Of a stretch of DNA of 64,000 nt, positions 1 to 64,000 are shown piece after piece. Origin of the DNA: Prosthecobacter sp. (GTDB lineage: Bacteria > Verrucomicrobiota > Verrucomicrobiia > Verrucomicrobiales > Verrucomicrobiaceae); assembly GCF_029946185.1 (NCBI RefSeq), contig NZ_JAQSEA010000042.1:1-64000 (forward strand), read 5' to 3'. The notes under the pieces are model-generated. The model did no database searches. It was not told the origin of the DNA and saw only the letters and a program-made list of their open reading frames with translations. The first letter of the stretch is position 1. Every line of letters begins with the position of its first letter. The position numbers and the translations under genes are program-made.

Positions 1-1077
1 GGCGTTCGTCAAAACGATCGCGCCCGTGCCCGTCTTGGTCCAGTTCTGGTCCCCCGAGACCTGGCCACTCAAGGTCAGCCCTTGAACCACATTCGATCCG
101 GTCAACGTACCGACGCTGATCGTGGTTGAAGCCTGATTGATATTCGTTAGTCCCGTAATCTCCAGCCCATACCCGTTGCTCGGGGCCACCGTCAGGGTCG
201 TGCTGGCCGCCGTCCAAGACAGGGAGTTCATCTGGATCGTCTTGTTCAGTGCAGTCGATCCCGGGAAACCCGCCAAACCAGTGCGGTCAGGGGCGATGGT
301 GCTGCTGCCCGCAATGCTCAGGTCGTCGCCAAAGGCGATGCTCTGCCGATCACCATAGCCGGAGCCGTTGTCGCGGAGGGCCAGGGTCGTACCACTGGCC
401 AGCGTGAGGGTGTTCGCAGCCCCGCTGTTCAGAGATGCAGCACCCACGGCAACAAGGGTGCCGCTGTTAACACTGACGGTGCCAGTGAAACTATTCGTCC
501 CAGCCAATACCGTCACACCGTTGCTGCTGCCAGCCGTGTTCCCTGCGATGACCAAGTTCTTGGGGACGAGTCCGCTCTCCGAGATGTTGCCAGCAAGGGT
601 GAGCAGACTGCTCGTGTTGGCCACCGCATTCGTGATGTTAAAATCAGCATTGCCCGTGCTCCCAAGAAGGATGTTCGTTGAGATCAAATCATTCGCCGTG
701 GCCGCCGCCGCCTTGGTCAGCACCGCAGCCAAGGCCCCGTTGTCAAAAGTCAGCGTGCTGCCGTTGAGCGACTGCAATGTGTAGCCAAAGAACGCAGTGG
801 TTGGATCTCCAATATTCAGCGTGCCCAGCGTGGCGTTAATGTCGAGATTGATGGTTTGCGCCACACTAAGATTGGCAGTCAGATTGATCACGTCCTCTGC
901 AGCATTCGCAGGCACACCTTCCGTCCAGTTGCCCGCAGTGTTCCATGTGAAGGGACCCGCACCAGTCGGAGTCCATGTGAATGTCGCCCCCTGTGCAGCC
1001 GGACCCGGGAGCCAAGTTGCCGTCAGGCAAATCATGAACCATCCAAGCAGTTGGCGGTAATGGCGTAATGTCTTCAT
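1..1077 (-). CDS. Autotransporter-associated beta-strand repeat protein (N-terminal part, runs off left edge)
   Basis: Reverse-strand frame open from ATG at 1077 to the window edge; signal peptide-like start MKTLRHYRQLLGWFMICLTATWLPGPAAQGATFTW, then Gly/Asn/Thr-rich beta-repeat text (e.g. LAGNISESGLVPKNLVIAGNTAGSSNGVTVLAGTNSFTGTVSVNSGTL). Missing from the ORF track because it has no stop in the window. Confidence 0.8.
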   Translation of the reverse strand, partial: MKTLRHYRQLLGWFMICLTATWLPGPAAQGATFTWTPTGAGPFTWNTAGNWTEGVPANAAEDVINLTANLSVAQTINLDINATLGTLNIGDPTTAFFGYTLQSLNGSTLTFDNGALAAVLTKAAAATANDLISTNILLGSTGNADFNITNAVANTSSLLTLAGNISESGLVPKNLVIAGNTAGSSNGVTVLAGTNSFTGTVSVNSGTLVAVGAASLNSGAANTLTLASGTTLALRDNGSGYGDRQSIAFGDDLSIAGSSTIAPDRTGLAGFPGSTALNKTIQMNSLSWTAASTTLTVAPSNGYGLEITGLTNINQASTTISVGTLTGSNVVQGLTLSGQVSGDQNWTKTGTGAIVLTNA

Positions 1078-1450
1078 AATGGATAAGGAAAAAGGAAAGC
1101 AAACCCCTGTCTCTGCGATCACAAATGCAGCGAAGCAGCAGCCCGCATTCTCTTGGAAAGAGTTGCGTCTGCTGCATTCTTTATATCAGTGCAGTCTGTG
1201 GTTAGTGACATCTAAAGGAATTCTTTGTATCAAAACACAAACAACCCTTAGCTTCTATCATTTTTTACTCTTTCGCAAAAAAAATGCAATTCACTGATAT
1301 TCAGTAGAATAAATTCTAAATAAAGCATCCTAAATAAATAAGTCATCCACCTAAGAATTTAGCGAAGCCCAAATTCTCCCGCCAAATCTTGGTATTCAGG
1401 AGTGAGTCAACCGCCCAGCTTTGAGCCCCACCTCCACATTCTTTACCGCG

Positions 1451-1522
1451 TATCCCCGACAGGAATCGAACCTGTATTTAGAGTTTAGGAAACCCTCGTT
1501 CTATCCATTGAACTACGGAGAC
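1451..1522 (-). tRNA. tRNA-Arg (anticodon CCT)
   Basis: Reverse complement GTCTCCGTAGTTCAATGGATAGAACGAGGGTTTCCTAAACTCTAAATACAGGTTCGATTCCTGTCGGGGATA folds as a cloverleaf: acceptor GTCTCCG/CGGGGAT, D arm GTTC/GAAC, anticodon loop TTCCTAA, T arm with TTCGATT. CCA not encoded. Confidence 0.93.
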
Positions 1523-1774
1523 AACTGATTTTCAATGTGTTACCGATGGAAGCAAAGCTCAAAACGTCATTTTGAGAATGAGTTTGAGAATACGTCTGTC
1601 GATGTTACCCGAAATTCCACGATGTCTGGTAGCATGTGTTGGTCTCAACTTCCAAGAGAATTGAGGAATGAATTCGCGGTTTGACTCAGAGACGACTCAC
1701 GGAATATTTTGATGCTCAGGGTGTCCGCAATACTATTCACTTGAACAGTCTTTAAGACATGCCAGAATCCGCCC

Positions 1775-2080
1775 ATGAAAAGGAGCATCGAAGACCTAAC
1801 AGCCATGGCTCGCGCTTTTGGAAGCAATCAGACAGCCGCAAAACAGTGGCTGGATGAGGGATTCTCACCAGGTGATGCGAAGGCTTATGTGTACGCCGGC
1901 TGCTTTGATATTCCCCGCACCTCTGAATTGCGTCATGCCGGTATTTCTCCCCTCGATATTGCGCGAACCGGTTTGGCTTGGGACTTTTGCAGCGGAACGA
2001 TCTCAATGGCTGAAATGCAAAGGAGCATCATTCCAAAGGTAGCGGAACGAGAACCAGAACTGCTTTTGGTGGAAAGTTGA
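1775..2080 (+). CDS. Hypothetical protein
   Basis: 101-aa ORF with ordinary composition in a non-shadowed interval; no recognised family. Confidence 0.45.
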   Translation: MKRSIEDLTAMARAFGSNQTAAKQWLDEGFSPGDAKAYVYAGCFDIPRTSELRHAGISPLDIARTGLAWDFCSGTISMAEMQRSIIPKVAEREPELLLVES

Positions 2081-2131
2081 GTCGTTCAGTTCTTCAGGAG
2101 TTTCCTTACGGTGGCAGTTGTGGGGGGCAAC

Positions 2132-2566
2132 TCACTTCTTCACGCTCGCTGTTCCTGTCATCCGGCCTGACGAATCCCTGAAGGTGATCGTGTTGCCGGA
2201 AACAGAGCTGGTGCCCGTGATCCTGCCTGTTGAATCTCGGTAGGTAGTGGTTCCAGACGATGTGGTGGTGGATGTGCCGGTAGATCTTCCACTGGCATCT
2301 CGACTGGTCACGGTAGATCTTGAGGTGCTTAATGTGGAGGTGAGTCTGCCTGCTGAATCCCTGAATGTGGTTGTGCCGGCGCTGGTTTGAGAGGTTCCAG
2401 TGAGACGGCCAGACGAATCCCGAAAAGTGGTCGTTGTGCGTGATGTGCTTGTGCTGGTCGTGGTTTTGCCTGTCCCATCTCTCAATGTCGCGTTTTTTCC
2501 TGCCAGTGAGGATGCAGGATCAGCGAAGGCGAGAACTGGGATGAGGAGGAACAGAATCAGCTTCAT
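2132..2566 (-). CDS. Secreted Thr/Ser-rich tandem-repeat protein
   Basis: Likely start at MKLILFLLIPVLAFA (signal peptide); about six ~20-aa units of type TTTFRDSSGRLTGTSQTSAG. Confidence 0.7.
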   Translation of the reverse strand: MKLILFLLIPVLAFADPASSLAGKNATLRDGTGKTTTSTSTSRTTTTFRDSSGRLTGTSQTSAGTTTFRDSAGRLTSTLSTSRSTVTSRDASGRSTGTSTTTSSGTTTYRDSTGRITGTSSVSGNTITFRDSSGRMTGTASVKK

Positions 2567-2691
2567 GGACGACTTTGAGGTGCCTTTTTGGAAAAGTCTT
2601 GGTGCGTACAAGCCATTGCAAAGAACAGAGGGCATGCTTTAATCACAATTCGGCTTGTCATAGATGTTTTCCCCGTTTATTCCATCGCCTT

Positions 2692-3027
2692 GTGAACAAT
2701 CGAATAAGGATATTGATCGTTGGGGTTTCATTGTTTTTTACTCGCGCAGAAGCCCAGGACATCCAAATTTACGATGTGGAGCGTGGAACAAGCTGCAGTT
2801 CACCATCGAGTATTTCTCTTCGATATAAAAATGCTTCCAGCCAAACTCTGGACATGCGAGTATGGCTAGAGCGTCAGGATCTGACTTGGACCGCTTTTAC
2901 AGAGCTTGGCGCGAAACCTGGTGAAAGCACAAGCTGTTACACGTGCAAAGGAACGGGGAGGTACAAAGCCTATTCTAGAATTGCTGGGAATAAGACCCCT
3001 TTCCCAAACCCGAATAAGGGAGAATAG
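2692..3027 (+). CDS. Hypothetical secreted protein
   Basis: GTG start in frame at 2692 gives a signal peptide (VNNRIRILIVGVSLFFTRAEA) and Cys-containing mature region (GTSCSSPSS...SCYTCKGTG). Confidence 0.5.
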   Translation: MNNRIRILIVGVSLFFTRAEAQDIQIYDVERGTSCSSPSSISLRYKNASSQTLDMRVWLERQDLTWTAFTELGAKPGESTSCYTCKGTGRYKAYSRIAGNKTPFPNPNKGE

Positions 3028-3289
3028 AACAGGTTTAGCATATGAAGGAGGCCTGCACCTAAAACCTGGCTATGGGTATCGAGTCACCCTCTCAAGGGTT
3101 CGATTCGGTGTGGCTATTATCAAGGGGTTACCTTTCTGCTTTTCACTGAATGCGCTGAAGAGTGATCAAGTTTTACGCGGCTGAAATTTCTTTCGCCGTA
3201 AGAGACTCCTTTCCTTGGATACCCGAGATTTGCACCGAGTAACAGCAAAAACGCGCACGTCTTCACGGTCGCAGTTCCTGTAATCTGTC

Positions 3290-3745
3290 CTAGTGGCTCG
3301 TGTGAATGTCGGCATATATCTGGCCCTGACCGAAGTGACCAATCCAACCATAGACATTCGGTTCGTGGAGTTGCGCCAGAACCATAGGCATATTCTTACA
3401 GTGCATCCAGAGCCTAATGGTTCCACCGGCTTTGTTAAAATCTGGGCGGCGCACTTTGGCATTATCCTCGATGAAGGTAATGTAAATCCTCTTCAAGTTG
3501 GGATCGGAACTTGGCGAAGGATTTCCCCACAGCAGAATCACAGCCTGGGAATCTGTCTTCCCTGAGGAGGTGTTCAGCAAGAAATTCGAAGTGATCATTG
3601 AGTGGCCGGCCACGAGAAGGATCTGACGAGTGCCCTCAGGTAGATCCTCCTCTGCGGTATCATGGATCGAACTCACAAAAAGATTGCGGATCTCTTCCAT
3701 GCATTCATCAGGAAAACCCATTTCAGAGGTTGGTGTGGTGCTCAT
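3290..3745 (-). CDS. Hypothetical protein
   Basis: 151-aa ORF with plausible globular composition; unknown family; lies between fragments resembling the 2132-2566 gene. Confidence 0.45.
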   Translation of the reverse strand: MSTTPTSEMGFPDECMEEIRNLFVSSIHDTAEEDLPEGTRQILLVAGHSMITSNFLLNTSSGKTDSQAVILLWGNPSPSSDPNLKRIYITFIEDNAKVRRPDFNKAGGTIRLWMHCKNMPMVLAQLHEPNVYGWIGHFGQGQIYADIHTSH

Positions 3746-3939
3746 ACTAATCGTTGTTTAAGAGATCCATAACGTGGTATCAACGAATTTTTGCCTGCCA
3801 GTGAGGAAGCAGGATCAGCGAAGGCGAGATGGGCGGTGATCTTGAGTTCGAGATTTGAAGTTTGGAGCTTTTCACCATCTGAGCTTGTGCTAGTTTCCTC
3901 ATTCGCATTTCTTAGCAACTTCCACCCCGCTCCTTTATT

Positions 3940-4914
3940 GTGAAACTACTGTCCATTCTCCCCATCGTCCTGGCACTAGCCTCGTCCTCGCTCCTCCGTG
4001 CGCAGGACATTCCGGATTCAAAGGATCCACTGGGTCTGAAGCGCTACGAGGGCACGCGCATTACATTCTTTGAAGAGAAGACCTTTGATTCTTACAATCT
4101 GCCGCTGGGTAAATTTTCCGCACGCAACATCCCAACCGCTAAAGGAACCTTCACGAAGAGCGAGAAGCTAGAGGGCAAGGTGACGCGTGTCACGTATGCG
4201 GGAAGTGATGGCAAACGCACAAGTCTGGAAGTGTTTAGGAACTACCAATCCACTCTGGCAGAGCAAGGCTGGGAAGTGCTCTGGACGGGGAGCGATGCAG
4301 AAATGGGTGATATGCGACGGCTGTTTGCTGATCGCCCAGGTCAGACGTTTTCCCTCGGTTCTGGTGGTCATTTCATGGCGGCGAAAAAGGGATCGAATCA
4401 CTTGGCTCTGTTTATTGCCAACTTCAAAAATGGAGTCGTGGTGCCCATCTCCTCCAAGCCGACTGCTGGCGCACCTGTCATTGCCTTGGATGTCATCGAG
4501 TCTGCGGCCATGGATGAAAAAATGGTTGTGATCAAAGCTGACGCGATGGCTTCCGCGCTGCTCGATCAAGGCGGTGTCAATCTGTATGGCTTCTACTTTG
4601 ATACGGGCTCCGCGAAACTAAAAAGTGAATCCAGTCCCACACTGGATGAGGTTGAGAAACTGCTCAAAGCAGATGGCAGCCTGCGGCTACTGGTCGTCGG
4701 TCACACCGACGGAGTCGGTGGTTTTGAGGACAACATGGACCTGTCAAAGCGGCGCGCATCTGCCGTCACCGCAGCCCTCAGCGAACGTGTGCCCAACGCA
4801 GCATCGAGGCTCACTCCATGTGGCGTCGGACTCCAATGTCCCATCGCTACCAACAGCAACGAAGAAGGCCGTGCGAAGAATCGTCGCGTCGCCCTTGTGA
4901 AGGTGGAGAAGTAG
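3940..4914 (+). CDS. OmpA family protein
   Basis: Signal peptide; C-terminal OmpA-like region: FYFDTGSAKLKSESSPTLDEVEKLL...VVGHTDGVGGFEDNMDLSKRRASAV...GRAKNRRVALV. GTG start. Confidence 0.9.
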   Translation: MKLLSILPIVLALASSSLLRAQDIPDSKDPLGLKRYEGTRITFFEEKTFDSYNLPLGKFSARNIPTAKGTFTKSEKLEGKVTRVTYAGSDGKRTSLEVFRNYQSTLAEQGWEVLWTGSDAEMGDMRRLFADRPGQTFSLGSGGHFMAAKKGSNHLALFIANFKNGVVVPISSKPTAGAPVIALDVIESAAMDEKMVVIKADAMASALLDQGGVNLYGFYFDTGSAKLKSESSPTLDEVEKLLKADGSLRLLVVGHTDGVGGFEDNMDLSKRRASAVTAALSERVPNAASRLTPCGVGLQCPIATNSNEEGRAKNRRVALVKVEK

Positions 4915-5047
4915 GGAGGCGAGTTATCCGCCATTCCACTTGTTCGCCCCAGGAGAAGGAGAACGGCATTCATCATTAACGACAGTCGCTGCGGCCTTCC
5001 GCTTTAAAAAGAAGGTCAGGAGTGAAAGACATCCGTTGCTCATGGTT

Positions 5048-5344
5048 TCATCGTCCCCAAGGTTGTCCCCTTGTGGACAGGGCGCTTTGATCCGGGTTCA
5101 CATAAAGTTCATCAAAGACGTCGCCAGACATCCATGTTTCATATTGCCGGGACGTGCCAAGTTTACGGACGACCAGATAGCCCATCATGATATGGATGGC
5201 GCTACCGGGAGGAGGTTTCATGGACTGCTTCTCAGCCAGTTTGTCGAAACGCTGCCGGTATTCTCGATTCGTGATCTCCAGAGCCTTCACCGTCTTTCCA
5301 TACCTCTGCGCCGTTTCCTGGTCGCGTGCCCGGTAGGATACCAT
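5048..5344 (-). CDS. Hypothetical protein
   Basis: 98-aa ORF in otherwise non-coding interval. Confidence 0.35.
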   Translation of the reverse strand: MVSYRARDQETAQRYGKTVKALEITNREYRQRFDKLAEKQSMKPPPGSAIHIMMGYLVVRKLGTSRQYETWMSGDVFDELYVNPDQSALSTRGQPWGR

Positions 5345-5602
5345 GAAAAGATGCCTGAAAAGATGCCAGTCATTATGTAAGTCATCTCGGCGTAACTATT
5401 TGATGATCAATGGTTCATCGACGCAATGGCACCAGCCCACGAGGCGCGCGCATCGTCCGTAAATCCCACCCCTGAAAACAGCCCGGCTGACTGCCAGCCC
5501 TCGCTGGTCACGCCAGGCACAACAATCCGCCCTTGGCATGTCTCCCCCAAGAAAACCCCATCCTCCCACTTCAATCTCTGCCCCTCCCGAATAACTGCGG
5601 GA

Positions 5603-5767
5603 CAAATCTCCGGCCATTCCCCTTCCGTGTATTCTGTGTATTCCGTGGTTCAAATCTCCGGCCATTCCTTTGCCAAAAAACAAACGCCCCCTTTCGCCCA
5701 CCCTTCCCTCAAAACCCCACCCCACTTCTGATCCACATCCGTGTACTCCGTGCAATCCGTGGTTCAA
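5603..5767. repeat. Intergenic short repeats: caaatctccggccattcc x2 (5603-5620, 5651-5668) and CCGTGTAYTCYGTG..CCGTGGTTCAA (5625-5653, 5739-5767)
   Basis: Direct comparison of the sequences. Confidence 0.75.
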
Positions 5768-6378
5768 CTCCGGTCCTCCCCGCGAATCCGCTCCCTCACC
5801 ATCGCCGCAATCTCCTCCGGCGTCGCACACACCGCCGTACCAACCTCTGCCACCCGTCCGGCACGCTTGCCCCGCCTCACACGGCCAACACCATAAAGCT
5901 CTCCCATCTGTTCCAGCGCCTTAAGCCGCACCGAGACCCTGGGCATCGACGGCGGCTCAGGCGCAGCCCCATCACCACCCTCGCGCTCCCCCGCCACCTC
6001 AGCAAACGTCGCCCCCACCGTCTCCCACAGCATCAAGCCCACACGTTCCCGCAGCGCCGCCACATCCTCCTCCAACTGCGGAGCCAGCGGCGGTAAAATC
6101 CTGGGCGGCTTGGCAGCCTTCCCCACGCCCGCAAGCTCCGCACAGTGCTTCCGCCAGTGCCTTCGCACCACCTCCGGCCTCACTCTAAGCACCCGCGCCA
6201 CCTTCGCCAGCGACATCCCCCGGCGCACATGCAGTTCAAACACCAGCCCCGGCCCCCTCATTCCCTTCGCCCGCGCCCGTCTCAACCACCGCCGCACACT
6301 CGCCGCCTTCACCACCCGCCGCCGAACCTTCGCCCGGCTCTTGCGGCCCTTTTTCGTTGCAGAAGAGGTGGAAGTCAT
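5764..6378 (-). CDS. Hypothetical basic HTH-like protein
   Basis: Start at MTSTSSATKKGRKSRAKVRRR; Arg-rich N-terminus and an HTH-like stretch (GMSLAKVARVLRVRPEVVRRHWRKHC). Confidence 0.55.
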   Translation of the reverse strand: MTSTSSATKKGRKSRAKVRRRVVKAASVRRWLRRARAKGMRGPGLVFELHVRRGMSLAKVARVLRVRPEVVRRHWRKHCAELAGVGKAAKPPRILPPLAPQLEEDVAALRERVGLMLWETVGATFAEVAGEREGGDGAAPEPPSMPRVSVRLKALEQMGELYGVGRVRRGKRAGRVAEVGTAVCATPEEIAAMVRERIRGEDRS

Positions 6379-6498
6379 GATCTCAAAGAAAAGAAGATGG
6401 TATAAACGGGTATCCGTGGCCGCAGCCATACCACCACGTCATACCACAAACCTTGGGTCCGCTTTTTCAAATTCAACCCCTTTGTTCAAAGATCCTAA

Positions 6499-6624
6499 TT
6501 CTACATTGTTAGACTTGATCGTCAGGCAGGCTGCTTTCGGCTGACGTCTCAGCGCAGCAAAGTAGCCTTGTTCCTGTGGAACAAGGAACGCTCCGCCTCG
6601 CCCCAGACGCTTAACAATGTAGAA
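6499..6624. repeat. ~126-bp element with 13-bp terminal inverted repeats and internal hairpin
   Basis: ttctacattgtta at 6499-6511 and its reverse complement taacaatgtagaa at 6612-6624; internal perfect 9-bp hairpin ccttgttcc-tgt-ggaacaagg at 6566-6586. Confidence 0.6.
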
Positions 6625-6657
6625 CTAAGCCCAAACCAAACATGGGCGGCCCTGTGG

Positions 6658-6879
6658 CTATTTCTCTTTTGAGTTCCAAACTCCCGCCTTCGTGTCTTTC
6701 GTCGAATGCGAAACAAAAAGATGCTTGTAGGGCTTCCGTGGCTTGCCTCCGGCGGTGATGATGCCAGCATCAACCAAAGTTTCTGCACGCTTTTTATCGC
6801 TCATGGCTTCCAAGCGGCTGACGGCTCGCTTCCAGGCAGAGCGCAGATCGCTTTTGGAAAGTTGTTGGGTGTCAGGCAT
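6658..6879 (-). CDS. Small protein, candidate antitoxin/partner of the upstream gene
   Basis: 73 aa; begins 2 nt after the stop of the 6882-7472 ORF on the same strand (operon). Confidence 0.6.
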   Translation of the reverse strand: MPDTQQLSKSDLRSAWKRAVSRLEAMSDKKRAETLVDAGIITAGGKPRKPYKHLFVSHSTKDTKAGVWNSKEK

Positions 6880-6881
6880 GG

Positions 6882-7472
6882 CTATCTTTGCGAAGGCGAT
6901 TGGAAGTATCCCAAAATACAGGCAGGATCACGAACAGCAATCTGAATATGGGAGCGGCGGCGGATGCCAGATTCTGGAAAAACAGAGTCTCCCTCCTGAA
7001 ACACACCCCGCACGGAATGAAAGTGTGCCTTCCCGTCTTTTTCAAGCTGCTCGATGGTCCAGTTCACCACGGCGCAATCCAACTTTCGCAGCAGTTGATC
7101 TTTGTCAGTCTTGTTCAGTGGCTTGTTGCTCGGGCGCGGCGTTTTGTTGGCCTTGATGGATTCCTCAAACAGCGGATATGCCTCGGTGAGCACGTCGGTA
7201 TATTCGGCGTCCAGCAGATCAAAACAACTGCCCAGATGAAGGACCGCCCCAAGCACCGCCGGAGTCTTTAGCTTGCCTCTTTTTTTCTGCGCTCTGGCCC
7301 ACTCTAGGGCACGCGCCGGACCATGCTCCCAGAAGTAAATGCCATGTCCCAGCCAGTCGTAACTCTTCGGAAAGGCTTGTAGCTGGCCGCCCTTCTGAAT
7401 CACTTTATCACGAACGGAGGCATCACAACCGTGATAGCCGATGACCAGTCGTTGATAATCGAATTCTCTCAT
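6882..7472 (-). CDS. Putative ADP-ribosyltransferase-fold protein (candidate toxin)
   Basis: IGYHGCDASVRDKVIQKG...YDWLGHGIYFWEHGPARALEWA resembles the H...(G)Y motifs of ART-fold (DUF3990-like) proteins; assignment is by eye. Confidence 0.6.
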   Translation of the reverse strand: MREFDYQRLVIGYHGCDASVRDKVIQKGGQLQAFPKSYDWLGHGIYFWEHGPARALEWARAQKKRGKLKTPAVLGAVLHLGSCFDLLDAEYTDVLTEAYPLFEESIKANKTPRPSNKPLNKTDKDQLLRKLDCAVVNWTIEQLEKDGKAHFHSVRGVFQEGDSVFPESGIRRRSHIQIAVRDPACILGYFQSPSQR

Positions 7473-7525
7473 GCTCCGGCCCAGTTTTTGACACAGTCCC
7501 CCAACAATTTAAATTTTCTACTTCC

Positions 7526-8299
7526 CTATCTCAGATTCACCGCGCCCCCATCAATCGGGTAAGAACTCCCCGTGACAAACCCGGCCTCATCACTGCAGAG
7601 GTAGAGGGCGAGGGCGGCGATTTCTTCGGGCTTGGCCATGCGGCCGATGGGCTGGGCTTCGCTGAGCTTCTGGAACATTTCGGCTTCCTGGCCGGGATAG
7701 GTCTTGGCGAGGTAGCCGTCCACAAACGGAGTGTGAACGCGGGCGGGGGCGATGCAGTTGCAGCGGATGCCTTGCTTGATGAAGTCCTTGGCGATGGAGT
7801 AGGTCATCATGAGGACGGCACCTTTGGTCATGGAGTAGGCGAAGCGGTCGGCGAGGCCCATCTGGGCGGCGATGGAGCACATGTTCAGGATCACGCCGTT
7901 ATTCTTGGTGGTCATGTGGGCGAGCGCGGCCTGGGCGCAGGCGTGCACACCTTTGATATTGACGCGGTGGAGGCGGTCCATGTCTTCCTCAGAGGTGGTC
8001 AAAGCGGTGCCGATGTGGGCGATGCCAGCGTTGTTCACCAGCACGTCGATCTTGCCGTGGGTCGTGGCGACGTCATCAAACAGTGCCTTCACCTCCGCAT
8101 AGCTGCCCACATCACAGGCCGAGCCGCGTGCGCTGCCACCGGCAGCCGTGATTTGATCCACCGTGACCTGCGCGGCTTCCTGCTTGAGGTCGAGCACTTC
8201 GACATGCGCCCCCTGCTTGGCGAAAAGAACGGCGATGGCCTGGCCGATGCCTGATCCGGCTCCGGTGATGATGACTGTTTTGTTGGCGAGTGAGAACAT
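7526..8299 (-). CDS. SDR family oxidoreductase
   Basis: TGAGSGIG (TGxxxGxG), NNAG, YSMTKGA (YxxxK), GAVNLR C-terminus. Confidence 0.95.
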   Translation of the reverse strand: MFSLANKTVIITGAGSGIGQAIAVLFAKQGAHVEVLDLKQEAAQVTVDQITAAGGSARGSACDVGSYAEVKALFDDVATTHGKIDVLVNNAGIAHIGTALTTSEEDMDRLHRVNIKGVHACAQAALAHMTTKNNGVILNMCSIAAQMGLADRFAYSMTKGAVLMMTYSIAKDFIKQGIRCNCIAPARVHTPFVDGYLAKTYPGQEAEMFQKLSEAQPIGRMAKPEEIAALALYLCSDEAGFVTGSSYPIDGGAVNLR

Positions 8300-8703
8300 G
8301 AGCGGAAGTAAACTGTGATTGGCAGCCCCTTTTTACCCCATTCCCCACTTTCGCCAAACAATTCTCAGCGGAAAGCAAAACGTAACCGGGGCATTCCTGC
8401 CCGTCTCATAGCATGCTCAATTTAAAACAAATCTGTTCGCTGAGAGGGCATGCGCCTTTCTGGAACGTAGGTCGGCCGTGTTTGGCGTCGAGGGCTGCCC
8501 ATGCTCCATCGCCACTTCCGCCAAACCGCCCGACTGCGAGGACGTTCCTACGCCACAGTGCTTGCAGTACGCTCATGGACGGACGGGCTGTCGCCACGTC
8601 CATCCTACCTCCCAGCATGAAGCGCCCTGCCTGATCCTCTGCTTGGAAAACAGGCCTGTTCCTTCAAACTCATTTTCAACTGTCCAAGGTATTAATCCGC
8701 TCC

Positions 8704-10032
8704 CTACTTCTTCCCCTTCTTCTTCCCAGCCTCGGGATCCACTGGCAAAAATTCCGCGAACCGGCTCTCAAACCGCTTGGAAATCACACACTGAATCTCA
8801 GCGCGCCCGGTATCGTAGTCCTCACTGAGCATCTTGCCCTCCTGATGGATGAGAGCGACGAGATCCATGCGATCCAGCGGCAGGCTCATCGTCAGCCGCA
8901 CCACGCGGTCGATCAAGAAGTCATGCAGACGGTGCAGCAGATCGTCCATCCCCTGCCCCGTTTTGACCGAAATGACCACCGCCTCCGGAAACTCACGGCG
9001 CAGTTCCATCAGGCGCGGATCATCAACAAGATCCACCTTGTTCAGCACCAGCAGCACCTTCTTGTCCCCCGCACCGAGTTCAGAGAGCACCTTCGACGTC
9101 GTCTGGTAAAACTCCACCGCCTGCAGCGAACTGGCATCGATCACATGAATCAAAAAGTCCGCCTGAATGGCTTCTTCCAAGGTCGCGCGGAATGACTGCA
9201 CCAGATCATGCGGCAGATTGCGAATGAACCCCACCGTATCCGTCACCAGCAGCGGCTGACCGTCCGGCAGCTCCATGCGCCGCGTCGTCGTGTCCAGCGT
9301 CGCAAACAGCTTGTCCTCCACATAAGCGTCCGCCGCCGTCAGCTTGTTCAGCAAGGATGACTTCCCGGCATTCGTGTAGCCCACGATGGCCGCATGCGGC
9401 ACCGGCGTACGCAGACGGTCCTTGCGCATCGTCTCGCGCTGTTTCTTCACTTCTTCCAAGTCGGCGCGCAGTTTGTCCAGCCGCTTGCTGGCGAGGCGGC
9501 GGTCCACTTCGAGCTGGGTTTCACCTTCACCACGTGCCGCACCTGCTCCGCCCACGCCACCACCCGCACCACCGCCTTGGCGGTCAAGATGCGCCCACAT
9601 GCGGGTGAGTCGTGGAATGGAATACTCCATTTTCGCCAGCTCCACCTGCAGCCGCGCCTCACGCGTCTTGGCCCGCATGTTGAAAATATCCAAAATCACC
9701 TCATGCCGGTCGATCACGCAAATGTCTCCCTCGCTTTCCCAAGCGCGCTGCTGCCCCGGGCTCAGTTCGTTGTCCCACACGATGACATCCGCCCCGACCT
9801 CCTTGGCCTGCTTCATGAGCTCCGCCGACTTCCCGCTGCCGATCAGGTAGCGCGCCGTGTGCTCGCGCGCAAAAACCAGCTCCTTGCCGATGATGTTGAT
9901 CCCCAGCGTCCCCACCAGCTCCGCCAGTTCCTCCAGCAAATCAGTCGCCTCCTGCTTCTGCCGCCGGTCAAAGTAGGCACCGACCAGAAACGCGCTCTCA
10001 ACTGCATTGGGTTTTTCTCGAATGTCAAACAT
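8704..10032 (-). CDS. hflX: GTPase HflX
   Basis: VGYTNAGKSSLLNKL, DTVGFIRNLPHDLVQSFRATLEE, NKVD, upstream Gly-rich linker; likely start MFDIREKPN at 10032. Confidence 0.95.
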   Translation of the reverse strand: MFDIREKPNAVESAFLVGAYFDRRQKQEATDLLEELAELVGTLGINIIGKELVFAREHTARYLIGSGKSAELMKQAKEVGADVIVWDNELSPGQQRAWESEGDICVIDRHEVILDIFNMRAKTREARLQVELAKMEYSIPRLTRMWAHLDRQGGGAGGGVGGAGAARGEGETQLEVDRRLASKRLDKLRADLEEVKKQRETMRKDRLRTPVPHAAIVGYTNAGKSSLLNKLTAADAYVEDKLFATLDTTTRRMELPDGQPLLVTDTVGFIRNLPHDLVQSFRATLEEAIQADFLIHVIDASSLQAVEFYQTTSKVLSELGAGDKKVLLVLNKVDLVDDPRLMELRREFPEAVVISVKTGQGMDDLLHRLHDFLIDRVVRLTMSLPLDRMDLVALIHQEGKMLSEDYDTGRAEIQCVISKRFESRFAEFLPVDPEAGKKKGKK

Positions 10033-10099
10033 AGTCAGGAAAGTATGGAGCGCGGCGGCGCATTGCCAAGCTGCGTATTCCATGCCATGAACAGGATAC

Positions 10100-10609
10100 A
10101 TGACACGCCGCCTCCTCCTGCTCAGCCTCTGCCTCAGTCTCGCCGCCTGCGATTCCTCAGACACCGCCCCCCTGCCGCTGAACCTCTATGAGTGCGATGC
10201 CGGCGAAGCCGCCCTCCGCCACCTCATCACCACCCTGCCCGATCTCAACCCCGGCATCCCCAAAAGCTACTCCATCGTGCTCGGCGAAATCAACCGCGAC
10301 GGCATGACCCCCGCAACCGACGCCTTCACCAGCCGCTTTGCCGATTTAAAACTCAAGTTCATCAACGCTCAGCATCTGAAGGACATCGCTCCCGACCACA
10401 CCATTGCGGATGCCGACACACGCCTCGCCGCGTTTGTCCTCCAGCTCCGCAAACTCCAGCCCACCAGCGCCACCACCTGGGACGTGGAAGCCGGCTGGAG
10501 CTACAAAAAGGAATTCGCGCGCATGAAAATGCAGCTCGAAGTCAAAGACGGCAAAACCACCGTGGTAAACGCCGAAAAGCTCGAAAGCTCCTCATCCGCA
10601 ATCAACTGA
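10100..10609 (+). CDS. Hypothetical lipoprotein
   Basis: MTRRLLLLSLCLSLAACDSS lipobox (LAAC). Confidence 0.7.
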   Translation: MTRRLLLLSLCLSLAACDSSDTAPLPLNLYECDAGEAALRHLITTLPDLNPGIPKSYSIVLGEINRDGMTPATDAFTSRFADLKLKFINAQHLKDIAPDHTIADADTRLAAFVLQLRKLQPTSATTWDVEAGWSYKKEFARMKMQLEVKDGKTTVVNAEKLESSSSAIN

Positions 10610-11150
10610 GTCCGCCGTGGTCATCCACACTGTCCACGTCCATCTGACGCACCCGCTTGCGATCACGCTCATTTTGCACCGCGTTGCGCAGTTTTTCACG
10701 CACTGACTCAACCCCAGGAATGGCGCGCATGGCCACAGTGGGTGTCGTGGCGTCGGAGGTGACCAATGTTATATTGCCAAGCCCAACCATACGCAGCAGA
10801 AATGGCTGCTCCATCGAGTAGTCACGCACCCGGAAAAGCTCCATTTCATCGACCTTTTTGTTGAGAATCCCCGCACGAATTCGCAAGCGCTGGCTGGTCA
10901 GTTCATACGTCGTGCATTTCGTGACCCACCAGCGCATGAGCCACATCACCAGCGGGATGATGAGCGCCAGATAGCCAAGCATTCCGATGCCCGCAGTGGC
11001 CAGCCCAAACACGGTGGCAGCGAAGGCGATGCCGCCAGCGAGCAGGAGGCAGAAGAAGTAGTACCAGAAGTGCACCCACTGGGAGGTGTGACCGGACCAG
11101 AGGGTGGTTTCCGCTACGGCGGAGGGCATGGGGGAGTCTTCGGTGGTCAT
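10602..11150 (-). CDS. PH (bPH2/YdbS-like) domain membrane protein
   Basis: Two TM segments then YELTSQRLRIRAGILNKKVDEMELFRVRDYSMEQPFLLRMVGLGNITLVTSD. Confidence 0.85.
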   Translation of the reverse strand: MTTEDSPMPSAVAETTLWSGHTSQWVHFWYYFFCLLLAGGIAFAATVFGLATAGIGMLGYLALIIPLVMWLMRWWVTKCTTYELTSQRLRIRAGILNKKVDEMELFRVRDYSMEQPFLLRMVGLGNITLVTSDATTPTVAMRAIPGVESVREKLRNAVQNERDRKRVRQMDVDSVDDHGGLS

Positions 11151-11191
11151 GAGGGTGCGAGGGTGTGTGAGTTTTGGCTGCGGTTGGAAAT

Positions 11192-12157
11192 TCAGAGCAT
11201 CGCCTTGATCTCATCGAGCGCCTGCTTGGTACGCTTGATGCCTTCGATTTCAGTGTGCTTGTCGCCTTCGTATTCGATGCCGATGTAGCCATTGTAGCCA
11301 GCCTTGACGACGATGTTGATCAGACGCTCAAAGTCGAGAGTGATCTCGCGCCCTTCGCGGCGGTCTTCGGTGTAGAACTTGCCAGCGCCGGTGTCCCAGT
11401 CATAGGCCTTGGCGCTCATGCCTTTCTTCACCCATGGCATGAATTCACGCAGGCCCTTGTAGGGATTGTAGAGCTCGCCTTTGATGCGGTCGGTGTAGAA
11501 GTTGCCGAAATCGGGCAAAATTCCGACGCGGGCGTGGTCTGCGGCTTTCATCACCCCGGTGAGCCAGAGGCCATTGCTGGAAAGTCCGCCATGGTTTTCC
11601 ACCACCACGAAGAGTCCGCGCTTGTCGCCTTCCACGCAGAGGCGATGCAGGCCATCCGCCGCGAGTTTCATCTGCTCTTCCGGGCTCAATTTGTGATCGC
11701 TGGCAGCGTTCACGCGGATGCTGTGGCAGCCGAGGGTCTTCGCGGCGTCGAGCCACTTGAGATGGTTTTCGACGGTCTTTGCGCGCTTCGCTTCATCGGG
11801 GTCGCCGAGATTGCCTTCACGGTCGCACATGATGAGAAGGCCCTCCACGCCTTCGCCTTCCTGGCGCTTCTTCATTTCGCCGAGGTAGGCGGCGTCTGTG
11901 GCCTTGTCGAAAAACATCTGGTTCACATACTCGACGCCCCCGATGTCCAGACTGCGGGCGATCTTGCAGAAGTCGAGATGCTCGTGGCGCTCCGCTCCGC
12001 CTTTTCCGAAGATGCCTTTGTTCAGCGACCACTCAGCCAGCGAGATTTTGAAGGGTTCCTTCTTGTCGGCGGCCATGGCCGAGCGGGAACCCGCAGCGGC
12101 AACAGCGGCGGTGACGAGTTGCAAAAAATGGCGGCGGGAGGAGGTGCTGGAAGTCAT
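11192..12157 (-). CDS. Sugar phosphate isomerase/epimerase family (TIM barrel), Tat-type leader
   Basis: SSRRHFLQLVTAAVAAAG leader; VVENHGGLSSN, GIEYEGD motifs. Confidence 0.88.
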   Translation of the reverse strand: MTSSTSSRRHFLQLVTAAVAAAGSRSAMAADKKEPFKISLAEWSLNKGIFGKGGAERHEHLDFCKIARSLDIGGVEYVNQMFFDKATDAAYLGEMKKRQEGEGVEGLLIMCDREGNLGDPDEAKRAKTVENHLKWLDAAKTLGCHSIRVNAASDHKLSPEEQMKLAADGLHRLCVEGDKRGLFVVVENHGGLSSNGLWLTGVMKAADHARVGILPDFGNFYTDRIKGELYNPYKGLREFMPWVKKGMSAKAYDWDTGAGKFYTEDRREGREITLDFERLINIVVKAGYNGYIGIEYEGDKHTEIEGIKRTKQALDEIKAML

Positions 12158-12235
12158 GAGCGGATACTCCGCACTATGACGTGCAGTGCCGCTAAAGCTC
12201 CAGAAGAATTTTCGCCCCGGCTTTGTAACAAAAGC

Positions 12236-13528
12236 CTAGGCCGCCTTGCGTTCGACACGCTTGCGCAGCATGGCCGCGCGCTCGCCTTTGACGACACCTT
12301 CGTTGATGGTGACGCCGCGGACGTCCATCCGGCTGGGAACATCGTACATGACGTCCAGCATGATGCGCTCGAAGATGCTGCGCAGTCCGCGTGCACCTGT
12401 GCCGCGCGTCACCGCTTCCTTCGACATGGCCAGCATGGCGTCCCGCGTGATGGAAAGCTCCACGCCGTCCATGTTCATCAGTTTCGCATACTGTTTGATC
12501 AAAGCGTTTTTAGGCTCGGTAAGCACCCGGACGAGTTCTTGCTCGGTCAGTGGCTCCAGCGAACAAACCACAGGGAGACGACCGATGAACTCTGGGATCA
12601 GCCCAAAGGACAGCAGATCCTCAGGCTCGACCTCCGCCCTGGATTTGCCAGTCTCCGGCTTCGCGGTCTGTGATTTTCCAAAACCCATGGTCTTGCCGCC
12701 ACGACGCCGCTCCATCAGTTTGTCGAGGCCCACAAAAGCCCCGCCGCAGATGAACAGAATGTTTTCCGTGTTCACCTGAATGTATTCCTGCTGCGGATGC
12801 TTGCGTCCGCCCTGAGGCGGCACATTGCACACGGTGCCTTCGATGATTTTCAGCAGCGCCTGCTGCACGCCTTCGCCTGAGACATCCCGCGTGATGCTCA
12901 CGTTTTCGGTTTTGCGGCCGATCTTGTCGATCTCGTCAATGTAAACGATGCCCATCTCGGCGCGCGCGACATCGTAGTCCGCCGCCTGCAGCAGTCGCAG
13001 GACGATGTTTTCCACATCTTCGCCGACGTAGCCGGCTTCCGTCAGCGTCGTGGCATCCGCGATGCTGAACGGCACGTTGAGAATGCGAGCGAGCGTCTTG
13101 GCGAGCAGCGTCTTGCCACAACCGGTGGGGCCCATGAGCAGCACATTGCTCTTTTCGATCTCGACATCATTAGGGTCGGGCAGAGCGGTCGTCACCTTGC
13201 GGGGAGCACCGCTGCCAGCGCGCGTGGCCTGCTGCTGCGTGTGAAGGATGCGCTTGTAATGATTGTGCACCGCGACACTGAGCACCTTCTTGGCCTGCGA
13301 CTGGCCGATCACATGCTGATCCAGCAGTGCGGCAATGTCAGCCGGGCGTGGCACCAACAGAGCCGGACCACCCTCCGAATCTACCGAGGTTTCTTTGTCG
13401 AGGATGTTTTTACAGACGTGAATGCAGTTGTCGCAAATGTACACTCCCGGACCGGCAATGAGTTTTTTGACCTCTGCATGGCTTTTGCCGCAGAAGGAGC
13501 AGAGAGTAACGTTGGAGCTGCGTGCCAT
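12236..13528 (-). CDS. clpX: ATP-dependent Clp protease ATP-binding subunit ClpX
   Basis: N-terminal C4 zinc domain ([27 protein letters not shown]), [24 protein letters not shown]; likely start MARSSNV. Confidence 0.97.
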
Positions 13529-13572
13529 GAATTTTTGGGGATGCTTAATGTCGCACGTAAGCAGGAGGCACG

Positions 13573-14223
13573 TCAAGGTGCCGCTTCTTCAATCGTACGT
13601 AAGACAACCTGTCCTGCGTCATTCCGCGCGTAACCTGCATTGAGTACTACGTTTGAAGGCCGGCGTGAGATCAAAATGCTGTCCCGCGCAGCCAGACCCA
13701 GGGGTAAATCCGCACTTACCAGTCCCTTTGAGTCGTGAACTTCCCACTCCATCCCCCTCATTTGCGGCATTCGCTCCCAAGATACCGTGCCCAGCCCCTG
13801 AATCACTGCTCCGGGTGGAACCTGAGCCGAGTCCAGCAGCCATGCCTGAGGGACCAGAGTTCGCAAAGCCACAAAGTGCTGCTGGCGCAATTCCTGGCTC
13901 CAAAAGGGGCGCAAGGCAGGCAAATGCAGCAGGGCCTGCTCCAGCGGTGATTTGGCAAGCGTTACACTGCCCCCCGCGAGTCTCAGTTCCACTGGGTCCA
14001 ATGCATAATCGAATGAAAGCCAGAGCTCTGAGTCAGCCTCATTGGCAGGAGCCAGCGACAGCCAGTGTGCCAAAAAATTGCCCAGAGGCTCCGATATACG
14101 GCCTTTGGTGACGCGCGACTGCAAGACTTCACGCGCCGCAACCCAGCGCATGATACGATAACCGGCAGACTCGACAGCTTCGCGCTGTGAGCGGGGTAGT
14201 TGTTCCATCAAGTCCGGTTTCAT
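13573..14223 (-). CDS. Hypothetical protein
   Basis: Start at [13 protein letters not shown]; no recognised family. Confidence 0.6.
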
Positions 14224-14284
14224 GTGTGCTGCTCTGTCTAAATGCAGACAGTCACCCGTCAAAACGAGAGATTGCGGGGAAAAG

Positions 14285-14737
14285 ATGATTATGATAATTA
14301 TAAATATCGTGTCCCTCATTTCCGCCGCCGCCCTCCTCCCAAAAACCCAGCCGAAAAAGGGGGTAGCTGCTGGCTTTTCATTGTTCGAGCTACTCGCCGC
14401 CATTTGCCTGGTCGGCATTTTCAGCAGTATCGCGTTCGGCTGGTATGGCGGAAACAACCGTAACGTGATTGAGCAGGTGATCAACCAGCGCAACGCTCAG
14501 GAAATCGTTTCTCTCGGGGTCTATGCCACGATGGGCGGAGCGGATTTTGTCGTGCCTGGCGACAAGCAGGCCACCGTCGTCAAGCTGACCGGCGGAGTCA
14601 CTGGCCAGCAAGGAATGTGGAAAGACAAACTTTTCAGTCTTGCCAACCTGAGAGCCGAAGATCTGCCCGGTGCGCTGACTTTTGTGAACTTCGAATCCGG
14701 CCTGCTGCTCTATGATCCTGCCGGTCAGCAGCTTTGA
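14285..14737 (+). CDS. Prepilin-type N-terminal cleavage/methylation protein (pseudopilin-like)
   Basis: GVAAGFSLFELLAAICLVGIFSSIAFGWYG matches the type IV prepilin/pseudopilin motif. Confidence 0.8.
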   Translation: MIMIIINIVSLISAAALLPKTQPKKGVAAGFSLFELLAAICLVGIFSSIAFGWYGGNNRNVIEQVINQRNAQEIVSLGVYATMGGADFVVPGDKQATVVKLTGGVTGQQGMWKDKLFSLANLRAEDLPGALTFVNFESGLLLYDPAGQQL

Positions 14738-14744
14738 GTCCGGC

Positions 14745-15518
14745 TTAATCAGCTCTCACTTCCAGATTTAATGTGGCAGGCAGCTTCGATGCTTCGACGG
14801 CATTGGCCGCCGCTGGTTCGTCAGGAAAGATCACCACGATCTCGCGGATGCCAGCCTCTTGCTCTTTTTGTTCCTTGAGAACCCAGTGCTGTACAAACTT
14901 GGCCACCGACAGCCGGCTGGCTTCGCGCACATGCTTGATTTTTCCTGGCACCCCCGCACGGTTCTCCAAAATGGAAGTCAGCCCTTTTTCCAATGCGGCC
15001 ATGTTCTCCGCCGCATTGAATCGCAGCCAGCCCGCCTCGGATTTTTTCTCCACCGTTTCCGTGCGAATCGCCGGCGGCAGCGAAGGCCGGATGGCGGGAG
15101 CGATCACCACACAGCGTCCGTTTTCGACCGAGAGTTTCCATTCGTCGGACAGCTTCAAATGATAGCGATAGACCACCATCGCGCGGATTTCCGCCACGGT
15201 GGTGCCGAGGTAAACGGCATCGTTGAACCACGTCTTGGTGTCATACTTGGTCACCGTCTCCTCGGTCTCCATCGTGGCCAGTTCCAGGACATCTCCATGA
15301 GTCGAGGCAATGCGCTTCACATTTTCGCGGAAGCTCTCGGTGATGGTCTGCTTCTGGAAATGCTCTGCCAGCCACTTCAGGCCAAAACCCGCATCCACCA
15401 CCTTCCATGCCAGGAGGCCGCCAATGACAACCACCGCCAGAAAGGTCAGGGCCAGCAGGGTAAAGCATCCCGGCCCGCGGCGTGGCGCGGATGCTGGAGC
15501 AGGATCGGGTTCAGCCAT
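14745..15518 (-). CDS. Membrane-anchored hypothetical protein (possibly DUF4230-like)
   Basis: Single N-terminal TM (CFTLLALTFLAVVVIGGLLAW); family guess weak. Confidence 0.65.
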   Translation of the reverse strand: MAEPDPAPASAPRRGPGCFTLLALTFLAVVVIGGLLAWKVVDAGFGLKWLAEHFQKQTITESFRENVKRIASTHGDVLELATMETEETVTKYDTKTWFNDAVYLGTTVAEIRAMVVYRYHLKLSDEWKLSVENGRCVVIAPAIRPSLPPAIRTETVEKKSEAGWLRFNAAENMAALEKGLTSILENRAGVPGKIKHVREASRLSVAKFVQHWVLKEQKEQEAGIREIVVIFPDEPAAANAVEASKLPATLNLEVRAD

Positions 15519-15639
15519 GGAATGAAAAGAGAGTTCAACGACGCTTGAACATGCCGCCTAAGGCTGGCACTGCCAATTACGAATCTGGTAAAAACCTCGC
15601 CTTGACGATCTCCCTCAGCCCCTGCGAGACTGGAGACGC

Positions 15640-16572
15640 ATGAAGTCTTCATTCATCCCACGCGCCGTACTGCTGGCCTGTCTGGCAGTTTTTTCCACCT
15701 CTCAGGCTCAGCAGCCAGAGGCCGCAGCCCCTAAAGAGCCCACGGAGGAGGAAATGAAGCAGCTCGTCCAAAAGCGCATCGACGAAATCGAAAAACTCGG
15801 CTGGAGCCGGCAAGGCAAGGGCAACCTTGGTGGCAAAGCCGAGGTCGCCATTCCCCAGGGCTACCGCTTCACCCCCGCCGACGGTACGCGCAAACTGATG
15901 CAAATGTATGGCAACCCGCCGACCCAACGCGAAGTCGGCATGCTGGCGACCGAAGGCCTTGGCCCATGGATCATTTTTGAGTTCGATGAATCCGGCTATG
16001 TGAAAGACGACGATAAGGACAAGATCGACGCGGATGACATGCTGGCGAAGCTACGTGAGGGCCAGCAGGAGGGGAACAAATACCGCCGTGAGCATGGCAT
16101 GACCGAACTTGAAATCCTCGGCTGGGTCATACCACCCCGTTACAACGAGAAAACCAACAACCTGGAATGGGGCACACGATTGAAGTCACTCGGCAGTGAC
16201 GGCATCTCCATCAACTACAACACGCGACTTCTTGGCCGCACCGGAGTGATGGAAGTCACGCTGGTCTGTGAACCGGAGGAAATGGAAAAAATGATTGCCG
16301 AGCAGGAGAAAATTCTCGCTGGCTTCAACTATATCGAAGGCGAACGTTACGCCGAATTCCGCGAAGGAGACAAGGTCGCTAAATACGGTCTCACAGCCCT
16401 CATAGCCGGTGCCGGTTCGGTTGCTGCAGTCAAGATGGGTTTGTTTGGCAAGCTCGGCCTGCTGATCGCCAAAATGGGAAAAGGCATCATCTTGGTGGTT
16501 GTAGCAGGTCTTGCCGGTTTGAAAACACTCTTCGGCAAAATCTTCGGCTCGCGGCAGCCGCCAAGCGAATAG
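15640..16572 (+). CDS. DUF2167 domain-containing protein
   Basis: Signal peptide; GWVIPPRYNEKTNNLEWGTRLKSLGSDGISINYNTRLLGRTGVMEVTLV typical of DUF2167. Confidence 0.85.
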   Translation: MKSSFIPRAVLLACLAVFSTSQAQQPEAAAPKEPTEEEMKQLVQKRIDEIEKLGWSRQGKGNLGGKAEVAIPQGYRFTPADGTRKLMQMYGNPPTQREVGMLATEGLGPWIIFEFDESGYVKDDDKDKIDADDMLAKLREGQQEGNKYRREHGMTELEILGWVIPPRYNEKTNNLEWGTRLKSLGSDGISINYNTRLLGRTGVMEVTLVCEPEEMEKMIAEQEKILAGFNYIEGERYAEFREGDKVAKYGLTALIAGAGSVAAVKMGLFGKLGLLIAKMGKGIILVVVAGLAGLKTLFGKIFGSRQPPSE

Positions 16573-16575
16573 AGC

Positions 16576-17652
16576 ATGACCGACGGCCAGACTCTTCTCG
16601 CAGTCTTTGTGCTGCTCTATCTCATCGAGTGCCTGCGCCTCGTGCACGCCTCTGCTTGGATGGCTTCGGGCGCTGGGAAATCGGGCTGGAGTTTGCTGCG
16701 GCCCTGGATGCGGCTGCAAATCGGCAGCGGCTCGCCGCTGCTGCTCTCGCCACTGCCGCCCATGCAGGCGCATGCTCTGGCGCTGCCATGGGTGTTTGTG
16801 CCTCATCATGATTCGCTGCGTGTGCAATTGACTGACCGCATGAACGTCCACATCGCATGGGGCAAGCTGGCTCCACGTGCCGAGGAAGCCACGCTGCATC
16901 TCGATGTCACCACGCGTGTGAGCCTGCCGTCCAAAACGCTGGCTGAACTTTGGCAGCAACGGCTTACCGAATGGCAAGGTCTGACGCCTGACCAGCGCCA
17001 AAGCACTTTCCTCAAATACGCCCGCACGACACTCGATACGAAGTCCGCTGCCAAGGCCGCCACGGAAGCGGCGCAGCGCACCCGTTCGCTGCGCGTTCTC
17101 GCCACGATCCACTGCCTGTGGTGCTTCGGCGTCATCAGCGTTTTGTACTACCGCTTGGGCGACAGTGTGGCTGTTCTCGCCGCTGCTGGCGTGCTGGTGC
17201 TGCTGCAATTCATCCAGTCCTGGTTGTTTCTGCGCAGCACTCAAAAAAATCACATCGCCATTCCGCATCGTCGTTGGCGTGCGCTCGGGATCGCTTTCCT
17301 GCCGCAACTGGCAATGCGTGCGTTTGATGTCGTTAATTTGACCACCGATGCCGAACCGCCACATCCACTCGCCTGGCGTGGCCTGCTGGATGAAAAGTGC
17401 TGGCTGAAGAATGCACGACAGTTTTGGAGAGAGGCGCGCTACGTTCCCGGCTGGGCGCAAAACGACTCGCTCCCACTCGAAGCCGAAGCCCTGCAAAAAT
17501 TCTTCCGCCACGAAGACATTGCAGAAGAGGATTATGATCCGCCCGCAGCGGCCAAACTGCCCACCTGCCCGCGTTGCGGTGCCGAGTATCAGAGCAGCAT
17601 CACCGTCTGCTCCGACTGTGGCGGTGTGGAATTGCGACAACCGGCCGCCTGA
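16576..17652 (+). CDS. Membrane protein with C-terminal zinc ribbon
   Basis: Starts just after the DUF2167 gene; CPRCGAEYQSSITVCSDCGGVEL at C-terminus. Confidence 0.75.
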   Translation: MTDGQTLLAVFVLLYLIECLRLVHASAWMASGAGKSGWSLLRPWMRLQIGSGSPLLLSPLPPMQAHALALPWVFVPHHDSLRVQLTDRMNVHIAWGKLAPRAEEATLHLDVTTRVSLPSKTLAELWQQRLTEWQGLTPDQRQSTFLKYARTTLDTKSAAKAATEAAQRTRSLRVLATIHCLWCFGVISVLYYRLGDSVAVLAAAGVLVLLQFIQSWLFLRSTQKNHIAIPHRRWRALGIAFLPQLAMRAFDVVNLTTDAEPPHPLAWRGLLDEKCWLKNARQFWREARYVPGWAQNDSLPLEAEALQKFFRHEDIAEEDYDPPAAAKLPTCPRCGAEYQSSITVCSDCGGVELRQPAA

Positions 17653-17659
17653 TCTGCCC

Positions 17660-18634
17660 TCACGGGTGCACGTGGCGCAGCATCCATTCCGCCATCTCCG
17701 CGTAGATCGGAAAATCGGTGATCAGCACATTGTCGTGATCCGCCCCCGGGATTTCGACCCAGCGTTTTTCGATGCCGGGTGGCATCGCGTCGTAGAGACG
17801 CCGTCCACACTCCATGGGGATCACTCGATCTGAAGTGCCATGTGCGACCAACACCGGACATTTGAGTCCGGGAACCAGTGCGAGGGAGTTTGCCTCACTG
17901 ATTTCCATCTGGGTCTGCTGATGATAGCACCACCCCGTGAGGTGGCTCCAGACTGCGCCAATCCAGTTCCCCGCCCAGCGAGAGGTCTGGTGACGCAGCA
18001 CGTGATCCAATGAATCGAAGGTGGAAACCAGCACAGCGGCACGCCACGGCGCATCTTTGTCCGCCAGAGCACGGATGCTCACCGCGCCCCCCATGGACAG
18101 GCCCATGATTCCGGCGGGTTGCGGATTGAACCCAAACTTCGCCGCTGCCTCACGCAGCACCTGCGCCGGCAGATGCGCTTCCTTCACACCGTAGTAAGCA
18201 ATTGTCCCTGGATGATCTCCATGCCCAGGCAGGTCAGGCAGAATGCAGCGAAAGCCCACGGCGCAGAAACGCTCTGCGACTAGCAGGTAGTCCTCCTTTC
18301 GACCACGGCGGCCATGCACCAGCACCAGATTGCCCGCCACGCTTCCAGGTGCTGGCAAAGTGAGGCCTTTCTGCGTCAGTTGCTCACGGATCACCTGCCC
18401 GCGTTTTCCCAGCAGGCCACTCGGATCTGGCTCGCAGACGAGACAGGGGGTGCCATCGGCACACGTGAAGGGTTTTAACACCACGCCATGGGCCGCCGGA
18501 GCGGACAGAAACTCCTGATGATAGTCCTGCAACGGCCTGCGTGACGGATGCGCCAGCTGATCCGCAGCCAGCCACCCGGCCAGTGGCGGCACCAGCAGGA
18601 GCACGACCCCAAGCACGATTCGTATTCTTTTCAC
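17660..18634 (-). CDS. Alpha/beta hydrolase
   Basis: VLVHGRRGRKEDY, GLSMGG nucleophile elbow, PVLVAHGTSDRVIP, GADHDN; likely GTG start at 18634. Confidence 0.88.
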   Translation of the reverse strand: MKRIRIVLGVVLLLVPPLAGWLAADQLAHPSRRPLQDYHQEFLSAPAAHGVVLKPFTCADGTPCLVCEPDPSGLLGKRGQVIREQLTQKGLTLPAPGSVAGNLVLVHGRRGRKEDYLLVAERFCAVGFRCILPDLPGHGDHPGTIAYYGVKEAHLPAQVLREAAAKFGFNPQPAGIMGLSMGGAVSIRALADKDAPWRAAVLVSTFDSLDHVLRHQTSRWAGNWIGAVWSHLTGWCYHQQTQMEISEANSLALVPGLKCPVLVAHGTSDRVIPMECGRRLYDAMPPGIEKRWVEIPGADHDNVLITDFPIYAEMAEWMLRHVHP

Positions 18635-18695
18635 GTGCGGATGATGAGCAAGATTGTGCCCTGTGCCAATCTTGTTATGTTCGCAAAAGCAGATC

Positions 18696-19289
18696 ATGAA
18701 CTTTTCCACAATTCTTCGATTCCTTGCCATTGCGCTGCCCGCTCTGCTGGCCAGTTGCGCCAAGCCCGCTTATGAGGAGCGTGGTTATGCCTCCTACATC
18801 GCAGAACAGTATGCGGGGCGCTACACCACTTCGGGAGCCATCTATCAGCCGTTAGGCTGGACCGCCGCGCACAACACCCTGCCCTTCGGCACCGTGGTCA
18901 AGGTGAAGAACAACGGCAACGGACGCACAGTGAACGTGACGGTGAACGACCGCTTCCCCTACTACCCAAACCGCGTCATCAATCTCTCCCGGGCCGCAGC
19001 TCAGGAAATTCAGATTCCCTATCATCGGCTGGGCGATGTCACGGTGACTGCCGACACCGTGGCCAGCGGCGCTGCGCCTGTGTCAAACTACGGCGCTCCT
19101 CCGGTCAACCGCAGCGCTCCGCCACGCACTGCTTACAAGGCACCCAAACCGTATCACGCGCCTGCAGCACCCAGCAGCTACCGCAAGCCCACCACGGTGC
19201 CTCCTGCTGGGTATGGCACCTCTCCACCTCCCCCAGGGTTTGGCACAATGCCTGCAGGCATTCCGCCGCCGCCGCCGGGCTATCGCTGA
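18696..19289 (+). CDS. RlpA-like septal ring lytic transglycosylase (double-psi beta-barrel)
   Basis: Lipobox LLASC; ASYIAEQYAGRYTTSGAIYQPLGWTAAHNTLPFGTVVKVKNNGNGRTVNVTVNDRFP; Pro-rich tail. Confidence 0.9.
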   Translation: MNFSTILRFLAIALPALLASCAKPAYEERGYASYIAEQYAGRYTTSGAIYQPLGWTAAHNTLPFGTVVKVKNNGNGRTVNVTVNDRFPYYPNRVINLSRAAAQEIQIPYHRLGDVTVTADTVASGAAPVSNYGAPPVNRSAPPRTAYKAPKPYHAPAAPSSYRKPTTVPPAGYGTSPPPPGFGTMPAGIPPPPPGYR

Positions 19290-19358
19290 AGAGGCAGCTG
19301 CAACAGCAGCGACATTTTTCTGCCACACTTTGGCCGCGAGCGTCCATATCCACGGTGC

Positions 19359-19934
19359 ATGGATTCTCTCACGCCACCTACCATTCCGCAGGATGCCGCC
19401 CTCGCCAGACAGGTCGAGGCAGGTGATGACGCTGCGTTTCGCCTGCTGATGCAGCGGCATTTGCAGCCGCTGCGCGGCTATCTGGCACTGCGGGCACCCG
19501 TGCCCGATTTGATCGATGAAGTGGCGCATGACGCCTTTGTATTCGCTTATCAGAACATGCGCGATTTCACCGAAGGCTCCATGCAGCCGTGGCTGCGAAC
19601 CATCGCCTACAATCTGCTGCGCGACCGGCTTAAGGCCTATGCGCGTGACTTCACCAAACATGAGCGCTACTCCGAACAGGTGCGCTGGGAAATGGCGCTG
19701 GAGGCTTCTGACAAACCCGTGAGTGATGAGTCAGACCACCTCGCCACCTGCCTTGAAAAGCTGCGCCACCATCAGCGCACCATCCTGGATCTGCGTTACG
19801 AGATGCAGCTCAGTTGCGAGGAAATCGCCCAGCGCACCGGCCGCAGCACGCTTGCGGTGCGCACCGTGCTGATGCGTGTGCGCCAGCAACTGCGCAAGTG
19901 CATCGAACTTCACCTGGAGCAAAAAGCGGCATGA
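19359..19934 (+). CDS. Sigma-70 family (ECF-like) RNA polymerase sigma factor
   Basis: Region 2-like DEVAHDAFVFAYQNMRDFTEGSMQPWLRTIAYNLLRDRLK and region 4-like DLRYEMQLSCEEIAQRTGRSTLAVRTVLMRVRQQLRKCI. Confidence 0.9.
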   Translation: MDSLTPPTIPQDAALARQVEAGDDAAFRLLMQRHLQPLRGYLALRAPVPDLIDEVAHDAFVFAYQNMRDFTEGSMQPWLRTIAYNLLRDRLKAYARDFTKHERYSEQVRWEMALEASDKPVSDESDHLATCLEKLRHHQRTILDLRYEMQLSCEEIAQRTGRSTLAVRTVLMRVRQQLRKCIELHLEQKAA

Positions 19935-22792
19935 ACTCCGACGAAGCGATCGATAAAGCTTTGGAGGGAGTGCTCTCCAATCATGAATGGCAGGTACTGA
20001 TGAGCGACCCTGACACGCTCGCAGAGCTGGAGCAGCAGCTCGGCATGGACGCGCTGCTCCGTGTTGCCCTGGAAAAAAATGACACTGCCGCAGCGCTTGC
20101 AGATGCCATCGTGGCCAGCGCCCATCTGCCGCCGGTCGATGATCTCATGCGCAGCATCGAAGCGGCAACGACTCGCCGTCGCCAGCGGCGCTGGTTCACC
20201 AGTCTGCCCCGCTGGACCACGGCGGCTGCGGCTGTGTTGATCGGCTTCATCGGCGGCACCCTCGCGTGGCCAGATTTGTTTCAGCGGCTCGACCTTGCGC
20301 CTGTCGTGGCCCAGCGCACCGGAAAGCATGTCATCATGTACGGCCGCATTGTCGCAAACCCACCTGTGACTCGTGAGGCGGTGACGCCTGAACCGTTTCT
20401 GATTCAACCACCCCCTGCTGCGCCTATTGCTCCAAGTACGCCGACGCTCGAGGTGATGGTCGTCGAGAAAAAATCGGAACCTGCTCCTCAGCCAGCGCCT
20501 GTGGCACCACCCGCCATCAGCATGGCGAACGTCGCTGCTGCGGTGCCAGAGAAGATGGAGACCGCCACGATTCCACCGATCAATCTCGCTTCGAAACCGA
20601 GGCCCGACATGCCCTTGGAGACTCCCGATGTTTCCGCCAAGATTGATTTCGAACAGCATATTCTGCCGATTTTTGAGCGCTCCTGCTTTGAATGCCACAG
20701 CAGCAAACTGAAGAAGCCGAAAGGCGGCATCCGTCTGGATGATCTCGAAGCCATTCGCGAGAAGAGCCAGACGGACAATCTCATCCTGCCGCACAAGGCC
20801 TCCAAGAGCGCGCTGGTGAAATCCATCTCGCACAAACCCGGCCACGATGACCTCATGCCACCGCCCACCGAGGGCAAGCCGCTAAGCGCCGATGAAATTG
20901 CGCTCATTCGGCGCTGGGTCGAAGAAGGGGCCAGCTTCGGCTCGTGGACTTCCATGCATGCGAAAGAGGTTTCGATCTCGACGCTGAACGAGACCGTCGA
21001 TGTCACCCAACTCCAGGCCGTGGCAGCACGCATTGATCAGCTCATCGAACGTGACCTCAGCAAACACGCGGAAGAGGCCCGCCCCTTGGCCAGTGAATTC
21101 GTCTGGCTGCGCCGCGTGTATCTGGACTTGGTCGGCCGCATTCCCACCAGCGAAGAAACCCAACGTTTTATCACCCTCAAGGACACTGACAAACGCAACC
21201 GCCTGATCAATGCACTGCTGGCCTCCAACGGCCACGTCAGTCACATGTTCAACTACTGGTGCGATCTGCTGCGTGCCAAGGATGATCTGGCTGAAGGTGT
21301 GCAGGGAGACTTTTATCTCGCCTGGATCAAGCAGAGCGTGCGTGACAACAAACCCTTCGATGAATGGACGCGAGAACTGCTGAGCCCCGAAGGCTACGGC
21401 TGGCGCGCCCCTGCGGCAGGCTATTACCTGCGCGATGGTGAAAACCGTGCGGCGAACATCGAGAGCACGGCCACGCTTTTTCTTGGCACCCAGATTTCCT
21501 GCGCGCAGTGCCATGACCATCCTTACAGCCGCTGGACGCGGAAAGATTACCATCAGTTCCTTGCTTGGACCTCGGGCATCACGACGGCTTCGAAGGCAGA
21601 TGCCGTCGGCGAAGTCACGGGCAAAGCGATCCGTGAAGCGGCAGAACACTACGACCGGATGGCGATGGACAAGCTGGACTATGAGCGGCGGCAAAAAAAC
21701 CAGCGCATCAGAGATGCCCTGCTGGCGCTCCAGCGTGCCGCAGGTGGTGCAGGCGTGGTCAACGGTGAGGGCCATCTGGCAAAGCTGCCCGACGATTATC
21801 AATACGCGGATGGCAAGCCCGGCGATGTGATCCCCGCCGCTGTGCTCTACGGCGAATCACCAACAGCAGGCGCACGCCCCGCAGAAACGCTTGCCGCATG
21901 GGTCACCGCTCCAGATAACACACGCTTTGCTCTCACGCTGGCCAACCGTTTGTGGGCCAAACTATTCGGTCTGCCGTTCGCTGGCAGAGTGGATCAAGTG
22001 CGCGAAGTGGCCGACTGCGCCAATCCTGATCTGGCCCAGTATCTCGTCAACGTCGTGCGTGATTCGAAATACGATGTGCGGAAGATCCTGCACATCTTCA
22101 GCCTCACCCGGACCTATCAGCGAGAAGCCGGGCCGCCACCGCAGGATCCCTCCGTGGTGTATCGTTTCCCCGGCCCGGTGCTGCGCCGTCTGACGGCTGA
22201 GCAGGTATGGGATTCCATGATGTCGCTGGCGGTGAAGGATCTCGATTTGAAACTGAATTTCGATCCTCCAGGTGTCGCGGAACTCGAAGCCGCCGTCGCT
22301 GCTAAAAAGACCCGTGAAGTCACGGCGGTGGCTCGTAAAATGGCGAACAAAGAAGAACGCGCCAAGCAGGTGGAGGAACGCCGCGCACGCCTGCGCAAGG
22401 ACATGGCGCGGGAGTTTGCCGGAGGTGGCCTGGAGCGCGCCTCGGAACTGCCACAGCCCACGCCTGACGGCCATTTCCTGCGCATGTTCGGCCAGGGCAA
22501 CCGTGACTTCATCGGCGATGCGTGGAGTTCCTCCACGGTGCCGCAGGCGCTGCTCATGCTGAACAGCGATTTCTTTGACCATGTCGCTCGTTCCGGCAGT
22601 CCGCTGTCGGACAGTCTGCGAGGGCTCAACAATGTCACTGAAGTCGCGCGCGGTGCCTTCCTGGCCGTGCTGACTCGTGAGCCGACGCAGGCTGAACTCG
22701 ACGCCTGCAAGGAAGCCCTGGGAGACACCCGCAATGCCAAGGCGCTTGCCCGCACCTTGCTCTCCACCGCTGAATTCATGTTCCAAAAATAA
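19931..22792 (+). CDS. Planctomycete-type cytochrome c/DUF1549/DUF1553 protein with N-terminal cytosolic domain and TM
   Basis: ATGA overlap with sigma factor; TM WTTAAAAVLIGFIGGTLAW; heme motifs SCFECHSS and SCAQCHDHPYSRW; DUF1549/DUF1553 text. Confidence 0.92.
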   Translation: MNSDEAIDKALEGVLSNHEWQVLMSDPDTLAELEQQLGMDALLRVALEKNDTAAALADAIVASAHLPPVDDLMRSIEAATTRRRQRRWFTSLPRWTTAAAAVLIGFIGGTLAWPDLFQRLDLAPVVAQRTGKHVIMYGRIVANPPVTREAVTPEPFLIQPPPAAPIAPSTPTLEVMVVEKKSEPAPQPAPVAPPAISMANVAAAVPEKMETATIPPINLASKPRPDMPLETPDVSAKIDFEQHILPIFERSCFECHSSKLKKPKGGIRLDDLEAIREKSQTDNLILPHKASKSALVKSISHKPGHDDLMPPPTEGKPLSADEIALIRRWVEEGASFGSWTSMHAKEVSISTLNETVDVTQLQAVAARIDQLIERDLSKHAEEARPLASEFVWLRRVYLDLVGRIPTSEETQRFITLKDTDKRNRLINALLASNGHVSHMFNYWCDLLRAKDDLAEGVQGDFYLAWIKQSVRDNKPFDEWTRELLSPEGYGWRAPAAGYYLRDGENRAANIESTATLFLGTQISCAQCHDHPYSRWTRKDYHQFLAWTSGITTASKADAVGEVTGKAIREAAEHYDRMAMDKLDYERRQKNQRIRDALLALQRAAGGAGVVNGEGHLAKLPDDYQYADGKPGDVIPAAVLYGESPTAGARPAETLAAWVTAPDNTRFALTLANRLWAKLFGLPFAGRVDQVREVADCANPDLAQYLVNVVRDSKYDVRKILHIFSLTRTYQREAGPPPQDPSVVYRFPGPVLRRLTAEQVWDSMMSLAVKDLDLKLNFDPPGVAELEAAVAAKKTREVTAVARKMANKEERAKQVEERRARLRKDMAREFAGGGLERASELPQPTPDGHFLRMFGQGNRDFIGDAWSSSTVPQALLMLNSDFFDHVARSGSPLSDSLRGLNNVTEVARGAFLAVLTREPTQAELDACKEALGDTRNAKALARTLLSTAEFMFQK

Positions 22793-22803
22793 CCGCCTCT
22801 TTT

Positions 22804-24099
22804 ATGCAGCACTCCTTGAACCGTCTCGATGACATCTCCCGCCGGGAACTCATCACGCGCATGGCCCGCACCTGCCTCGGCGTCAGCTTGGTGCCGCCCT
22901 TGGGGCTCGCACGCGCTTTGGAATCGAGTGCGCCGAAGTCTGCCAGTCACGTCATCTACCTCAACATGCGCGGCGGCATGAGCCACATCGATACCTTCGA
23001 TACCAAGCCCGATGCGCCAACCGGGCATCAAGGCCCGGTGAAAACCATCAAGACCAAATCCGACGACCTGCTCATCTCCGGCTACTTTCCCAAACTGGCG
23101 GAGCACGGCAAAAAGATCGCGGTGGTTCGCTCCATGCATCACACCCAGGGCGCGCATGAACAGGGCATGTACAAAGTGCTCACGGGTTATGAAGTATCCG
23201 CCACCATGCGCCATCCTGCACTCGGATCTTGGGTGGCGCGGCAGGTCACGCAGGGACATTCCACCTTGCCGCCGTACATCCGCCTCGCAGGTCTCGCGGG
23301 GCATCCGGGCAGCGGGTTTATGGATGCACGCTATGCCCCCGTCCCGGTGCTGGATGCCAGCAAAGGCCTGGAACACACCCTGCTGCAAAACGGCGACTCC
23401 ATGACCAATCTGCGCAAACGCAGCGGCCTCGCTGAAACACTCAACAGCGGCTTCCTCTCGCGCTATCCCATGGCCGATGTCAAAGCACATGCCGATGTCT
23501 ATGCGGACGCCATCAAGCTCATGACGAGCAAGGACCTCGACGCCTTCGACATCACGCAGGAAAAAAGCACCTTGGCGGCAGACTACGGCAACGATGACTT
23601 TGGCCAGGGGGTCCTGCTGGCACGCAGACTCGTCGAGCGCGGCACCAAGTTCGTGGAGATCGAACTCGGTGGCTGGGACACGCATTCAGACAACTTTGCT
23701 CAGGTGGAATACCTCGCCAGCCGTGTGGACAATGCGGTCTCCACGCTGCTGGAAGATCTGGAGACACTCGGTCTGCTGGAAAGCACGCTGGTGGTGCTCA
23801 CGACCGAGTTTGGCCGCGGCCCGAAGATCGACGGCACAGGGCGCGGGCACCATCCCATCGCGTTTTCATCGTTCATCGCAGGCGGCGGCGTCAAAGGCGG
23901 TCAGGCTTATGGCAAGACCGATGCAACCGGCACCCAAGTGATTGAAAATCCCGTCACGGTTCTCGACTTCCACGCCACCATCGGTGCGCTGCTTGGTGTC
24001 CCGCCACAGGAAACCATCGCCGCAGGCAACGGCGGTAGTTTCAGCATCTATGGTGGTACAGGTGCCAAGCGCGGCGTGCCGATTGCGGCGCTGATCTGA
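22804..24099 (+). CDS. DUF1501 domain-containing protein
   Basis: HVIYLNMRGGMSHIDTFDTKPDAP...VVLTTEFGRGPKIDGTGRGHHP; directly downstream of the DUF1549/1553 gene as usual for this pair. Confidence 0.94.
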   Translation: MQHSLNRLDDISRRELITRMARTCLGVSLVPPLGLARALESSAPKSASHVIYLNMRGGMSHIDTFDTKPDAPTGHQGPVKTIKTKSDDLLISGYFPKLAEHGKKIAVVRSMHHTQGAHEQGMYKVLTGYEVSATMRHPALGSWVARQVTQGHSTLPPYIRLAGLAGHPGSGFMDARYAPVPVLDASKGLEHTLLQNGDSMTNLRKRSGLAETLNSGFLSRYPMADVKAHADVYADAIKLMTSKDLDAFDITQEKSTLAADYGNDDFGQGVLLARRLVERGTKFVEIELGGWDTHSDNFAQVEYLASRVDNAVSTLLEDLETLGLLESTLVVLTTEFGRGPKIDGTGRGHHPIAFSSFIAGGGVKGGQAYGKTDATGTQVIENPVTVLDFHATIGALLGVPPQETIAAGNGGSFSIYGGTGAKRGVPIAALI

Positions 24100-27000
24100 T
24101 CACTCTTTTTTAGGCTGACGCTCGATCCAGTCATACAGCATGGGCAGCAGCAGGAGCGTGAGCAATGTGGAGCTGATGATGCCGCCGATGACGACGGTGG
24201 CCAGTGGTCGCTGAACCTCGGCTCCCGCCCCATGCGCCAAGGCCATGGGCACAAATCCGAGCGCGGCCACGAGCGCAGTCATCATGACGGGGCGCAATCG
24301 TGTGGCCACGCCGTTGAGCACCGCATCACGCACGCTCATGCCCTCCTCGCGCAGCTCGTTGAAGTAGTTTACCAGCACGAGTCCGTTCAAGACAGCCACG
24401 CCGCTAAGAGCAATGAACCCGACGGCGGCGGTGATGCTGAAGGGCATGCCACGCAGCTCAAGAGCGATGATGCCGCCCGTCAACGCCAGCGGGATGCCCG
24501 TGGCGACGAGGAGGGTCTGACGGATGCTGCCGAAGGCGAAGAAGATGAGCATCAAGATCAACGCGAGGGCAGTGGGAACGACGATGAGGAGCCGGGCGCG
24601 TGCCTCCTGCAGGTTTTCAAAGGTGCCGCCGAACTCGAAGCTGTAGCCTTCGGGCAGCTTCACTTCCTGCTTGATGCGCGCACTGGCTTCGTTGACGAAG
24701 CTTTCCATATCGCGCCCTTTGACGCCGACGAGCAAGGCAGCACGACGCTGGGTGCGATTATGGCGGATGGGTTCGACTGTTTTTTCGGTGCGAATGTCCA
24801 CCGCGTCGCCAAGCGTGAGCATGCCGAAGTCGCCGACACGCAGCGGCAGGCCTTTGATCATGTCCTCCTTGGAACGTTGCGCCTCCGGCAGACGAACGAC
24901 GATGTCGCGCTTGCGAATGCCCTCGACCACCTGACCGACAACCTCACCGCCGAGGCCGGCGGAGACAGCGCGGTTCACCTCGGCGAGCGGGATGTCGTAT
25001 TTGGTGAGAACGTCGCGCTTCACCTGAAGAATGACGGTACTGGGGCGGCCATCGGTTTCGAGTTCGGCATCGCCGCCGGGCGTGGAATTGAGGATATCCT
25101 TAATCTGCGTGGCGAGCTTTTCCAGCACATCGAAGTCGATGCCATAAATGCGCAGGGTGAGCTCCGCCTTGGAGCCTTCCATCATCTCGTTGAAGCGGGT
25201 TTCGATGGGCTGGCCGAACTCGAAGTTCTGATCGGGGAAGACTTTGTTCACCTCGACATCGATGGCTTGAATGAGCTCCTCCTTGGTGCGGGGCAGGCCC
25301 GGGCCTTGGGGCCATTCGGCGACGGGTGTGTAGAAGACGTACATGTCCGTCTCGTTGGGCGGCATGGGATCGGTGGCGACTTCGCTGGTGCCGATGCGGG
25401 AGTAGAACCGGGTGATCTGGGGGTACTTTTCGCGCAGGAATTTGCCGATGGCGAGATCCTCCTTCAGCGATTCATTGAGGTTCATGCCGACCTCGCGGTA
25501 GGCCATCATGGCGATGGTGCCTTCATCGAGCTTGGGCACAAATTCCGCGCCGAGGGTGGTGAAGCGCCAGCCGCAAAAGGCAAAGAAGCCGACGGCGGCG
25601 AGGACGACGAGCAAGCGCAACCGGATGACGGCACGGAGCATGGGCTGAAACACGCGATTGAGGCCGGCGATGATCCAGTTTTCCTTTTCAGCGACATTGC
25701 CACCGAGGAAGAAGGAGCACATGGCGGGCATGAGGGTGAGCGCGAGCAGCAAGGCGCCGGTGAGGGCGAAGATGACGGTCACGGCCATGGGGCGGAACAT
25801 TTTCCCCTCGACGCCGGTGAGGGTGAGGATGGGCAGGTAAACGATGGTGATGATGAGCACGCCAAAGAACATGGGGCTGGCCATCTGCTTGCTGCCGGCG
25901 AGGACTTCGCGCGAGCGCTCCTCTCTGGTGAGGATACGTCCAAGGTGGTGCTGCTTGAGGCCGATGCGGCGGACGATGTTTTCAACCATGACGACGGCAC
26001 CGTCGATGATCAGGCCGAAGTCAACGGCACCGAGGCTCATCAAATTGCCGGACCAGCCACCCTGGACCATGCCGCAGATGGCGAAGAGAAAGGAGAGCGG
26101 AATGGCGAGCGTCACGATGAGCGCTGCACGCCAGTTGCCGAGCAGGACAAGCAGGACGATGATGACGAGCACGGCCCCTTCGACGAGATTTTTTTCCACC
26201 GTGCCGACCGTGGCTTCGACGAGATCGGAACGCTCATAGACGATGGTCAAGTCCATGCCGGGGGGGAGTTTTTCGCGCAATTCTTCGAGACGTGGCGCGA
26301 CGCGGTGGCAGACGACGCGGGCGTTCTGCCCCATGAGCATCATGACGGTGCCGAGCACGACTTCCTCGCCGTCCATGGTGGCGGCACCCCCGCGAAAGCC
26401 GGAGCCCCATTGGACATGGGCGACGTCTTCTACGCGCATGGGTGCAATGGCAGCGCCGAATTTGATGGGAAGCTTGGCGATCTCCTCCGCCGTGCTGACG
26501 CGGCCGACACTGCGGACGGTGAGCTGTGCGCCGTCGCGGCTGATGACGCCGCCACCGGAGTTTTCAACGTTGCCACGGATGATGTCTGCCAGCTCGCCGA
26601 AGGTCATGTTGGCGGCTTTTAATTTGTCGAGCATGGGTTCAACGGTGACCTGGCGCTGGTGGCCGCCGCTGCTATTGATCTCGGCGACGCCCTGCACGAC
26701 GCGGAGGTGGGGTTTCACAATGTACTCATGCGTTTCCCAGAGGCGCATGAGGCCTTCGCTTTCGTCGGCGGGCTTCTCTTTGGCACCCTTTTTCCAGTGC
26801 AGGGTGTAGTAGAAGATTTCGCCGAGGCCGGTGCTGATGGGGGCAAGACTCAGGGCGCTGCCCGGCGGCAGCTCACGCATGACGGCGGTGAGGCGTTCGG
26901 TGACGAGCTGACGGGCGCGGAAGATGTCCGTGTCGTCTTCGAATTGGATGGTGACCTGGCTGAGGCCAAATTTGGTGAGGGACCGGGATTCGAGGACGCC

Positions 27001-27231
27001 GGGCATGCCGGAGAGCGCCATTTCGATGGGCCGCGTGACAGCGCGTTCGGATTCCTCGGGGGCGAGGGAGGGGACGGCGACGTTGACCTGCACCTGCGGG
27101 CCGGTGAGATCCGGCACGGCATCAATGGGCAGGACCATGAGAGAAAGCAGGCCTGCAGCGAGCAGGCAGAAGGCCCCCAGCAGCACGAGGGCACGCTGAC
27201 GGACTGAGAAGTCGAGAATGAAATTGAGCAT
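24100..27231 (-). CDS. Heavy-metal-type efflux RND permease (CzcA/CusA family)
   Basis: 1043 aa; LPIDAVPDLTGPQVQVN, GAVDFGLIIDGAVVMVENI, GVAVLNGLVLV. Confidence 0.94.
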   Translation of the reverse strand: MLNFILDFSVRQRALVLLGAFCLLAAGLLSLMVLPIDAVPDLTGPQVQVNVAVPSLAPEESERAVTRPIEMALSGMPGVLESRSLTKFGLSQVTIQFEDDTDIFRARQLVTERLTAVMRELPPGSALSLAPISTGLGEIFYYTLHWKKGAKEKPADESEGLMRLWETHEYIVKPHLRVVQGVAEINSSGGHQRQVTVEPMLDKLKAANMTFGELADIIRGNVENSGGGVISRDGAQLTVRSVGRVSTAEEIAKLPIKFGAAIAPMRVEDVAHVQWGSGFRGGAATMDGEEVVLGTVMMLMGQNARVVCHRVAPRLEELREKLPPGMDLTIVYERSDLVEATVGTVEKNLVEGAVLVIIVLLVLLGNWRAALIVTLAIPLSFLFAICGMVQGGWSGNLMSLGAVDFGLIIDGAVVMVENIVRRIGLKQHHLGRILTREERSREVLAGSKQMASPMFFGVLIITIVYLPILTLTGVEGKMFRPMAVTVIFALTGALLLALTLMPAMCSFFLGGNVAEKENWIIAGLNRVFQPMLRAVIRLRLLVVLAAVGFFAFCGWRFTTLGAEFVPKLDEGTIAMMAYREVGMNLNESLKEDLAIGKFLREKYPQITRFYSRIGTSEVATDPMPPNETDMYVFYTPVAEWPQGPGLPRTKEELIQAIDVEVNKVFPDQNFEFGQPIETRFNEMMEGSKAELTLRIYGIDFDVLEKLATQIKDILNSTPGGDAELETDGRPSTVILQVKRDVLTKYDIPLAEVNRAVSAGLGGEVVGQVVEGIRKRDIVVRLPEAQRSKEDMIKGLPLRVGDFGMLTLGDAVDIRTEKTVEPIRHNRTQRRAALLVGVKGRDMESFVNEASARIKQEVKLPEGYSFEFGGTFENLQEARARLLIVVPTALALILMLIFFAFGSIRQTLLVATGIPLALTGGIIALELRGMPFSITAAVGFIALSGVAVLNGLVLVNYFNELREEGMSVRDAVLNGVATRLRPVMMTALVAALGFVPMALAHGAGAEVQRPLATVVIGGIISSTLLTLLLLPMLYDWIERQPKKE

Positions 27232-27267
27232 GGCCGCAAAAGCGAAGTGTTCTAAAGACGACGCGGC

Positions 27268-28518
27268 CTAGTTCGCGAGTGAGGTGCCGGTGAGCTGCTC
27301 AAGCTGCAGGCGTGATTCCACGGCTCCGAGCTGCGAGGTGAGCACCGCCTTGACGGAGGCGATGTACTGACGTTGCAGCTCTGTATAAGTTGCCAGTGGC
27401 AGCGCTCCCAGACGATAATGCTCATCGGCTTCTGCAGCCGCCTTGCGGAAACTTTCCAGTGTGTCCGTCGGCCATTTGGCAAGCTCCTCGGTGTGGATGC
27501 GGTAATGAGCGGCCTGAGCGGCGACGTCACGCTCAAGCTGGCGCATCTGCGCGGTGAGCATGACCTCCGCCTGCACCTCCTTGGCTTTCGCAGCATCGAT
27601 GGACCCCTTGTTGCGGTTCCACAACGGCAGCGGAATGGAAACACCGATGCCGATTTGGGTTTCTCGCGTGAACGACGTCTGCCTCTGAATGTAAGGCTGC
27701 ACGGTGATGGAGGGCCAGCGCTCGTTTTTGGCGAGATCCACCTGGTAACCCTGCTGCTCCACATCAATGAAGCGGGCGCGCAATGCGAAATTCTTGCGGC
27801 GTGCCTCTGCCAGCAGAGACTCAAGCGGTGGCGGCGGATTGAGCACGAGATTTTCCATGCGCAGCTCCAACGGGTGCTCGGCTTTTTCACCCAGCAGCTG
27901 GTTCAGTTCAAAACGGGCGGCGGCCAGTTCGTTGCGCGCGAGTGTGGCATCTGCGCCAAGAGTGAGCGCACTGGCTTGAATGATACGGGCCTCCAGACGT
28001 GGAGCGGCACCGGCGGGATCGCGCTGAAGCAGTACGGATGCGAGGGATTGGAAGCGTTTCGCCACCTCTTCGGCTGCCTGTGTCTGTTCCTGAGCGGCAA
28101 GCAGTTTCCATGAGATGGTCCGCACCCGTCCGGCGAGCGCCGCACGAAACTGGGCGACTCCGAGCTGGGCGAGTTCGATGTCTTTTTGCGCGATGGCCTT
28201 GCGCAGTGAAAGGCGTCCGGGCCAGTCGAAGGTTTGCGTGAGCTGGACGGCCCAGGTGGGGCCATCGCCCACGGCACCCGTGGCGAGATCGCGTATATGC
28301 CAGTTGCCGACCCCGACCATCATGTCGGGATTTTTGATCTCACCCGCCTTGGTTTTACCCCCTTGGGCGACATCGATTTGAGCCTCGTAATAGCGCAGCT
28401 CCGGGTGGGTGGCGAGAGCCTTGAGAACGAGAGAGTTGACTGAGACGGGCTCCGTTGCGCCAATGACGGGCAACTGGAGGCAAACTAACAAACAGAGAAA
28501 TAGAGAGGAAAGTTTCAT
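27268..28518 (-). CDS. TolC family outer-membrane protein (CzcC-like)
   Basis: Signal peptide; ATHPELRYYEAQIDVAQG, paired TolC repeats, GVSIPLPLWNRNKGSIDAAKA. Confidence 0.92.
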   Translation of the reverse strand: MKLSSLFLCLLVCLQLPVIGATEPVSVNSLVLKALATHPELRYYEAQIDVAQGGKTKAGEIKNPDMMVGVGNWHIRDLATGAVGDGPTWAVQLTQTFDWPGRLSLRKAIAQKDIELAQLGVAQFRAALAGRVRTISWKLLAAQEQTQAAEEVAKRFQSLASVLLQRDPAGAAPRLEARIIQASALTLGADATLARNELAAARFELNQLLGEKAEHPLELRMENLVLNPPPPLESLLAEARRKNFALRARFIDVEQQGYQVDLAKNERWPSITVQPYIQRQTSFTRETQIGIGVSIPLPLWNRNKGSIDAAKAKEVQAEVMLTAQMRQLERDVAAQAAHYRIHTEELAKWPTDTLESFRKAAAEADEHYRLGALPLATYTELQRQYIASVKAVLTSQLGAVESRLQLEQLTGTSLAN

Positions 28519-28619
28519 GTGCGTAAAAAAGAGAATGGGTGGTGAATCAAGAGCAATGCGGAAACATCCGCAGCCCGCAGTGTCCGCATCTGCGGACCTG
28601 CATATTCAATCCATCGCTC

Positions 28620-29117
28620 TCAACAACGCATGACGGTCCTGCCAGACTTCAGCGCAAGACCTCGCGACCACGAACTCCTCTGCATACGCCCGACCAGAGC
28701 GGCAGTCACGGACGGCTTGCTGAGTGTGCAGTCCATGACCAGCAAAGGTGCCGCCGTATTGGCGAGGTCTTGGATGGCCGACTGCTGCTGGGTGCGTGAA
28801 TCATCGACCTGTTGGAATGCCAGAACATGGTCCGAAGCTGAGGATTCAGGCGCTACTGCAAAAGCGATCAGCACACTGCAAAGGGCGTCATGCTCATGGT
28901 GGCTGAGCTCGGCGGTGGATTTGCCCGCATGGGAAAGAACCACGGTCACTGCCCCCTCATTGGAAACCCCCACTTTGACCGCATGGTCACCATCAGCCAA
29001 TGCCGCCGCCATGCAGATGGCCGGCGCGATCCCGTGGGAGGAAAGCAGCCAGCCAAACAGCAGCAGCAGATGTACCAGCCTGCTTGAAGGCGTGGAGTGA
29101 TGGCGATGTGCGAACAT
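28620..29117 (-). CDS. Small His-containing secreted/membrane protein upstream of the RND genes
   Basis: MFAHRHHSTPSSRLVHLLLLFGWLLSSHG start; SHHEHDALCS; same strand and upstream of TolC/CzcA. Confidence 0.55.
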   Translation of the reverse strand: MFAHRHHSTPSSRLVHLLLLFGWLLSSHGIAPAICMAAALADGDHAVKVGVSNEGAVTVVLSHAGKSTAELSHHEHDALCSVLIAFAVAPESSASDHVLAFQQVDDSRTQQQSAIQDLANTAAPLLVMDCTLSKPSVTAALVGRMQRSSWSRGLALKSGRTVMRC

Positions 29118-29305
29118 GTCGGATCTTAATTGTACAAGGTAACATACCCTGAGAGGACAATCTAGCATGAAAAAGTGCGCCTAACTCAGCCCTCTCCTGA
29201 CTCGGGATTGTCCGAGTCCTCTAGATTTTTCTGCTTATGCAAAGGAACGAACGGCTGGTAGTCCGGACATTCTCCTGGGCCTGCGACGTGGCGATCCCGG
29301 CCTCT

Positions 29306-29764
29306 CTAGCCCAAACGCTCAAGTTTGCTTCTTAGCTTGCGCATCAGGACCGCATTTCCTTCCAGCTCTTCCATCAACAGGGTCAGTACATCCAGAGTCC
29401 GACGGCTGATGTGATGCTCCATGCCTTCCACATCTTCGTGGACTGTCTTCGGATCGAGCCCGAAACCTGCCAGCAGACGCGTCAGAACCTCATGCCGCCG
29501 AGCGATCTCCACGCCAACCTTGCGGCCCTCATCGGTCAAGACCACCCCGCGATACCGCTCGTACACCACAAAGCCTTCCGCATCGAGCTTCTGGATCATG
29601 TTCGTGACGCTAGCCTGGGAAATGCCCAAGTTTTTGGCGATGTCCACCACGCGTGCATACCCCTTACCTTCGATCAGATTGTGAATCTGTTCCAAATAAT
29701 CTTCGATGGCCGGTGAGTGGACATGCGCGGTGGTTTCTTTGCGCTTGGCAGGCATTTCTGACAA
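29306..29764 (-). CDS. mntR: DtxR/MntR family metal-dependent transcriptional regulator
   Basis: EDYLEQIHNLIEGKGYARVVDIAKNLGISQASVTNMIQKLDAEGFVVYERYRGVVLTDEGRK...HEDVEGMEHHIS. Confidence 0.92.
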   Translation of the reverse strand: MSEMPAKRKETTAHVHSPAIEDYLEQIHNLIEGKGYARVVDIAKNLGISQASVTNMIQKLDAEGFVVYERYRGVVLTDEGRKVGVEIARRHEVLTRLLAGFGLDPKTVHEDVEGMEHHISRRTLDVLTLLMEELEGNAVLMRKLRSKLERLG

Positions 29765-29813
29765 GTAGCCGGGGCGTCCGTGGAGGCAAAGTGAATCATT
29801 TCACGGAGAAATG

Positions 29814-29875
29814 TTAGCCCAGCCTAATTTTAACACTTGTGCCTTTGCCAGCCTCATGTTCTTAGTCCGGTCTAA
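29814..29875. promoter_or_regulatory. Two candidate DtxR/MntR operators: TTAGCCCAGCCTAA (29814-29827) and TTAGTCCGGTCTAA (29862-29875)
   Basis: Both are TTAG-N6-CTAA partial palindromes with matching flanks (CTAATTTT), 48 bp apart, in the divergent interval between mntR and the metal-transport operon. Confidence 0.65.
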
Positions 29876-29882
29876 TTTTCTC

Positions 29883-30671
29883 ATGCGCGCCAATCTATCC
29901 CAATTCTTTGCTCTAGCCCTTGCCTGCAACATCTCATCTGGAGCAGATGCGGTGCGCCCGATGAGAACCGACCGGCCGGACGTCACCGAGTCCGCCTATT
30001 CCGTCGCCCCAGGCTTCTTCCAGGTCGAAATGAGCTTCTTCGACTACGAGCGTGATCGCGCAGGCCCTGACCGGCTGGATTCCTGGATCTATGGCCAGAT
30101 CAATTTCAAATACGGCCTCACCACCAACAACGACCTCCAGATCGTCTTTGATACCCACGCAGTCTCCCGTGCCCTCAGCGCCGACGATGAGCGCGAGATC
30201 ACCTCCGGCTTTGGAGATGTCACCCTCCGGCTCAAACATAACCTCTGGGGCAACGACAGCGGACGCACCGCCCTGTCGGTGATGCCTTTCATCACCATCC
30301 CCACTGGCAGCGCATTCAGCGCAGATGCCTGGGCCGGTGGTGTGACCATGCCCTTTGCCATGACGCTGACCGACCGCCTCAGCCTCGGTGCCATGGGCCA
30401 GGTGGACCTCGTGCCCGATGGGGAGACCCATGGCTACGACCTCGAATTTCTCGCGACCGTTTGCCTTGGCGTCACCCTCACTGAACGATGGGGCACTTAT
30501 AGCGAACTCATCATCAGCGCAGGCGAGGACACCGATGCACGGCTCCGCTCAGCCACCGGTGTCACCTTTGCCATCACGGACGATTTCGTACTCGATGCCG
30601 GTGTCCGCATCGGCCTAAATCGTGCTGCGCCAGATCTTGGTGTATTTAGCGGTGTCAGCTTTCGTTTTTAA
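29883..30671 (+). CDS. Outer-membrane beta-barrel 'transporter' (MetA_deg-like family)
   Basis: Leader, then RTDRPDVTESAYSVAPGFFQVEMSFFDYERD; ends in aromatic FRF as OM barrels do. Confidence 0.8.
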   Translation: MRANLSQFFALALACNISSGADAVRPMRTDRPDVTESAYSVAPGFFQVEMSFFDYERDRAGPDRLDSWIYGQINFKYGLTTNNDLQIVFDTHAVSRALSADDEREITSGFGDVTLRLKHNLWGNDSGRTALSVMPFITIPTGSAFSADAWAGGVTMPFAMTLTDRLSLGAMGQVDLVPDGETHGYDLEFLATVCLGVTLTERWGTYSELIISAGEDTDARLRSATGVTFAITDDFVLDAGVRIGLNRAAPDLGVFSGVSFRF

Positions 30672-30677
30672 TCCATC

Positions 30678-31577
30678 ATGATCAGACCACACTTCCTCGC
30701 CCTCTTCTGCCTCGCATTAATTGCCTGCAAACCGCCTTCATCCGGCCCCAAAACCGGGCCGAAGCGGATTCTGACCACCTTCACCATCATCCAGGACATC
30801 GCCCAGAATGTTGCGGGCACGGCGGCCATTGTGGAGTCCATCACCAAGCCAGGAGCGGAGATTCACGACTACGATCCAACGCCGCTGGATCTGGTGAAAG
30901 CTCAGGATGCCGATCTCGTGCTTTGGAATGGCCTGGGTCTGGAGCGCTGGTTTGAAAAATTCTTGCAGCAGGTGAGGGACGTGCCAAACGTGGTGCTCAC
31001 TGAGGGCATCGAACCGATGGGCATCGGTGAGGGGCCTTACACTGGCAAACCGAACCCACATTCCTGGATGTCGCCCGCGAACGCCATCATCTACGTCGAA
31101 AACATCCGCAGAGCGCTGGTGAAGCTCGACCCCGCCAACGAGGCCACCTACACGAAGAACGCCGCCGCCTACACCGCCGAACTCCGCGCCGTGGACGAAC
31201 CCGTGCGCAAAGCGCTGGAGGCCATTCCGAGCGATCAACGCTGGCTGGTGAGCTGCGAGGGCGCATTCTCCTATCTGACGCGCAACTACACCATGAAGGA
31301 ACTTTATCTCTGGCCCATCAACGCCGATCAGGAAGGCACGCCGCAGCAGGTGCAAAAGGTCGTGGACACGGTTCGAGCCAACAAAATACCAGTCGTCTTT
31401 TCGGAAAGCACCATCAGCGACAAAGCCATGCTGCAAGTAGCGAAGGAAACCGGCGCACGTTACGGTGGAGTGTTGTATGTTGACTCACTCACCAGTGACG
31501 ACGGCCCTGCGCCGACTTATTTAAAACTTTTGCAATACAACGCCGACACCATCTTGAAAGCGTTTGCCCATCCCTGA
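30678..31577 (+). CDS. Metal ABC transporter substrate-binding protein (ZnuA/TroA/MntC type)
   Basis: Lipobox [54 protein letters not shown]. Confidence 0.93.
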
Positions 31578-31579
31578 CA

Positions 31580-32488
31580 ATGCCGGACACCACCCCGCCG
31601 CCCTCCATTGAAGTCACTGATGTCACCGTGGCTTACACCAACGGTCACATTGCGCTGCGCGATGCCACCTTCACGCTCGGAGCGGGCACCATCTGCGCGC
31701 TTGTGGGCGTCAATGGCAGCGGCAAGAGCACGCTGTTCAAGGCCATCATGGGCTTTCTCCGCCCGGCGAAAGGCCATGTGCGAATCGCGGGTGCCACGGT
31801 GGAAGCATCGAGAAAGCGTAAACTCGTGGCCTATGTGCCGCAGAGCGAGGAAGTGGACTGGACCTTTCCCGTCAGCGTCTGGGACGTGGTGATGATGGGC
31901 CGCTACGGCCACATGAACTTCATGCGCATCCCTGGTGCCGATGACAAGCGCATCGTGCAGGAATGCCTGGAACGCGTAGGCATGGGCGACTTCAAAGACC
32001 GCCAGATTGGCGAACTCTCCGGCGGGCAGAAGAAGCGCGTCTTTCTCGCCCGAGCCCTGGCACAGCGCGGTCGCATCATGCTGCTCGACGAACCTTTCAC
32101 CGGCGTGGACGTGCAAACCGAGTCCGCCATCATCGAACTGCTGCGCGCCCTGCGCGGGGAAGGCCACATCATCCTCGTTTCCACGCATAACCTCGGCAGC
32201 GTGCCGGAGTTTTGCGACCAAGTCGTGCTCGTGAACCGCACCGTGCTCGCCTTTGGCCCCACGGATCAAGTTTTCACTGAAGACAATCTCTCCCGCGCCT
32301 TCGGCGGTGTCCTGCGGCAGTTCCACTTCGAAAGTTCCACCATTCAGGAAAACGATGGCCGCACGGTGAAACTGCTGACCGATGACGAGCGCCCGCTCGT
32401 CTTTGGCAGGGGCGGCCACCTGGAATACACCAACCGTCAGGGGCGCGAAGATCTCGTCAACGAGCGGGCCAAGGAGGCGGGAGAATGA
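31580..32488 (+). CDS. Metal ABC transporter ATP-binding protein
   Basis: Walker [35 protein letters not shown]. Confidence 0.95.
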
Positions 32489-33336
32489 ACGATCTCTTCA
32501 CGCCCTTCCACTACGACTACATGGTGAAGGCCATCATGGTGAGCGGCCTCATCGGCGGCGTGTGTGCGTTTTTGTCCTGCTTCATCACCCTGAAAGGCTG
32601 GTCGCTGATGGGCGATGCACTGTCTCATGCTGTCGTCCCTGGCGTTTCACTGGCCTGGCTGCTGGGGCTGCCATTCTCCGTCGGGGCCTTCGTCGCAGGC
32701 ATTTTGGCCGCATTGAGCATGGGCTGGGTGAAGAATCACTCGCGCCTGCGCGAGGACGCGGTCATCGGCGTGGTCTTCACCAGCTTCTTCGCGCTTGGTC
32801 TGCTGCTGCTTTCGCTCTATCCGAGCAATCTTAATCTACGCACGATCATCTTTGGCAACATCCTCGCCATCTCCGATCCCGATATCCTCCAGGTGCTGAT
32901 CATCTCCGCACTTTCCATTCTGGTGCTGGGTGTGAAGTGGCGCGACCTGCTGCTCTACTGCTTTGATGAAAACCACGCACGCAGCATCGGCCTGAACACT
33001 CGCTTCCTGCACTTCCTGCTGCTCGCGCTGCTTTCCGCCACAGCAGTCGCAGCTTTGCAAACCGTGGGCGCCTGCCTTGTCGTGGCCATGCTTGTCACAC
33101 CGGGCGCCACGGCCTATCTGCTGACGGATCGATTTGGCAAAATGCTCGTCATCGCCACCATCACCGGCACGACTTGCGGCGTGGTGGGTGCCTATGCCAG
33201 CTACTTTTTCAACGGCTCCACCGGCGGCTGCATCGTGGTGTTGCAGACACTCGTTTTTCTCGTCGTACTCGTGCTCGCACCGAAGCACGGGGTCCTCGCC
33301 GCACGCACCCAGCGCCGTGCCGCCGCTGCCTCATGA
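32485..33336 (+). CDS. Metal ABC transporter permease (first)
   Basis: Family-3 metal permease: [38 protein letters not shown] overlap with ATPase. Confidence 0.95.
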
Positions 33337-34199
33337 ACTTCCTCGCCCCCTTTCAATACGGCTTCATGCAGGAGGCGCTGCTCGTCGGTGCACTCGTGGG
33401 AGCTACGTGTGCGGTACTGTCCTGCTACCTCGTGCTGAAAGGCTGGTCGCTGATGGGAGATGCGATCTCGCATGCCGTGCTTCCTGGCGTGGTCGGAGCC
33501 TACATGCTCGGCCTGCCACTGGCCGTGGGCGCGTTCGCCACAGGTTTGTTCTGCGCTGCAGCCACGGGCTGGATTAAATCCAACACCCGCATCAAGGAAG
33601 ACACCGTCATGGGCATCGTCTTCACCGGTCTGTTCGCCTTTGGACTCGTGCTCTTTACCAAAGTCGAGACCGAGGCACATCTGAACCACATCCTGTTCGG
33701 CAACATCCTCGGCATCGAGCGCGCGGACATGATCCAGACCATCGTGGCTTCCGTGCTGACGCTGGCCATCATCCTGATTTTGCGCAAAGACCTGCTGCTC
33801 TTCTGCTTCGATGCGGCGCACGCCCGCGCCATCGGCCTGAACACCACGCTGCTCCACTATCTGCTGCTGGCCCTGCTCGCCGCCACCATCGTCGCCTCGC
33901 TTCAAGCCGTCGGCATCATCCTCGTCGTCGCCATGCTCGTCACCCCCGGCTGCACCGCACGACTTTTGACAGACCGCTTCGATCACATGCTCATGATCGC
34001 CGCTGGCTCCTCCGTGTTGGCCAGTTGCCTCGGCGTCTATGTCAGCTTCTTCATCAACGGCGCCACCGGTGCCTGCATCGTGCTCGTGCAGTCCACATTA
34101 TTTGTGTTGGCCTTTGTCTTTGGCCCCAAGCACGGCCTGCTCGCCCGCGCAGCTTTGAATAAGGGCGCTGACAGCAGTCCGCCTTCGACGGTGGTTTGA
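33333..34199 (+). CDS. Metal ABC transporter permease (second)
   Basis: Start [23 protein letters not shown], overlapping the previous stop (ATGA); [28 protein letters not shown]. Confidence 0.95.
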   Translation: MNFLAPFQYGFMQEALLVGALVGATCAVLSCYLVLKGWSLMGDAISHAVLPGVVGAYMLGLPLAVGAFATGLFCAAATGWIKSNTRIKEDTVMGIVFTGLFAFGLVLFTKVETEAHLNHILFGNILGIERADMIQTIVASVLTLAIILILRKDLLLFCFDAAHARAIGLNTTLLHYLLLALLAATIVASLQAVGIILVVAMLVTPGCTARLLTDRFDHMLMIAAGSSVLASCLGVYVSFFINGATGACIVLVQSTLFVLAFVFGPKHGLLARAALNKGADSSPPSTVV

Positions 34200-34388
34200 C
34201 TTGTCTCTTCACTCCTGATGTGCAACTCGACATCGGTTTAAACTGGCGCTTCAATAATCAGCAAGCGCTTAATCCCTTTGTGGGCGCCTTTTCGTTTGAT
34301 CGGCGACATCATCCACGGCAGCACCCTCGACGCCCTTCGCCAAAAGGCCACCGTCCCGCTCTTCATCGTGCCCCCCGAAGCGAGTTAA
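34199..34388 (+). pseudogene. Gene debris: C-terminal fragment of an OM barrel protein followed by C-terminal fragment of a universal stress protein
   Basis: One frame reads FTPDVQLDIGLNWRFNNQQALNPFVGAFSF; from 34293 another frame reads RLIGDIIHGSTLDALRQKATVPLFIVPPEAS* (UspA-type C-terminus). Confidence 0.65.
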
Positions 34389-34457
34389 GCCAAGTAATTG
34401 AGAGTTTCTACGAAAATACCTTCCATCGAATCCAAACTTCGGTTAAACCGAATTCAA

Positions 34458-35354
34458 ATGGAAGAATGGTATTATAAGCGGTCAGACTCGGAGATTGGTC
34501 CCATCAGCGACGCAGAACTTCGTGCCCTGCTGGAGCAGGAGAAGAATGCTGCAGAAATACAAATCCGGCGGAATGCCTCTGAGGAGTGGGTTTCTGCTGC
34601 AGCACGGCCAGTCACTCAGGGTCCGCCGTCTGCTCCACCGCCGCTGCCTCCGACCATTCCCAAACAGTCACGTCCACTGGCTTCTGACAGAATCATCGCA
34701 GGTCCCACCGGCTGGCTGTGGTTTTCGGCAATGCTGCTGGTGATTGACCTGGTGGTTCTCGGCTTCATGCGGTTTGTATTCGCCATCTACGCCCTGTTCC
34801 TGCTCGCCGGCATCACCGGGCTGCCCGACTGGTTCAATCAATGCGTCAATGCCTTCGACAGCCGGATAGGCTGGCCAGTAGCAGCCATGTTTGTGCTGCT
34901 CATCCTGTGGCAGGGCTGCGCATTCGGCTCGCTCCTCAGGCTTTACAGTACGAATCTGATTCAGCATGGGCGCGGGTCAGGGTTCTGGTGGATCACGCCC
35001 GTGGCGAACCTGTTCATGCCTTTTCAATGTCTTCGCGAAATGCGCTGGGCGTCACAAAAAAAGCGCTCCGCCCCAGAGTCTGACATTTCGGCTGGGGTCG
35101 TGGCGTGGCTGATCCAAGCCATGATCATTTTTAACGTTTTAATCGCTATCGCCGACAAACTCGTGGAGCTCGCCAATACGGCAACGCCCGGAGGCGAGGA
35201 AGCCACAACATCGACACTCTCCACCACGCTCAACCTCGCCAGCAATTTAGGCGGCCTCACCCAGGCCTGCCTTATAACGGTGTTCGTTGTTCGCAATCTC
35301 ATTCATCAAATCCGCCTCTTTCGCGGGTGGAACACTCCGGAAGCAGTGCTCTGA
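34458..35354 (+). CDS. GYF_2 (DUF4339) + DUF4328 membrane protein
   Basis: MEEWYYKRSDSEIGPISDAELRALLEQ...EIQIRRNASEEWVSA; multi-TM region with PVANLFMPFQCLREMRWAS. Confidence 0.82.
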   Translation: MEEWYYKRSDSEIGPISDAELRALLEQEKNAAEIQIRRNASEEWVSAAARPVTQGPPSAPPPLPPTIPKQSRPLASDRIIAGPTGWLWFSAMLLVIDLVVLGFMRFVFAIYALFLLAGITGLPDWFNQCVNAFDSRIGWPVAAMFVLLILWQGCAFGSLLRLYSTNLIQHGRGSGFWWITPVANLFMPFQCLREMRWASQKKRSAPESDISAGVVAWLIQAMIIFNVLIAIADKLVELANTATPGGEEATTSTLSTTLNLASNLGGLTQACLITVFVVRNLIHQIRLFRGWNTPEAVL

Positions 35355-35409
35355 AGCCGCCGTCTTTCCATCCGGCCCAAAGCACATTCACCGGCAATCA
35401 CTGCACCTT

Positions 35410-38400
35410 ATGTCGATTCTTATCGCCACCACAGATTTAGAGGCCTATCCCATCGGGTACACCCTTGGCACATTCATTCCAGCCTTGCTGGTTCTACTCG
35501 GATTGATCAAGTGCATGACGCTGCTGCGTCGGCCGACAGTGAATAAAATTGGCGTCGCGTCACTGGCGGCCTGCTTGCTGGCGCTCTTGATCGTGACATT
35601 GCTTACGGCGGCTGGAGCCCTCCACCCGGAATTCAAAGCGACGGCCTTGGTTTTGGCACCTTTCTCTGCACTCTTTCTCAGCCTGCTTGCCATCCTGCTG
35701 GCCATCATCGGACTGGCGACCCATGAGCGAAGCGTCCACCGGCAGGGGCTGGCGCAGGCCGTTTCGAGCATGATTCTGTCGTTCTTCTTCATGTGCATCA
35801 GCATGGTAGGCGTGATCAAGACTTTGATCACCAAGGGGGCCACCCAAGCAGCGCAGCTGGTGAATGTGAACCGGCCGGCATGGGGCTACCGCACCGCGCT
35901 GTCCACGACCGAATGGGGCGCCTGGGAGAAGTCTGGAAATGCGCTCTCCGACTTCGCCGCCCTGCGTGACAAGGAAGGGGTGATGATCATTCCCGTCGAT
36001 GTGGAGCAACCCGTTCCCGACGCCGAAACAGCCGCCGCTGCGTTGCTGAAGCGTCTGGGTATTACGTACCCATCTGACGATGGCTGGCTCGCCAAGCCCT
36101 GGCCCTGTGCGTGGGGAGAAGGGCTGGAGATCACCGGCATGCGCAACAGCGAAGGCACCGAATATGAATACATCCTGCGTGTGGCGGTGAAAGGTCACTT
36201 GGCCCAGTTGCATTCGGGCTGGTCTGTGAAGCAGACAGGAGACATCAAACTTGTGCGGACCGCGTTGGATTCCATCACCCTTCTGCCGCCCGAATCTCCG
36301 CCGCCTGCTCTGCCACCTGCCAAGCTGAACGATTACGGCCTGATCTTGAACGACATCGGCATTGCACTCTACAACCGCGAACAGTACAAGGAAGCTGTGC
36401 CATGGTTCAAACGCTCGTTTGATCAAACCTCAAAAGACCCGGCCATCCTCTCCAACGTGGCTGATGCCCTGCGGCAGGCAGGAGAGTCCAAGGCTGCCCT
36501 GGACTACCTCAGTCCACGGATCGGGGCATTTCAAAAAAACGCCTCGCTGCATGTGGATCATGCCTGGCTCCTTTCTGACGCCGGTGACTACTCCGCCGCC
36601 AACCAGGCCTTTATCAAAGCCGTTGAAACCGGCTACAAAGACGAGGACAAAGCCCTCGAATGGTTCAGGCACCTCAATGAAAAAGATCAGCACCCGCTGG
36701 CCACCCAGGCTGCTGAAAAATGGATGACCAAATTTCCCGGGGTCAACTCACGCCGCTGGCATGCACAGACGATCACCAACGGCGGTGACTCCAAACGCGG
36801 ACTGCAATTGCTGGAAGAACTCTCCGCCGCCTATCCGGATGACCGCCGCGTGCTGTTCGATCTCGGCGAGGCACTCAACGAATTGGACGAGCATGCACGC
36901 GCGGCAGACATCGCTGAAAAAATTCTCGCAGACGGCAAGGAAGCCCCGCGTGCACTCATGATCTTGGGCTGGAGTCAGATGGGACGGAAATGGTACCGCG
37001 AGGCCAAGGAGACCTTCGAAAGAACCGATAAAAAACAACCGGACAACGACACCGTGCAGGACGCACTGCGCCGTGCCTCCGCCATGCTCGGCCAGGGCAA
37101 CAACTCCGACATCAAAACCCCCGTCGAAATAGTCGCACTGCCAGAAACCCTGCGGCATGCGCTCGACACCCATCCCATGGAAAAAGACTATGGGGCCAGC
37201 CAGCCCACCGTCCTTCTGCTTGCCGCCAAAGGCTATGCCTTCGAGAGCGGCAAACCCTTGCGCCGCACCTTTCACCGCCGCATCCGCATCAACACCACTG
37301 AGGGGGCCAATGATCTCAGCAGCATTGAGTTCACTTTCGACCCGCTCAGCGAGCGCATTTTCATCAACCGCGTGGTGGTCCGGGACGGGAACGGCAAAGC
37401 CATCGCCACGGCAGCTGGAGACGCTTATGTGATGGACAGCACCACCGGCGGGGCAAGTCATCGCAAGAAACTCCACTTTCAGCTTCCCGGTCTCCGCCCC
37501 GGATGCACGGTTGAGTATGAGGTCTCCATCCAAGATTTCGGCAAGACAGAGACTTTTCCATTTGAACGTCACCTCTTTGGAGACTGCGCCGCCGAGATCA
37601 TCTTCATCACCGGTGACATCGACAAGGTCAAAACCTCCCTCGATCATGCAGACAGCTTGCAGACGGTGAAGGAGAAAAACCTCATCGCGTGGATGGGTTT
37701 CAACCAGCCCTACGACCGTGAAGAGCCAATGAATGGATTTTACGAGGATCGTGTCCCCGGTGTGTTTCTGAGTGGTGATAATGGAACGTGGGCAAAGATC
37801 GGTGAGGATTACCTCAAGGACATCGCAGACCGCCTCAAACCCGATGCCCAGACCGGGGAGCTGGCAGCCAAACTCACGGCCGGCATGAAAACCGACCAGG
37901 AAAAAATAGCCGCCCTCGCAGGTCATGTGCAGAAGCATGTCAGCTATACGGCCATTGAGTTTGGCACTCGCGCACGCCGGCCAAATCCTGCCGCACAGAC
38001 CCTCCAGCAGCAGTACGGAGACTGCAAAGACCAGGCTTTGCTCATGCACCAGCTGCTCCAGGCAGCCGGCATTGAAAGCCACCTGGCACTCGTCAACAGC
38101 AACTGGCGCATTCAGCCATCGCTGCCCAGCATGGATCAGTTCAACCACATGGTCGTGCATGTCCCCGCCCTCGGCTCAGACTGGCTCATTGACACCACGG
38201 ATAAAAATCTCCCGCCGGCCCTCTGGCATGCCGACAGCCTCTGGCACACGCATGCACTCATCTTGCAGGCCGGGCATGTGCGCCTCAATGCCCCCCATGC
38301 CGAACCTGCAACGGACAGCTCGCGAGTTGACAGCCGCCGCATCGTCAGACCTGAGGACGATGGCTGGCATGTGGAAGAAACCCTTACCTTGGATGGCTAC

Positions 38401-38961
38401 TACGCTGCATGGATGCGCAACGCTTTTGCCGGCTTGGATGCCACTGCGCAGTTGCGCAAGGTGCAGGGCATGCTGGCGACCACAGCCCGCGTCCGTGTTC
38501 ATGAATTCTCCTTTGCCAATCTCGGAGACATCGCACAACCCGCCTTGGTGACCGTGAGCTACGACGTGCTCGGCCGTCTTTATTCCGAGGGTGACCTTCA
38601 GCGTGCCGCGCTGCCCGCATTGTGGGAAAACGAATACCTCTCCACCTCCTTTGTGAAAAACCGTCACAATCCTTTCCTGGTGCGCTACCCCTTTCACTTT
38701 CGTTCAGAGGTCGTGATTCAACATGTTCCGCAGATCTCTTCCACCTCACTTCAGGGATTGAACCAGTCCCGCGCAGGCACCTTCAGCCACTGGAACCTCG
38801 CCACGACCCAGGACCAGACCGATACGGTCGCCCGCTTCGAATTCACCTCTAACACCGGGATGCATCCCGCAGCCAGTTACGCCCAGTGGCACGAGGAATG
38901 GAACGCCGCGCTCAAAGCCTGGGATCATTCTTTGGTATGGAAAGCGGTGAGTCCGAAGTGA
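35410..38961 (+). CDS. TPR + DUF3857 + transglutaminase-like protein with N-terminal membrane domain
   Basis: N-terminal TMs, TPR-like repeats, DUF3857-like RRIRINTTEGANDLSSIEFTFDP, transglutaminase core RRPNPAAQTLQQQYGDCKDQALLMHQLLQAAGI. Confidence 0.87.
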   Translation: MSILIATTDLEAYPIGYTLGTFIPALLVLLGLIKCMTLLRRPTVNKIGVASLAACLLALLIVTLLTAAGALHPEFKATALVLAPFSALFLSLLAILLAIIGLATHERSVHRQGLAQAVSSMILSFFFMCISMVGVIKTLITKGATQAAQLVNVNRPAWGYRTALSTTEWGAWEKSGNALSDFAALRDKEGVMIIPVDVEQPVPDAETAAAALLKRLGITYPSDDGWLAKPWPCAWGEGLEITGMRNSEGTEYEYILRVAVKGHLAQLHSGWSVKQTGDIKLVRTALDSITLLPPESPPPALPPAKLNDYGLILNDIGIALYNREQYKEAVPWFKRSFDQTSKDPAILSNVADALRQAGESKAALDYLSPRIGAFQKNASLHVDHAWLLSDAGDYSAANQAFIKAVETGYKDEDKALEWFRHLNEKDQHPLATQAAEKWMTKFPGVNSRRWHAQTITNGGDSKRGLQLLEELSAAYPDDRRVLFDLGEALNELDEHARAADIAEKILADGKEAPRALMILGWSQMGRKWYREAKETFERTDKKQPDNDTVQDALRRASAMLGQGNNSDIKTPVEIVALPETLRHALDTHPMEKDYGASQPTVLLLAAKGYAFESGKPLRRTFHRRIRINTTEGANDLSSIEFTFDPLSERIFINRVVVRDGNGKAIATAAGDAYVMDSTTGGASHRKKLHFQLPGLRPGCTVEYEVSIQDFGKTETFPFERHLFGDCAAEIIFITGDIDKVKTSLDHADSLQTVKEKNLIAWMGFNQPYDREEPMNGFYEDRVPGVFLSGDNGTWAKIGEDYLKDIADRLKPDAQTGELAAKLTAGMKTDQEKIAALAGHVQKHVSYTAIEFGTRARRPNPAAQTLQQQYGDCKDQALLMHQLLQAAGIESHLALVNSNWRIQPSLPSMDQFNHMVVHVPALGSDWLIDTTDKNLPPALWHADSLWHTHALILQAGHVRLNAPHAEPATDSSRVDSRRIVRPEDDGWHVEETLTLDGYYAAWMRNAFAGLDATAQLRKVQGMLATTARVRVHEFSFANLGDIAQPALVTVSYDVLGRLYSEGDLQRAALPALWENEYLSTSFVKNRHNPFLVRYPFHFRSEVVIQHVPQISSTSLQGLNQSRAGTFSHWNLATTQDQTDTVARFEFTSNTGMHPAASYAQWHEEWNAALKAWDHSLVWKAVSPK

Positions 38962-39030
38962 CTCGTTGACGCTGACGCAAGCCCCGCAGTAATCCGCCCT
39001 GCAGCCGCCCCCGGTACTGCGGAGTGACTG

Positions 39031-39063
39031 CATTCGGTATTCGACATTCGTCATTCGTCATTC
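39031..39063. repeat. Heptanucleotide tandem array (CATTCGK-type, ~4.7 copies)
   Basis: cattcgg|tattcga|cattcgt|cattcgt|cattc. Confidence 0.8.
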
Positions 39064-39099
39064 AAAATCCTCCCTTTCCCCAGCCCCTTTTATCCTTCC

Positions 39100-40065
39100 A
39101 TGCGCATCCTTTCCGGCCTTCAACCCAGCGGCAGACTCCACATCGGCAATTTCTTTGGCATGATGGAGCCTGCACTCAAGCTGCAGCATGAAGGCGACGC
39201 CTACTACTTCATCGCCGACTACCACTCCCTCACCTCCGTTCAGGACGGCAAGACGCTGCGTGGCTTCGTCCGCGAACTCGCCATCGACTTCCTCGCCTGC
39301 GGTCTTGATCCGGACAAATGCGTCTTCTTCCGTCAAAGCGACGTCCCAGAGCACTGCGAGCTCTCCTGGATCCTCAGCACCGTGACCCCCATGGGCCTGC
39401 TGGAGCGCTGTCACAGCTACAAAGACAAAATCGCCAACGGCATCAGTCCTTCCCACGGCCTCTTTGCCTATCCTGTGCTCATGGCGGCGGACATTCTGAT
39501 CTATGAGAGCGATATCGTACCCGTCGGCAGAGATCAGAAGCAGCATGTCGAAGTCACCCGCGACATCGCCATCAAGATGAATGAAACTTTTGGCGCAGGC
39601 CTCTTCAAGCTGCCGCAGCCGCGCATCCAGGAAACGACGGCGGTCGTCCTCGGTCTCGATGGTCGGAAGATGAGCAAGAGCTACAACAACACCATCCCGT
39701 TGTTTGAAGAACCCGGGCCGCTCAAAAAGAAGATCATGAGCATCCAGACCGACTCCACGCCGGTCGAAGCTCCCAAATCAATCGAAGGCAGCAGCATCCT
39801 GGCCCTCTACAAGCTCGTGGCCTCACAGGCAGACTACGACGCCATGGTGGCAGACCACCTCAACGGAGGCGTCGGTTACGGCGACTTCAAAAAGCGCCTT
39901 CTGCAAGGCGTGACCGACTACTTCGCCCCCTTCCGCGCCCGTCGTAACGAAATCGTCGCCGACCAAGGCTACGTGGACAAAGTCCTCGCTGAAGGGGCTG
40001 AGAAAGCCCGCGCCGTCGCGCGCAAGACACTCAGCCGTGTGCGCGATGCGGTGGGCCTGGGTTGA
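39100..40065 (+). CDS. trpS: Tryptophan--tRNA ligase
   Basis: SGLQPSGRLHIGNFFGMM (HIGN), DGRKMSKSYNN (KMSKS). Confidence 0.97.
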   Translation: MRILSGLQPSGRLHIGNFFGMMEPALKLQHEGDAYYFIADYHSLTSVQDGKTLRGFVRELAIDFLACGLDPDKCVFFRQSDVPEHCELSWILSTVTPMGLLERCHSYKDKIANGISPSHGLFAYPVLMAADILIYESDIVPVGRDQKQHVEVTRDIAIKMNETFGAGLFKLPQPRIQETTAVVLGLDGRKMSKSYNNTIPLFEEPGPLKKKIMSIQTDSTPVEAPKSIEGSSILALYKLVASQADYDAMVADHLNGGVGYGDFKKRLLQGVTDYFAPFRARRNEIVADQGYVDKVLAEGAEKARAVARKTLSRVRDAVGLG

Positions 40066-40071
40066 TCCCTC

Positions 40072-42306
40072 CTATCGTCTCTTCTTCGGCTGCTGCGACG
40101 CACGCTTGTGGCCGTGTCCCGGCTTGCGCGGCGGTGCGGCTGGCCGTTTGGGATCGCGACTCTGTGGCCCACGCCGATTCGGTCGTTCCGAATCTTCCGA
40201 ACGCGTTGGCTTGCCTCGCTGCGGCACAGGCATGAAATCCACCTGCTTCTTGATGCTGTCCACCTTGTAGATCTGCACGACGACATTGTCCCCGATGCTG
40301 ATGACTTTGCGTGTATGACGCCCCGTGATCTGACGCGTGGAGGGATCAAAGATATAGAAGTCATCCTGGATCGCGGAAAGCGGCACGCCACCGCTGAGGC
40401 CGAGATCCGGCACATCAACGAAGAAGCCGAAGTTCCGCACATCAGTGACGAGCGCGACATAAGGCTGCGGCTTTTTCGAAACAAGCTGCGCTCTCAGGTA
40501 GGCGTAGAGTTTGACCTCCTTGCTGTCGCGTTCGGCATCAGACGAGTTCTTTTCAGTCGTGCTGATGTGATCCGCGATCTGCTTGGCGGTGCCCACCTGC
40601 AGCTCGACCTTGTCAAACAAGGAGCGATGCACCACGAGATCAGCGTAACGACGGATCGGTGACGTGAAATGCGTGTACTTCGTCTTGGCAAGGCCGTAAT
40701 GGCCGAGTGGCTCCACGGCATAACGCGCCCGCATCATCGAGCGCAGGAAGCCGATCTTCAACGCCGGGCCAATCGGCAGCGTGCCAAGCAGGCTGAGCAA
40801 CTTCTGCACCTCAGGGCGATGCGTGAGATTGCCACAGGCCACGCGATGGCTCAGCACGTCTTCACGGTAATCATTGAGCCGCTTTTCCTTCGGTGATTCG
40901 TGGACGCGGTACACGGAAGGCCGGTCCAGGCCCATGAGGCGGCCTGCGACGGCCTCATTGGCCAGCAGCATGTATTCCTCGATCAACTGATGCGAGACAT
41001 CATTCTCAATGCGCTCGATTCGCAGCACCTTGCCGTGTTCATCGAGGCGGATTTTGTTCTCCGGGAAATCCAGATCGAGCGAGCCATTCTTGAAGCGCAG
41101 GCGGCGGACCTTCTGCGCCATCGCATGCGCATCGTGCAGCATCTGCTCGGTTTCATTGTTCGGCGGCACCTGGATGGCAGCAAACGCCTCCTTATAGGTG
41201 AAGCGCCGCTTCGAGCGGATCACAGAAGGATAGAACTTCGAGCTGACCACATGCCCATCCTTGGACAGCACAAACTCCACACACTTCGTCAGACGATCCA
41301 CGTTCGGCTTGAGCGAGCAAAGCTCATTGCTCAGCGCCTCCGGCAGCATCGGAATCACGCGATCCACGAGGTAAGTCGAGTTGCCGCGCTTCCTGGCTTC
41401 GATATCCAGCGCACTGCCCGGCAGCACATAGTGTGACACATCGGCAATGTGAACCCACAGCAGCCACTGGTCACCCTGCTTCTGCAGGCAGATGGCATCA
41501 TCAAAGTCCTTGGCATCATCCGGATCAATCGTGATGACGTTGTGCGCACGGCAGTCAACTCGTCCGGCACACTCCTTCGCGCTCGGCTGGTTGTCGGGCC
41601 GTGATTTGGCAATCGTTTGGGCCTCATGCAGCACGTTCTTCGGAAAGTGCAGCGGCAGATCGTAATGACGCAGCACGGAGAGCATGTCCACACCCTCCTC
41701 ATCCGGCGGCCCCAGCACCTCGATGATCTCGCCCTCGGGCGCCGTCTGCTTGGAGTCCCACTGCGTGATTTCCACCACCACTTTGTCGCCCACGTTGGGC
41801 TTGCGGCCCACGTCACGCGGTTCCGAAACATAGATCGCCCCCGGCAGACGCGGATCATCCGGCGTCACATGCAGAAACTGCTTCGAACGCTGCAAGGTGC
41901 CCACAAACTGCGTGCGCTTGCGTTCCAGCACGCGCACCACGCTGCCGATCTTGTCCTGCTGCCCCGGCCTGACATCGAGGCGTACCAACACGCGGTCGCC
42001 ATGCATTGCCGTGCCCGTGTTGCTCTCCGAGATGCCGATTTCAGGGATGCCCGCTTCATCGGGCTGCACAAAGCCACGGCCACCGCGCGTGATCTGAATC
42101 ACTCCAGGGACCAGATCGGCCTCCTTCGCCACGATGTAGCGATTGCCCTTGGTGCGTACGATTTTCCCCTGTTTCTCCAGGATTTTGAGCTGGCTTTGCA
42201 GCACCTGCTGTTGATTGGGCTTCATGCCCAGTTGTGAAAGCAGCTCTGGCACGTTTGAGGGGATGTATTCCTCACTGCCAAGCAGCTTCAATATTTTCAT
42301 TTCCAT
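40072..42306 (-). CDS. rnr: Ribonuclease R
   Basis: ITIDPDDAKDFDDAICL, LWVHIADVSHYV, YTHFTSPIRRYADLVVHR, S1 domain, basic C-tail. Confidence 0.96.
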   Translation of the reverse strand: MEMKILKLLGSEEYIPSNVPELLSQLGMKPNQQQVLQSQLKILEKQGKIVRTKGNRYIVAKEADLVPGVIQITRGGRGFVQPDEAGIPEIGISESNTGTAMHGDRVLVRLDVRPGQQDKIGSVVRVLERKRTQFVGTLQRSKQFLHVTPDDPRLPGAIYVSEPRDVGRKPNVGDKVVVEITQWDSKQTAPEGEIIEVLGPPDEEGVDMLSVLRHYDLPLHFPKNVLHEAQTIAKSRPDNQPSAKECAGRVDCRAHNVITIDPDDAKDFDDAICLQKQGDQWLLWVHIADVSHYVLPGSALDIEARKRGNSTYLVDRVIPMLPEALSNELCSLKPNVDRLTKCVEFVLSKDGHVVSSKFYPSVIRSKRRFTYKEAFAAIQVPPNNETEQMLHDAHAMAQKVRRLRFKNGSLDLDFPENKIRLDEHGKVLRIERIENDVSHQLIEEYMLLANEAVAGRLMGLDRPSVYRVHESPKEKRLNDYREDVLSHRVACGNLTHRPEVQKLLSLLGTLPIGPALKIGFLRSMMRARYAVEPLGHYGLAKTKYTHFTSPIRRYADLVVHRSLFDKVELQVGTAKQIADHISTTEKNSSDAERDSKEVKLYAYLRAQLVSKKPQPYVALVTDVRNFGFFVDVPDLGLSGGVPLSAIQDDFYIFDPSTRQITGRHTRKVISIGDNVVVQIYKVDSIKKQVDFMPVPQRGKPTRSEDSERPNRRGPQSRDPKRPAAPPRKPGHGHKRASQQPKKRR

Positions 42307-42347
42307 CCGCCATCATGGCACTAAAGATGCAAATGACGAGCAATTCG

Positions 42348-42884
42348 TCATGGAGAGCCCGGTGGCAGCCTAAATTCGCGATTCAATTGCACCTTCAGGT
42401 GCCGCATCACCGCTTCCAAATCCTCCCGCACGGCGACCAGCTCCGGTTCCAGCGCTTGATTGACCGGAGTGGAAGCAACCCGCTCATAGCGTTCCACCAG
42501 CGCCTGACCGTCCTCACGCAGTCCGCATTGCTCGATCAATCCGCGCACCTTTTCCACCAGTTCACGAGTCTCGATGATCGTCGCCATCGCCTCAGCCTCA
42601 GCGGTATCGCCACTTTCCAGCCGCCCCAGCTGCTGACAGTTGAACAGGCGGCACCGCACCGGCCGCTTCTCATACACCGTGCAGCGTTTCTCCCGCAGCC
42701 CGGTGCATGGTTGTTCCATGTAATACTCACCGTCCCGGCAGCGGATTTTCAACCCCAGCTTACCCAGTTCCGCCGGCACATCCCCCGACTGCATCCGCAC
42801 GATCTGAAACATCGTCCCGTCACAGCACATTCCACACGCCGTGCACAGGCGCGTTGCTGCTGAGGAAAATTCTTCCGAGGTCAT
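42348..42884 (-). CDS. YkgJ family cysteine cluster protein
   Basis: CTACGMCCDGTMF...QPCTGLREKRCTVYEKRPVRCRLFNC. Confidence 0.9.
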   Translation of the reverse strand: MTSEEFSSAATRLCTACGMCCDGTMFQIVRMQSGDVPAELGKLGLKIRCRDGEYYMEQPCTGLREKRCTVYEKRPVRCRLFNCQQLGRLESGDTAEAEAMATIIETRELVEKVRGLIEQCGLREDGQALVERYERVASTPVNQALEPELVAVREDLEAVMRHLKVQLNREFRLPPGSP

Positions 42885-43054
42885 TCCTAAGTGTTAAATG
42901 CTTTTCACTCATCAAATCAACCCTCGCTATAGCCAAACAACCGCAGCCCGGCACGCTCTTTGAGCGCTTCTACACCGCGTGATACGAATCGCTGCGTGGT
43001 GGCCCCTTGTCGAAATGCCGATCTGCCCGGATTCTCGAAGAAACCCGACGCTGC

Positions 43055-44140
43055 TCACACTGCTTTCGCCGCCTGCTCCAGCACCTGCAAAGTGCCCCTC
43101 ACATTCAGTTCCAGATCGAGCGGCAGCCGTGTGGTGAAGGGCCCGGCGCTTCCTCGCGCTCTCCAGTGATTGACGCACCTGCCCAGCGACGCCAGATCAG
43201 CGGGATCCTTCAGAACATGGCCGTTGATGCCGGGCTCGATCAATTCGCTGGCACCATTGAATCTCGTCGTCACCACCGGAATGCCGCTGGCCAGCGCCTC
43301 GCTCACCACATTGGAGCAGGGTTCATAAATGGGCAGGAATGTGAGCACATCAGCAGCGGCGTAGGCAGCCTCCACATCGCTCAGCGGCCCCGTCAGAATG
43401 ACGTTCGGCGGAATCTTGCCGCGCATGCGATCCCGTGTGACTACAAGCAGTTTGAGGCGCGGATCATCACTGCGCCCTGCCATGAACTTCAGCAGCCAGG
43501 GCAGCCCCTTGCGCTCCCAGCCGGAGCCGACGAAGACCAGCACGAAATCGTTGTCTTCCAGTCCAAAGCGTTGGCGCGCTGCCACTCTCGATACGTTCTT
43601 GAAACGCTGCACATCCACCCCGTTGCGAATCGTATGCACGCGCTCCTGCGGAAAGGCGGGGAAATGCTGCAAGATCTCGCCTCGCACCATTTCAGAGTTC
43701 ACAATGATGCGCTGCGTGTTTGCCGGATCAAACGTGCGCGCCTCCAGCGCCAGCATGTTGCGATGAAACGCCCCCAGTCCCACCAGCGGCCGCTTCCACC
43801 AGGGCGCAAACTGCCTGCGCCTCTGCAGCCACACCCGGTGCAGGCCATCGCCCGCGCGATAGACATCCTGCTTCAGCGTGCGCTCCAGGCTGAAAACGCA
43901 ATCAAATCTCTCATGCTGCAAAGCAGCGTTCACACCCTCCGCAAAACGCAGCGGACGCTCCGCGCGCGATCCTGCTACATCGACACTGTGAAACTGCACG
44001 CCAGCGGCCTGCCCCTGCCATTTTTCCGCAAACAGATGCGTCTCATGCCCCGCCGCGGTCAATGCCCCCAGCAGCCGCTGCACATACAGTTCCGCGCCAC
44101 CCGTGGCGGAAAACTGACGGCGGATGAGGGCAAGTTTCAT
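43055..44140 (-). CDS. Glycosyltransferase family 4
   Basis: FSATGGAELYVQRL, VGSGWERKGLPWLLKF, PIYEPCSNVVSEALASGIPVVTT. Confidence 0.93.
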   Translation of the reverse strand: MKLALIRRQFSATGGAELYVQRLLGALTAAGHETHLFAEKWQGQAAGVQFHSVDVAGSRAERPLRFAEGVNAALQHERFDCVFSLERTLKQDVYRAGDGLHRVWLQRRRQFAPWWKRPLVGLGAFHRNMLALEARTFDPANTQRIIVNSEMVRGEILQHFPAFPQERVHTIRNGVDVQRFKNVSRVAARQRFGLEDNDFVLVFVGSGWERKGLPWLLKFMAGRSDDPRLKLLVVTRDRMRGKIPPNVILTGPLSDVEAAYAAADVLTFLPIYEPCSNVVSEALASGIPVVTTRFNGASELIEPGINGHVLKDPADLASLGRCVNHWRARGSAGPFTTRLPLDLELNVRGTLQVLEQAAKAV

Positions 44141-44167
44141 GCAATTATCGCAAGCGGGACGCTTGCA

Positions 44168-44965
44168 CTACGACTGCTTGGACCGCCACTGCTCAAAGCT
44201 CTCCTTCGGCGTGCGAAAGACCGCACCACAACGCGGGCACGTGATCTGCGCCACGCCATCGGCAAAGATGTGGTCCAGATCATCCTGCGGCAGGCGCATG
44301 ATGATGGGCAGCAGGCGCTCGATGGAGCAGCCGCATTCAAACACATAGCCTCGTGTTTCCAGCAGGGTCAGATGCTCCGCCGTTTCGAGTGCAAGCACCT
44401 GCTCCAGCGTGAGTTCGGACAGCCATGCCTCATCGCAATCCGGCTCTGCCGAGATTTGCACAAACTCTTCATCCTCCAGGCGGAAGAAGCGCGTGAGCCG
44501 CTGCTCGCTGGTGGTGTAAAACGTTTCCACCGCCTTCAACATATCGTCGCCGAAAAACTCGATCATGCTCTGCCGCGGCGCCTGATCCGGACGCGTCGTT
44601 TGCGCGATGAACATCGCCTCGCCCTCCTCGCGCACATCTTCGGTAAAAACCCGGCCCGCCACCCGCCCAGGGCGCGAGCTCCCAGTGACAAACACATTTG
44701 CCCGCTGCGGCTCCTTGACGTGGATCGTCCACGCGCAGCTTTCATCCTGCGGTCGTGAGCCGAGATGCAGCGCCAGCGCGGCCAGCGCATCCTTGAGCAT
44801 CTGGTCCAGCGGCTCTGCATTCTGCAGGCCATGCTGCATCAGGTGCAGGTAGTAATCGAGATAGAGTGGACTGAAGCGCCCGCGCACCAGCAGCGCATTG
44901 CGCTTCCGCACGAAGTAGGAGCGGAGGTCCACCACGGAAAGATCCGGTTCAAGCATCTGACTCAT
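44168..44965 (-). CDS. hslO: Hsp33 family redox chaperone
   Basis: C-terminal CGCSIERLLPIIMRLPQDDLDHIFADGVAQITCPRCGAVF (CxC...CxxC). Confidence 0.9.
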   Translation of the reverse strand: MSQMLEPDLSVVDLRSYFVRKRNALLVRGRFSPLYLDYYLHLMQHGLQNAEPLDQMLKDALAALALHLGSRPQDESCAWTIHVKEPQRANVFVTGSSRPGRVAGRVFTEDVREEGEAMFIAQTTRPDQAPRQSMIEFFGDDMLKAVETFYTTSEQRLTRFFRLEDEEFVQISAEPDCDEAWLSELTLEQVLALETAEHLTLLETRGYVFECGCSIERLLPIIMRLPQDDLDHIFADGVAQITCPRCGAVFRTPKESFEQWRSKQS

Positions 44966-45012
44966 GTACTGCTTATCTCACCGGATGAATGGCCGCGCAA
45001 GTGGCGCAGGCG

Positions 45013-45879
45013 TCACCTCCCCGCCATGCCGCGAAATTTTTGCCGGTAGGCGCTCGGGGTGGTCTCCATCACCTCGCGGAAGCGCCGGTTGAAGTTCGCC
45101 AGATTGCGATAACCGCAGTCCATCGCGATGTCCGTGATGTTTGACACATCCTCCGCCAGCATGCCGCAGGCACGGCCAATGCGCACCTCGTTCACATACT
45201 GCGGCACGGTCTTGCCTGTGCGTGAATGGAAGAAGCGGCTGAACGCACCCAGACTGAGGTGCGCCAGCTTTGCCAGACGCTCACGATCAATTTCCTCGGT
45301 CAGATGCGTGTGAATGAAGTCGATCACCCGCTCCATCCGCCCTTGGTCGGCAGACTCCAGCTTGGGCTCGAAGTTGGAGCTGGCCAGCGCCTTCAGATCA
45401 TCTGCCCCGGCCAGCGCATTGAGCACCGCCAGCAGTTCAATCACCCGTGCCAGACCTTCGCTGCCAGCGAGACGCTTCATGTGCTCCGTCACCACCGCAC
45501 GGGCGGCACCGCGCACCTCCAGCCCACGCGCCGCACGCTGCAGCAGCCGCCTCACCAGCTCCATCTCCGGCAGCGCCATGAAATCACGCCCCAGGAAATC
45601 CTCATCAAAACGCACGATGATGGCATTCACCCGCCGCGACTTCGCGCTCGTGTCCTGATGCCAGACATGCGGCAGATTGGCTCCAATCAGCACGATGTCT
45701 CCATCTGTAAGCGCACTGATATTATCCCCCACCACCCGGTGCCCGCGACTCTCTATCGCCAGCGTCAGCTGGAATTCCGGATGAAAATGCCACCGCGTCC
45801 CATAGTCCAACGCACGTACCGTCTCACAGTGGAAGGACTCCCACTGACGCTTGGGGACTTTCTCGAAAACGGGCTTCAT
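45013..45879 (-). CDS. AraC family transcriptional regulator
   Basis: Cupin-like N-terminus; LAHLSLGAFSRFFHSRTGKTVPQYVNEVRIGRACGML...GYRNLANFNRRFREVMETTPSAYRQ. Confidence 0.95.
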   Translation of the reverse strand: MKPVFEKVPKRQWESFHCETVRALDYGTRWHFHPEFQLTLAIESRGHRVVGDNISALTDGDIVLIGANLPHVWHQDTSAKSRRVNAIIVRFDEDFLGRDFMALPEMELVRRLLQRAARGLEVRGAARAVVTEHMKRLAGSEGLARVIELLAVLNALAGADDLKALASSNFEPKLESADQGRMERVIDFIHTHLTEEIDRERLAKLAHLSLGAFSRFFHSRTGKTVPQYVNEVRIGRACGMLAEDVSNITDIAMDCGYRNLANFNRRFREVMETTPSAYRQKFRGMAGR

Positions 45880-45884
45880 AGGGG

Positions 45885-46359
45885 CTAGTTGCTGGATTCT
45901 CGATGTTGGATGCTGGATCCAGAATGTCTATTTTGAGGATCGGTGGCCTTGTCGGACAGCTTGGATGAAGAGATTTAGCTTTTTGCCGAGGTGTGTGAGG
46001 TTTTCGTGGAGACTGGCATAGAGTGTTTCATCCGTGAGGGTGCCAGTTTCGCGCAGAGTGTCCAGATGATCAATGGTTTCGTCATTTGATGCCAGGGCGT
46101 AGGTCAAGCGTAGCACAAAATCCTGTTTGTACTCACGCCTACCATAGCCTTCCACGATGGTGGAGCGAACCGACTTCGATGAACGACGAATCTGCGAACC
46201 TTGTTCATACAACTCAAACTTTGGGAGCGTATTCAAAGTCATGGTGTGGATTTCAATCGAGGATTGCTTAGCTAACTGCCAGATGTCGAGATTTTGATAG
46301 CTCATATAACCACCCATTTTCAGACATCCAGCATCCAACATCGAGAATCCAGCAACTAG
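45885..46359. mobile_element. Putative minimal mobile unit: four-helix-bundle gene between perfect 34-bp inverted repeats (possible CTAG at both ends)
   Basis: CTAGTTGCTGGATTCTCGATGTTGGATGCTGGAT at 45885-45918; its exact reverse complement at 46326-46359; contains only the ORF 45928-46305. Confidence 0.75.
45928..46305 (-). CDS. Four helix bundle protein (23S rRNA intervening-sequence protein / S23 family)
   Basis: [88 protein letters not shown] matches the family pattern. Confidence 0.92.
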
Positions 46360-47505
46360 ACGTCGTCGTCCTTGTCGTTGTCGCCGGCTTTCCGGCCGCG
46401 CAGCTTGGCTTCCATGAAGGCATCTAGGTCACCGTCCATGACGGCCTGCACACTGCTGGTCTTTTCGCCCGTGCGGTGATCTTTGACCATCTGGTAGGGC
46501 TGGAAAACGTAGCTGCGAATCTGGCTGCCCCAGCCGATGTCGCTCTTCTCGCCATACTGGCGGTCGATCTCAGCCTGACGCTTGTCTTCTTCGATCTGGT
46601 AGAGCTTCGCCTTGAGCATCGCCATCGCTTTGGCACGGTTTTTCGGCTGGCTGCGTTCGATCTGGCAGGCCACAATCACGCCACTGGGAAGATGCGTAAG
46701 TCGCACGGCCGTTTCCACCTTGTTCACGTTCTGCCCGCCTTTGCCGCCCGCACGGTAGGTGTCCACGCGCAGATCTTCATCGCGCACGATAATGTCGATC
46801 TCCTCTTCGGAGTCAGGCGTCACGTCAATCGAGGCAAAACTCGTATGGCGCTTCTTCGCCGCATCAAACGGCGAGATGCGTACGAGGCGGTGCACGCCGC
46901 GCTCAGTTTGCAGGAAACCAAAAGCGTTTTCTCCGATGATTTCGAGCGTCGCGGAGCGCGTGCCCACGTCATCACCCGCTTCATGGTCGATAAGCTCGAC
47001 CTTGTACCCACGGCGCTGGCACCAGCGCTGATACATGCGCATCAGCATGTCCGCCCAGTCACAGGCCTCCGTGCCACCGGCTCCGGAATGGATGGTGATA
47101 AAAGCATTGCCACTGTCAAACGGCCCGCTGAGAAGCTGGCTCAGCTCAAAGGTGGAGACATCCTTTTCGAGCGTCCTGTGCTCCTGCTCAACCTCACGCC
47201 ACGTATCCGTGTCGCCCGCTTCTTTGGCCAGCTCGATGAGCCCGTCAAAGTCGCCAGCACGACCTTCCAGATCCTGCAAAGGTCCTATTTTCTTTTTGAT
47301 GACATTCGTGCGGTCGATCGTCTTGCGCGCCGCATTCGCGTCATCCCAGAAGCCAGGGGCCGCCAGGCGGTCCTCCAGCATGGCCAGTTCGTCTTTTAGT
47401 TTCGGGACGTCAAAGATACCTCCGGAGCTCACTCAACCTTGCCTTGAGGGCAGTAGTGTCGAGAGATTGGAGGTCGGTAAGGATGGTCTTGCTGGTCTTT
47501 TCCAT
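46356..47505 (-). CDS. prfB: Peptide chain release factor 2, with +1 programmed frameshift
   Basis: Main ORF contains [23 protein letters not shown] and [25 protein letters not shown]; upstream 0-frame ATG 47505 [31 protein letters not shown] ends CGGAGGTATCTTTGAC. Confidence 0.96.
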
Positions 47506-47554
47506 GCAGCGTAGATAAAGGCTTGGCGTGCCGAGTTCAACGCCTTTTGTCATC

Positions 47555-48100
47555 ATGGAAAAAACCGAGGCCATCCTCATCGGACGCACGCGCTACGCGG
47601 AGAGCAGCCTCATTGTACAATGGTGCTCGCCGGAGGTCGGCCTGTTCAAAACGATGGCCAAGGGATCACTGCGGCCCAAATCACCGCACTACGGCGTGCT
47701 GGACCTGTTCGTTTCCGCCGAGTTGAGCTTCGTCCGCAGCAAATCAAGCGACCTGCACACCCTCGCCGAGGCCCGCTGGACCAATCCGCGCCTCGGCCTG
47801 CGTGAAAGCTACGGCCGCGTGCTCGCCGCCACCTACCTCGTCAAGCTCATTACCCTCGTCGCCGAAACCGACTCTCCCATCCCCGAGATTCACGAACTCC
47901 TCGTCAAAGCCCTCGACTACCTCGCCGCGAAAGATCCCGTCCCCGCTCTGATCACCCGCTTCGAGCAGCGCCTCGCCGAAATGCTCGGCATCATCCCCGA
48001 AGGCGAAACCGGCATGGCCGCCGCGGCCATCGAAGACAGCTTCCACCGCAAACTCCCCGTGCAGCGACGACAACTGGCGGACTGGATGTCCAAAAAGTAG
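47555..48100 (+). CDS. recO: DNA repair protein RecO
   Basis: MEKTEAILIGRTRYAESSLIVQWCSPEVGLFKTMAKGSLRPKS...LDLFVSAELSFVRSKSSDLHTL. Confidence 0.85.
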   Translation: MEKTEAILIGRTRYAESSLIVQWCSPEVGLFKTMAKGSLRPKSPHYGVLDLFVSAELSFVRSKSSDLHTLAEARWTNPRLGLRESYGRVLAATYLVKLITLVAETDSPIPEIHELLVKALDYLAAKDPVPALITRFEQRLAEMLGIIPEGETGMAAAAIEDSFHRKLPVQRRQLADWMSKK

Positions 48101-48103
48101 CGA

Positions 48104-48628
48104 CTACTTCAGCGCAGCCTCAATCGCAGTCATCAGCTCCGGCGAATCCGGCCCCACATCCGAGCCGAAGTGCTTCAGTACCTTGCCATCCTTGCCGATG
48201 AGGAATTTTTCAAAGTTCCAGCCCACTTCGCCACCCGCAGCAGATTGCAGCGCAGCGTACAGCGGGTGCTTGGCATCCCCCTTGATCGCCACCTTGGCAA
48301 ACATGGGAAAAGTCACCTTGTAGTTGAGCGAGCAGAAAGTCTTGATCTCCGCCTCGCTGCCTGGCTCCTGTCCGCCAAAATCGTTGCAGGGAAAACCAAG
48401 CACCATCAGCCCCTTCCCACTCATCTTTTCATGCAGCGCCTGCAAGCCGGCATACTGAGGTGTGTACCCGCACTCGGAGGCCACATTCACAATCAGCAGC
48501 ACCTTGCCCGCATAGGCCTTGAGCGTGGTTTCTTTCCCGTCGATGTCCTTGACCGCAATATCTTGAACGTGGGTGTCAGCAGCGAAAGCCATGGAGGTCA
48601 TGAGGAGGGAAAGGAGCAGGGTTTTCAT
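48104..48628 (-). CDS. Glutathione peroxidase family protein (Cys type, secreted)
   Basis: VNVASECGYTPQYAGLQALHEK, LGFPCNDFGGQEPGS, WNFEKFLIGKDGKVLKHFGS; signal peptide. Confidence 0.94.
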   Translation of the reverse strand: MKTLLLSLLMTSMAFAADTHVQDIAVKDIDGKETTLKAYAGKVLLIVNVASECGYTPQYAGLQALHEKMSGKGLMVLGFPCNDFGGQEPGSEAEIKTFCSLNYKVTFPMFAKVAIKGDAKHPLYAALQSAAGGEVGWNFEKFLIGKDGKVLKHFGSDVGPDSPELMTAIEAALK

Positions 48629-48668
48629 GTGGAAAAATGAACGCGGCAACTGCCGTCTTGGTTTCACC

Positions 48669-49388
48669 TCATTCCACCATGCTCAGAAAGATGTCCTCAA
48701 GCCGCCGCCCACGCTTTTCGTGATCCCGACGCAGTTCCTCCAGCGTGCCCAGTGCAATGAGCTTGCCGTGATGAATGATGCCAATACGATCAGCGAGCTC
48801 TTCAGCGATGTTCAGCAAGTGCGTGCTCATCAGCACCGTGGTCCCCGCCTGGCTGCGTTCCTTGATCTCCCGCTTCACCGTGCGGGCATGGATGGGGTCC
48901 AGCCCCACCATCGGCTCGTCAATGACAAAAACCTTCGGGTCATGCAGCAGCGCACTGGCGATGGCGAGGCGCTGCCGCGTGCCGTGGCTGAGGTTTTCAA
49001 TGCGCTGCCGTGAGTACTCGTGCAGGGCAAATTTAGTAAACAGTGCGTTGGTCTGCGCCGTCGCATGATCCAGATCCATCTCAAACAGCTCGGCAATGAA
49101 TTCCATGAACTCCACCGGCGTAAGCTTCTCATAAAACACCGCCACATCCGGCACATACCCGAGCAATGACTTGGCCTGCATGGATTCCAGTTGCACGTCG
49201 TGCCCGCACAGCCTCACACGTCCGGCATCCGGCTTCATCAGACCCGTGAGCAGCTTCATCGCAGTGGTCTTACCGGCACCATTCGGCCCCAGGAAGGCAA
49301 ACAGTTCGCCCGGTTGGATGGTGAGATTCAAGCCATCCAGCGCCCGCAGTTCGCCATAGTTCATCGTGAGGTCTTCAATCTCGATCAT
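48669..49388 (-). CDS. ABC transporter ATP-binding protein
   Basis: GPNGAGKTTAMKLL, LSHGTRQRLAIASALLHDPKVFVIDEPMVGLDP. Confidence 0.94.
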   Translation of the reverse strand: MIEIEDLTMNYGELRALDGLNLTIQPGELFAFLGPNGAGKTTAMKLLTGLMKPDAGRVRLCGHDVQLESMQAKSLLGYVPDVAVFYEKLTPVEFMEFIAELFEMDLDHATAQTNALFTKFALHEYSRQRIENLSHGTRQRLAIASALLHDPKVFVIDEPMVGLDPIHARTVKREIKERSQAGTTVLMSTHLLNIAEELADRIGIIHHGKLIALGTLEELRRDHEKRGRRLEDIFLSMVE

Positions 49389-49406
49389 GCTTCAAAAGGG
49401 TTCAAA

Positions 49407-50207
49407 TCAATGCGCCGCGTCCTGCAGTCCGTGGATGGTGGGCTCCAGCAGCACGTAGTCGTCTGGAAGGTCAATGCGCGCAAGCTCACCCGCTTCAGTG
49501 AAGATCATTTTGACCTCGTACATTCCCATGATCGGCAGCGTGAGCACAAAGCACTTCCGCTGCCTGCCCGCGAGCATCATCATGCCCTCCCGCGCCTGCA
49601 GCTTCATCGCATCCTTGTTCTCCGGCTGTGTGCTTGTTTTTGGGAAGCTTGCACCCATCAGCGAGAGCATGGCCAGCGCACTGTTCTGACCGCCCCCCAT
49701 GCCCATGAGCAGCTTCACATCCTCGGAATTCATCACCACACGCTCCCCCTCCTTCACCAGGACTTCAGGCGCTGATTGCGTTTCGTTCCATGACAGGCGC
49801 ATGCTCGCATCACGCTGTGGAAAACTGGCTTTGATGGCTAGGTTTTGCCAGCGCTCACCATCGGCCAGTGTGCAGCCGAGCCTCCAACTGGCCACAATGC
49901 TTCGCGCTTCGTCGTCCGGAGCCACCTCCTCCACTGCCCCATGGCCGATCAATTCATACACCGTCTGATGATCCTGCTTGATGCGACGATTGACCTGAAG
50001 GTTCGCGTGACCGATTTTTTCGCTCTGATGGTAGAGATGCAGCGTGCAGCCGAAGGTTTCCGACTGCCGCAAAAACAAATCCATCACCATGCGCGGCGGC
50101 ACAATGGCAAATCGTGAAGCTTCGGGGAAATAGATGTCACGAACCAGCAGTCCGGACATCACCGCCCAGAAAATCACCGCCAACATTGCCGCCACACGCC
50201 AGATCAT
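49407..50207 (-). CDS. Hypothetical membrane-anchored protein
   Basis: Start MIWRVAAMLAVIFWAVMSGLLVRD (TM); 18-nt gap to the ABC ATPase downstream. Confidence 0.7.
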   Translation of the reverse strand: MIWRVAAMLAVIFWAVMSGLLVRDIYFPEASRFAIVPPRMVMDLFLRQSETFGCTLHLYHQSEKIGHANLQVNRRIKQDHQTVYELIGHGAVEEVAPDDEARSIVASWRLGCTLADGERWQNLAIKASFPQRDASMRLSWNETQSAPEVLVKEGERVVMNSEDVKLLMGMGGGQNSALAMLSLMGASFPKTSTQPENKDAMKLQAREGMMMLAGRQRKCFVLTLPIMGMYEVKMIFTEAGELARIDLPDDYVLLEPTIHGLQDAAH

Positions 50208-50298
50208 GGTTAAATAGTAGTCAGGAAACGACAGTGGTGGCAAGCACCTCGACACGGCACTGCAAAAAAACTCGCCAGCACAGCCTGCATTTGCCACG

Positions 50299-51765
50299 AT
50301 GCGCAGCATGCGCCTGCTGCTTGCCCTCCTCCTCACCTCCCTCACTCTTTCCGCCGCTGATCAGCGCCCGCCCAATGTGGTGCTCATTTTGGTCGATGAT
50401 CTTGGCTACGCCGACCTCGGCTGCTTCGGCGCGGAGAAGATCAAGACGCCCCACATGGACCGCATGGCGGCAGAGGGAATGAAGTTCACGAATTTCTACG
50501 TAGCGCAGGCAGTCTGCAGCGCCTCACGCGCGGCCCTGCTGACCGGATGCTACGCCAACCGCGTCGGCATGCAGGGTGCCTTAAACCACACCAGCAAAGA
50601 GGGCCTCCATCCCGATGAATGGCTGCTACCGGAAATGTGCAAGGCGCAGGGCTATGCAACCGCCGCCTTCGGCAAATGGCACCTCGGCACCGATCTGCTG
50701 TTCAATCCCCTGCGCAATGGCTTCGATGAATTTCTTGGCATTCCCTATTCAAACGACAACAGCAAATACCACCCCTCCCTGGCGCAGGAGATGCCACCCC
50801 TGCCCTTTTACGACGGCTTGAAAGTCATCGAAACCGATCCCGATCAAAGCCAGTTCACCCACCGCTTCACGGAAAGAGCGACCACCTTCATCGAGATGCA
50901 CAAGGATCAGCCCTTCTTCATCTACGTCCCCCATGTGATGCCCCATGTGCCCATCTTTGCCTCCCACGCCTTTCGCGGCCAGTCCAGCGCCGGACTCTAT
51001 GGCGATGTCGTGCAGGAGATCGACTGGTCCGTGGGCCAGATCCTCGACACGATCAAGCGCTGCGGTATTGATCAAAACACACTTGTCATCCTCTTCTCCG
51101 ACAACGGCCCCTTCCTCAGCTACGGCAATCACGCCGGCAGCGCCAAACCCCTGCGCGAGGGCAAACTGACCACCTTCGATGGCGGCGTCCGCAGCCCCTT
51201 CATCGCCCGCTGGCCCGGCCATGTGCCCGCCACCCAGGTCTGCGATGAACCCGTGATGGAAATCGACCTCCTTCCAACCATTGCCCGCTTGATCGGCGGA
51301 AAACTCTCCGAGCGCAAAATCGACGGCAAAGACATCCTCGATCTTCTGGAAGGAAAGCCGGGCGCCAAATCACCGCATAAGTCCCTGGTGTTCTACGGCG
51401 GCGATGAACTTCAGGCCATCCGCAGCGGCCCATGGAAGCTGCACTTCCCCCATCCCTACATCACCGTGGACGGTGAACCCGGCCGCGATGGCAAACCGTC
51501 ACGCTTTGGCCAGATGAAACCCAAGGCCATCACCCAGAGCGGCATCGCAGGCATCGCCTCACGCCATGGCTACCGTGTGGAAAACATCGGCCTGTCATTG
51601 TTCAATCTCAATGACGACCCCGGTGAAACACACAATCTCGCCAAAGAACATCCCGAGATCGTCGAGCAGCTCCAAAAGCTCGCCGAACCCACCCGCAAAG
51701 AACTCGGCGACACCCTCCTAAAAATCAAAGGCACGGAAAACCGCCCCCTGGGAATGGCCCCCTGA
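50299..51765 (+). CDS. Sulfatase (arylsulfatase-type)
   Basis: NVVLILVDDLGYADLGCFG; AQAVCSASRAALLTG (C-x-S-x-R formylglycine motif); FSDNGP. Confidence 0.95.
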   Translation: MRSMRLLLALLLTSLTLSAADQRPPNVVLILVDDLGYADLGCFGAEKIKTPHMDRMAAEGMKFTNFYVAQAVCSASRAALLTGCYANRVGMQGALNHTSKEGLHPDEWLLPEMCKAQGYATAAFGKWHLGTDLLFNPLRNGFDEFLGIPYSNDNSKYHPSLAQEMPPLPFYDGLKVIETDPDQSQFTHRFTERATTFIEMHKDQPFFIYVPHVMPHVPIFASHAFRGQSSAGLYGDVVQEIDWSVGQILDTIKRCGIDQNTLVILFSDNGPFLSYGNHAGSAKPLREGKLTTFDGGVRSPFIARWPGHVPATQVCDEPVMEIDLLPTIARLIGGKLSERKIDGKDILDLLEGKPGAKSPHKSLVFYGGDELQAIRSGPWKLHFPHPYITVDGEPGRDGKPSRFGQMKPKAITQSGIAGIASRHGYRVENIGLSLFNLNDDPGETHNLAKEHPEIVEQLQKLAEPTRKELGDTLLKIKGTENRPLGMAP

Positions 51766-51789
51766 ATATTCGCGCCAGCGTCCCCGGAC

Positions 51790-51809
51790 AGCGGCGCTTC
51801 AGCGCCGCT
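51790..51809. other. Perfect 8-bp hairpin (AGCGGCGC-TTCA-GCGCCGCT) between convergent genes
   Basis: Exact self-complementarity; could act as a terminator, but no strong T-run. Confidence 0.5.
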
Positions 51810-51839
51810 TTCGAGCGTCCCTCGCTCCCCGCAAGCACC

Positions 51840-52703
51840 TCAGCGCCCCGCCCGCTCCTTCGCAATCACCTCGCGAATACGTTCCATCCGATTCGCAGGA
51901 TTAGGATGCGAACTCATGAAGTCAGATCCGCTCCCCCCACCGCTCGCCTCGGCCAAAATCTCCATCACACCGATGAGAGCCTCGGGATTGTAGCCCGCCT
52001 GCATCATGAACCGCACGCCCAGCGCGTCAGATTCCGATTCGTCATCACGGCTGAACTTCATCACCCGCCATTGCGCCACCATGTTGCCAATCTGCGCACC
52101 CGAGTTGTTGTTCCCGTCGGAAAACAGCACGCCAATCCCCTGCGCCAGACCACCCCATAGCTTGGAATTCGCCATCTGCTCATTCGAGTGGCGGCCCACC
52201 ACGTGCCCCATCTCATGGCCCAGCACACCCGCCAGTTGATCTTCAGATTTCAGGCGGCGAAACAGCGCCTCGGTGATAAAAATCTGCCCACCGGGTAGCG
52301 CAAAGGCGTTCACAGTTTCGCTGTCAGCCAGCAGATGAAATTTAAACTGATACGAGGTCTCCTTGGCTGCTGTGGATGCGATCAAACGCGCCCCGACCCG
52401 CTCAACCATCGCCCGCCCCTTGGCATCACGCGAGAGCCCACCGCTCTCCCGGATCATCTGCGGCGCGGATTGCAGCCCCAGCGCAATCTCCTCCTCCGGT
52501 GTTGCCAGCGCCAGTGTCTGTTCCCGACCCGTGAAGTCGTTGTGGTAGGGCGTGGTGGATATCCAGTGGTAAAGCAATGAACCCCCGATGATCAGCAGCC
52601 CCATGATGATGCGTGGGTTGATGCCCGAGCCGCTGCGCCCGCGATCATTCCCAAAAACGGATTTGCGACTGGAATTCAAGAGCCGGTGAAGCGTGGAGAT
52701 CAT
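51840..52703 (-). CDS. M48 family metalloprotease
   Basis: GVLGHEMGHVVGRHSNEQ (HExxH), DDESESDALGVRFM, SSHPNPANRMERI. Confidence 0.94.
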   Translation of the reverse strand: MISTLHRLLNSSRKSVFGNDRGRSGSGINPRIIMGLLIIGGSLLYHWISTTPYHNDFTGREQTLALATPEEEIALGLQSAPQMIRESGGLSRDAKGRAMVERVGARLIASTAAKETSYQFKFHLLADSETVNAFALPGGQIFITEALFRRLKSEDQLAGVLGHEMGHVVGRHSNEQMANSKLWGGLAQGIGVLFSDGNNNSGAQIGNMVAQWRVMKFSRDDESESDALGVRFMMQAGYNPEALIGVMEILAEASGGGSGSDFMSSHPNPANRMERIREVIAKERAGR

Positions 52704-52765
52704 GGGTCGTTTTATACTGCATGGAAAAATCTTGAGCCAGCAGGTATTTTGCGGCATTGCAGATC

Positions 52766-53956
52766 ATGTCGTTGTTTCAGGAGAATGATCAGTCCGTGGA
52801 TTGGGGCCGCAAAGGCTCGCAGGCAGTCGTAACGCTGGCATGTCTGTTTGTCGTACTGACCGGCATGAAGGTCGCCGCCAATGTGCTGGTGCCTATCGTG
52901 TACGCATTCTTCCTCGCAGTGCTCAGCTACCCGATGGTGCGCTGGATGCGCCGTCACAAGGTTCCTGCCGGCCTGGCACTGGGCATCACCATGCTGATCA
53001 ATTTGGGCGTCCTTGCAGGCATGATCACCGTCGGCGTGCGTTTGCTCATCAGCTTCTGGAGAGATCTGCCGCATTACTTGCGCGGCCTCGAAAGGTATTC
53101 AAACGACCTCGGAGCCTGGCTCGAACTCAAGGGCGTGGCTGACGCCAAATCCATGCTGGGCGGTGTCTTCGACTGGAATACCCTCATTGGCTACGCCACC
53201 AAGCAGGATGTGGTGAGTAACCTCCCGGGATTGCTGGGCACCACCTTCGGCACTCTGGCCACTTTTCTCGCCAGCCTGATCATGATCATCATCGTCATGA
53301 TGTTCATCCTCATGGAAGCCCATGGCACCCAGAGCCGGCTGCATGCCGTGCATCTCTCCGGTGGCCCGGATCTCACCGGCCTCATGCGCAGCGCGGACGA
53401 CATCCAGAAATACCTCGGCGTCAAAACCCTCATCAGCGCCCTTACCGGCCTGCTCGCAGGCTTCTGGTGCTGGTTCTTCGACCTCCACTACCCGCTGCTG
53501 TGGGCGCTCCTGGCGTTCTTGTTCAACTACATCCCCGCCGTGGGCAGCACCGCCGCCTGCGTGCCTGCCATTGTGGAAGCTCTCGTGCAGCACGGTCCCG
53601 GCACCGCCATCTTTGTCGCCATCGGCTACGGCGGCATCAATTTCTTCCTCGATAACTTCGTGCAGCCCACCATGCTCGGCAATCGCTTCGGCATCTCACC
53701 ACTCGTCGTGATTCTCTCCGTCATCTTCTGGGGCTGGCTCTGGGGCCCCCTGGGCATGTTCCTCGCCGTACCGCTCACCATGGTCCTCAAAGTGCTGCTC
53801 GACAACAACGCCGAATTCAAGTGGATCTCCGTCGCCATGTCCAAAAAGAAAGTGCGCCACGGTGAAGTGGAAGTCGCAGGCTATGACCTGCACCTAAACG
53901 ATGACGTCACGATCGGCAGCGGCGCGAGCACAGAAACACCGGGGCGCGAGAAGTAA
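52766..53956 (+). CDS. AI-2E family transporter
   Basis: Multi-TM; FNYIPAVGSTAACVPAIVEALVQHG, FLDNFVQPTMLGNRFGISPLVVILSVIFWGWLWGPLGMFLAVPLTMVLK. Confidence 0.93.
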   Translation: MSLFQENDQSVDWGRKGSQAVVTLACLFVVLTGMKVAANVLVPIVYAFFLAVLSYPMVRWMRRHKVPAGLALGITMLINLGVLAGMITVGVRLLISFWRDLPHYLRGLERYSNDLGAWLELKGVADAKSMLGGVFDWNTLIGYATKQDVVSNLPGLLGTTFGTLATFLASLIMIIIVMMFILMEAHGTQSRLHAVHLSGGPDLTGLMRSADDIQKYLGVKTLISALTGLLAGFWCWFFDLHYPLLWALLAFLFNYIPAVGSTAACVPAIVEALVQHGPGTAIFVAIGYGGINFFLDNFVQPTMLGNRFGISPLVVILSVIFWGWLWGPLGMFLAVPLTMVLKVLLDNNAEFKWISVAMSKKKVRHGEVEVAGYDLHLNDDVTIGSGASTETPGREK

Positions 53957-54026
53957 ACGCAATGAGAGAAAGCATCTCAAAAAGGATGCCTCTTGACCGC
54001 CGACTCGTTACGGATAGCCTCCTTTT

Positions 54027-54239
54027 ATGCCCGCCGCTAAACAGTCTCTGAGTTTTCGTGCTTTGAAATTGCCAGCCAAGAAGCGCATGCATTTGGCCAC
54101 GTTATTGTTAGAAAGCATGGACCATGAACAGGGAGCCGACCCGTCTCTGCTAGCGGAATTAAAGAAGCGTTCAGCGGACTTGCACAGCGGCAAAGTGAAG
54201 GGACTCTCCACCGAGCAAGCATATAGCTTCTCGCTATGA
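54027..54239 (+). CDS. Addiction-module antitoxin component (PF09720-like)
   Basis: LPAKKRMHLATLLLESMD...AELKKRSADLHSGKVKGLSTEQAYS. Confidence 0.8.
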   Translation: MPAAKQSLSFRALKLPAKKRMHLATLLLESMDHEQGADPSLLAELKKRSADLHSGKVKGLSTEQAYSFSL

Positions 54240-54240
54240 G

Positions 54241-54555
54241 TTGATCCACCACCCTTCCGCAGCGACGGACTTTGATGCTGCACGCGAGTATTTTGAAAGC
54301 ATTGATCCCGACCTCGCCAGAATCTTTCAGGCAGACTTCCGTTCAGCGCTGCAAGGGATCGCATCGGGCCATCTCACAAGCCACCTCTATGCCAGCGGTC
54401 ATTCCGTGCGATGGGTGAAGCTGCGACGCTTCTCGCATAAGGTGTTCTTTGAAGCCGCAGGAGAAAACGTGCGATTCGTCTTGGCGGTAATGAGTGGAAA
54501 ACGCCATCCCACTCGCATCCGTATGCTGCTCTCCAGACGCCAGAAGAACCCCTGA
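54241..54555 (+). CDS. RelE/ParE family toxin
   Basis: HPSAATDFDAAREYFESIDPDLARIFQADFRSALQGI...RRFSHKVFFEAAGENVRFVLAVMSGKRHP; immediately after the antitoxin ORF (TTG start listed; exact start uncertain). Confidence 0.85.
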   Translation: MIHHPSAATDFDAAREYFESIDPDLARIFQADFRSALQGIASGHLTSHLYASGHSVRWVKLRRFSHKVFFEAAGENVRFVLAVMSGKRHPTRIRMLLSRRQKNP

Positions 54556-54737
54556 TTTGCGACGGCACACCTGTGCCAGTTCGGCCTTCTCGCTGCGACA
54601 GGTATGCACTCGAAACTCACCCTCAAAACGTATCAAAAGAGCCCCAACCTCGACAAATGAGGCATAGCAGCCCATGCCAAGGCTGTGGCATGCTTCCAGC
54701 AAGAGAGTCAGAGAAACAACCCTTCTCCCAACCAACC

Positions 54738-57323
54738 ATGTCCCCCGAAAAATTCACCGTCAAACTGCAGGAAGCCTTCAATGCCTCACAGTCCATCGCC
54801 ACCCGACATGAACATCAGGAGCTGAAGCCCGCCCACCTTCTCCTCGCCCTGCTTGAGCAGGAAGGCGGCATCGCCACACCGCTGTTTGAAAAGTCAGCAG
54901 TCAATCCTGCCGCAGCCCAAGGCCTCAAAGCCAGCGTCGAAGCCCTCCTCGCCCGCCAGCCCAAGGTCAGCGGCGGCACCAGCGGCCTGCATCTCTCCAA
55001 CGAGATGCGCGAACTCATGACCAAGGCCGAGGACGAGCAGAAAAAGCTCAAGGACGAATACCTCAGCGTCGAGCACGTCATCCTCGCCCTCTTCAAAACC
55101 AAGACCGAACTGTCCGACTCACTGAAACAGGCCGGTCTCACCTACGACACCGTTTCCAAAGCCCTCACCGCCGTGCGCGGCAGCCAGCGCGTGGTCGATC
55201 AAGACCCCGAAGGCAAATACCAGACCCTCGAAAAATACGGCACCGATCTCACCGCCCGCGCGAAGCAGGGCAAGATCGATCCCGTCATCGGCCGCGATGA
55301 AGAAATCCGCCGCGTCATGCAGGTGCTCAGCCGCCGCACCAAGAACAACCCCGTCCTCATCGGCGAACCCGGCGTCGGCAAGACCGCCATCGCCGAAGGC
55401 CTCGCACGCCGCATCGTCGCGGGGGACGTGCCCGATTCCCTCAAGGGCAAGAAGCTCATCAGCATGGATCTCGGCGGCATGATGGCCGGGGCCAAATTCC
55501 GTGGCGAATTCGAGGAGCGTCTCAAGGCCTTCCTCAAAGAAGTCACCTCCAGCGATGGCGAGATCATTCTCTTCATCGACGAACTCCACACCATCGTCGG
55601 CGCTGGCAAAGGCGAAGGCGCAATGGACGCAGGCAATTTGCTCAAACCCCAGCTCGCCCGTGGCGAACTGCGCTGCATCGGCGCAACCACCCTCGACGAA
55701 TATCGCAAATACATCGAGAAAGACCCCGCGCTAGAGCGCCGCTTCCAGCCCGTGAAAGTCGGCGAACCGAGCGTGGAGGACACCATCGCCATCCTGCGCG
55801 GTTTGAAGGAGCGTTATGAAGTCCACCACGGCGTGCGCATTCAAGACGGTGCCATCATCGCCGCTGCAACCCTGAGCAATCGCTACATCACCGACCGCTT
55901 CCTGCCAGACAAGGCCATCGACCTCGTGGACGAAGCCGCCAGCCGCATCAAGATCGAACTCGACTCCATGCCCACGGAAATCGACGTCCTCGAGCGCCAG
56001 GTCATGCAGGGCGAGATGGAACGCCAGGCGCTGAAAAAGGAAAAAGACGCCGCCTCCAAAGCCCGCCTCGTCAAACTCGACAAGGAGATTGCCGATCTCA
56101 AAGAAAACTCCTCCGCCCTCAAAGCCCAGTGGATGAAGGAAAAAGAATCCGTCGATGCCGGCCGCAAGGTGAAAGAGGAAATCGACCGCCTGCGCACCGA
56201 GCAGGAGCAAGCCCAGCGCCGTGGCGACTTCGGTCGCGCCGGTGAAATCCAATACGGCCTCATCCCCGACCTCGAAAAGAAGCTCAGCGCCGCACCCGTC
56301 GAAGCCTCCCAGCCGCGTGAGGCTCATTCCTTGCTACGTGAAGAAGTCACCGAGGACGACATCGCCCGCGTCGTTGCCAATTGGACCGGCATCCCCGTCT
56401 CACGCCTCCAGGAAGGCGAGCGCTCAAAGCTCGTGAAAATGGAGGAACGCCTCAGCCAGCGCGTCATCGGCCAGAAGGATGCCATTCACGCCGTCAGTAA
56501 TGCCGTGCGCCGTGCGCGTGCCGGCATTCAGGATGAGAACCGCCCCATCGGCAGCTTCCTCTTCCTCGGCCCCACCGGCGTCGGCAAGACCGAGCTCTGC
56601 AAAGCCCTCGCCGAATTTCTCTTCGACGACGACAGCGCCATGACCCGCATCGACATGAGCGAATACATGGAGAAGCACAGCGTCAGCCGTCTCATCGGTG
56701 CGCCTCCCGGCTACGTCGGTTACGAAGAAGGCGGCCAGCTCAGCGAAACCGTACGCCGCAAACCTTACAGCGTCGTGCTCTTCGATGAAGTGGAAAAAGC
56801 CCACCCCGATGTCTTCAATGTCCTGCTCCAGGTTCTCGACGACGGCCGCATCACCGACGGCCAGGGCCGCACGGTCGATTTCAAAAACACGGTCCTCATC
56901 ATGACCAGCAACATCGGCAGCAACGCCATCCAGGACGTCAGCAATCCTGAGCAGCGCGATGCCCTCGTGCGCGACAGCCTCAAGCAGTTCTTCCGCCCCG
57001 AGTTCCTCAACCGCATCGACGAAATCGTCATCTTCGACCGCCTCGATGCCGGACAGCTCGATCAGATCGTCAAGATCCAGCTCCAGCGCGTCATCGACCG
57101 CCTCGCCAAACAAAACATCCACCTCACCGTCACCGACGAAACCACCCGCTATCTAGCCGACGCCGGCTTCGATCCCGTCTACGGTGCCCGCCCCCTCAAA
57201 CGCGCCATCCAAAAACACCTCCTCGACCCGCTGTCACTGGCGGTGCTCGAAGGCGGTTTCAAAGACGGAGACTACATCACGGCGGAGATGAAGGCCGGAA
57301 AAGTGGAGTTTGTGAAGGCGTAG
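54738..57323 (+). CDS. clpB: ATP-dependent chaperone ClpB
   Basis: Two AAA+ modules ([37 protein letters not shown]) with coiled-coil middle domain; start [19 protein letters not shown]. Confidence 0.97.
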
Positions 57324-57370
57324 GCAAGACAGCTATTCATACCCGCAGAATAGACTGACTTCCTCGTCTT

Positions 57371-57429
57371 GAAGGCCAACGGCCTTCCGTATCACAGCGA
57401 AGGGTTGCCGAGCCTTGGCGAGGCAACCC
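57371..57429. repeat. Two-hairpin intergenic element, copy A
   Basis: gaaggcc-aac-ggccttc (57371-57387), linker with TATCACAGC, then gggttgcc-gagccttggcga-ggcaaccc (57402-57429). Confidence 0.75.
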
Positions 57430-57592
57430 TGGTACGGGTCGCATCCTTCCGGAAAGCAAAACCAAAACTTTCATCACACGCCGCATTCAGCAGCAGCGTT
57501 TCCCCGCCATCCCACAGCGATGAGGCAGTGTTCCCGCTCGCTCTAAAATTCACCCCGAACCCTGTCGGCGGCTGTTCATGTCAGTCATGAAT

Positions 57593-57853
57593 GGCACTTG
57601 ATTAAGGCGGGGTATCGCGGGGCATCCTTCGCATTGCCTCCTAGTTTTGAGCACCAAAGGTGCGACCTATCGCAGCCCAGGGCAAGCGAGCCTCGGCGAG
57701 CGCCGCCCTGGGTCTCTGCACCAGCAGCCAGGCAGCAAACCCAGCGCCTTCTTCACACACCGCGAGTGCCAGCAGCGTCTGCCCGTCACGCTGTTGCTGC
57801 CTGAGTGTCCCAGCACCCCAAAAAACCACGACACATGCCCTTAATCAAGTGCC
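57593..57853. mobile_element. 261-bp MITE-like unit with 15-bp perfect terminal inverted repeats containing two-hairpin element copy B
   Basis: ggcacttgattaagg at 57593-57607 and ccttaatcaagtgcc at 57839-57853; internal gcacc-aaa-ggtgc (57651-57663) and cccagggc...gccctggg (57676-57712). Confidence 0.65.
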
Positions 57854-57864
57854 AAGGAGATTCA

Positions 57865-58269
57865 TCATCCTTGCCGCTTGCAGCAGACACGTTCCGAAGC
57901 AGCCCCGAAGACTATTCCTATCACATACGCCAGCAAGTCAGGGGCATTGAAGGTGGAACCAAGAACAAGCCGCCCAGGCAGGCTGCTGCGAAGCTGGTCG
58001 ATCCAAGGAGCATGATACAATTGCGAAAACTCAATTCCCCACGCGAAGCCCAGAGCGATCAGCGAGATCCGCCATGTGGGCGCATGGCGAAAGAACAGCC
58101 CTGCCCCAAGAAAGACAGCCAGCGCCCACAGCGCATCACCCCCATACTTGGAGAAAAAAGGCGACAGGGGCAGGTAGCGGGATCTCCATAGCAGACCTGC
58201 GCCAAGAATCAGCACGAGCGCCCCAGTTTGTAAAAGCCGGTTACGCTGCATGGTTTCTGTCATGTGCAT
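57865..58269 (-). CDS. DUF2809-like membrane protein
   Basis: Small multi-TM protein with GGDALWALAVFLGAGLFF, WGIEFSQLYHAPWIDQLRSSLPGRLVLGSTFNAPDLLAYVIG. Confidence 0.82.
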   Translation of the reverse strand: MHMTETMQRNRLLQTGALVLILGAGLLWRSRYLPLSPFFSKYGGDALWALAVFLGAGLFFRHAPTWRISLIALGFAWGIEFSQLYHAPWIDQLRSSLPGRLVLGSTFNAPDLLAYVIGIVFGAASERVCCKRQG

Positions 58270-58309
58270 CAGTCTCGTTTAGCATGAACAGCCGCATGCC
58301 TCCCAGTCT

Positions 58310-59038
58310 CTACGAGGCTCGCTTCCTGCTCACCCGCTTCGGCTTCTCTGGCACCAGCGTCATCTGCGGCGTCACCTTGATGCCCATCCGTTTATAGTAA
58401 TCGAGCATCTTCTCCGTGGCCACGCGGCCAGCTTCGAGCACGATTTTCGACATGTCCGACATTTCGCTCGGCGGAGCTTCTTGGAGGCTGGAGGAATCAA
58501 GCATGGCCGGGAGTTGGTCGATGGTGTGGGTGCTGCTGTCCGCGATTTTTTGCGGAGGCGGTGAGTGATTGTCCCACAAACCCCACTCGTCGGCAAGGGG
58601 CACATAATCCTCCATGAAGTGCTTCCGGCTCCGCGCAAATCGACGTCTCACATCCTCCTCCGGCACATGATGCCCGCCGATCTTCACTCGCAGAGCCACG
58701 CGCCCAACCGCCTGATCGCCAGAGCCAATAACGATGTAGTGCAGCAAGAAGCGGTAACCTTGCGCCTTCGCCTCCCGAATCATTGCCACATAGGTTTTGC
58801 CGCTCAGCGTCGATTCAATCGCAAAGCTCTTCTTCGCCGCGATCAAACCACGCGCCTCCTCAATAAGCAGCCGCCCCGCCTTGAAAGCAGTGAGGCTCGG
58901 GTCCAGCGGCGAGAGTCCCCGCGCAATCTCATCCGCATTGAGAAACCGCATGAGCCCAAGACGCGGCAGCAACTCCCGCGCGAGCGTGGTTTTGCCTGCC
59001 CCATTGCAGCCACCGAGAATGCAGAGTGTGGGTGTCAT
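58310..59038 (-). CDS. Zeta-toxin-like AAA/kinase family protein
   Basis: GGCNGAGKTTLARELLP, FLNADEIARGLSP, FAIESTLSGKTYV. Confidence 0.8.
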   Translation of the reverse strand: MTPTLCILGGCNGAGKTTLARELLPRLGLMRFLNADEIARGLSPLDPSLTAFKAGRLLIEEARGLIAAKKSFAIESTLSGKTYVAMIREAKAQGYRFLLHYIVIGSGDQAVGRVALRVKIGGHHVPEEDVRRRFARSRKHFMEDYVPLADEWGLWDNHSPPPQKIADSSTHTIDQLPAMLDSSSLQEAPPSEMSDMSKIVLEAGRVATEKMLDYYKRMGIKVTPQMTLVPEKPKRVSRKRAS

Positions 59039-59055
59039 AAAACAATTAAAGCACC

Positions 59056-59634
59056 TCAGGCTTTGCTGTCATCAAAATCACTCGGACACAACCGCTTCAC
59101 ATCCTTCGTCAGCGGATTCTGATCCTTGCGCCCATGCACATACAGCGCTGTCCACTCCGCAAGCCGACGCCCGAGAATTCGACACGCCTCCTGTGTCTCC
59201 TCCTCACGCGGTGCCTTGGAAGCCACAGCCCCATAATGCAGCGTCATCTTCTTGCCTGAGTAATCCGTGACCCCAAAGACCAGAAATCCAAAGTTCATGA
59301 GCACCGTGAGAATCGACTGACACGCAAGCTCCATACCACCGCCCCAGCCACCCGCGCTGCTGAAAGCACACGCGATCTTGCCATCCACCTCCAGCCACTT
59401 GTCCGCCATCGTCTCATCCCAAAAGCGCTTCATCTTCCACGACAGAATCCCCATGTTCGTCGGACTGCCCACGGCCAGCCCATCACACCACACAACATCA
59501 TCCGCAGTAGCCTCATCCACATGCCTCAACCGCACGTCAGTCTCCGACACCTGCCCCGCCCCTTCAGCCACAAATGCAGCCATTTTCGCAACATTGCCGC
59601 TGCGGGAGTCATAGAGGACGAGGATTTGGTTCAT
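59056..59634 (-). CDS. Flavodoxin/NAD(P)H:quinone oxidoreductase (WrbA-like)
   Basis: ILVLYDSRSGNVAKMAAFVAEGAG, GLAVGSPTNMGILSWKMKRFWDET, FSSAGGWGGGMELA. Confidence 0.88.
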   Translation of the reverse strand: MNQILVLYDSRSGNVAKMAAFVAEGAGQVSETDVRLRHVDEATADDVVWCDGLAVGSPTNMGILSWKMKRFWDETMADKWLEVDGKIACAFSSAGGWGGGMELACQSILTVLMNFGFLVFGVTDYSGKKMTLHYGAVASKAPREEETQEACRILGRRLAEWTALYVHGRKDQNPLTKDVKRLCPSDFDDSKA

Positions 59635-59662
59635 GGTGTTAGGAAAGAAAACTTTGTGTGCA

Positions 59663-60430
59663 TCATGCCCCCAAATCCAGCTCATCCTCGCGCCGCAGCA
59701 GGCGTTTCATCATGACCTTGTGATCCCGCATGAAAGAGCGGGTGATCTGATAGTGCTCGGTGTCTTCGTAGGCAATGCGCTGGATGCCCTCGGCGGTGAA
59801 TTGATAAATCCAGGCGTCGGGATAAGCCATGATGAGGGGTGAATGAGTGGCGATGATGAACTGGGAGAATTCATCAACAAGGTCATGCAGCCGAACGAGC
59901 ATGGAGAGCTGGCGCTGGGGAGAAAGCGCGGCCTCCGGCTCGTCAAAGAGGTAGATGCCGTGGCCGTCGATGCGCTGGGTCAGCAGATTAAGAAACGATT
60001 CCCCGTGGGACTGGGCATGAAGGCTCTTTCCACCGTAGGAGTTCAACACGCCGCCGCAGAAAGGTGTGGCTTCGAGTTCATCGAGCTCAGTGGCCCAGTT
60101 GTAAAAACTCTCAGCACGCAGGAAGAAGCCGTCCATCGGACGATTGCTGGTGCGGGACAAACTGATGTGAGGAGTCAACGGCGACGTGTAATCGTGCTTG
60201 TACAGGCTCTGCACACGGCTGCCACCTGCGGCACGAAAGCCGAGCTTTTCGGCGATAGATTCGAGCAGCGTCGATTTCCCGGAGCCATTCTCTCCAACGA
60301 AGAAGGTGACTTTGGGATGCAGTTCCAGCGTCTTGAGCTGGCGGATGGCGGGCACTGAAAACGGATGCACATTCCAGTCGGCAACGGCTGCGCGGTCCAG
60401 TGTGAGGGAATGGAGAAAATGCCGGATCAT
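59663..60430 (-). CDS. AAA family ATPase (ABC-ATPase-like, AAA_21 type)
   Basis: [54 protein letters not shown]. Confidence 0.9.
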   Translation of the reverse strand: MIRHFLHSLTLDRAAVADWNVHPFSVPAIRQLKTLELHPKVTFFVGENGSGKSTLLESIAEKLGFRAAGGSRVQSLYKHDYTSPLTPHISLSRTSNRPMDGFFLRAESFYNWATELDELEATPFCGGVLNSYGGKSLHAQSHGESFLNLLTQRIDGHGIYLFDEPEAALSPQRQLSMLVRLHDLVDEFSQFIIATHSPLIMAYPDAWIYQFTAEGIQRIAYEDTEHYQITRSFMRDHKVMMKRLLRREDELDLGA

Positions 60431-61101
60431 GGCGTCGCAAGTGCTCGAAGATATTCCAATTGCAGCGCAGGAGCCGCCTGGTTTGCATGGCATGGCAGCA
60501 CTCCCTCAAGCGGCAGCTCAAGCGCACGATGAATGCTACGCCGAGCTTCCGCATTGTCTTGATTGAGATACGCCGGAGCGATCTGTGGCCCGAGCCCAAA
60601 AGTGGCAAACAAATCTCCGCTGAAAAGCAGCCGATGCCTGGCAGAATAATAGCCGCAGTGTCCATGCGTATGACCAGGCAGCGCCACCACGCGAAGGCCA
60701 TCCCACACTGGAATTTCGTCTCCATCATTGAGCAAACGATCCGGCCTAAACGCAGGCTGGCGCAGCAGCCGTCGCCCCACCCATTCCGCCACACCTGCGA
60801 CACGTCCGAGTCCGCTGTAACACGCGCGCCCCTCATAATGCTCCAGATCGCGCTCCGGTCCGGCAATCCAGGCTCCGTGGCGTGCGGCCAGCGCAGGCGC
60901 ATTCCTGACATGATCCAGATGACCATGCGTGAGCAGGATGCCACGGATCGGCAGTGCATCCCAGCCACGCACCAGCAAGGCCGCGTGCAGCGCACGCTTG
61001 CCGCCTATGAAGCCGGTGTCGATGAGATACAGCGACTCGCCATCCCGCAGGACGAAAAATTGCACAATGAGCGTGCGGACAATGAGCAGATCAGGCGGCA
61101 T
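60427..61101 (-). CDS. MBL-fold metallo-hydrolase
   Basis: LTHGHLDHVRNAPALAARHGA, ALPGHTHGHCGYYSARHRLLFSGDLF. Confidence 0.93.
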   Translation of the reverse strand: MPPDLLIVRTLIVQFFVLRDGESLYLIDTGFIGGKRALHAALLVRGWDALPIRGILLTHGHLDHVRNAPALAARHGAWIAGPERDLEHYEGRACYSGLGRVAGVAEWVGRRLLRQPAFRPDRLLNDGDEIPVWDGLRVVALPGHTHGHCGYYSARHRLLFSGDLFATFGLGPQIAPAYLNQDNAEARRSIHRALELPLEGVLPCHANQAAPALQLEYLRALATP

Positions 61102-61159
61102 GCAGGCTCGCGCAGGCTAAACAAATGCATTTCATGAAGCAACCCGCGAGTTCCCACGT

Positions 61160-62608
61160 TTGATGGAATCCATGAAATCGCTTTTCATTCTCGCTCTGGT
61201 TCTCTTCGGCACCTTCGCCCCCGCCGCAGACAAGCCCAACATCATCTACATCCTAGCCGATGACATGGGCTACGGTGACGCAGGCTGCTTCGGGCAGAAA
61301 ACACTCACCACGCCCAACCTCGACAAGATGGCAGCCGAGGGCATGAAATTCACCCGGCACTACGCAGGCTGCACCGTGTGCGCGCCATCGCGCTGCGTCC
61401 TCATGACCGGCCTGCACACGGGCCATTGCCGCGTGCGTGGCAATGGCGAAGGACACATCCCCGATGAGGATCTCACCGTTCCCAAGCTGCTGAAGACCGC
61501 AGGCTACCACACCGCCTGCATCGGCAAATACGGCCTCGGCAAACCGCTGCCCCTCGATGATCCACAGCGCAAAGGCTTCGATGAATTCTTCGGCTACACA
61601 GGCACCAGCCACGCACATAACTTTTTCTCGAAAGCGATCATTCGAAACGGCAAGATCGTGGATCTCCCAAACACCGTCATCCCCGGCACAGCCAAAGACG
61701 CCCATGACTATTCCGACAGCGATCTCGTCGGCACAGGCGTGGCACCGCTGGACGGCCGCAAAGCCTGGGTACCACAGCTCATCGCAGACGATGTACAGCG
61801 CTACCTCGGCGAGCGCGCCAAAGCCAAGGAACCCTTCTTCCTCTACTACGCCTTCAACATCCCCCACGCCAACAACGAGGCCGGCAAGAACTCGCCACTA
61901 GGCCACGGCATGGAGTCCCCAGACTACGGCGAATTCAAAGACAAAGACTGGCCGGACGCCGAGAAGGGCTTCGCACAATTCATGCGCTTCCTCGACAACG
62001 AAGTCGGCAAGGTTTTGTCCCGTCTCAAAGAACTCGGCCTCGCCGAAAACACACTCGTCATGTTCTCCAGCGACAACGGCCCGCATCAGGAGGGCGGGCA
62101 TCAAAGCGACTTCTTCAACAGCAACGGCGACTTCAAAGGCATCAAACGCGACATGACAGACGGCGGCATCCGCGAGCCCTTCATCGCATGGTGGCCCGGC
62201 AAGATCAAAGCGGGCGCGGTGAGCGAGCACGTCAGCGGTTTTCAAGATCTACTGCCCACGCTGGCGGAACTCAGCAGCACCAAGCTCACCACCGAGACAG
62301 ACGGCATCTCATTCCTCCCCACCCTGCTCGGCCAGACAGGCCAGCAGCAGCACTCGCACCTCTACTGGGCCTTCGATGAACAAGGCGGCAAACTCGCCGT
62401 GCTGAAGTGGCCCTGGAAACTGATCCATCTCAACACCGGCGCTGCACCCAAGAACGGCAAAGCAAAGGCCAAGCTCAAACCTCTCGAAAAACTCCTCTAC
62501 AATCTCGAAACCGACATCGGCGAAGAAAAGAATCTCGCCGCCGAAAATCCGCAAATCGTCGCAGAGCTTGAGCATCTCATGCAATCCTCATGGCGCGCGC
62601 CAAAATAA
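61160..62608 (+). CDS. Sulfatase (arylsulfatase-type)
   Basis: IIYILADDMGYGDAGCFG; AGCTVCAPSRCVLMTG (C-x-P-S-R); FSSDNGPHQEGGH. Confidence 0.95.
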   Translation: MMESMKSLFILALVLFGTFAPAADKPNIIYILADDMGYGDAGCFGQKTLTTPNLDKMAAEGMKFTRHYAGCTVCAPSRCVLMTGLHTGHCRVRGNGEGHIPDEDLTVPKLLKTAGYHTACIGKYGLGKPLPLDDPQRKGFDEFFGYTGTSHAHNFFSKAIIRNGKIVDLPNTVIPGTAKDAHDYSDSDLVGTGVAPLDGRKAWVPQLIADDVQRYLGERAKAKEPFFLYYAFNIPHANNEAGKNSPLGHGMESPDYGEFKDKDWPDAEKGFAQFMRFLDNEVGKVLSRLKELGLAENTLVMFSSDNGPHQEGGHQSDFFNSNGDFKGIKRDMTDGGIREPFIAWWPGKIKAGAVSEHVSGFQDLLPTLAELSSTKLTTETDGISFLPTLLGQTGQQQHSHLYWAFDEQGGKLAVLKWPWKLIHLNTGAAPKNGKAKAKLKPLEKLLYNLETDIGEEKNLAAENPQIVAELEHLMQSSWRAPK

Positions 62609-62639
62609 ACGGCCTTTGCGATCAGGTCCCCAGTCAAAA

Positions 62640-62704
62640 GCTCCCGGAGGGAGCAGAGAAATTAGCCGGTGGTGAAGCGAGGCTGGCCGAACGAGAACCA
62701 CCGG
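62640..62704. repeat. Two-hairpin intergenic element, copy C
   Basis: gctccc-gga-gggagc (62640-62654), linker agagaaattag, then ccggtggt...accaccgg (62666-62704). Confidence 0.7.
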
Positions 62705-62866
62705 ACCACGCCCCTGATTAAACTCACGCTGAAAGCCGCATACCGAAGGTATGCGAGAAGCCTCCAGCCACCCATCGTTCACGAGGAGCACGCCCATGCC
62801 TCACGCATACCTCCGGCACACAGCCTTGAGCAAAATGCATGCCCTGCGCGGTCCGGCCATCACCTC

Positions 62867-63370
62867 TCATGCCCCACAGTTCCTCCGTAAAGCCCCGCGC
62901 AGCATGCCAAATCCCCCGAGCACAAACAGCAGCGGAAACCAGATGGAATACAGCGCCGCACGCGAGCCGTGCTCCAGCACCGCCTCATCCGCTGCCGCCG
63001 GATTCACCCAGCAGACCTGAGCCGATCCGGTGGGATACTGCTCCTGTCTCTGCAGCGCATCATCGAAATGCAGCGTCGGTGCCCGCTCCACCTGGCGGAT
63101 GCGTGTGCTGCTGAGCTTGATCCCATTCACCTCATATTCGTAGCGCACCTCCACCCGGTGCGCGGGGTTTGAATGCGGCGTGGGTCGCTCGCTCTTGATG
63201 CGGGAGGAAACGATGCGGCAGGGCACCTGCGACCAGTTCCGCGTAGTCTGCGCCTTCTCATACGACAGCCACATCCGCCACGCAAAGAACGATCCTGCCG
63301 CGATGAGGAAGACCCCCATCGTGCAAAGCCACCAGCGGCCTGATTGAGATGCAAATTGATTCTGCGACAT
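62867..63370 (-). CDS. DUF3592 domain-containing membrane protein
   Basis: NWSQVPCRIVSSRIKSER...YEYEVNGIKLSSTRI...VCWVNPAAADEAVLEHG; TM helices at both ends. Confidence 0.85.
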   Translation of the reverse strand: MSQNQFASQSGRWWLCTMGVFLIAAGSFFAWRMWLSYEKAQTTRNWSQVPCRIVSSRIKSERPTPHSNPAHRVEVRYEYEVNGIKLSSTRIRQVERAPTLHFDDALQRQEQYPTGSAQVCWVNPAAADEAVLEHGSRAALYSIWFPLLFVLGGFGMLRGALRRNCGA

Positions 63371-63444
63371 GCGTTCGGGAAGCAGGCTTTGACTCCGCTT
63401 CACGCGTGTTCCATACAGAGATGTATTCATCTCGCAAATTCCTC

Positions 63445-64000
63445 ATGTCCGAACCCACCCCCATCTCGATACGTCCGCCACGCTGGCTGCTAAAGCCCGT
63501 CGTGGAAGGCGCTGCCGAGCTGGCGGCAGACATGGGGCTGTCCTCTCTCATGGCGCAGCTTCTCGTGCAGCGCGGCCTCACCACCGTGGAAATGGTGCGT
63601 GATTTCCTCGTGCCCAAGCTCGCCACGCTCGGAGACCCTACCGTGCTTCCGGAGATGAAGCCCGCCGTGGCGCGCATCCTGCGCGCTGTCGATGAAAAGC
63701 AGAGCGTCGTGCTCTACGGCGACTACGATGTGGACGGCGTCACGTCGATGGCCCTGATGTACCTCATCTTGAAGGCCTACGGACTCGAAACTCATCTCTT
63801 CCTGCCCACTCGCATGGAGGAAGGCTACGGCCTCAGCCTCGATGGCATCGCCAAGTGCTACGAGCAGTTCGGCAAACCACACCTATTCATCGCCCTCGAC
63901 TGTGGCACCACCTCACTCAAAGAAGTGGCCAAACTGCGCGCCGATGGCGTGGACTGCGTCATCATCGACCACCACGAGCTCTCCCCCCAGGGCCGCCCCG
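63445..64000 (+). CDS. recJ: Single-stranded-DNA-specific exonuclease RecJ (N-terminal part, truncated by window)
   Basis: VVLYGDYDVDGVTSMALMYLIL, LDCGTTS, DCVIIDHHELS (DHH motif). Confidence 0.95.
   Translation, partial: MSEPTPISIRPPRWLLKPVVEGAAELAADMGLSSLMAQLLVQRGLTTVEMVRDFLVPKLATLGDPTVLPEMKPAVARILRAVDEKQSVVLYGDYDVDGVTSMALMYLILKAYGLETHLFLPTRMEEGYGLSLDGIAKCYEQFGKPHLFIALDCGTTSLKEVAKLRADGVDCVIIDHHELSPQGRP

What the first reader, a model, noticed from the sequence alone, without database searches (positions are those of the whole stretch)
57371..57712. Two-hairpin intergenic elements with covarying stems and a conserved loop
Copies A (57371-57429) and B (57651-57712) share architecture but not stem sequence. 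First hairpin: GAAGGCC-AAC-GGCCTTC versus GCACC-AAA-GGTGC. Linkers share TATCRCAGC. Second hairpin: GGGTTGCC/GGCAACCC versus CCCAGGGC/GCCCTGGG, with GAGCCTYGGCGAG conserved in both loops. Different but perfectly paired stems around a conserved loop imply selection on structure: a structured RNA, protein-binding DNA hairpin or REP-like element.
Basis: seen in the sequence. Interest (0 to 1): 0.68.

Follow-up and report, generated by a model that had tools for sequence, protein, structure and literature searches.

The report
Transposase-linked hairpin repeats in Verrucomicrobia
The two hairpin sequences are copies of a repeat found about 70 to 80 times in this bacterium's genome; their paired stems resemble the ends of a widespread small single-strand DNA transposase gene, and here they ride inside a miniature transposon, so they are mobile DNA rather than a gene-control RNA.

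Summary
In detail: both copies, their palindromic stems, the shared linker and the shared loop lie where stated. They belong to a family of about 70 strong matches (80 at E<=0.1) in this genome. Stems covary far beyond shuffles: 40 double-changed cells against 13.9 (maximum 23) here, and 118 against 36 (maximum 52) across phyla.

Each copy also has a conserved 3' box. Copy B lies inside a miniature transposon of about 260 bp with IS4-like inverted ends; sister copies show 11-bp target duplications. Two same-genus genomes lack the whole A+B block.

The H1-H2 stems recur across PVC and other phyla as part of a three-hairpin module H1-H2-H3. That module flanks a 150-aa Y1 (HuH) transposase in inverted orientation: 27 of 30 homologues have it on at least one side, 14 on both. 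Dispersed copies co-occur with the gene (53/90 versus 3/52 genomes, p=4e-11). The transposase fits TnpA-Y1 'subclass 1.2', reported to lack REP-type ends.

Most likely A and B are REP-like ends of a Y1 element, captured and spread by an IS4-type miniature transposon. Biochemistry is untested. A cis-regulatory RNA is not supported.

The parts
57371..57387 (+). Copy A, hairpin 1 (H1): GAAGGCC-AAC-GGCCTTC, followed by CGTA
   Evidence: folds in DNA model; covarying across copies
57390..57398 (+). Copy A linker TATCACAGC
57402..57429 (+). Copy A, hairpin 2 (H2): GGGTTGCC...GGCAACCC around GAGCCTTGGCGAG (inner stem with GA opposite GA)
   Evidence: family alignment A1
57449..57502 (+). Copy A, conserved 3' box (CCGGAAAGCAAA...CAGCAGCG); not found at Y1-transposase loci except where a window-type element lies next to one, so it belongs to the miniature-transposon form
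57589..57607 (+). Left terminal inverted repeat of the element carrying copy B: GAATGGCACTTGATTAAGG
57651..57663 (+). Copy B, H1: GCACC-AAA-GGTGC, followed by GACCTA
   Evidence: 36 nt from H1 into H2 are 92% identical to the module flanking the Y1 gene in L324
57668..57676 (+). Copy B linker TATCGCAGC
57676..57712 (+). Copy B, H2: CCCAGGGC...GCCCTGGG around GAGCCTCGGCGAG
57727..57781 (+). Copy B, conserved 3' box (GCCAGGCAGCAAACCCAGCGCC...CCAGCAGCG)
57839..57853 (-). Right terminal inverted repeat of the element carrying copy B (CCTTAATCAAGTGCC); the outer ATTC and the target duplication are not recognisable here
57324..57853 (.). Whole inserted block (A + B), missing from the clpB - VanZ-like intergenic space in G012 and G001

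Best explanation
A and B are two copies of a mobile, non-coding repeat. Its core, hairpins H1 and H2, derives from the terminal module (H1-H2-H3) of a REP/REPtron-like system run by a small Y1 (HuH) transposase of about 150 aa. By analogy with IS200/IS605 and TnpAREP, that enzyme would recognise the folded single strand and its foot sequence, cut, and rejoin. In the window's genus the H1-H2 part has lost H3, gained a 3' box, and been captured in a miniature transposon of about 255-322 bp with IS4-like ends (GAATGGCACTYGRTTAAG); a DDE transposase acting in trans would move that unit, leaving 11-bp target duplications. Shown here: the module flanks the Y1 gene in inverted orientation, modules and gene co-occur across genomes, stems covary, the miniature transposon has inverted ends and target duplications, and the A+B site is empty in relatives. 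Inferred: binding and cleavage by the Y1 enzyme, the identity of the DDE enzyme, and the direction of capture.
For: About 70-80 copies in the genome. Covariation well above shuffled controls in H1 here and across phyla. Y1 gene L061 has H1-H2-H3 upstream and its inverted copy downstream. Of 30 homologues in 30 genomes, 21 have H2 upstream and 20 have it inverted downstream within 260 bp, against about 0.05 expected per side from background in the same loci. In G125 and G097 the dispersed hairpins are of the same sequence type as those flanking the Y1 gene of that genome. Gene-hairpin co-occurrence in 142 genomes: 53/90 versus 3/52, p=4e-11; outside the genus p=3e-7. Inverted ends 13 left and 12 right against 0 and 0 in control; target duplications of at least 9/11 in 6 of 10 against 7.8% in mismatched pairs. 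Empty site.
Against: No Y1 gene was found flanked by the exact window-type unit (H1-H2-box 3), so capture is inferred from similarity of the H1-H2 part only. No autonomous IS4-type element with these ends was found; the draft genome has one weak DDE_Tnp_1 match without such ends. Copy A has no recognisable inverted ends, and only 10 of 44 copies have both. H1 and H3 foot sequences agree loosely: 14 of 61 modules share an exact tetranucleotide.
Confidence: 0.74

Rival explanations
1. The window copies are themselves REP elements still mobilised by a Y1 transposase; the surrounding IS4-like ends are coincidental insertions.
For: H1-H2 closely resemble Y1-flanking modules in the same genus; most copies lack recognisable inverted ends.
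Against: Box 3 and the inverted ends form one 255-322 bp unit with 11-bp duplications; H3 is missing; no Y1 gene with box 3 was found other than one beside a window-type element.
Confidence: 0.13
2. A cis-acting structured RNA (regulatory leader, terminator or mRNA stabiliser) under selection in the host.
For: Strong covariation and a conserved inner motif; only 1 of 31 scored intergenic copies lies between divergent genes.
Against: Copies occur in both orientations (12 same direction, 7 opposite, 11 convergent, 1 divergent); no promoter- or terminator-like site; the insertion is absent in relatives; no Rfam family matches; the same module flanks transposase genes on both sides.
Confidence: 0.07
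3. The perfect stems reflect template-switch correction of palindromes during replication rather than selection or recognition by a protein.
For: A known mutational process in palindromes (general knowledge); it would give covariation without selection.
Against: It does not explain flanking of Y1 genes in inverted orientation, gene co-occurrence, or the conserved irregular positions in H2 (a T opposite T in 33 of 48 cross-phylum H2 sequences).
Confidence: 0.04

Closest known systems
REP/RAYT (TnpAREP) REPtrons and TIRtrons (TIRYT)
   Same: Palindromes flank a Y1 HuH transposase gene in inverted orientation and are dispersed in non-coding DNA; a foot sequence adjoins the hairpin; stems carry conserved irregular positions; copies avoid divergent intergenic regions. 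PMC3733652 also mentions some 'double palindromic' TIRs.
   Different: Three hairpins per end; feet CGTC, GGAG, GACCTA and others instead of GTAG; the enzyme is of class 1 type (Y---Q--HH), not the class 2 TnpAREP; it scores far below NCBIfam's REP transposase cut-off (21 against 80 bits).
TnpA-Y1 subclass 1.2 (classification of PMC6006769)
   Same: Length about 150 aa, DH-x-H, WQ, Y---Q--HH in 29 of 30 homologues, and a conserved C-terminal tail.
   Different: That paper reports no REP sequences and generally no terminal structures, mostly in Cyanobacteria and Bacteroidetes; here nearly all are flanked by three-hairpin modules in Verrucomicrobia and other phyla.
CGTC-tagged REPs (PMC3733652)
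   Same: Many cross-phylum copies carry CGTC directly after H1 and H3.
   Different: Stems of about 5-8 bp with 3-nt loops, not 8-9 bp with 4-5 nt loops; described there as lacking a transposase and not reported from Verrucomicrobia.
IS4-family miniature transposons (MITEs)
   Same: Ends similar to those of IS4 elements (from my own knowledge of IS4), 11-bp target duplications, 255-322 bp, no gene.
   Different: Carries Y1-type hairpins inside; no parent element identified.

Membership tests
REP/REPtron system | Palindromes flank a Y1 HuH transposase gene | tested here: met
   27 of 30 homologues on at least one side, 14 of 30 on both; L061. Met for the module, not for the exact window-type unit
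REP/REPtron system | Many dispersed extragenic copies in genomes with the gene | tested here: met
REP/REPtron system | GTAG foot 5' of the hairpin | tested here: not met
   Feet are CGTC, GGAG, GACCTA and others on the 3' side of the strand as written
REP/REPtron system | Enzyme is a class 2 TnpAREP | tested here: not met
   NF033573 IS200/IS605 above cut-off (66 bits), NF047646 far below (21 of 80 bits)
REP/REPtron system | Single-strand cleavage by the cognate enzyme | not testable with these tools
   needs biochemistry
TnpA-Y1 subclass 1.2 | Y---Q--HH motif, WQ, about 148 aa | tested here: met
   29 of 30; definition from PMC6006769
TnpA-Y1 subclass 1.2 | No REP or terminal structures | tested here: not met
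   this is a reported property, not a sequence definition
CGTC-tagged REP | CGTC next to the stem | tested here: inconclusive
   Met in many cross-phylum modules, but the search pattern itself required CGT; window copies have CGTA (A) and GACCTA (B)
CGTC-tagged REP | Stem 8-9 bp, loop 4-5 nt | tested here: not met
   Typical stem 5-8 bp with 3-nt loop
IS4-type miniature transposon | Terminal inverted repeats | tested here: met
   47 end motifs in the genome against 1 control
IS4-type miniature transposon | Target duplication of about 11 bp | tested here: met
   6 of 10 full elements with at least 9/11; 7.8% in control; B itself has none recognisable
IS4-type miniature transposon | Parent element with an IS4 transposase and the same ends | tested here: inconclusive
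   Only one weak DDE_Tnp_1 match in the draft genome, no such ends
Rfam RNA family | Match above gathering score | tested here: not met
   Only a tRNA in the window

The most novel reading that the evidence does not exclude
A class 1 (IS200-like, 'subclass 1.2') Y1 transposase, described as having no cognate terminal structures, is the enzyme of a widespread REP-like system with three-hairpin ends across the PVC superphylum and beyond. Some of these ends carry the CGTC foot, so it is a candidate for the missing transposase of CGTC-tagged repeats. One genus has moved its hairpins into an IS4-type miniature transposon.
Probability: 0.6. Interest if true: 0.66.

Novelty: new variant of a known kind. 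Interest (0 to 1): 0.52.

Why it matters
It links an orphan subclass of single-strand DNA transposases to a specific, abundant and testable DNA substrate, and gives a candidate enzyme for hairpin repeats that were reported to lack one. It also shows one mobile element's recognition hairpins apparently being spread by an unrelated transposition mechanism.

Tried and rejected
Rfam search: nothing but a tRNA. Y1 genes in the same genome as direct partners of A/B: most of the 18 have no such hairpin nearby; L061 and L062 have related but different modules. IS4-type parent with the same ends: not found. Intrinsic terminator or promoter: none. Foot identity between H1 and H3 as a specificity test: weak (14 of 61). 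Subscription papers are not held, so an earlier description cannot be excluded.

Full report
Observation. A direct comparison shows that homology between A and B continues about 70 bp beyond H2, and that B lies between inverted arms.

The family. BLAST of the region against the own genome gave 63 matching pieces; an alignment of 25 copies gave a model with covarying pairs; that model found 80 matches at E<=0.1 in the own genome (only 150 candidates were scored, so this may be a lower bound) and matches in 39 of 56 related genomes. In H1 of the own genome, 30 distinct sequences have 40 double-changed cells against a shuffle mean of 13.9 and maximum of 23. These shuffles do not keep relatedness, so the numbers are descriptive.

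Not only two hairpins. In the window's genus the unit is H1-H2-3' box. Ten of 44 unique box-bearing copies also have both inverted ends GAATGGCACTYGRTTAAG; 13 have the left and 12 the right end with at most 4 mismatches, against 0 and 0 for reversed controls. Lengths are 255-322 bp. The 11 bp outside the two ends match in at least 9 positions in 6 of 10 elements, against 7.8% when left and right flanks of different elements are compared. The end motif occurs 47 times in the genome against 1 control match. Other elements with the same ends carry a different interior or are much shorter, with perfect 11-bp duplications in three cases (AGGCTTGTCAT, CACACTGACCC, GGGTCAGGGTG). I take these as IS4-family-like ends from memory of IS4; no parent element was found.

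Empty site. In G012 and G001 the clpB stop codon is followed within about 5 bp by sequence that in the window begins at about 57847-57854, at the end of the right inverted repeat, so the block of about 530 bp holding A and B is an insertion relative to these genomes.

A wider module. The sequences show a third hairpin, H3, of H1 type, some 20-30 nt after H2. H1 stems differ between genomes but remain paired: 118 double-changed cells in 73 distinct sequences against a mean of 36 and maximum of 52. H2 keeps a T opposite T in 33 of 48 sequences, and copies in the window's genus keep GA opposite GA in the inner stem (alignment). REP of E. coli also has a functional bulge (PMC8266576).

The transposase. 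The best Y1_Tnp gene of the own genome (L061) has H1-H2-H3 upstream and the inverted module downstream, and L062 has the same layout with other stems. Among the loci, seven hold an L061-type gene, each close to a module. Searching the 150-aa protein P0001 over 142 genomes of the order gave 90 with a match. For 30 loci, one per genome, 21 have H2 in the expected orientation upstream within 260 bp and 20 have it inverted downstream; 27 have at least one and 14 both. The background in the same loci is 0.35 per kb for both strands, or about 0.05 per 260-bp side and orientation. The H2 pattern occurs in 69 of the same 142 genomes and its reversed control in none. At least three copies occur in 53 of 90 genomes with the gene and 3 of 52 without it (p=4e-11), and in 30/61 against 3/50 outside the genus (p=3e-7); genomes are related, so p is a guide only. 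In G125 and G097 the dispersed H2 sequences are of the same type as those flanking that genome's Y1 gene.

Which Y1 class. P0001 scores above NCBIfam's IS200/IS605 cut-off and far below its REP transposase cut-off. It has DHAH, WQ and YIRTQQEHH; 29 of 30 homologues have Y---Q--HH, and the C-terminal tail is conserved. This fits subclass 1.2 of PMC6006769, which that paper describes as low-copy, without REP and generally without terminal structures. The present result differs from that description. PMC3733652 reports CGTC repeats as lacking a dedicated transposase; modules with CGTC next to H1 and H3 flank a gene of this class in L200, which makes it a candidate, but stem and loop sizes differ from their CGTC families.

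Relation of A and B to the module. Thirty-six nucleotides of B from H1 into H2 are 92% identical to the module at the Y1 gene in L324 (same genus), and its H2 is 90% identical to that at L314. The 3' box is not found at Y1 loci except L076, where a window-type element lies beside the gene. I therefore infer capture of H1-H2 by the miniature transposon; the reverse order is possible.

Position relative to genes, using a simple codon-usage gene caller of my own: 12 copies between genes running with the element, 7 against, 11 convergent, 1 divergent. This resembles REP and argues against a leader RNA. No promoter- or terminator-like site was found in the region.

Limits. Draft genome, unnamed; no experiment; covariation counts are not tree-corrected; literature restricted to open papers.

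Noticed in passing
L031 1501-1779, L051 1501-1771, L054 1501-1780: Elements with the same IS4-like inverted ends but a different interior (GGAGCGCGGACTTGAGTCCGC-type hairpins); L054 has a perfect 11-bp target duplication.
   Followed up: partly
L065 1465-2529 and L036 1497-1578, 2167-2272: A 354-aa RAYT-like gene (C38) whose flanking repeats (GGGGTCAGGGTG) carry two short 74- and 98-bp elements with the same inverted ends, each with a perfect 11-bp duplication.
   Followed up: partly
L062 1360-2080: A second small Y1 transposase flanked by inverted three-hairpin modules with different H2 stems (GTGGGTGCCAACCCAC).
   Followed up: partly
L005 and L008 (G000:C29:20364-20742): Near-identical head-to-tail copies of a 106-bp H1-H2 unit.
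   Followed up: no
L003 and L013: Window-type cores flanked by another inverted motif (CTGACCTTTACCCACAA), possibly a second transposon type that carries the core.
   Followed up: no
clpB downstream region in L139-L167: The space after clpB holds different repeats or genes in almost every relative, as if a hot spot for insertions.
   Followed up: no
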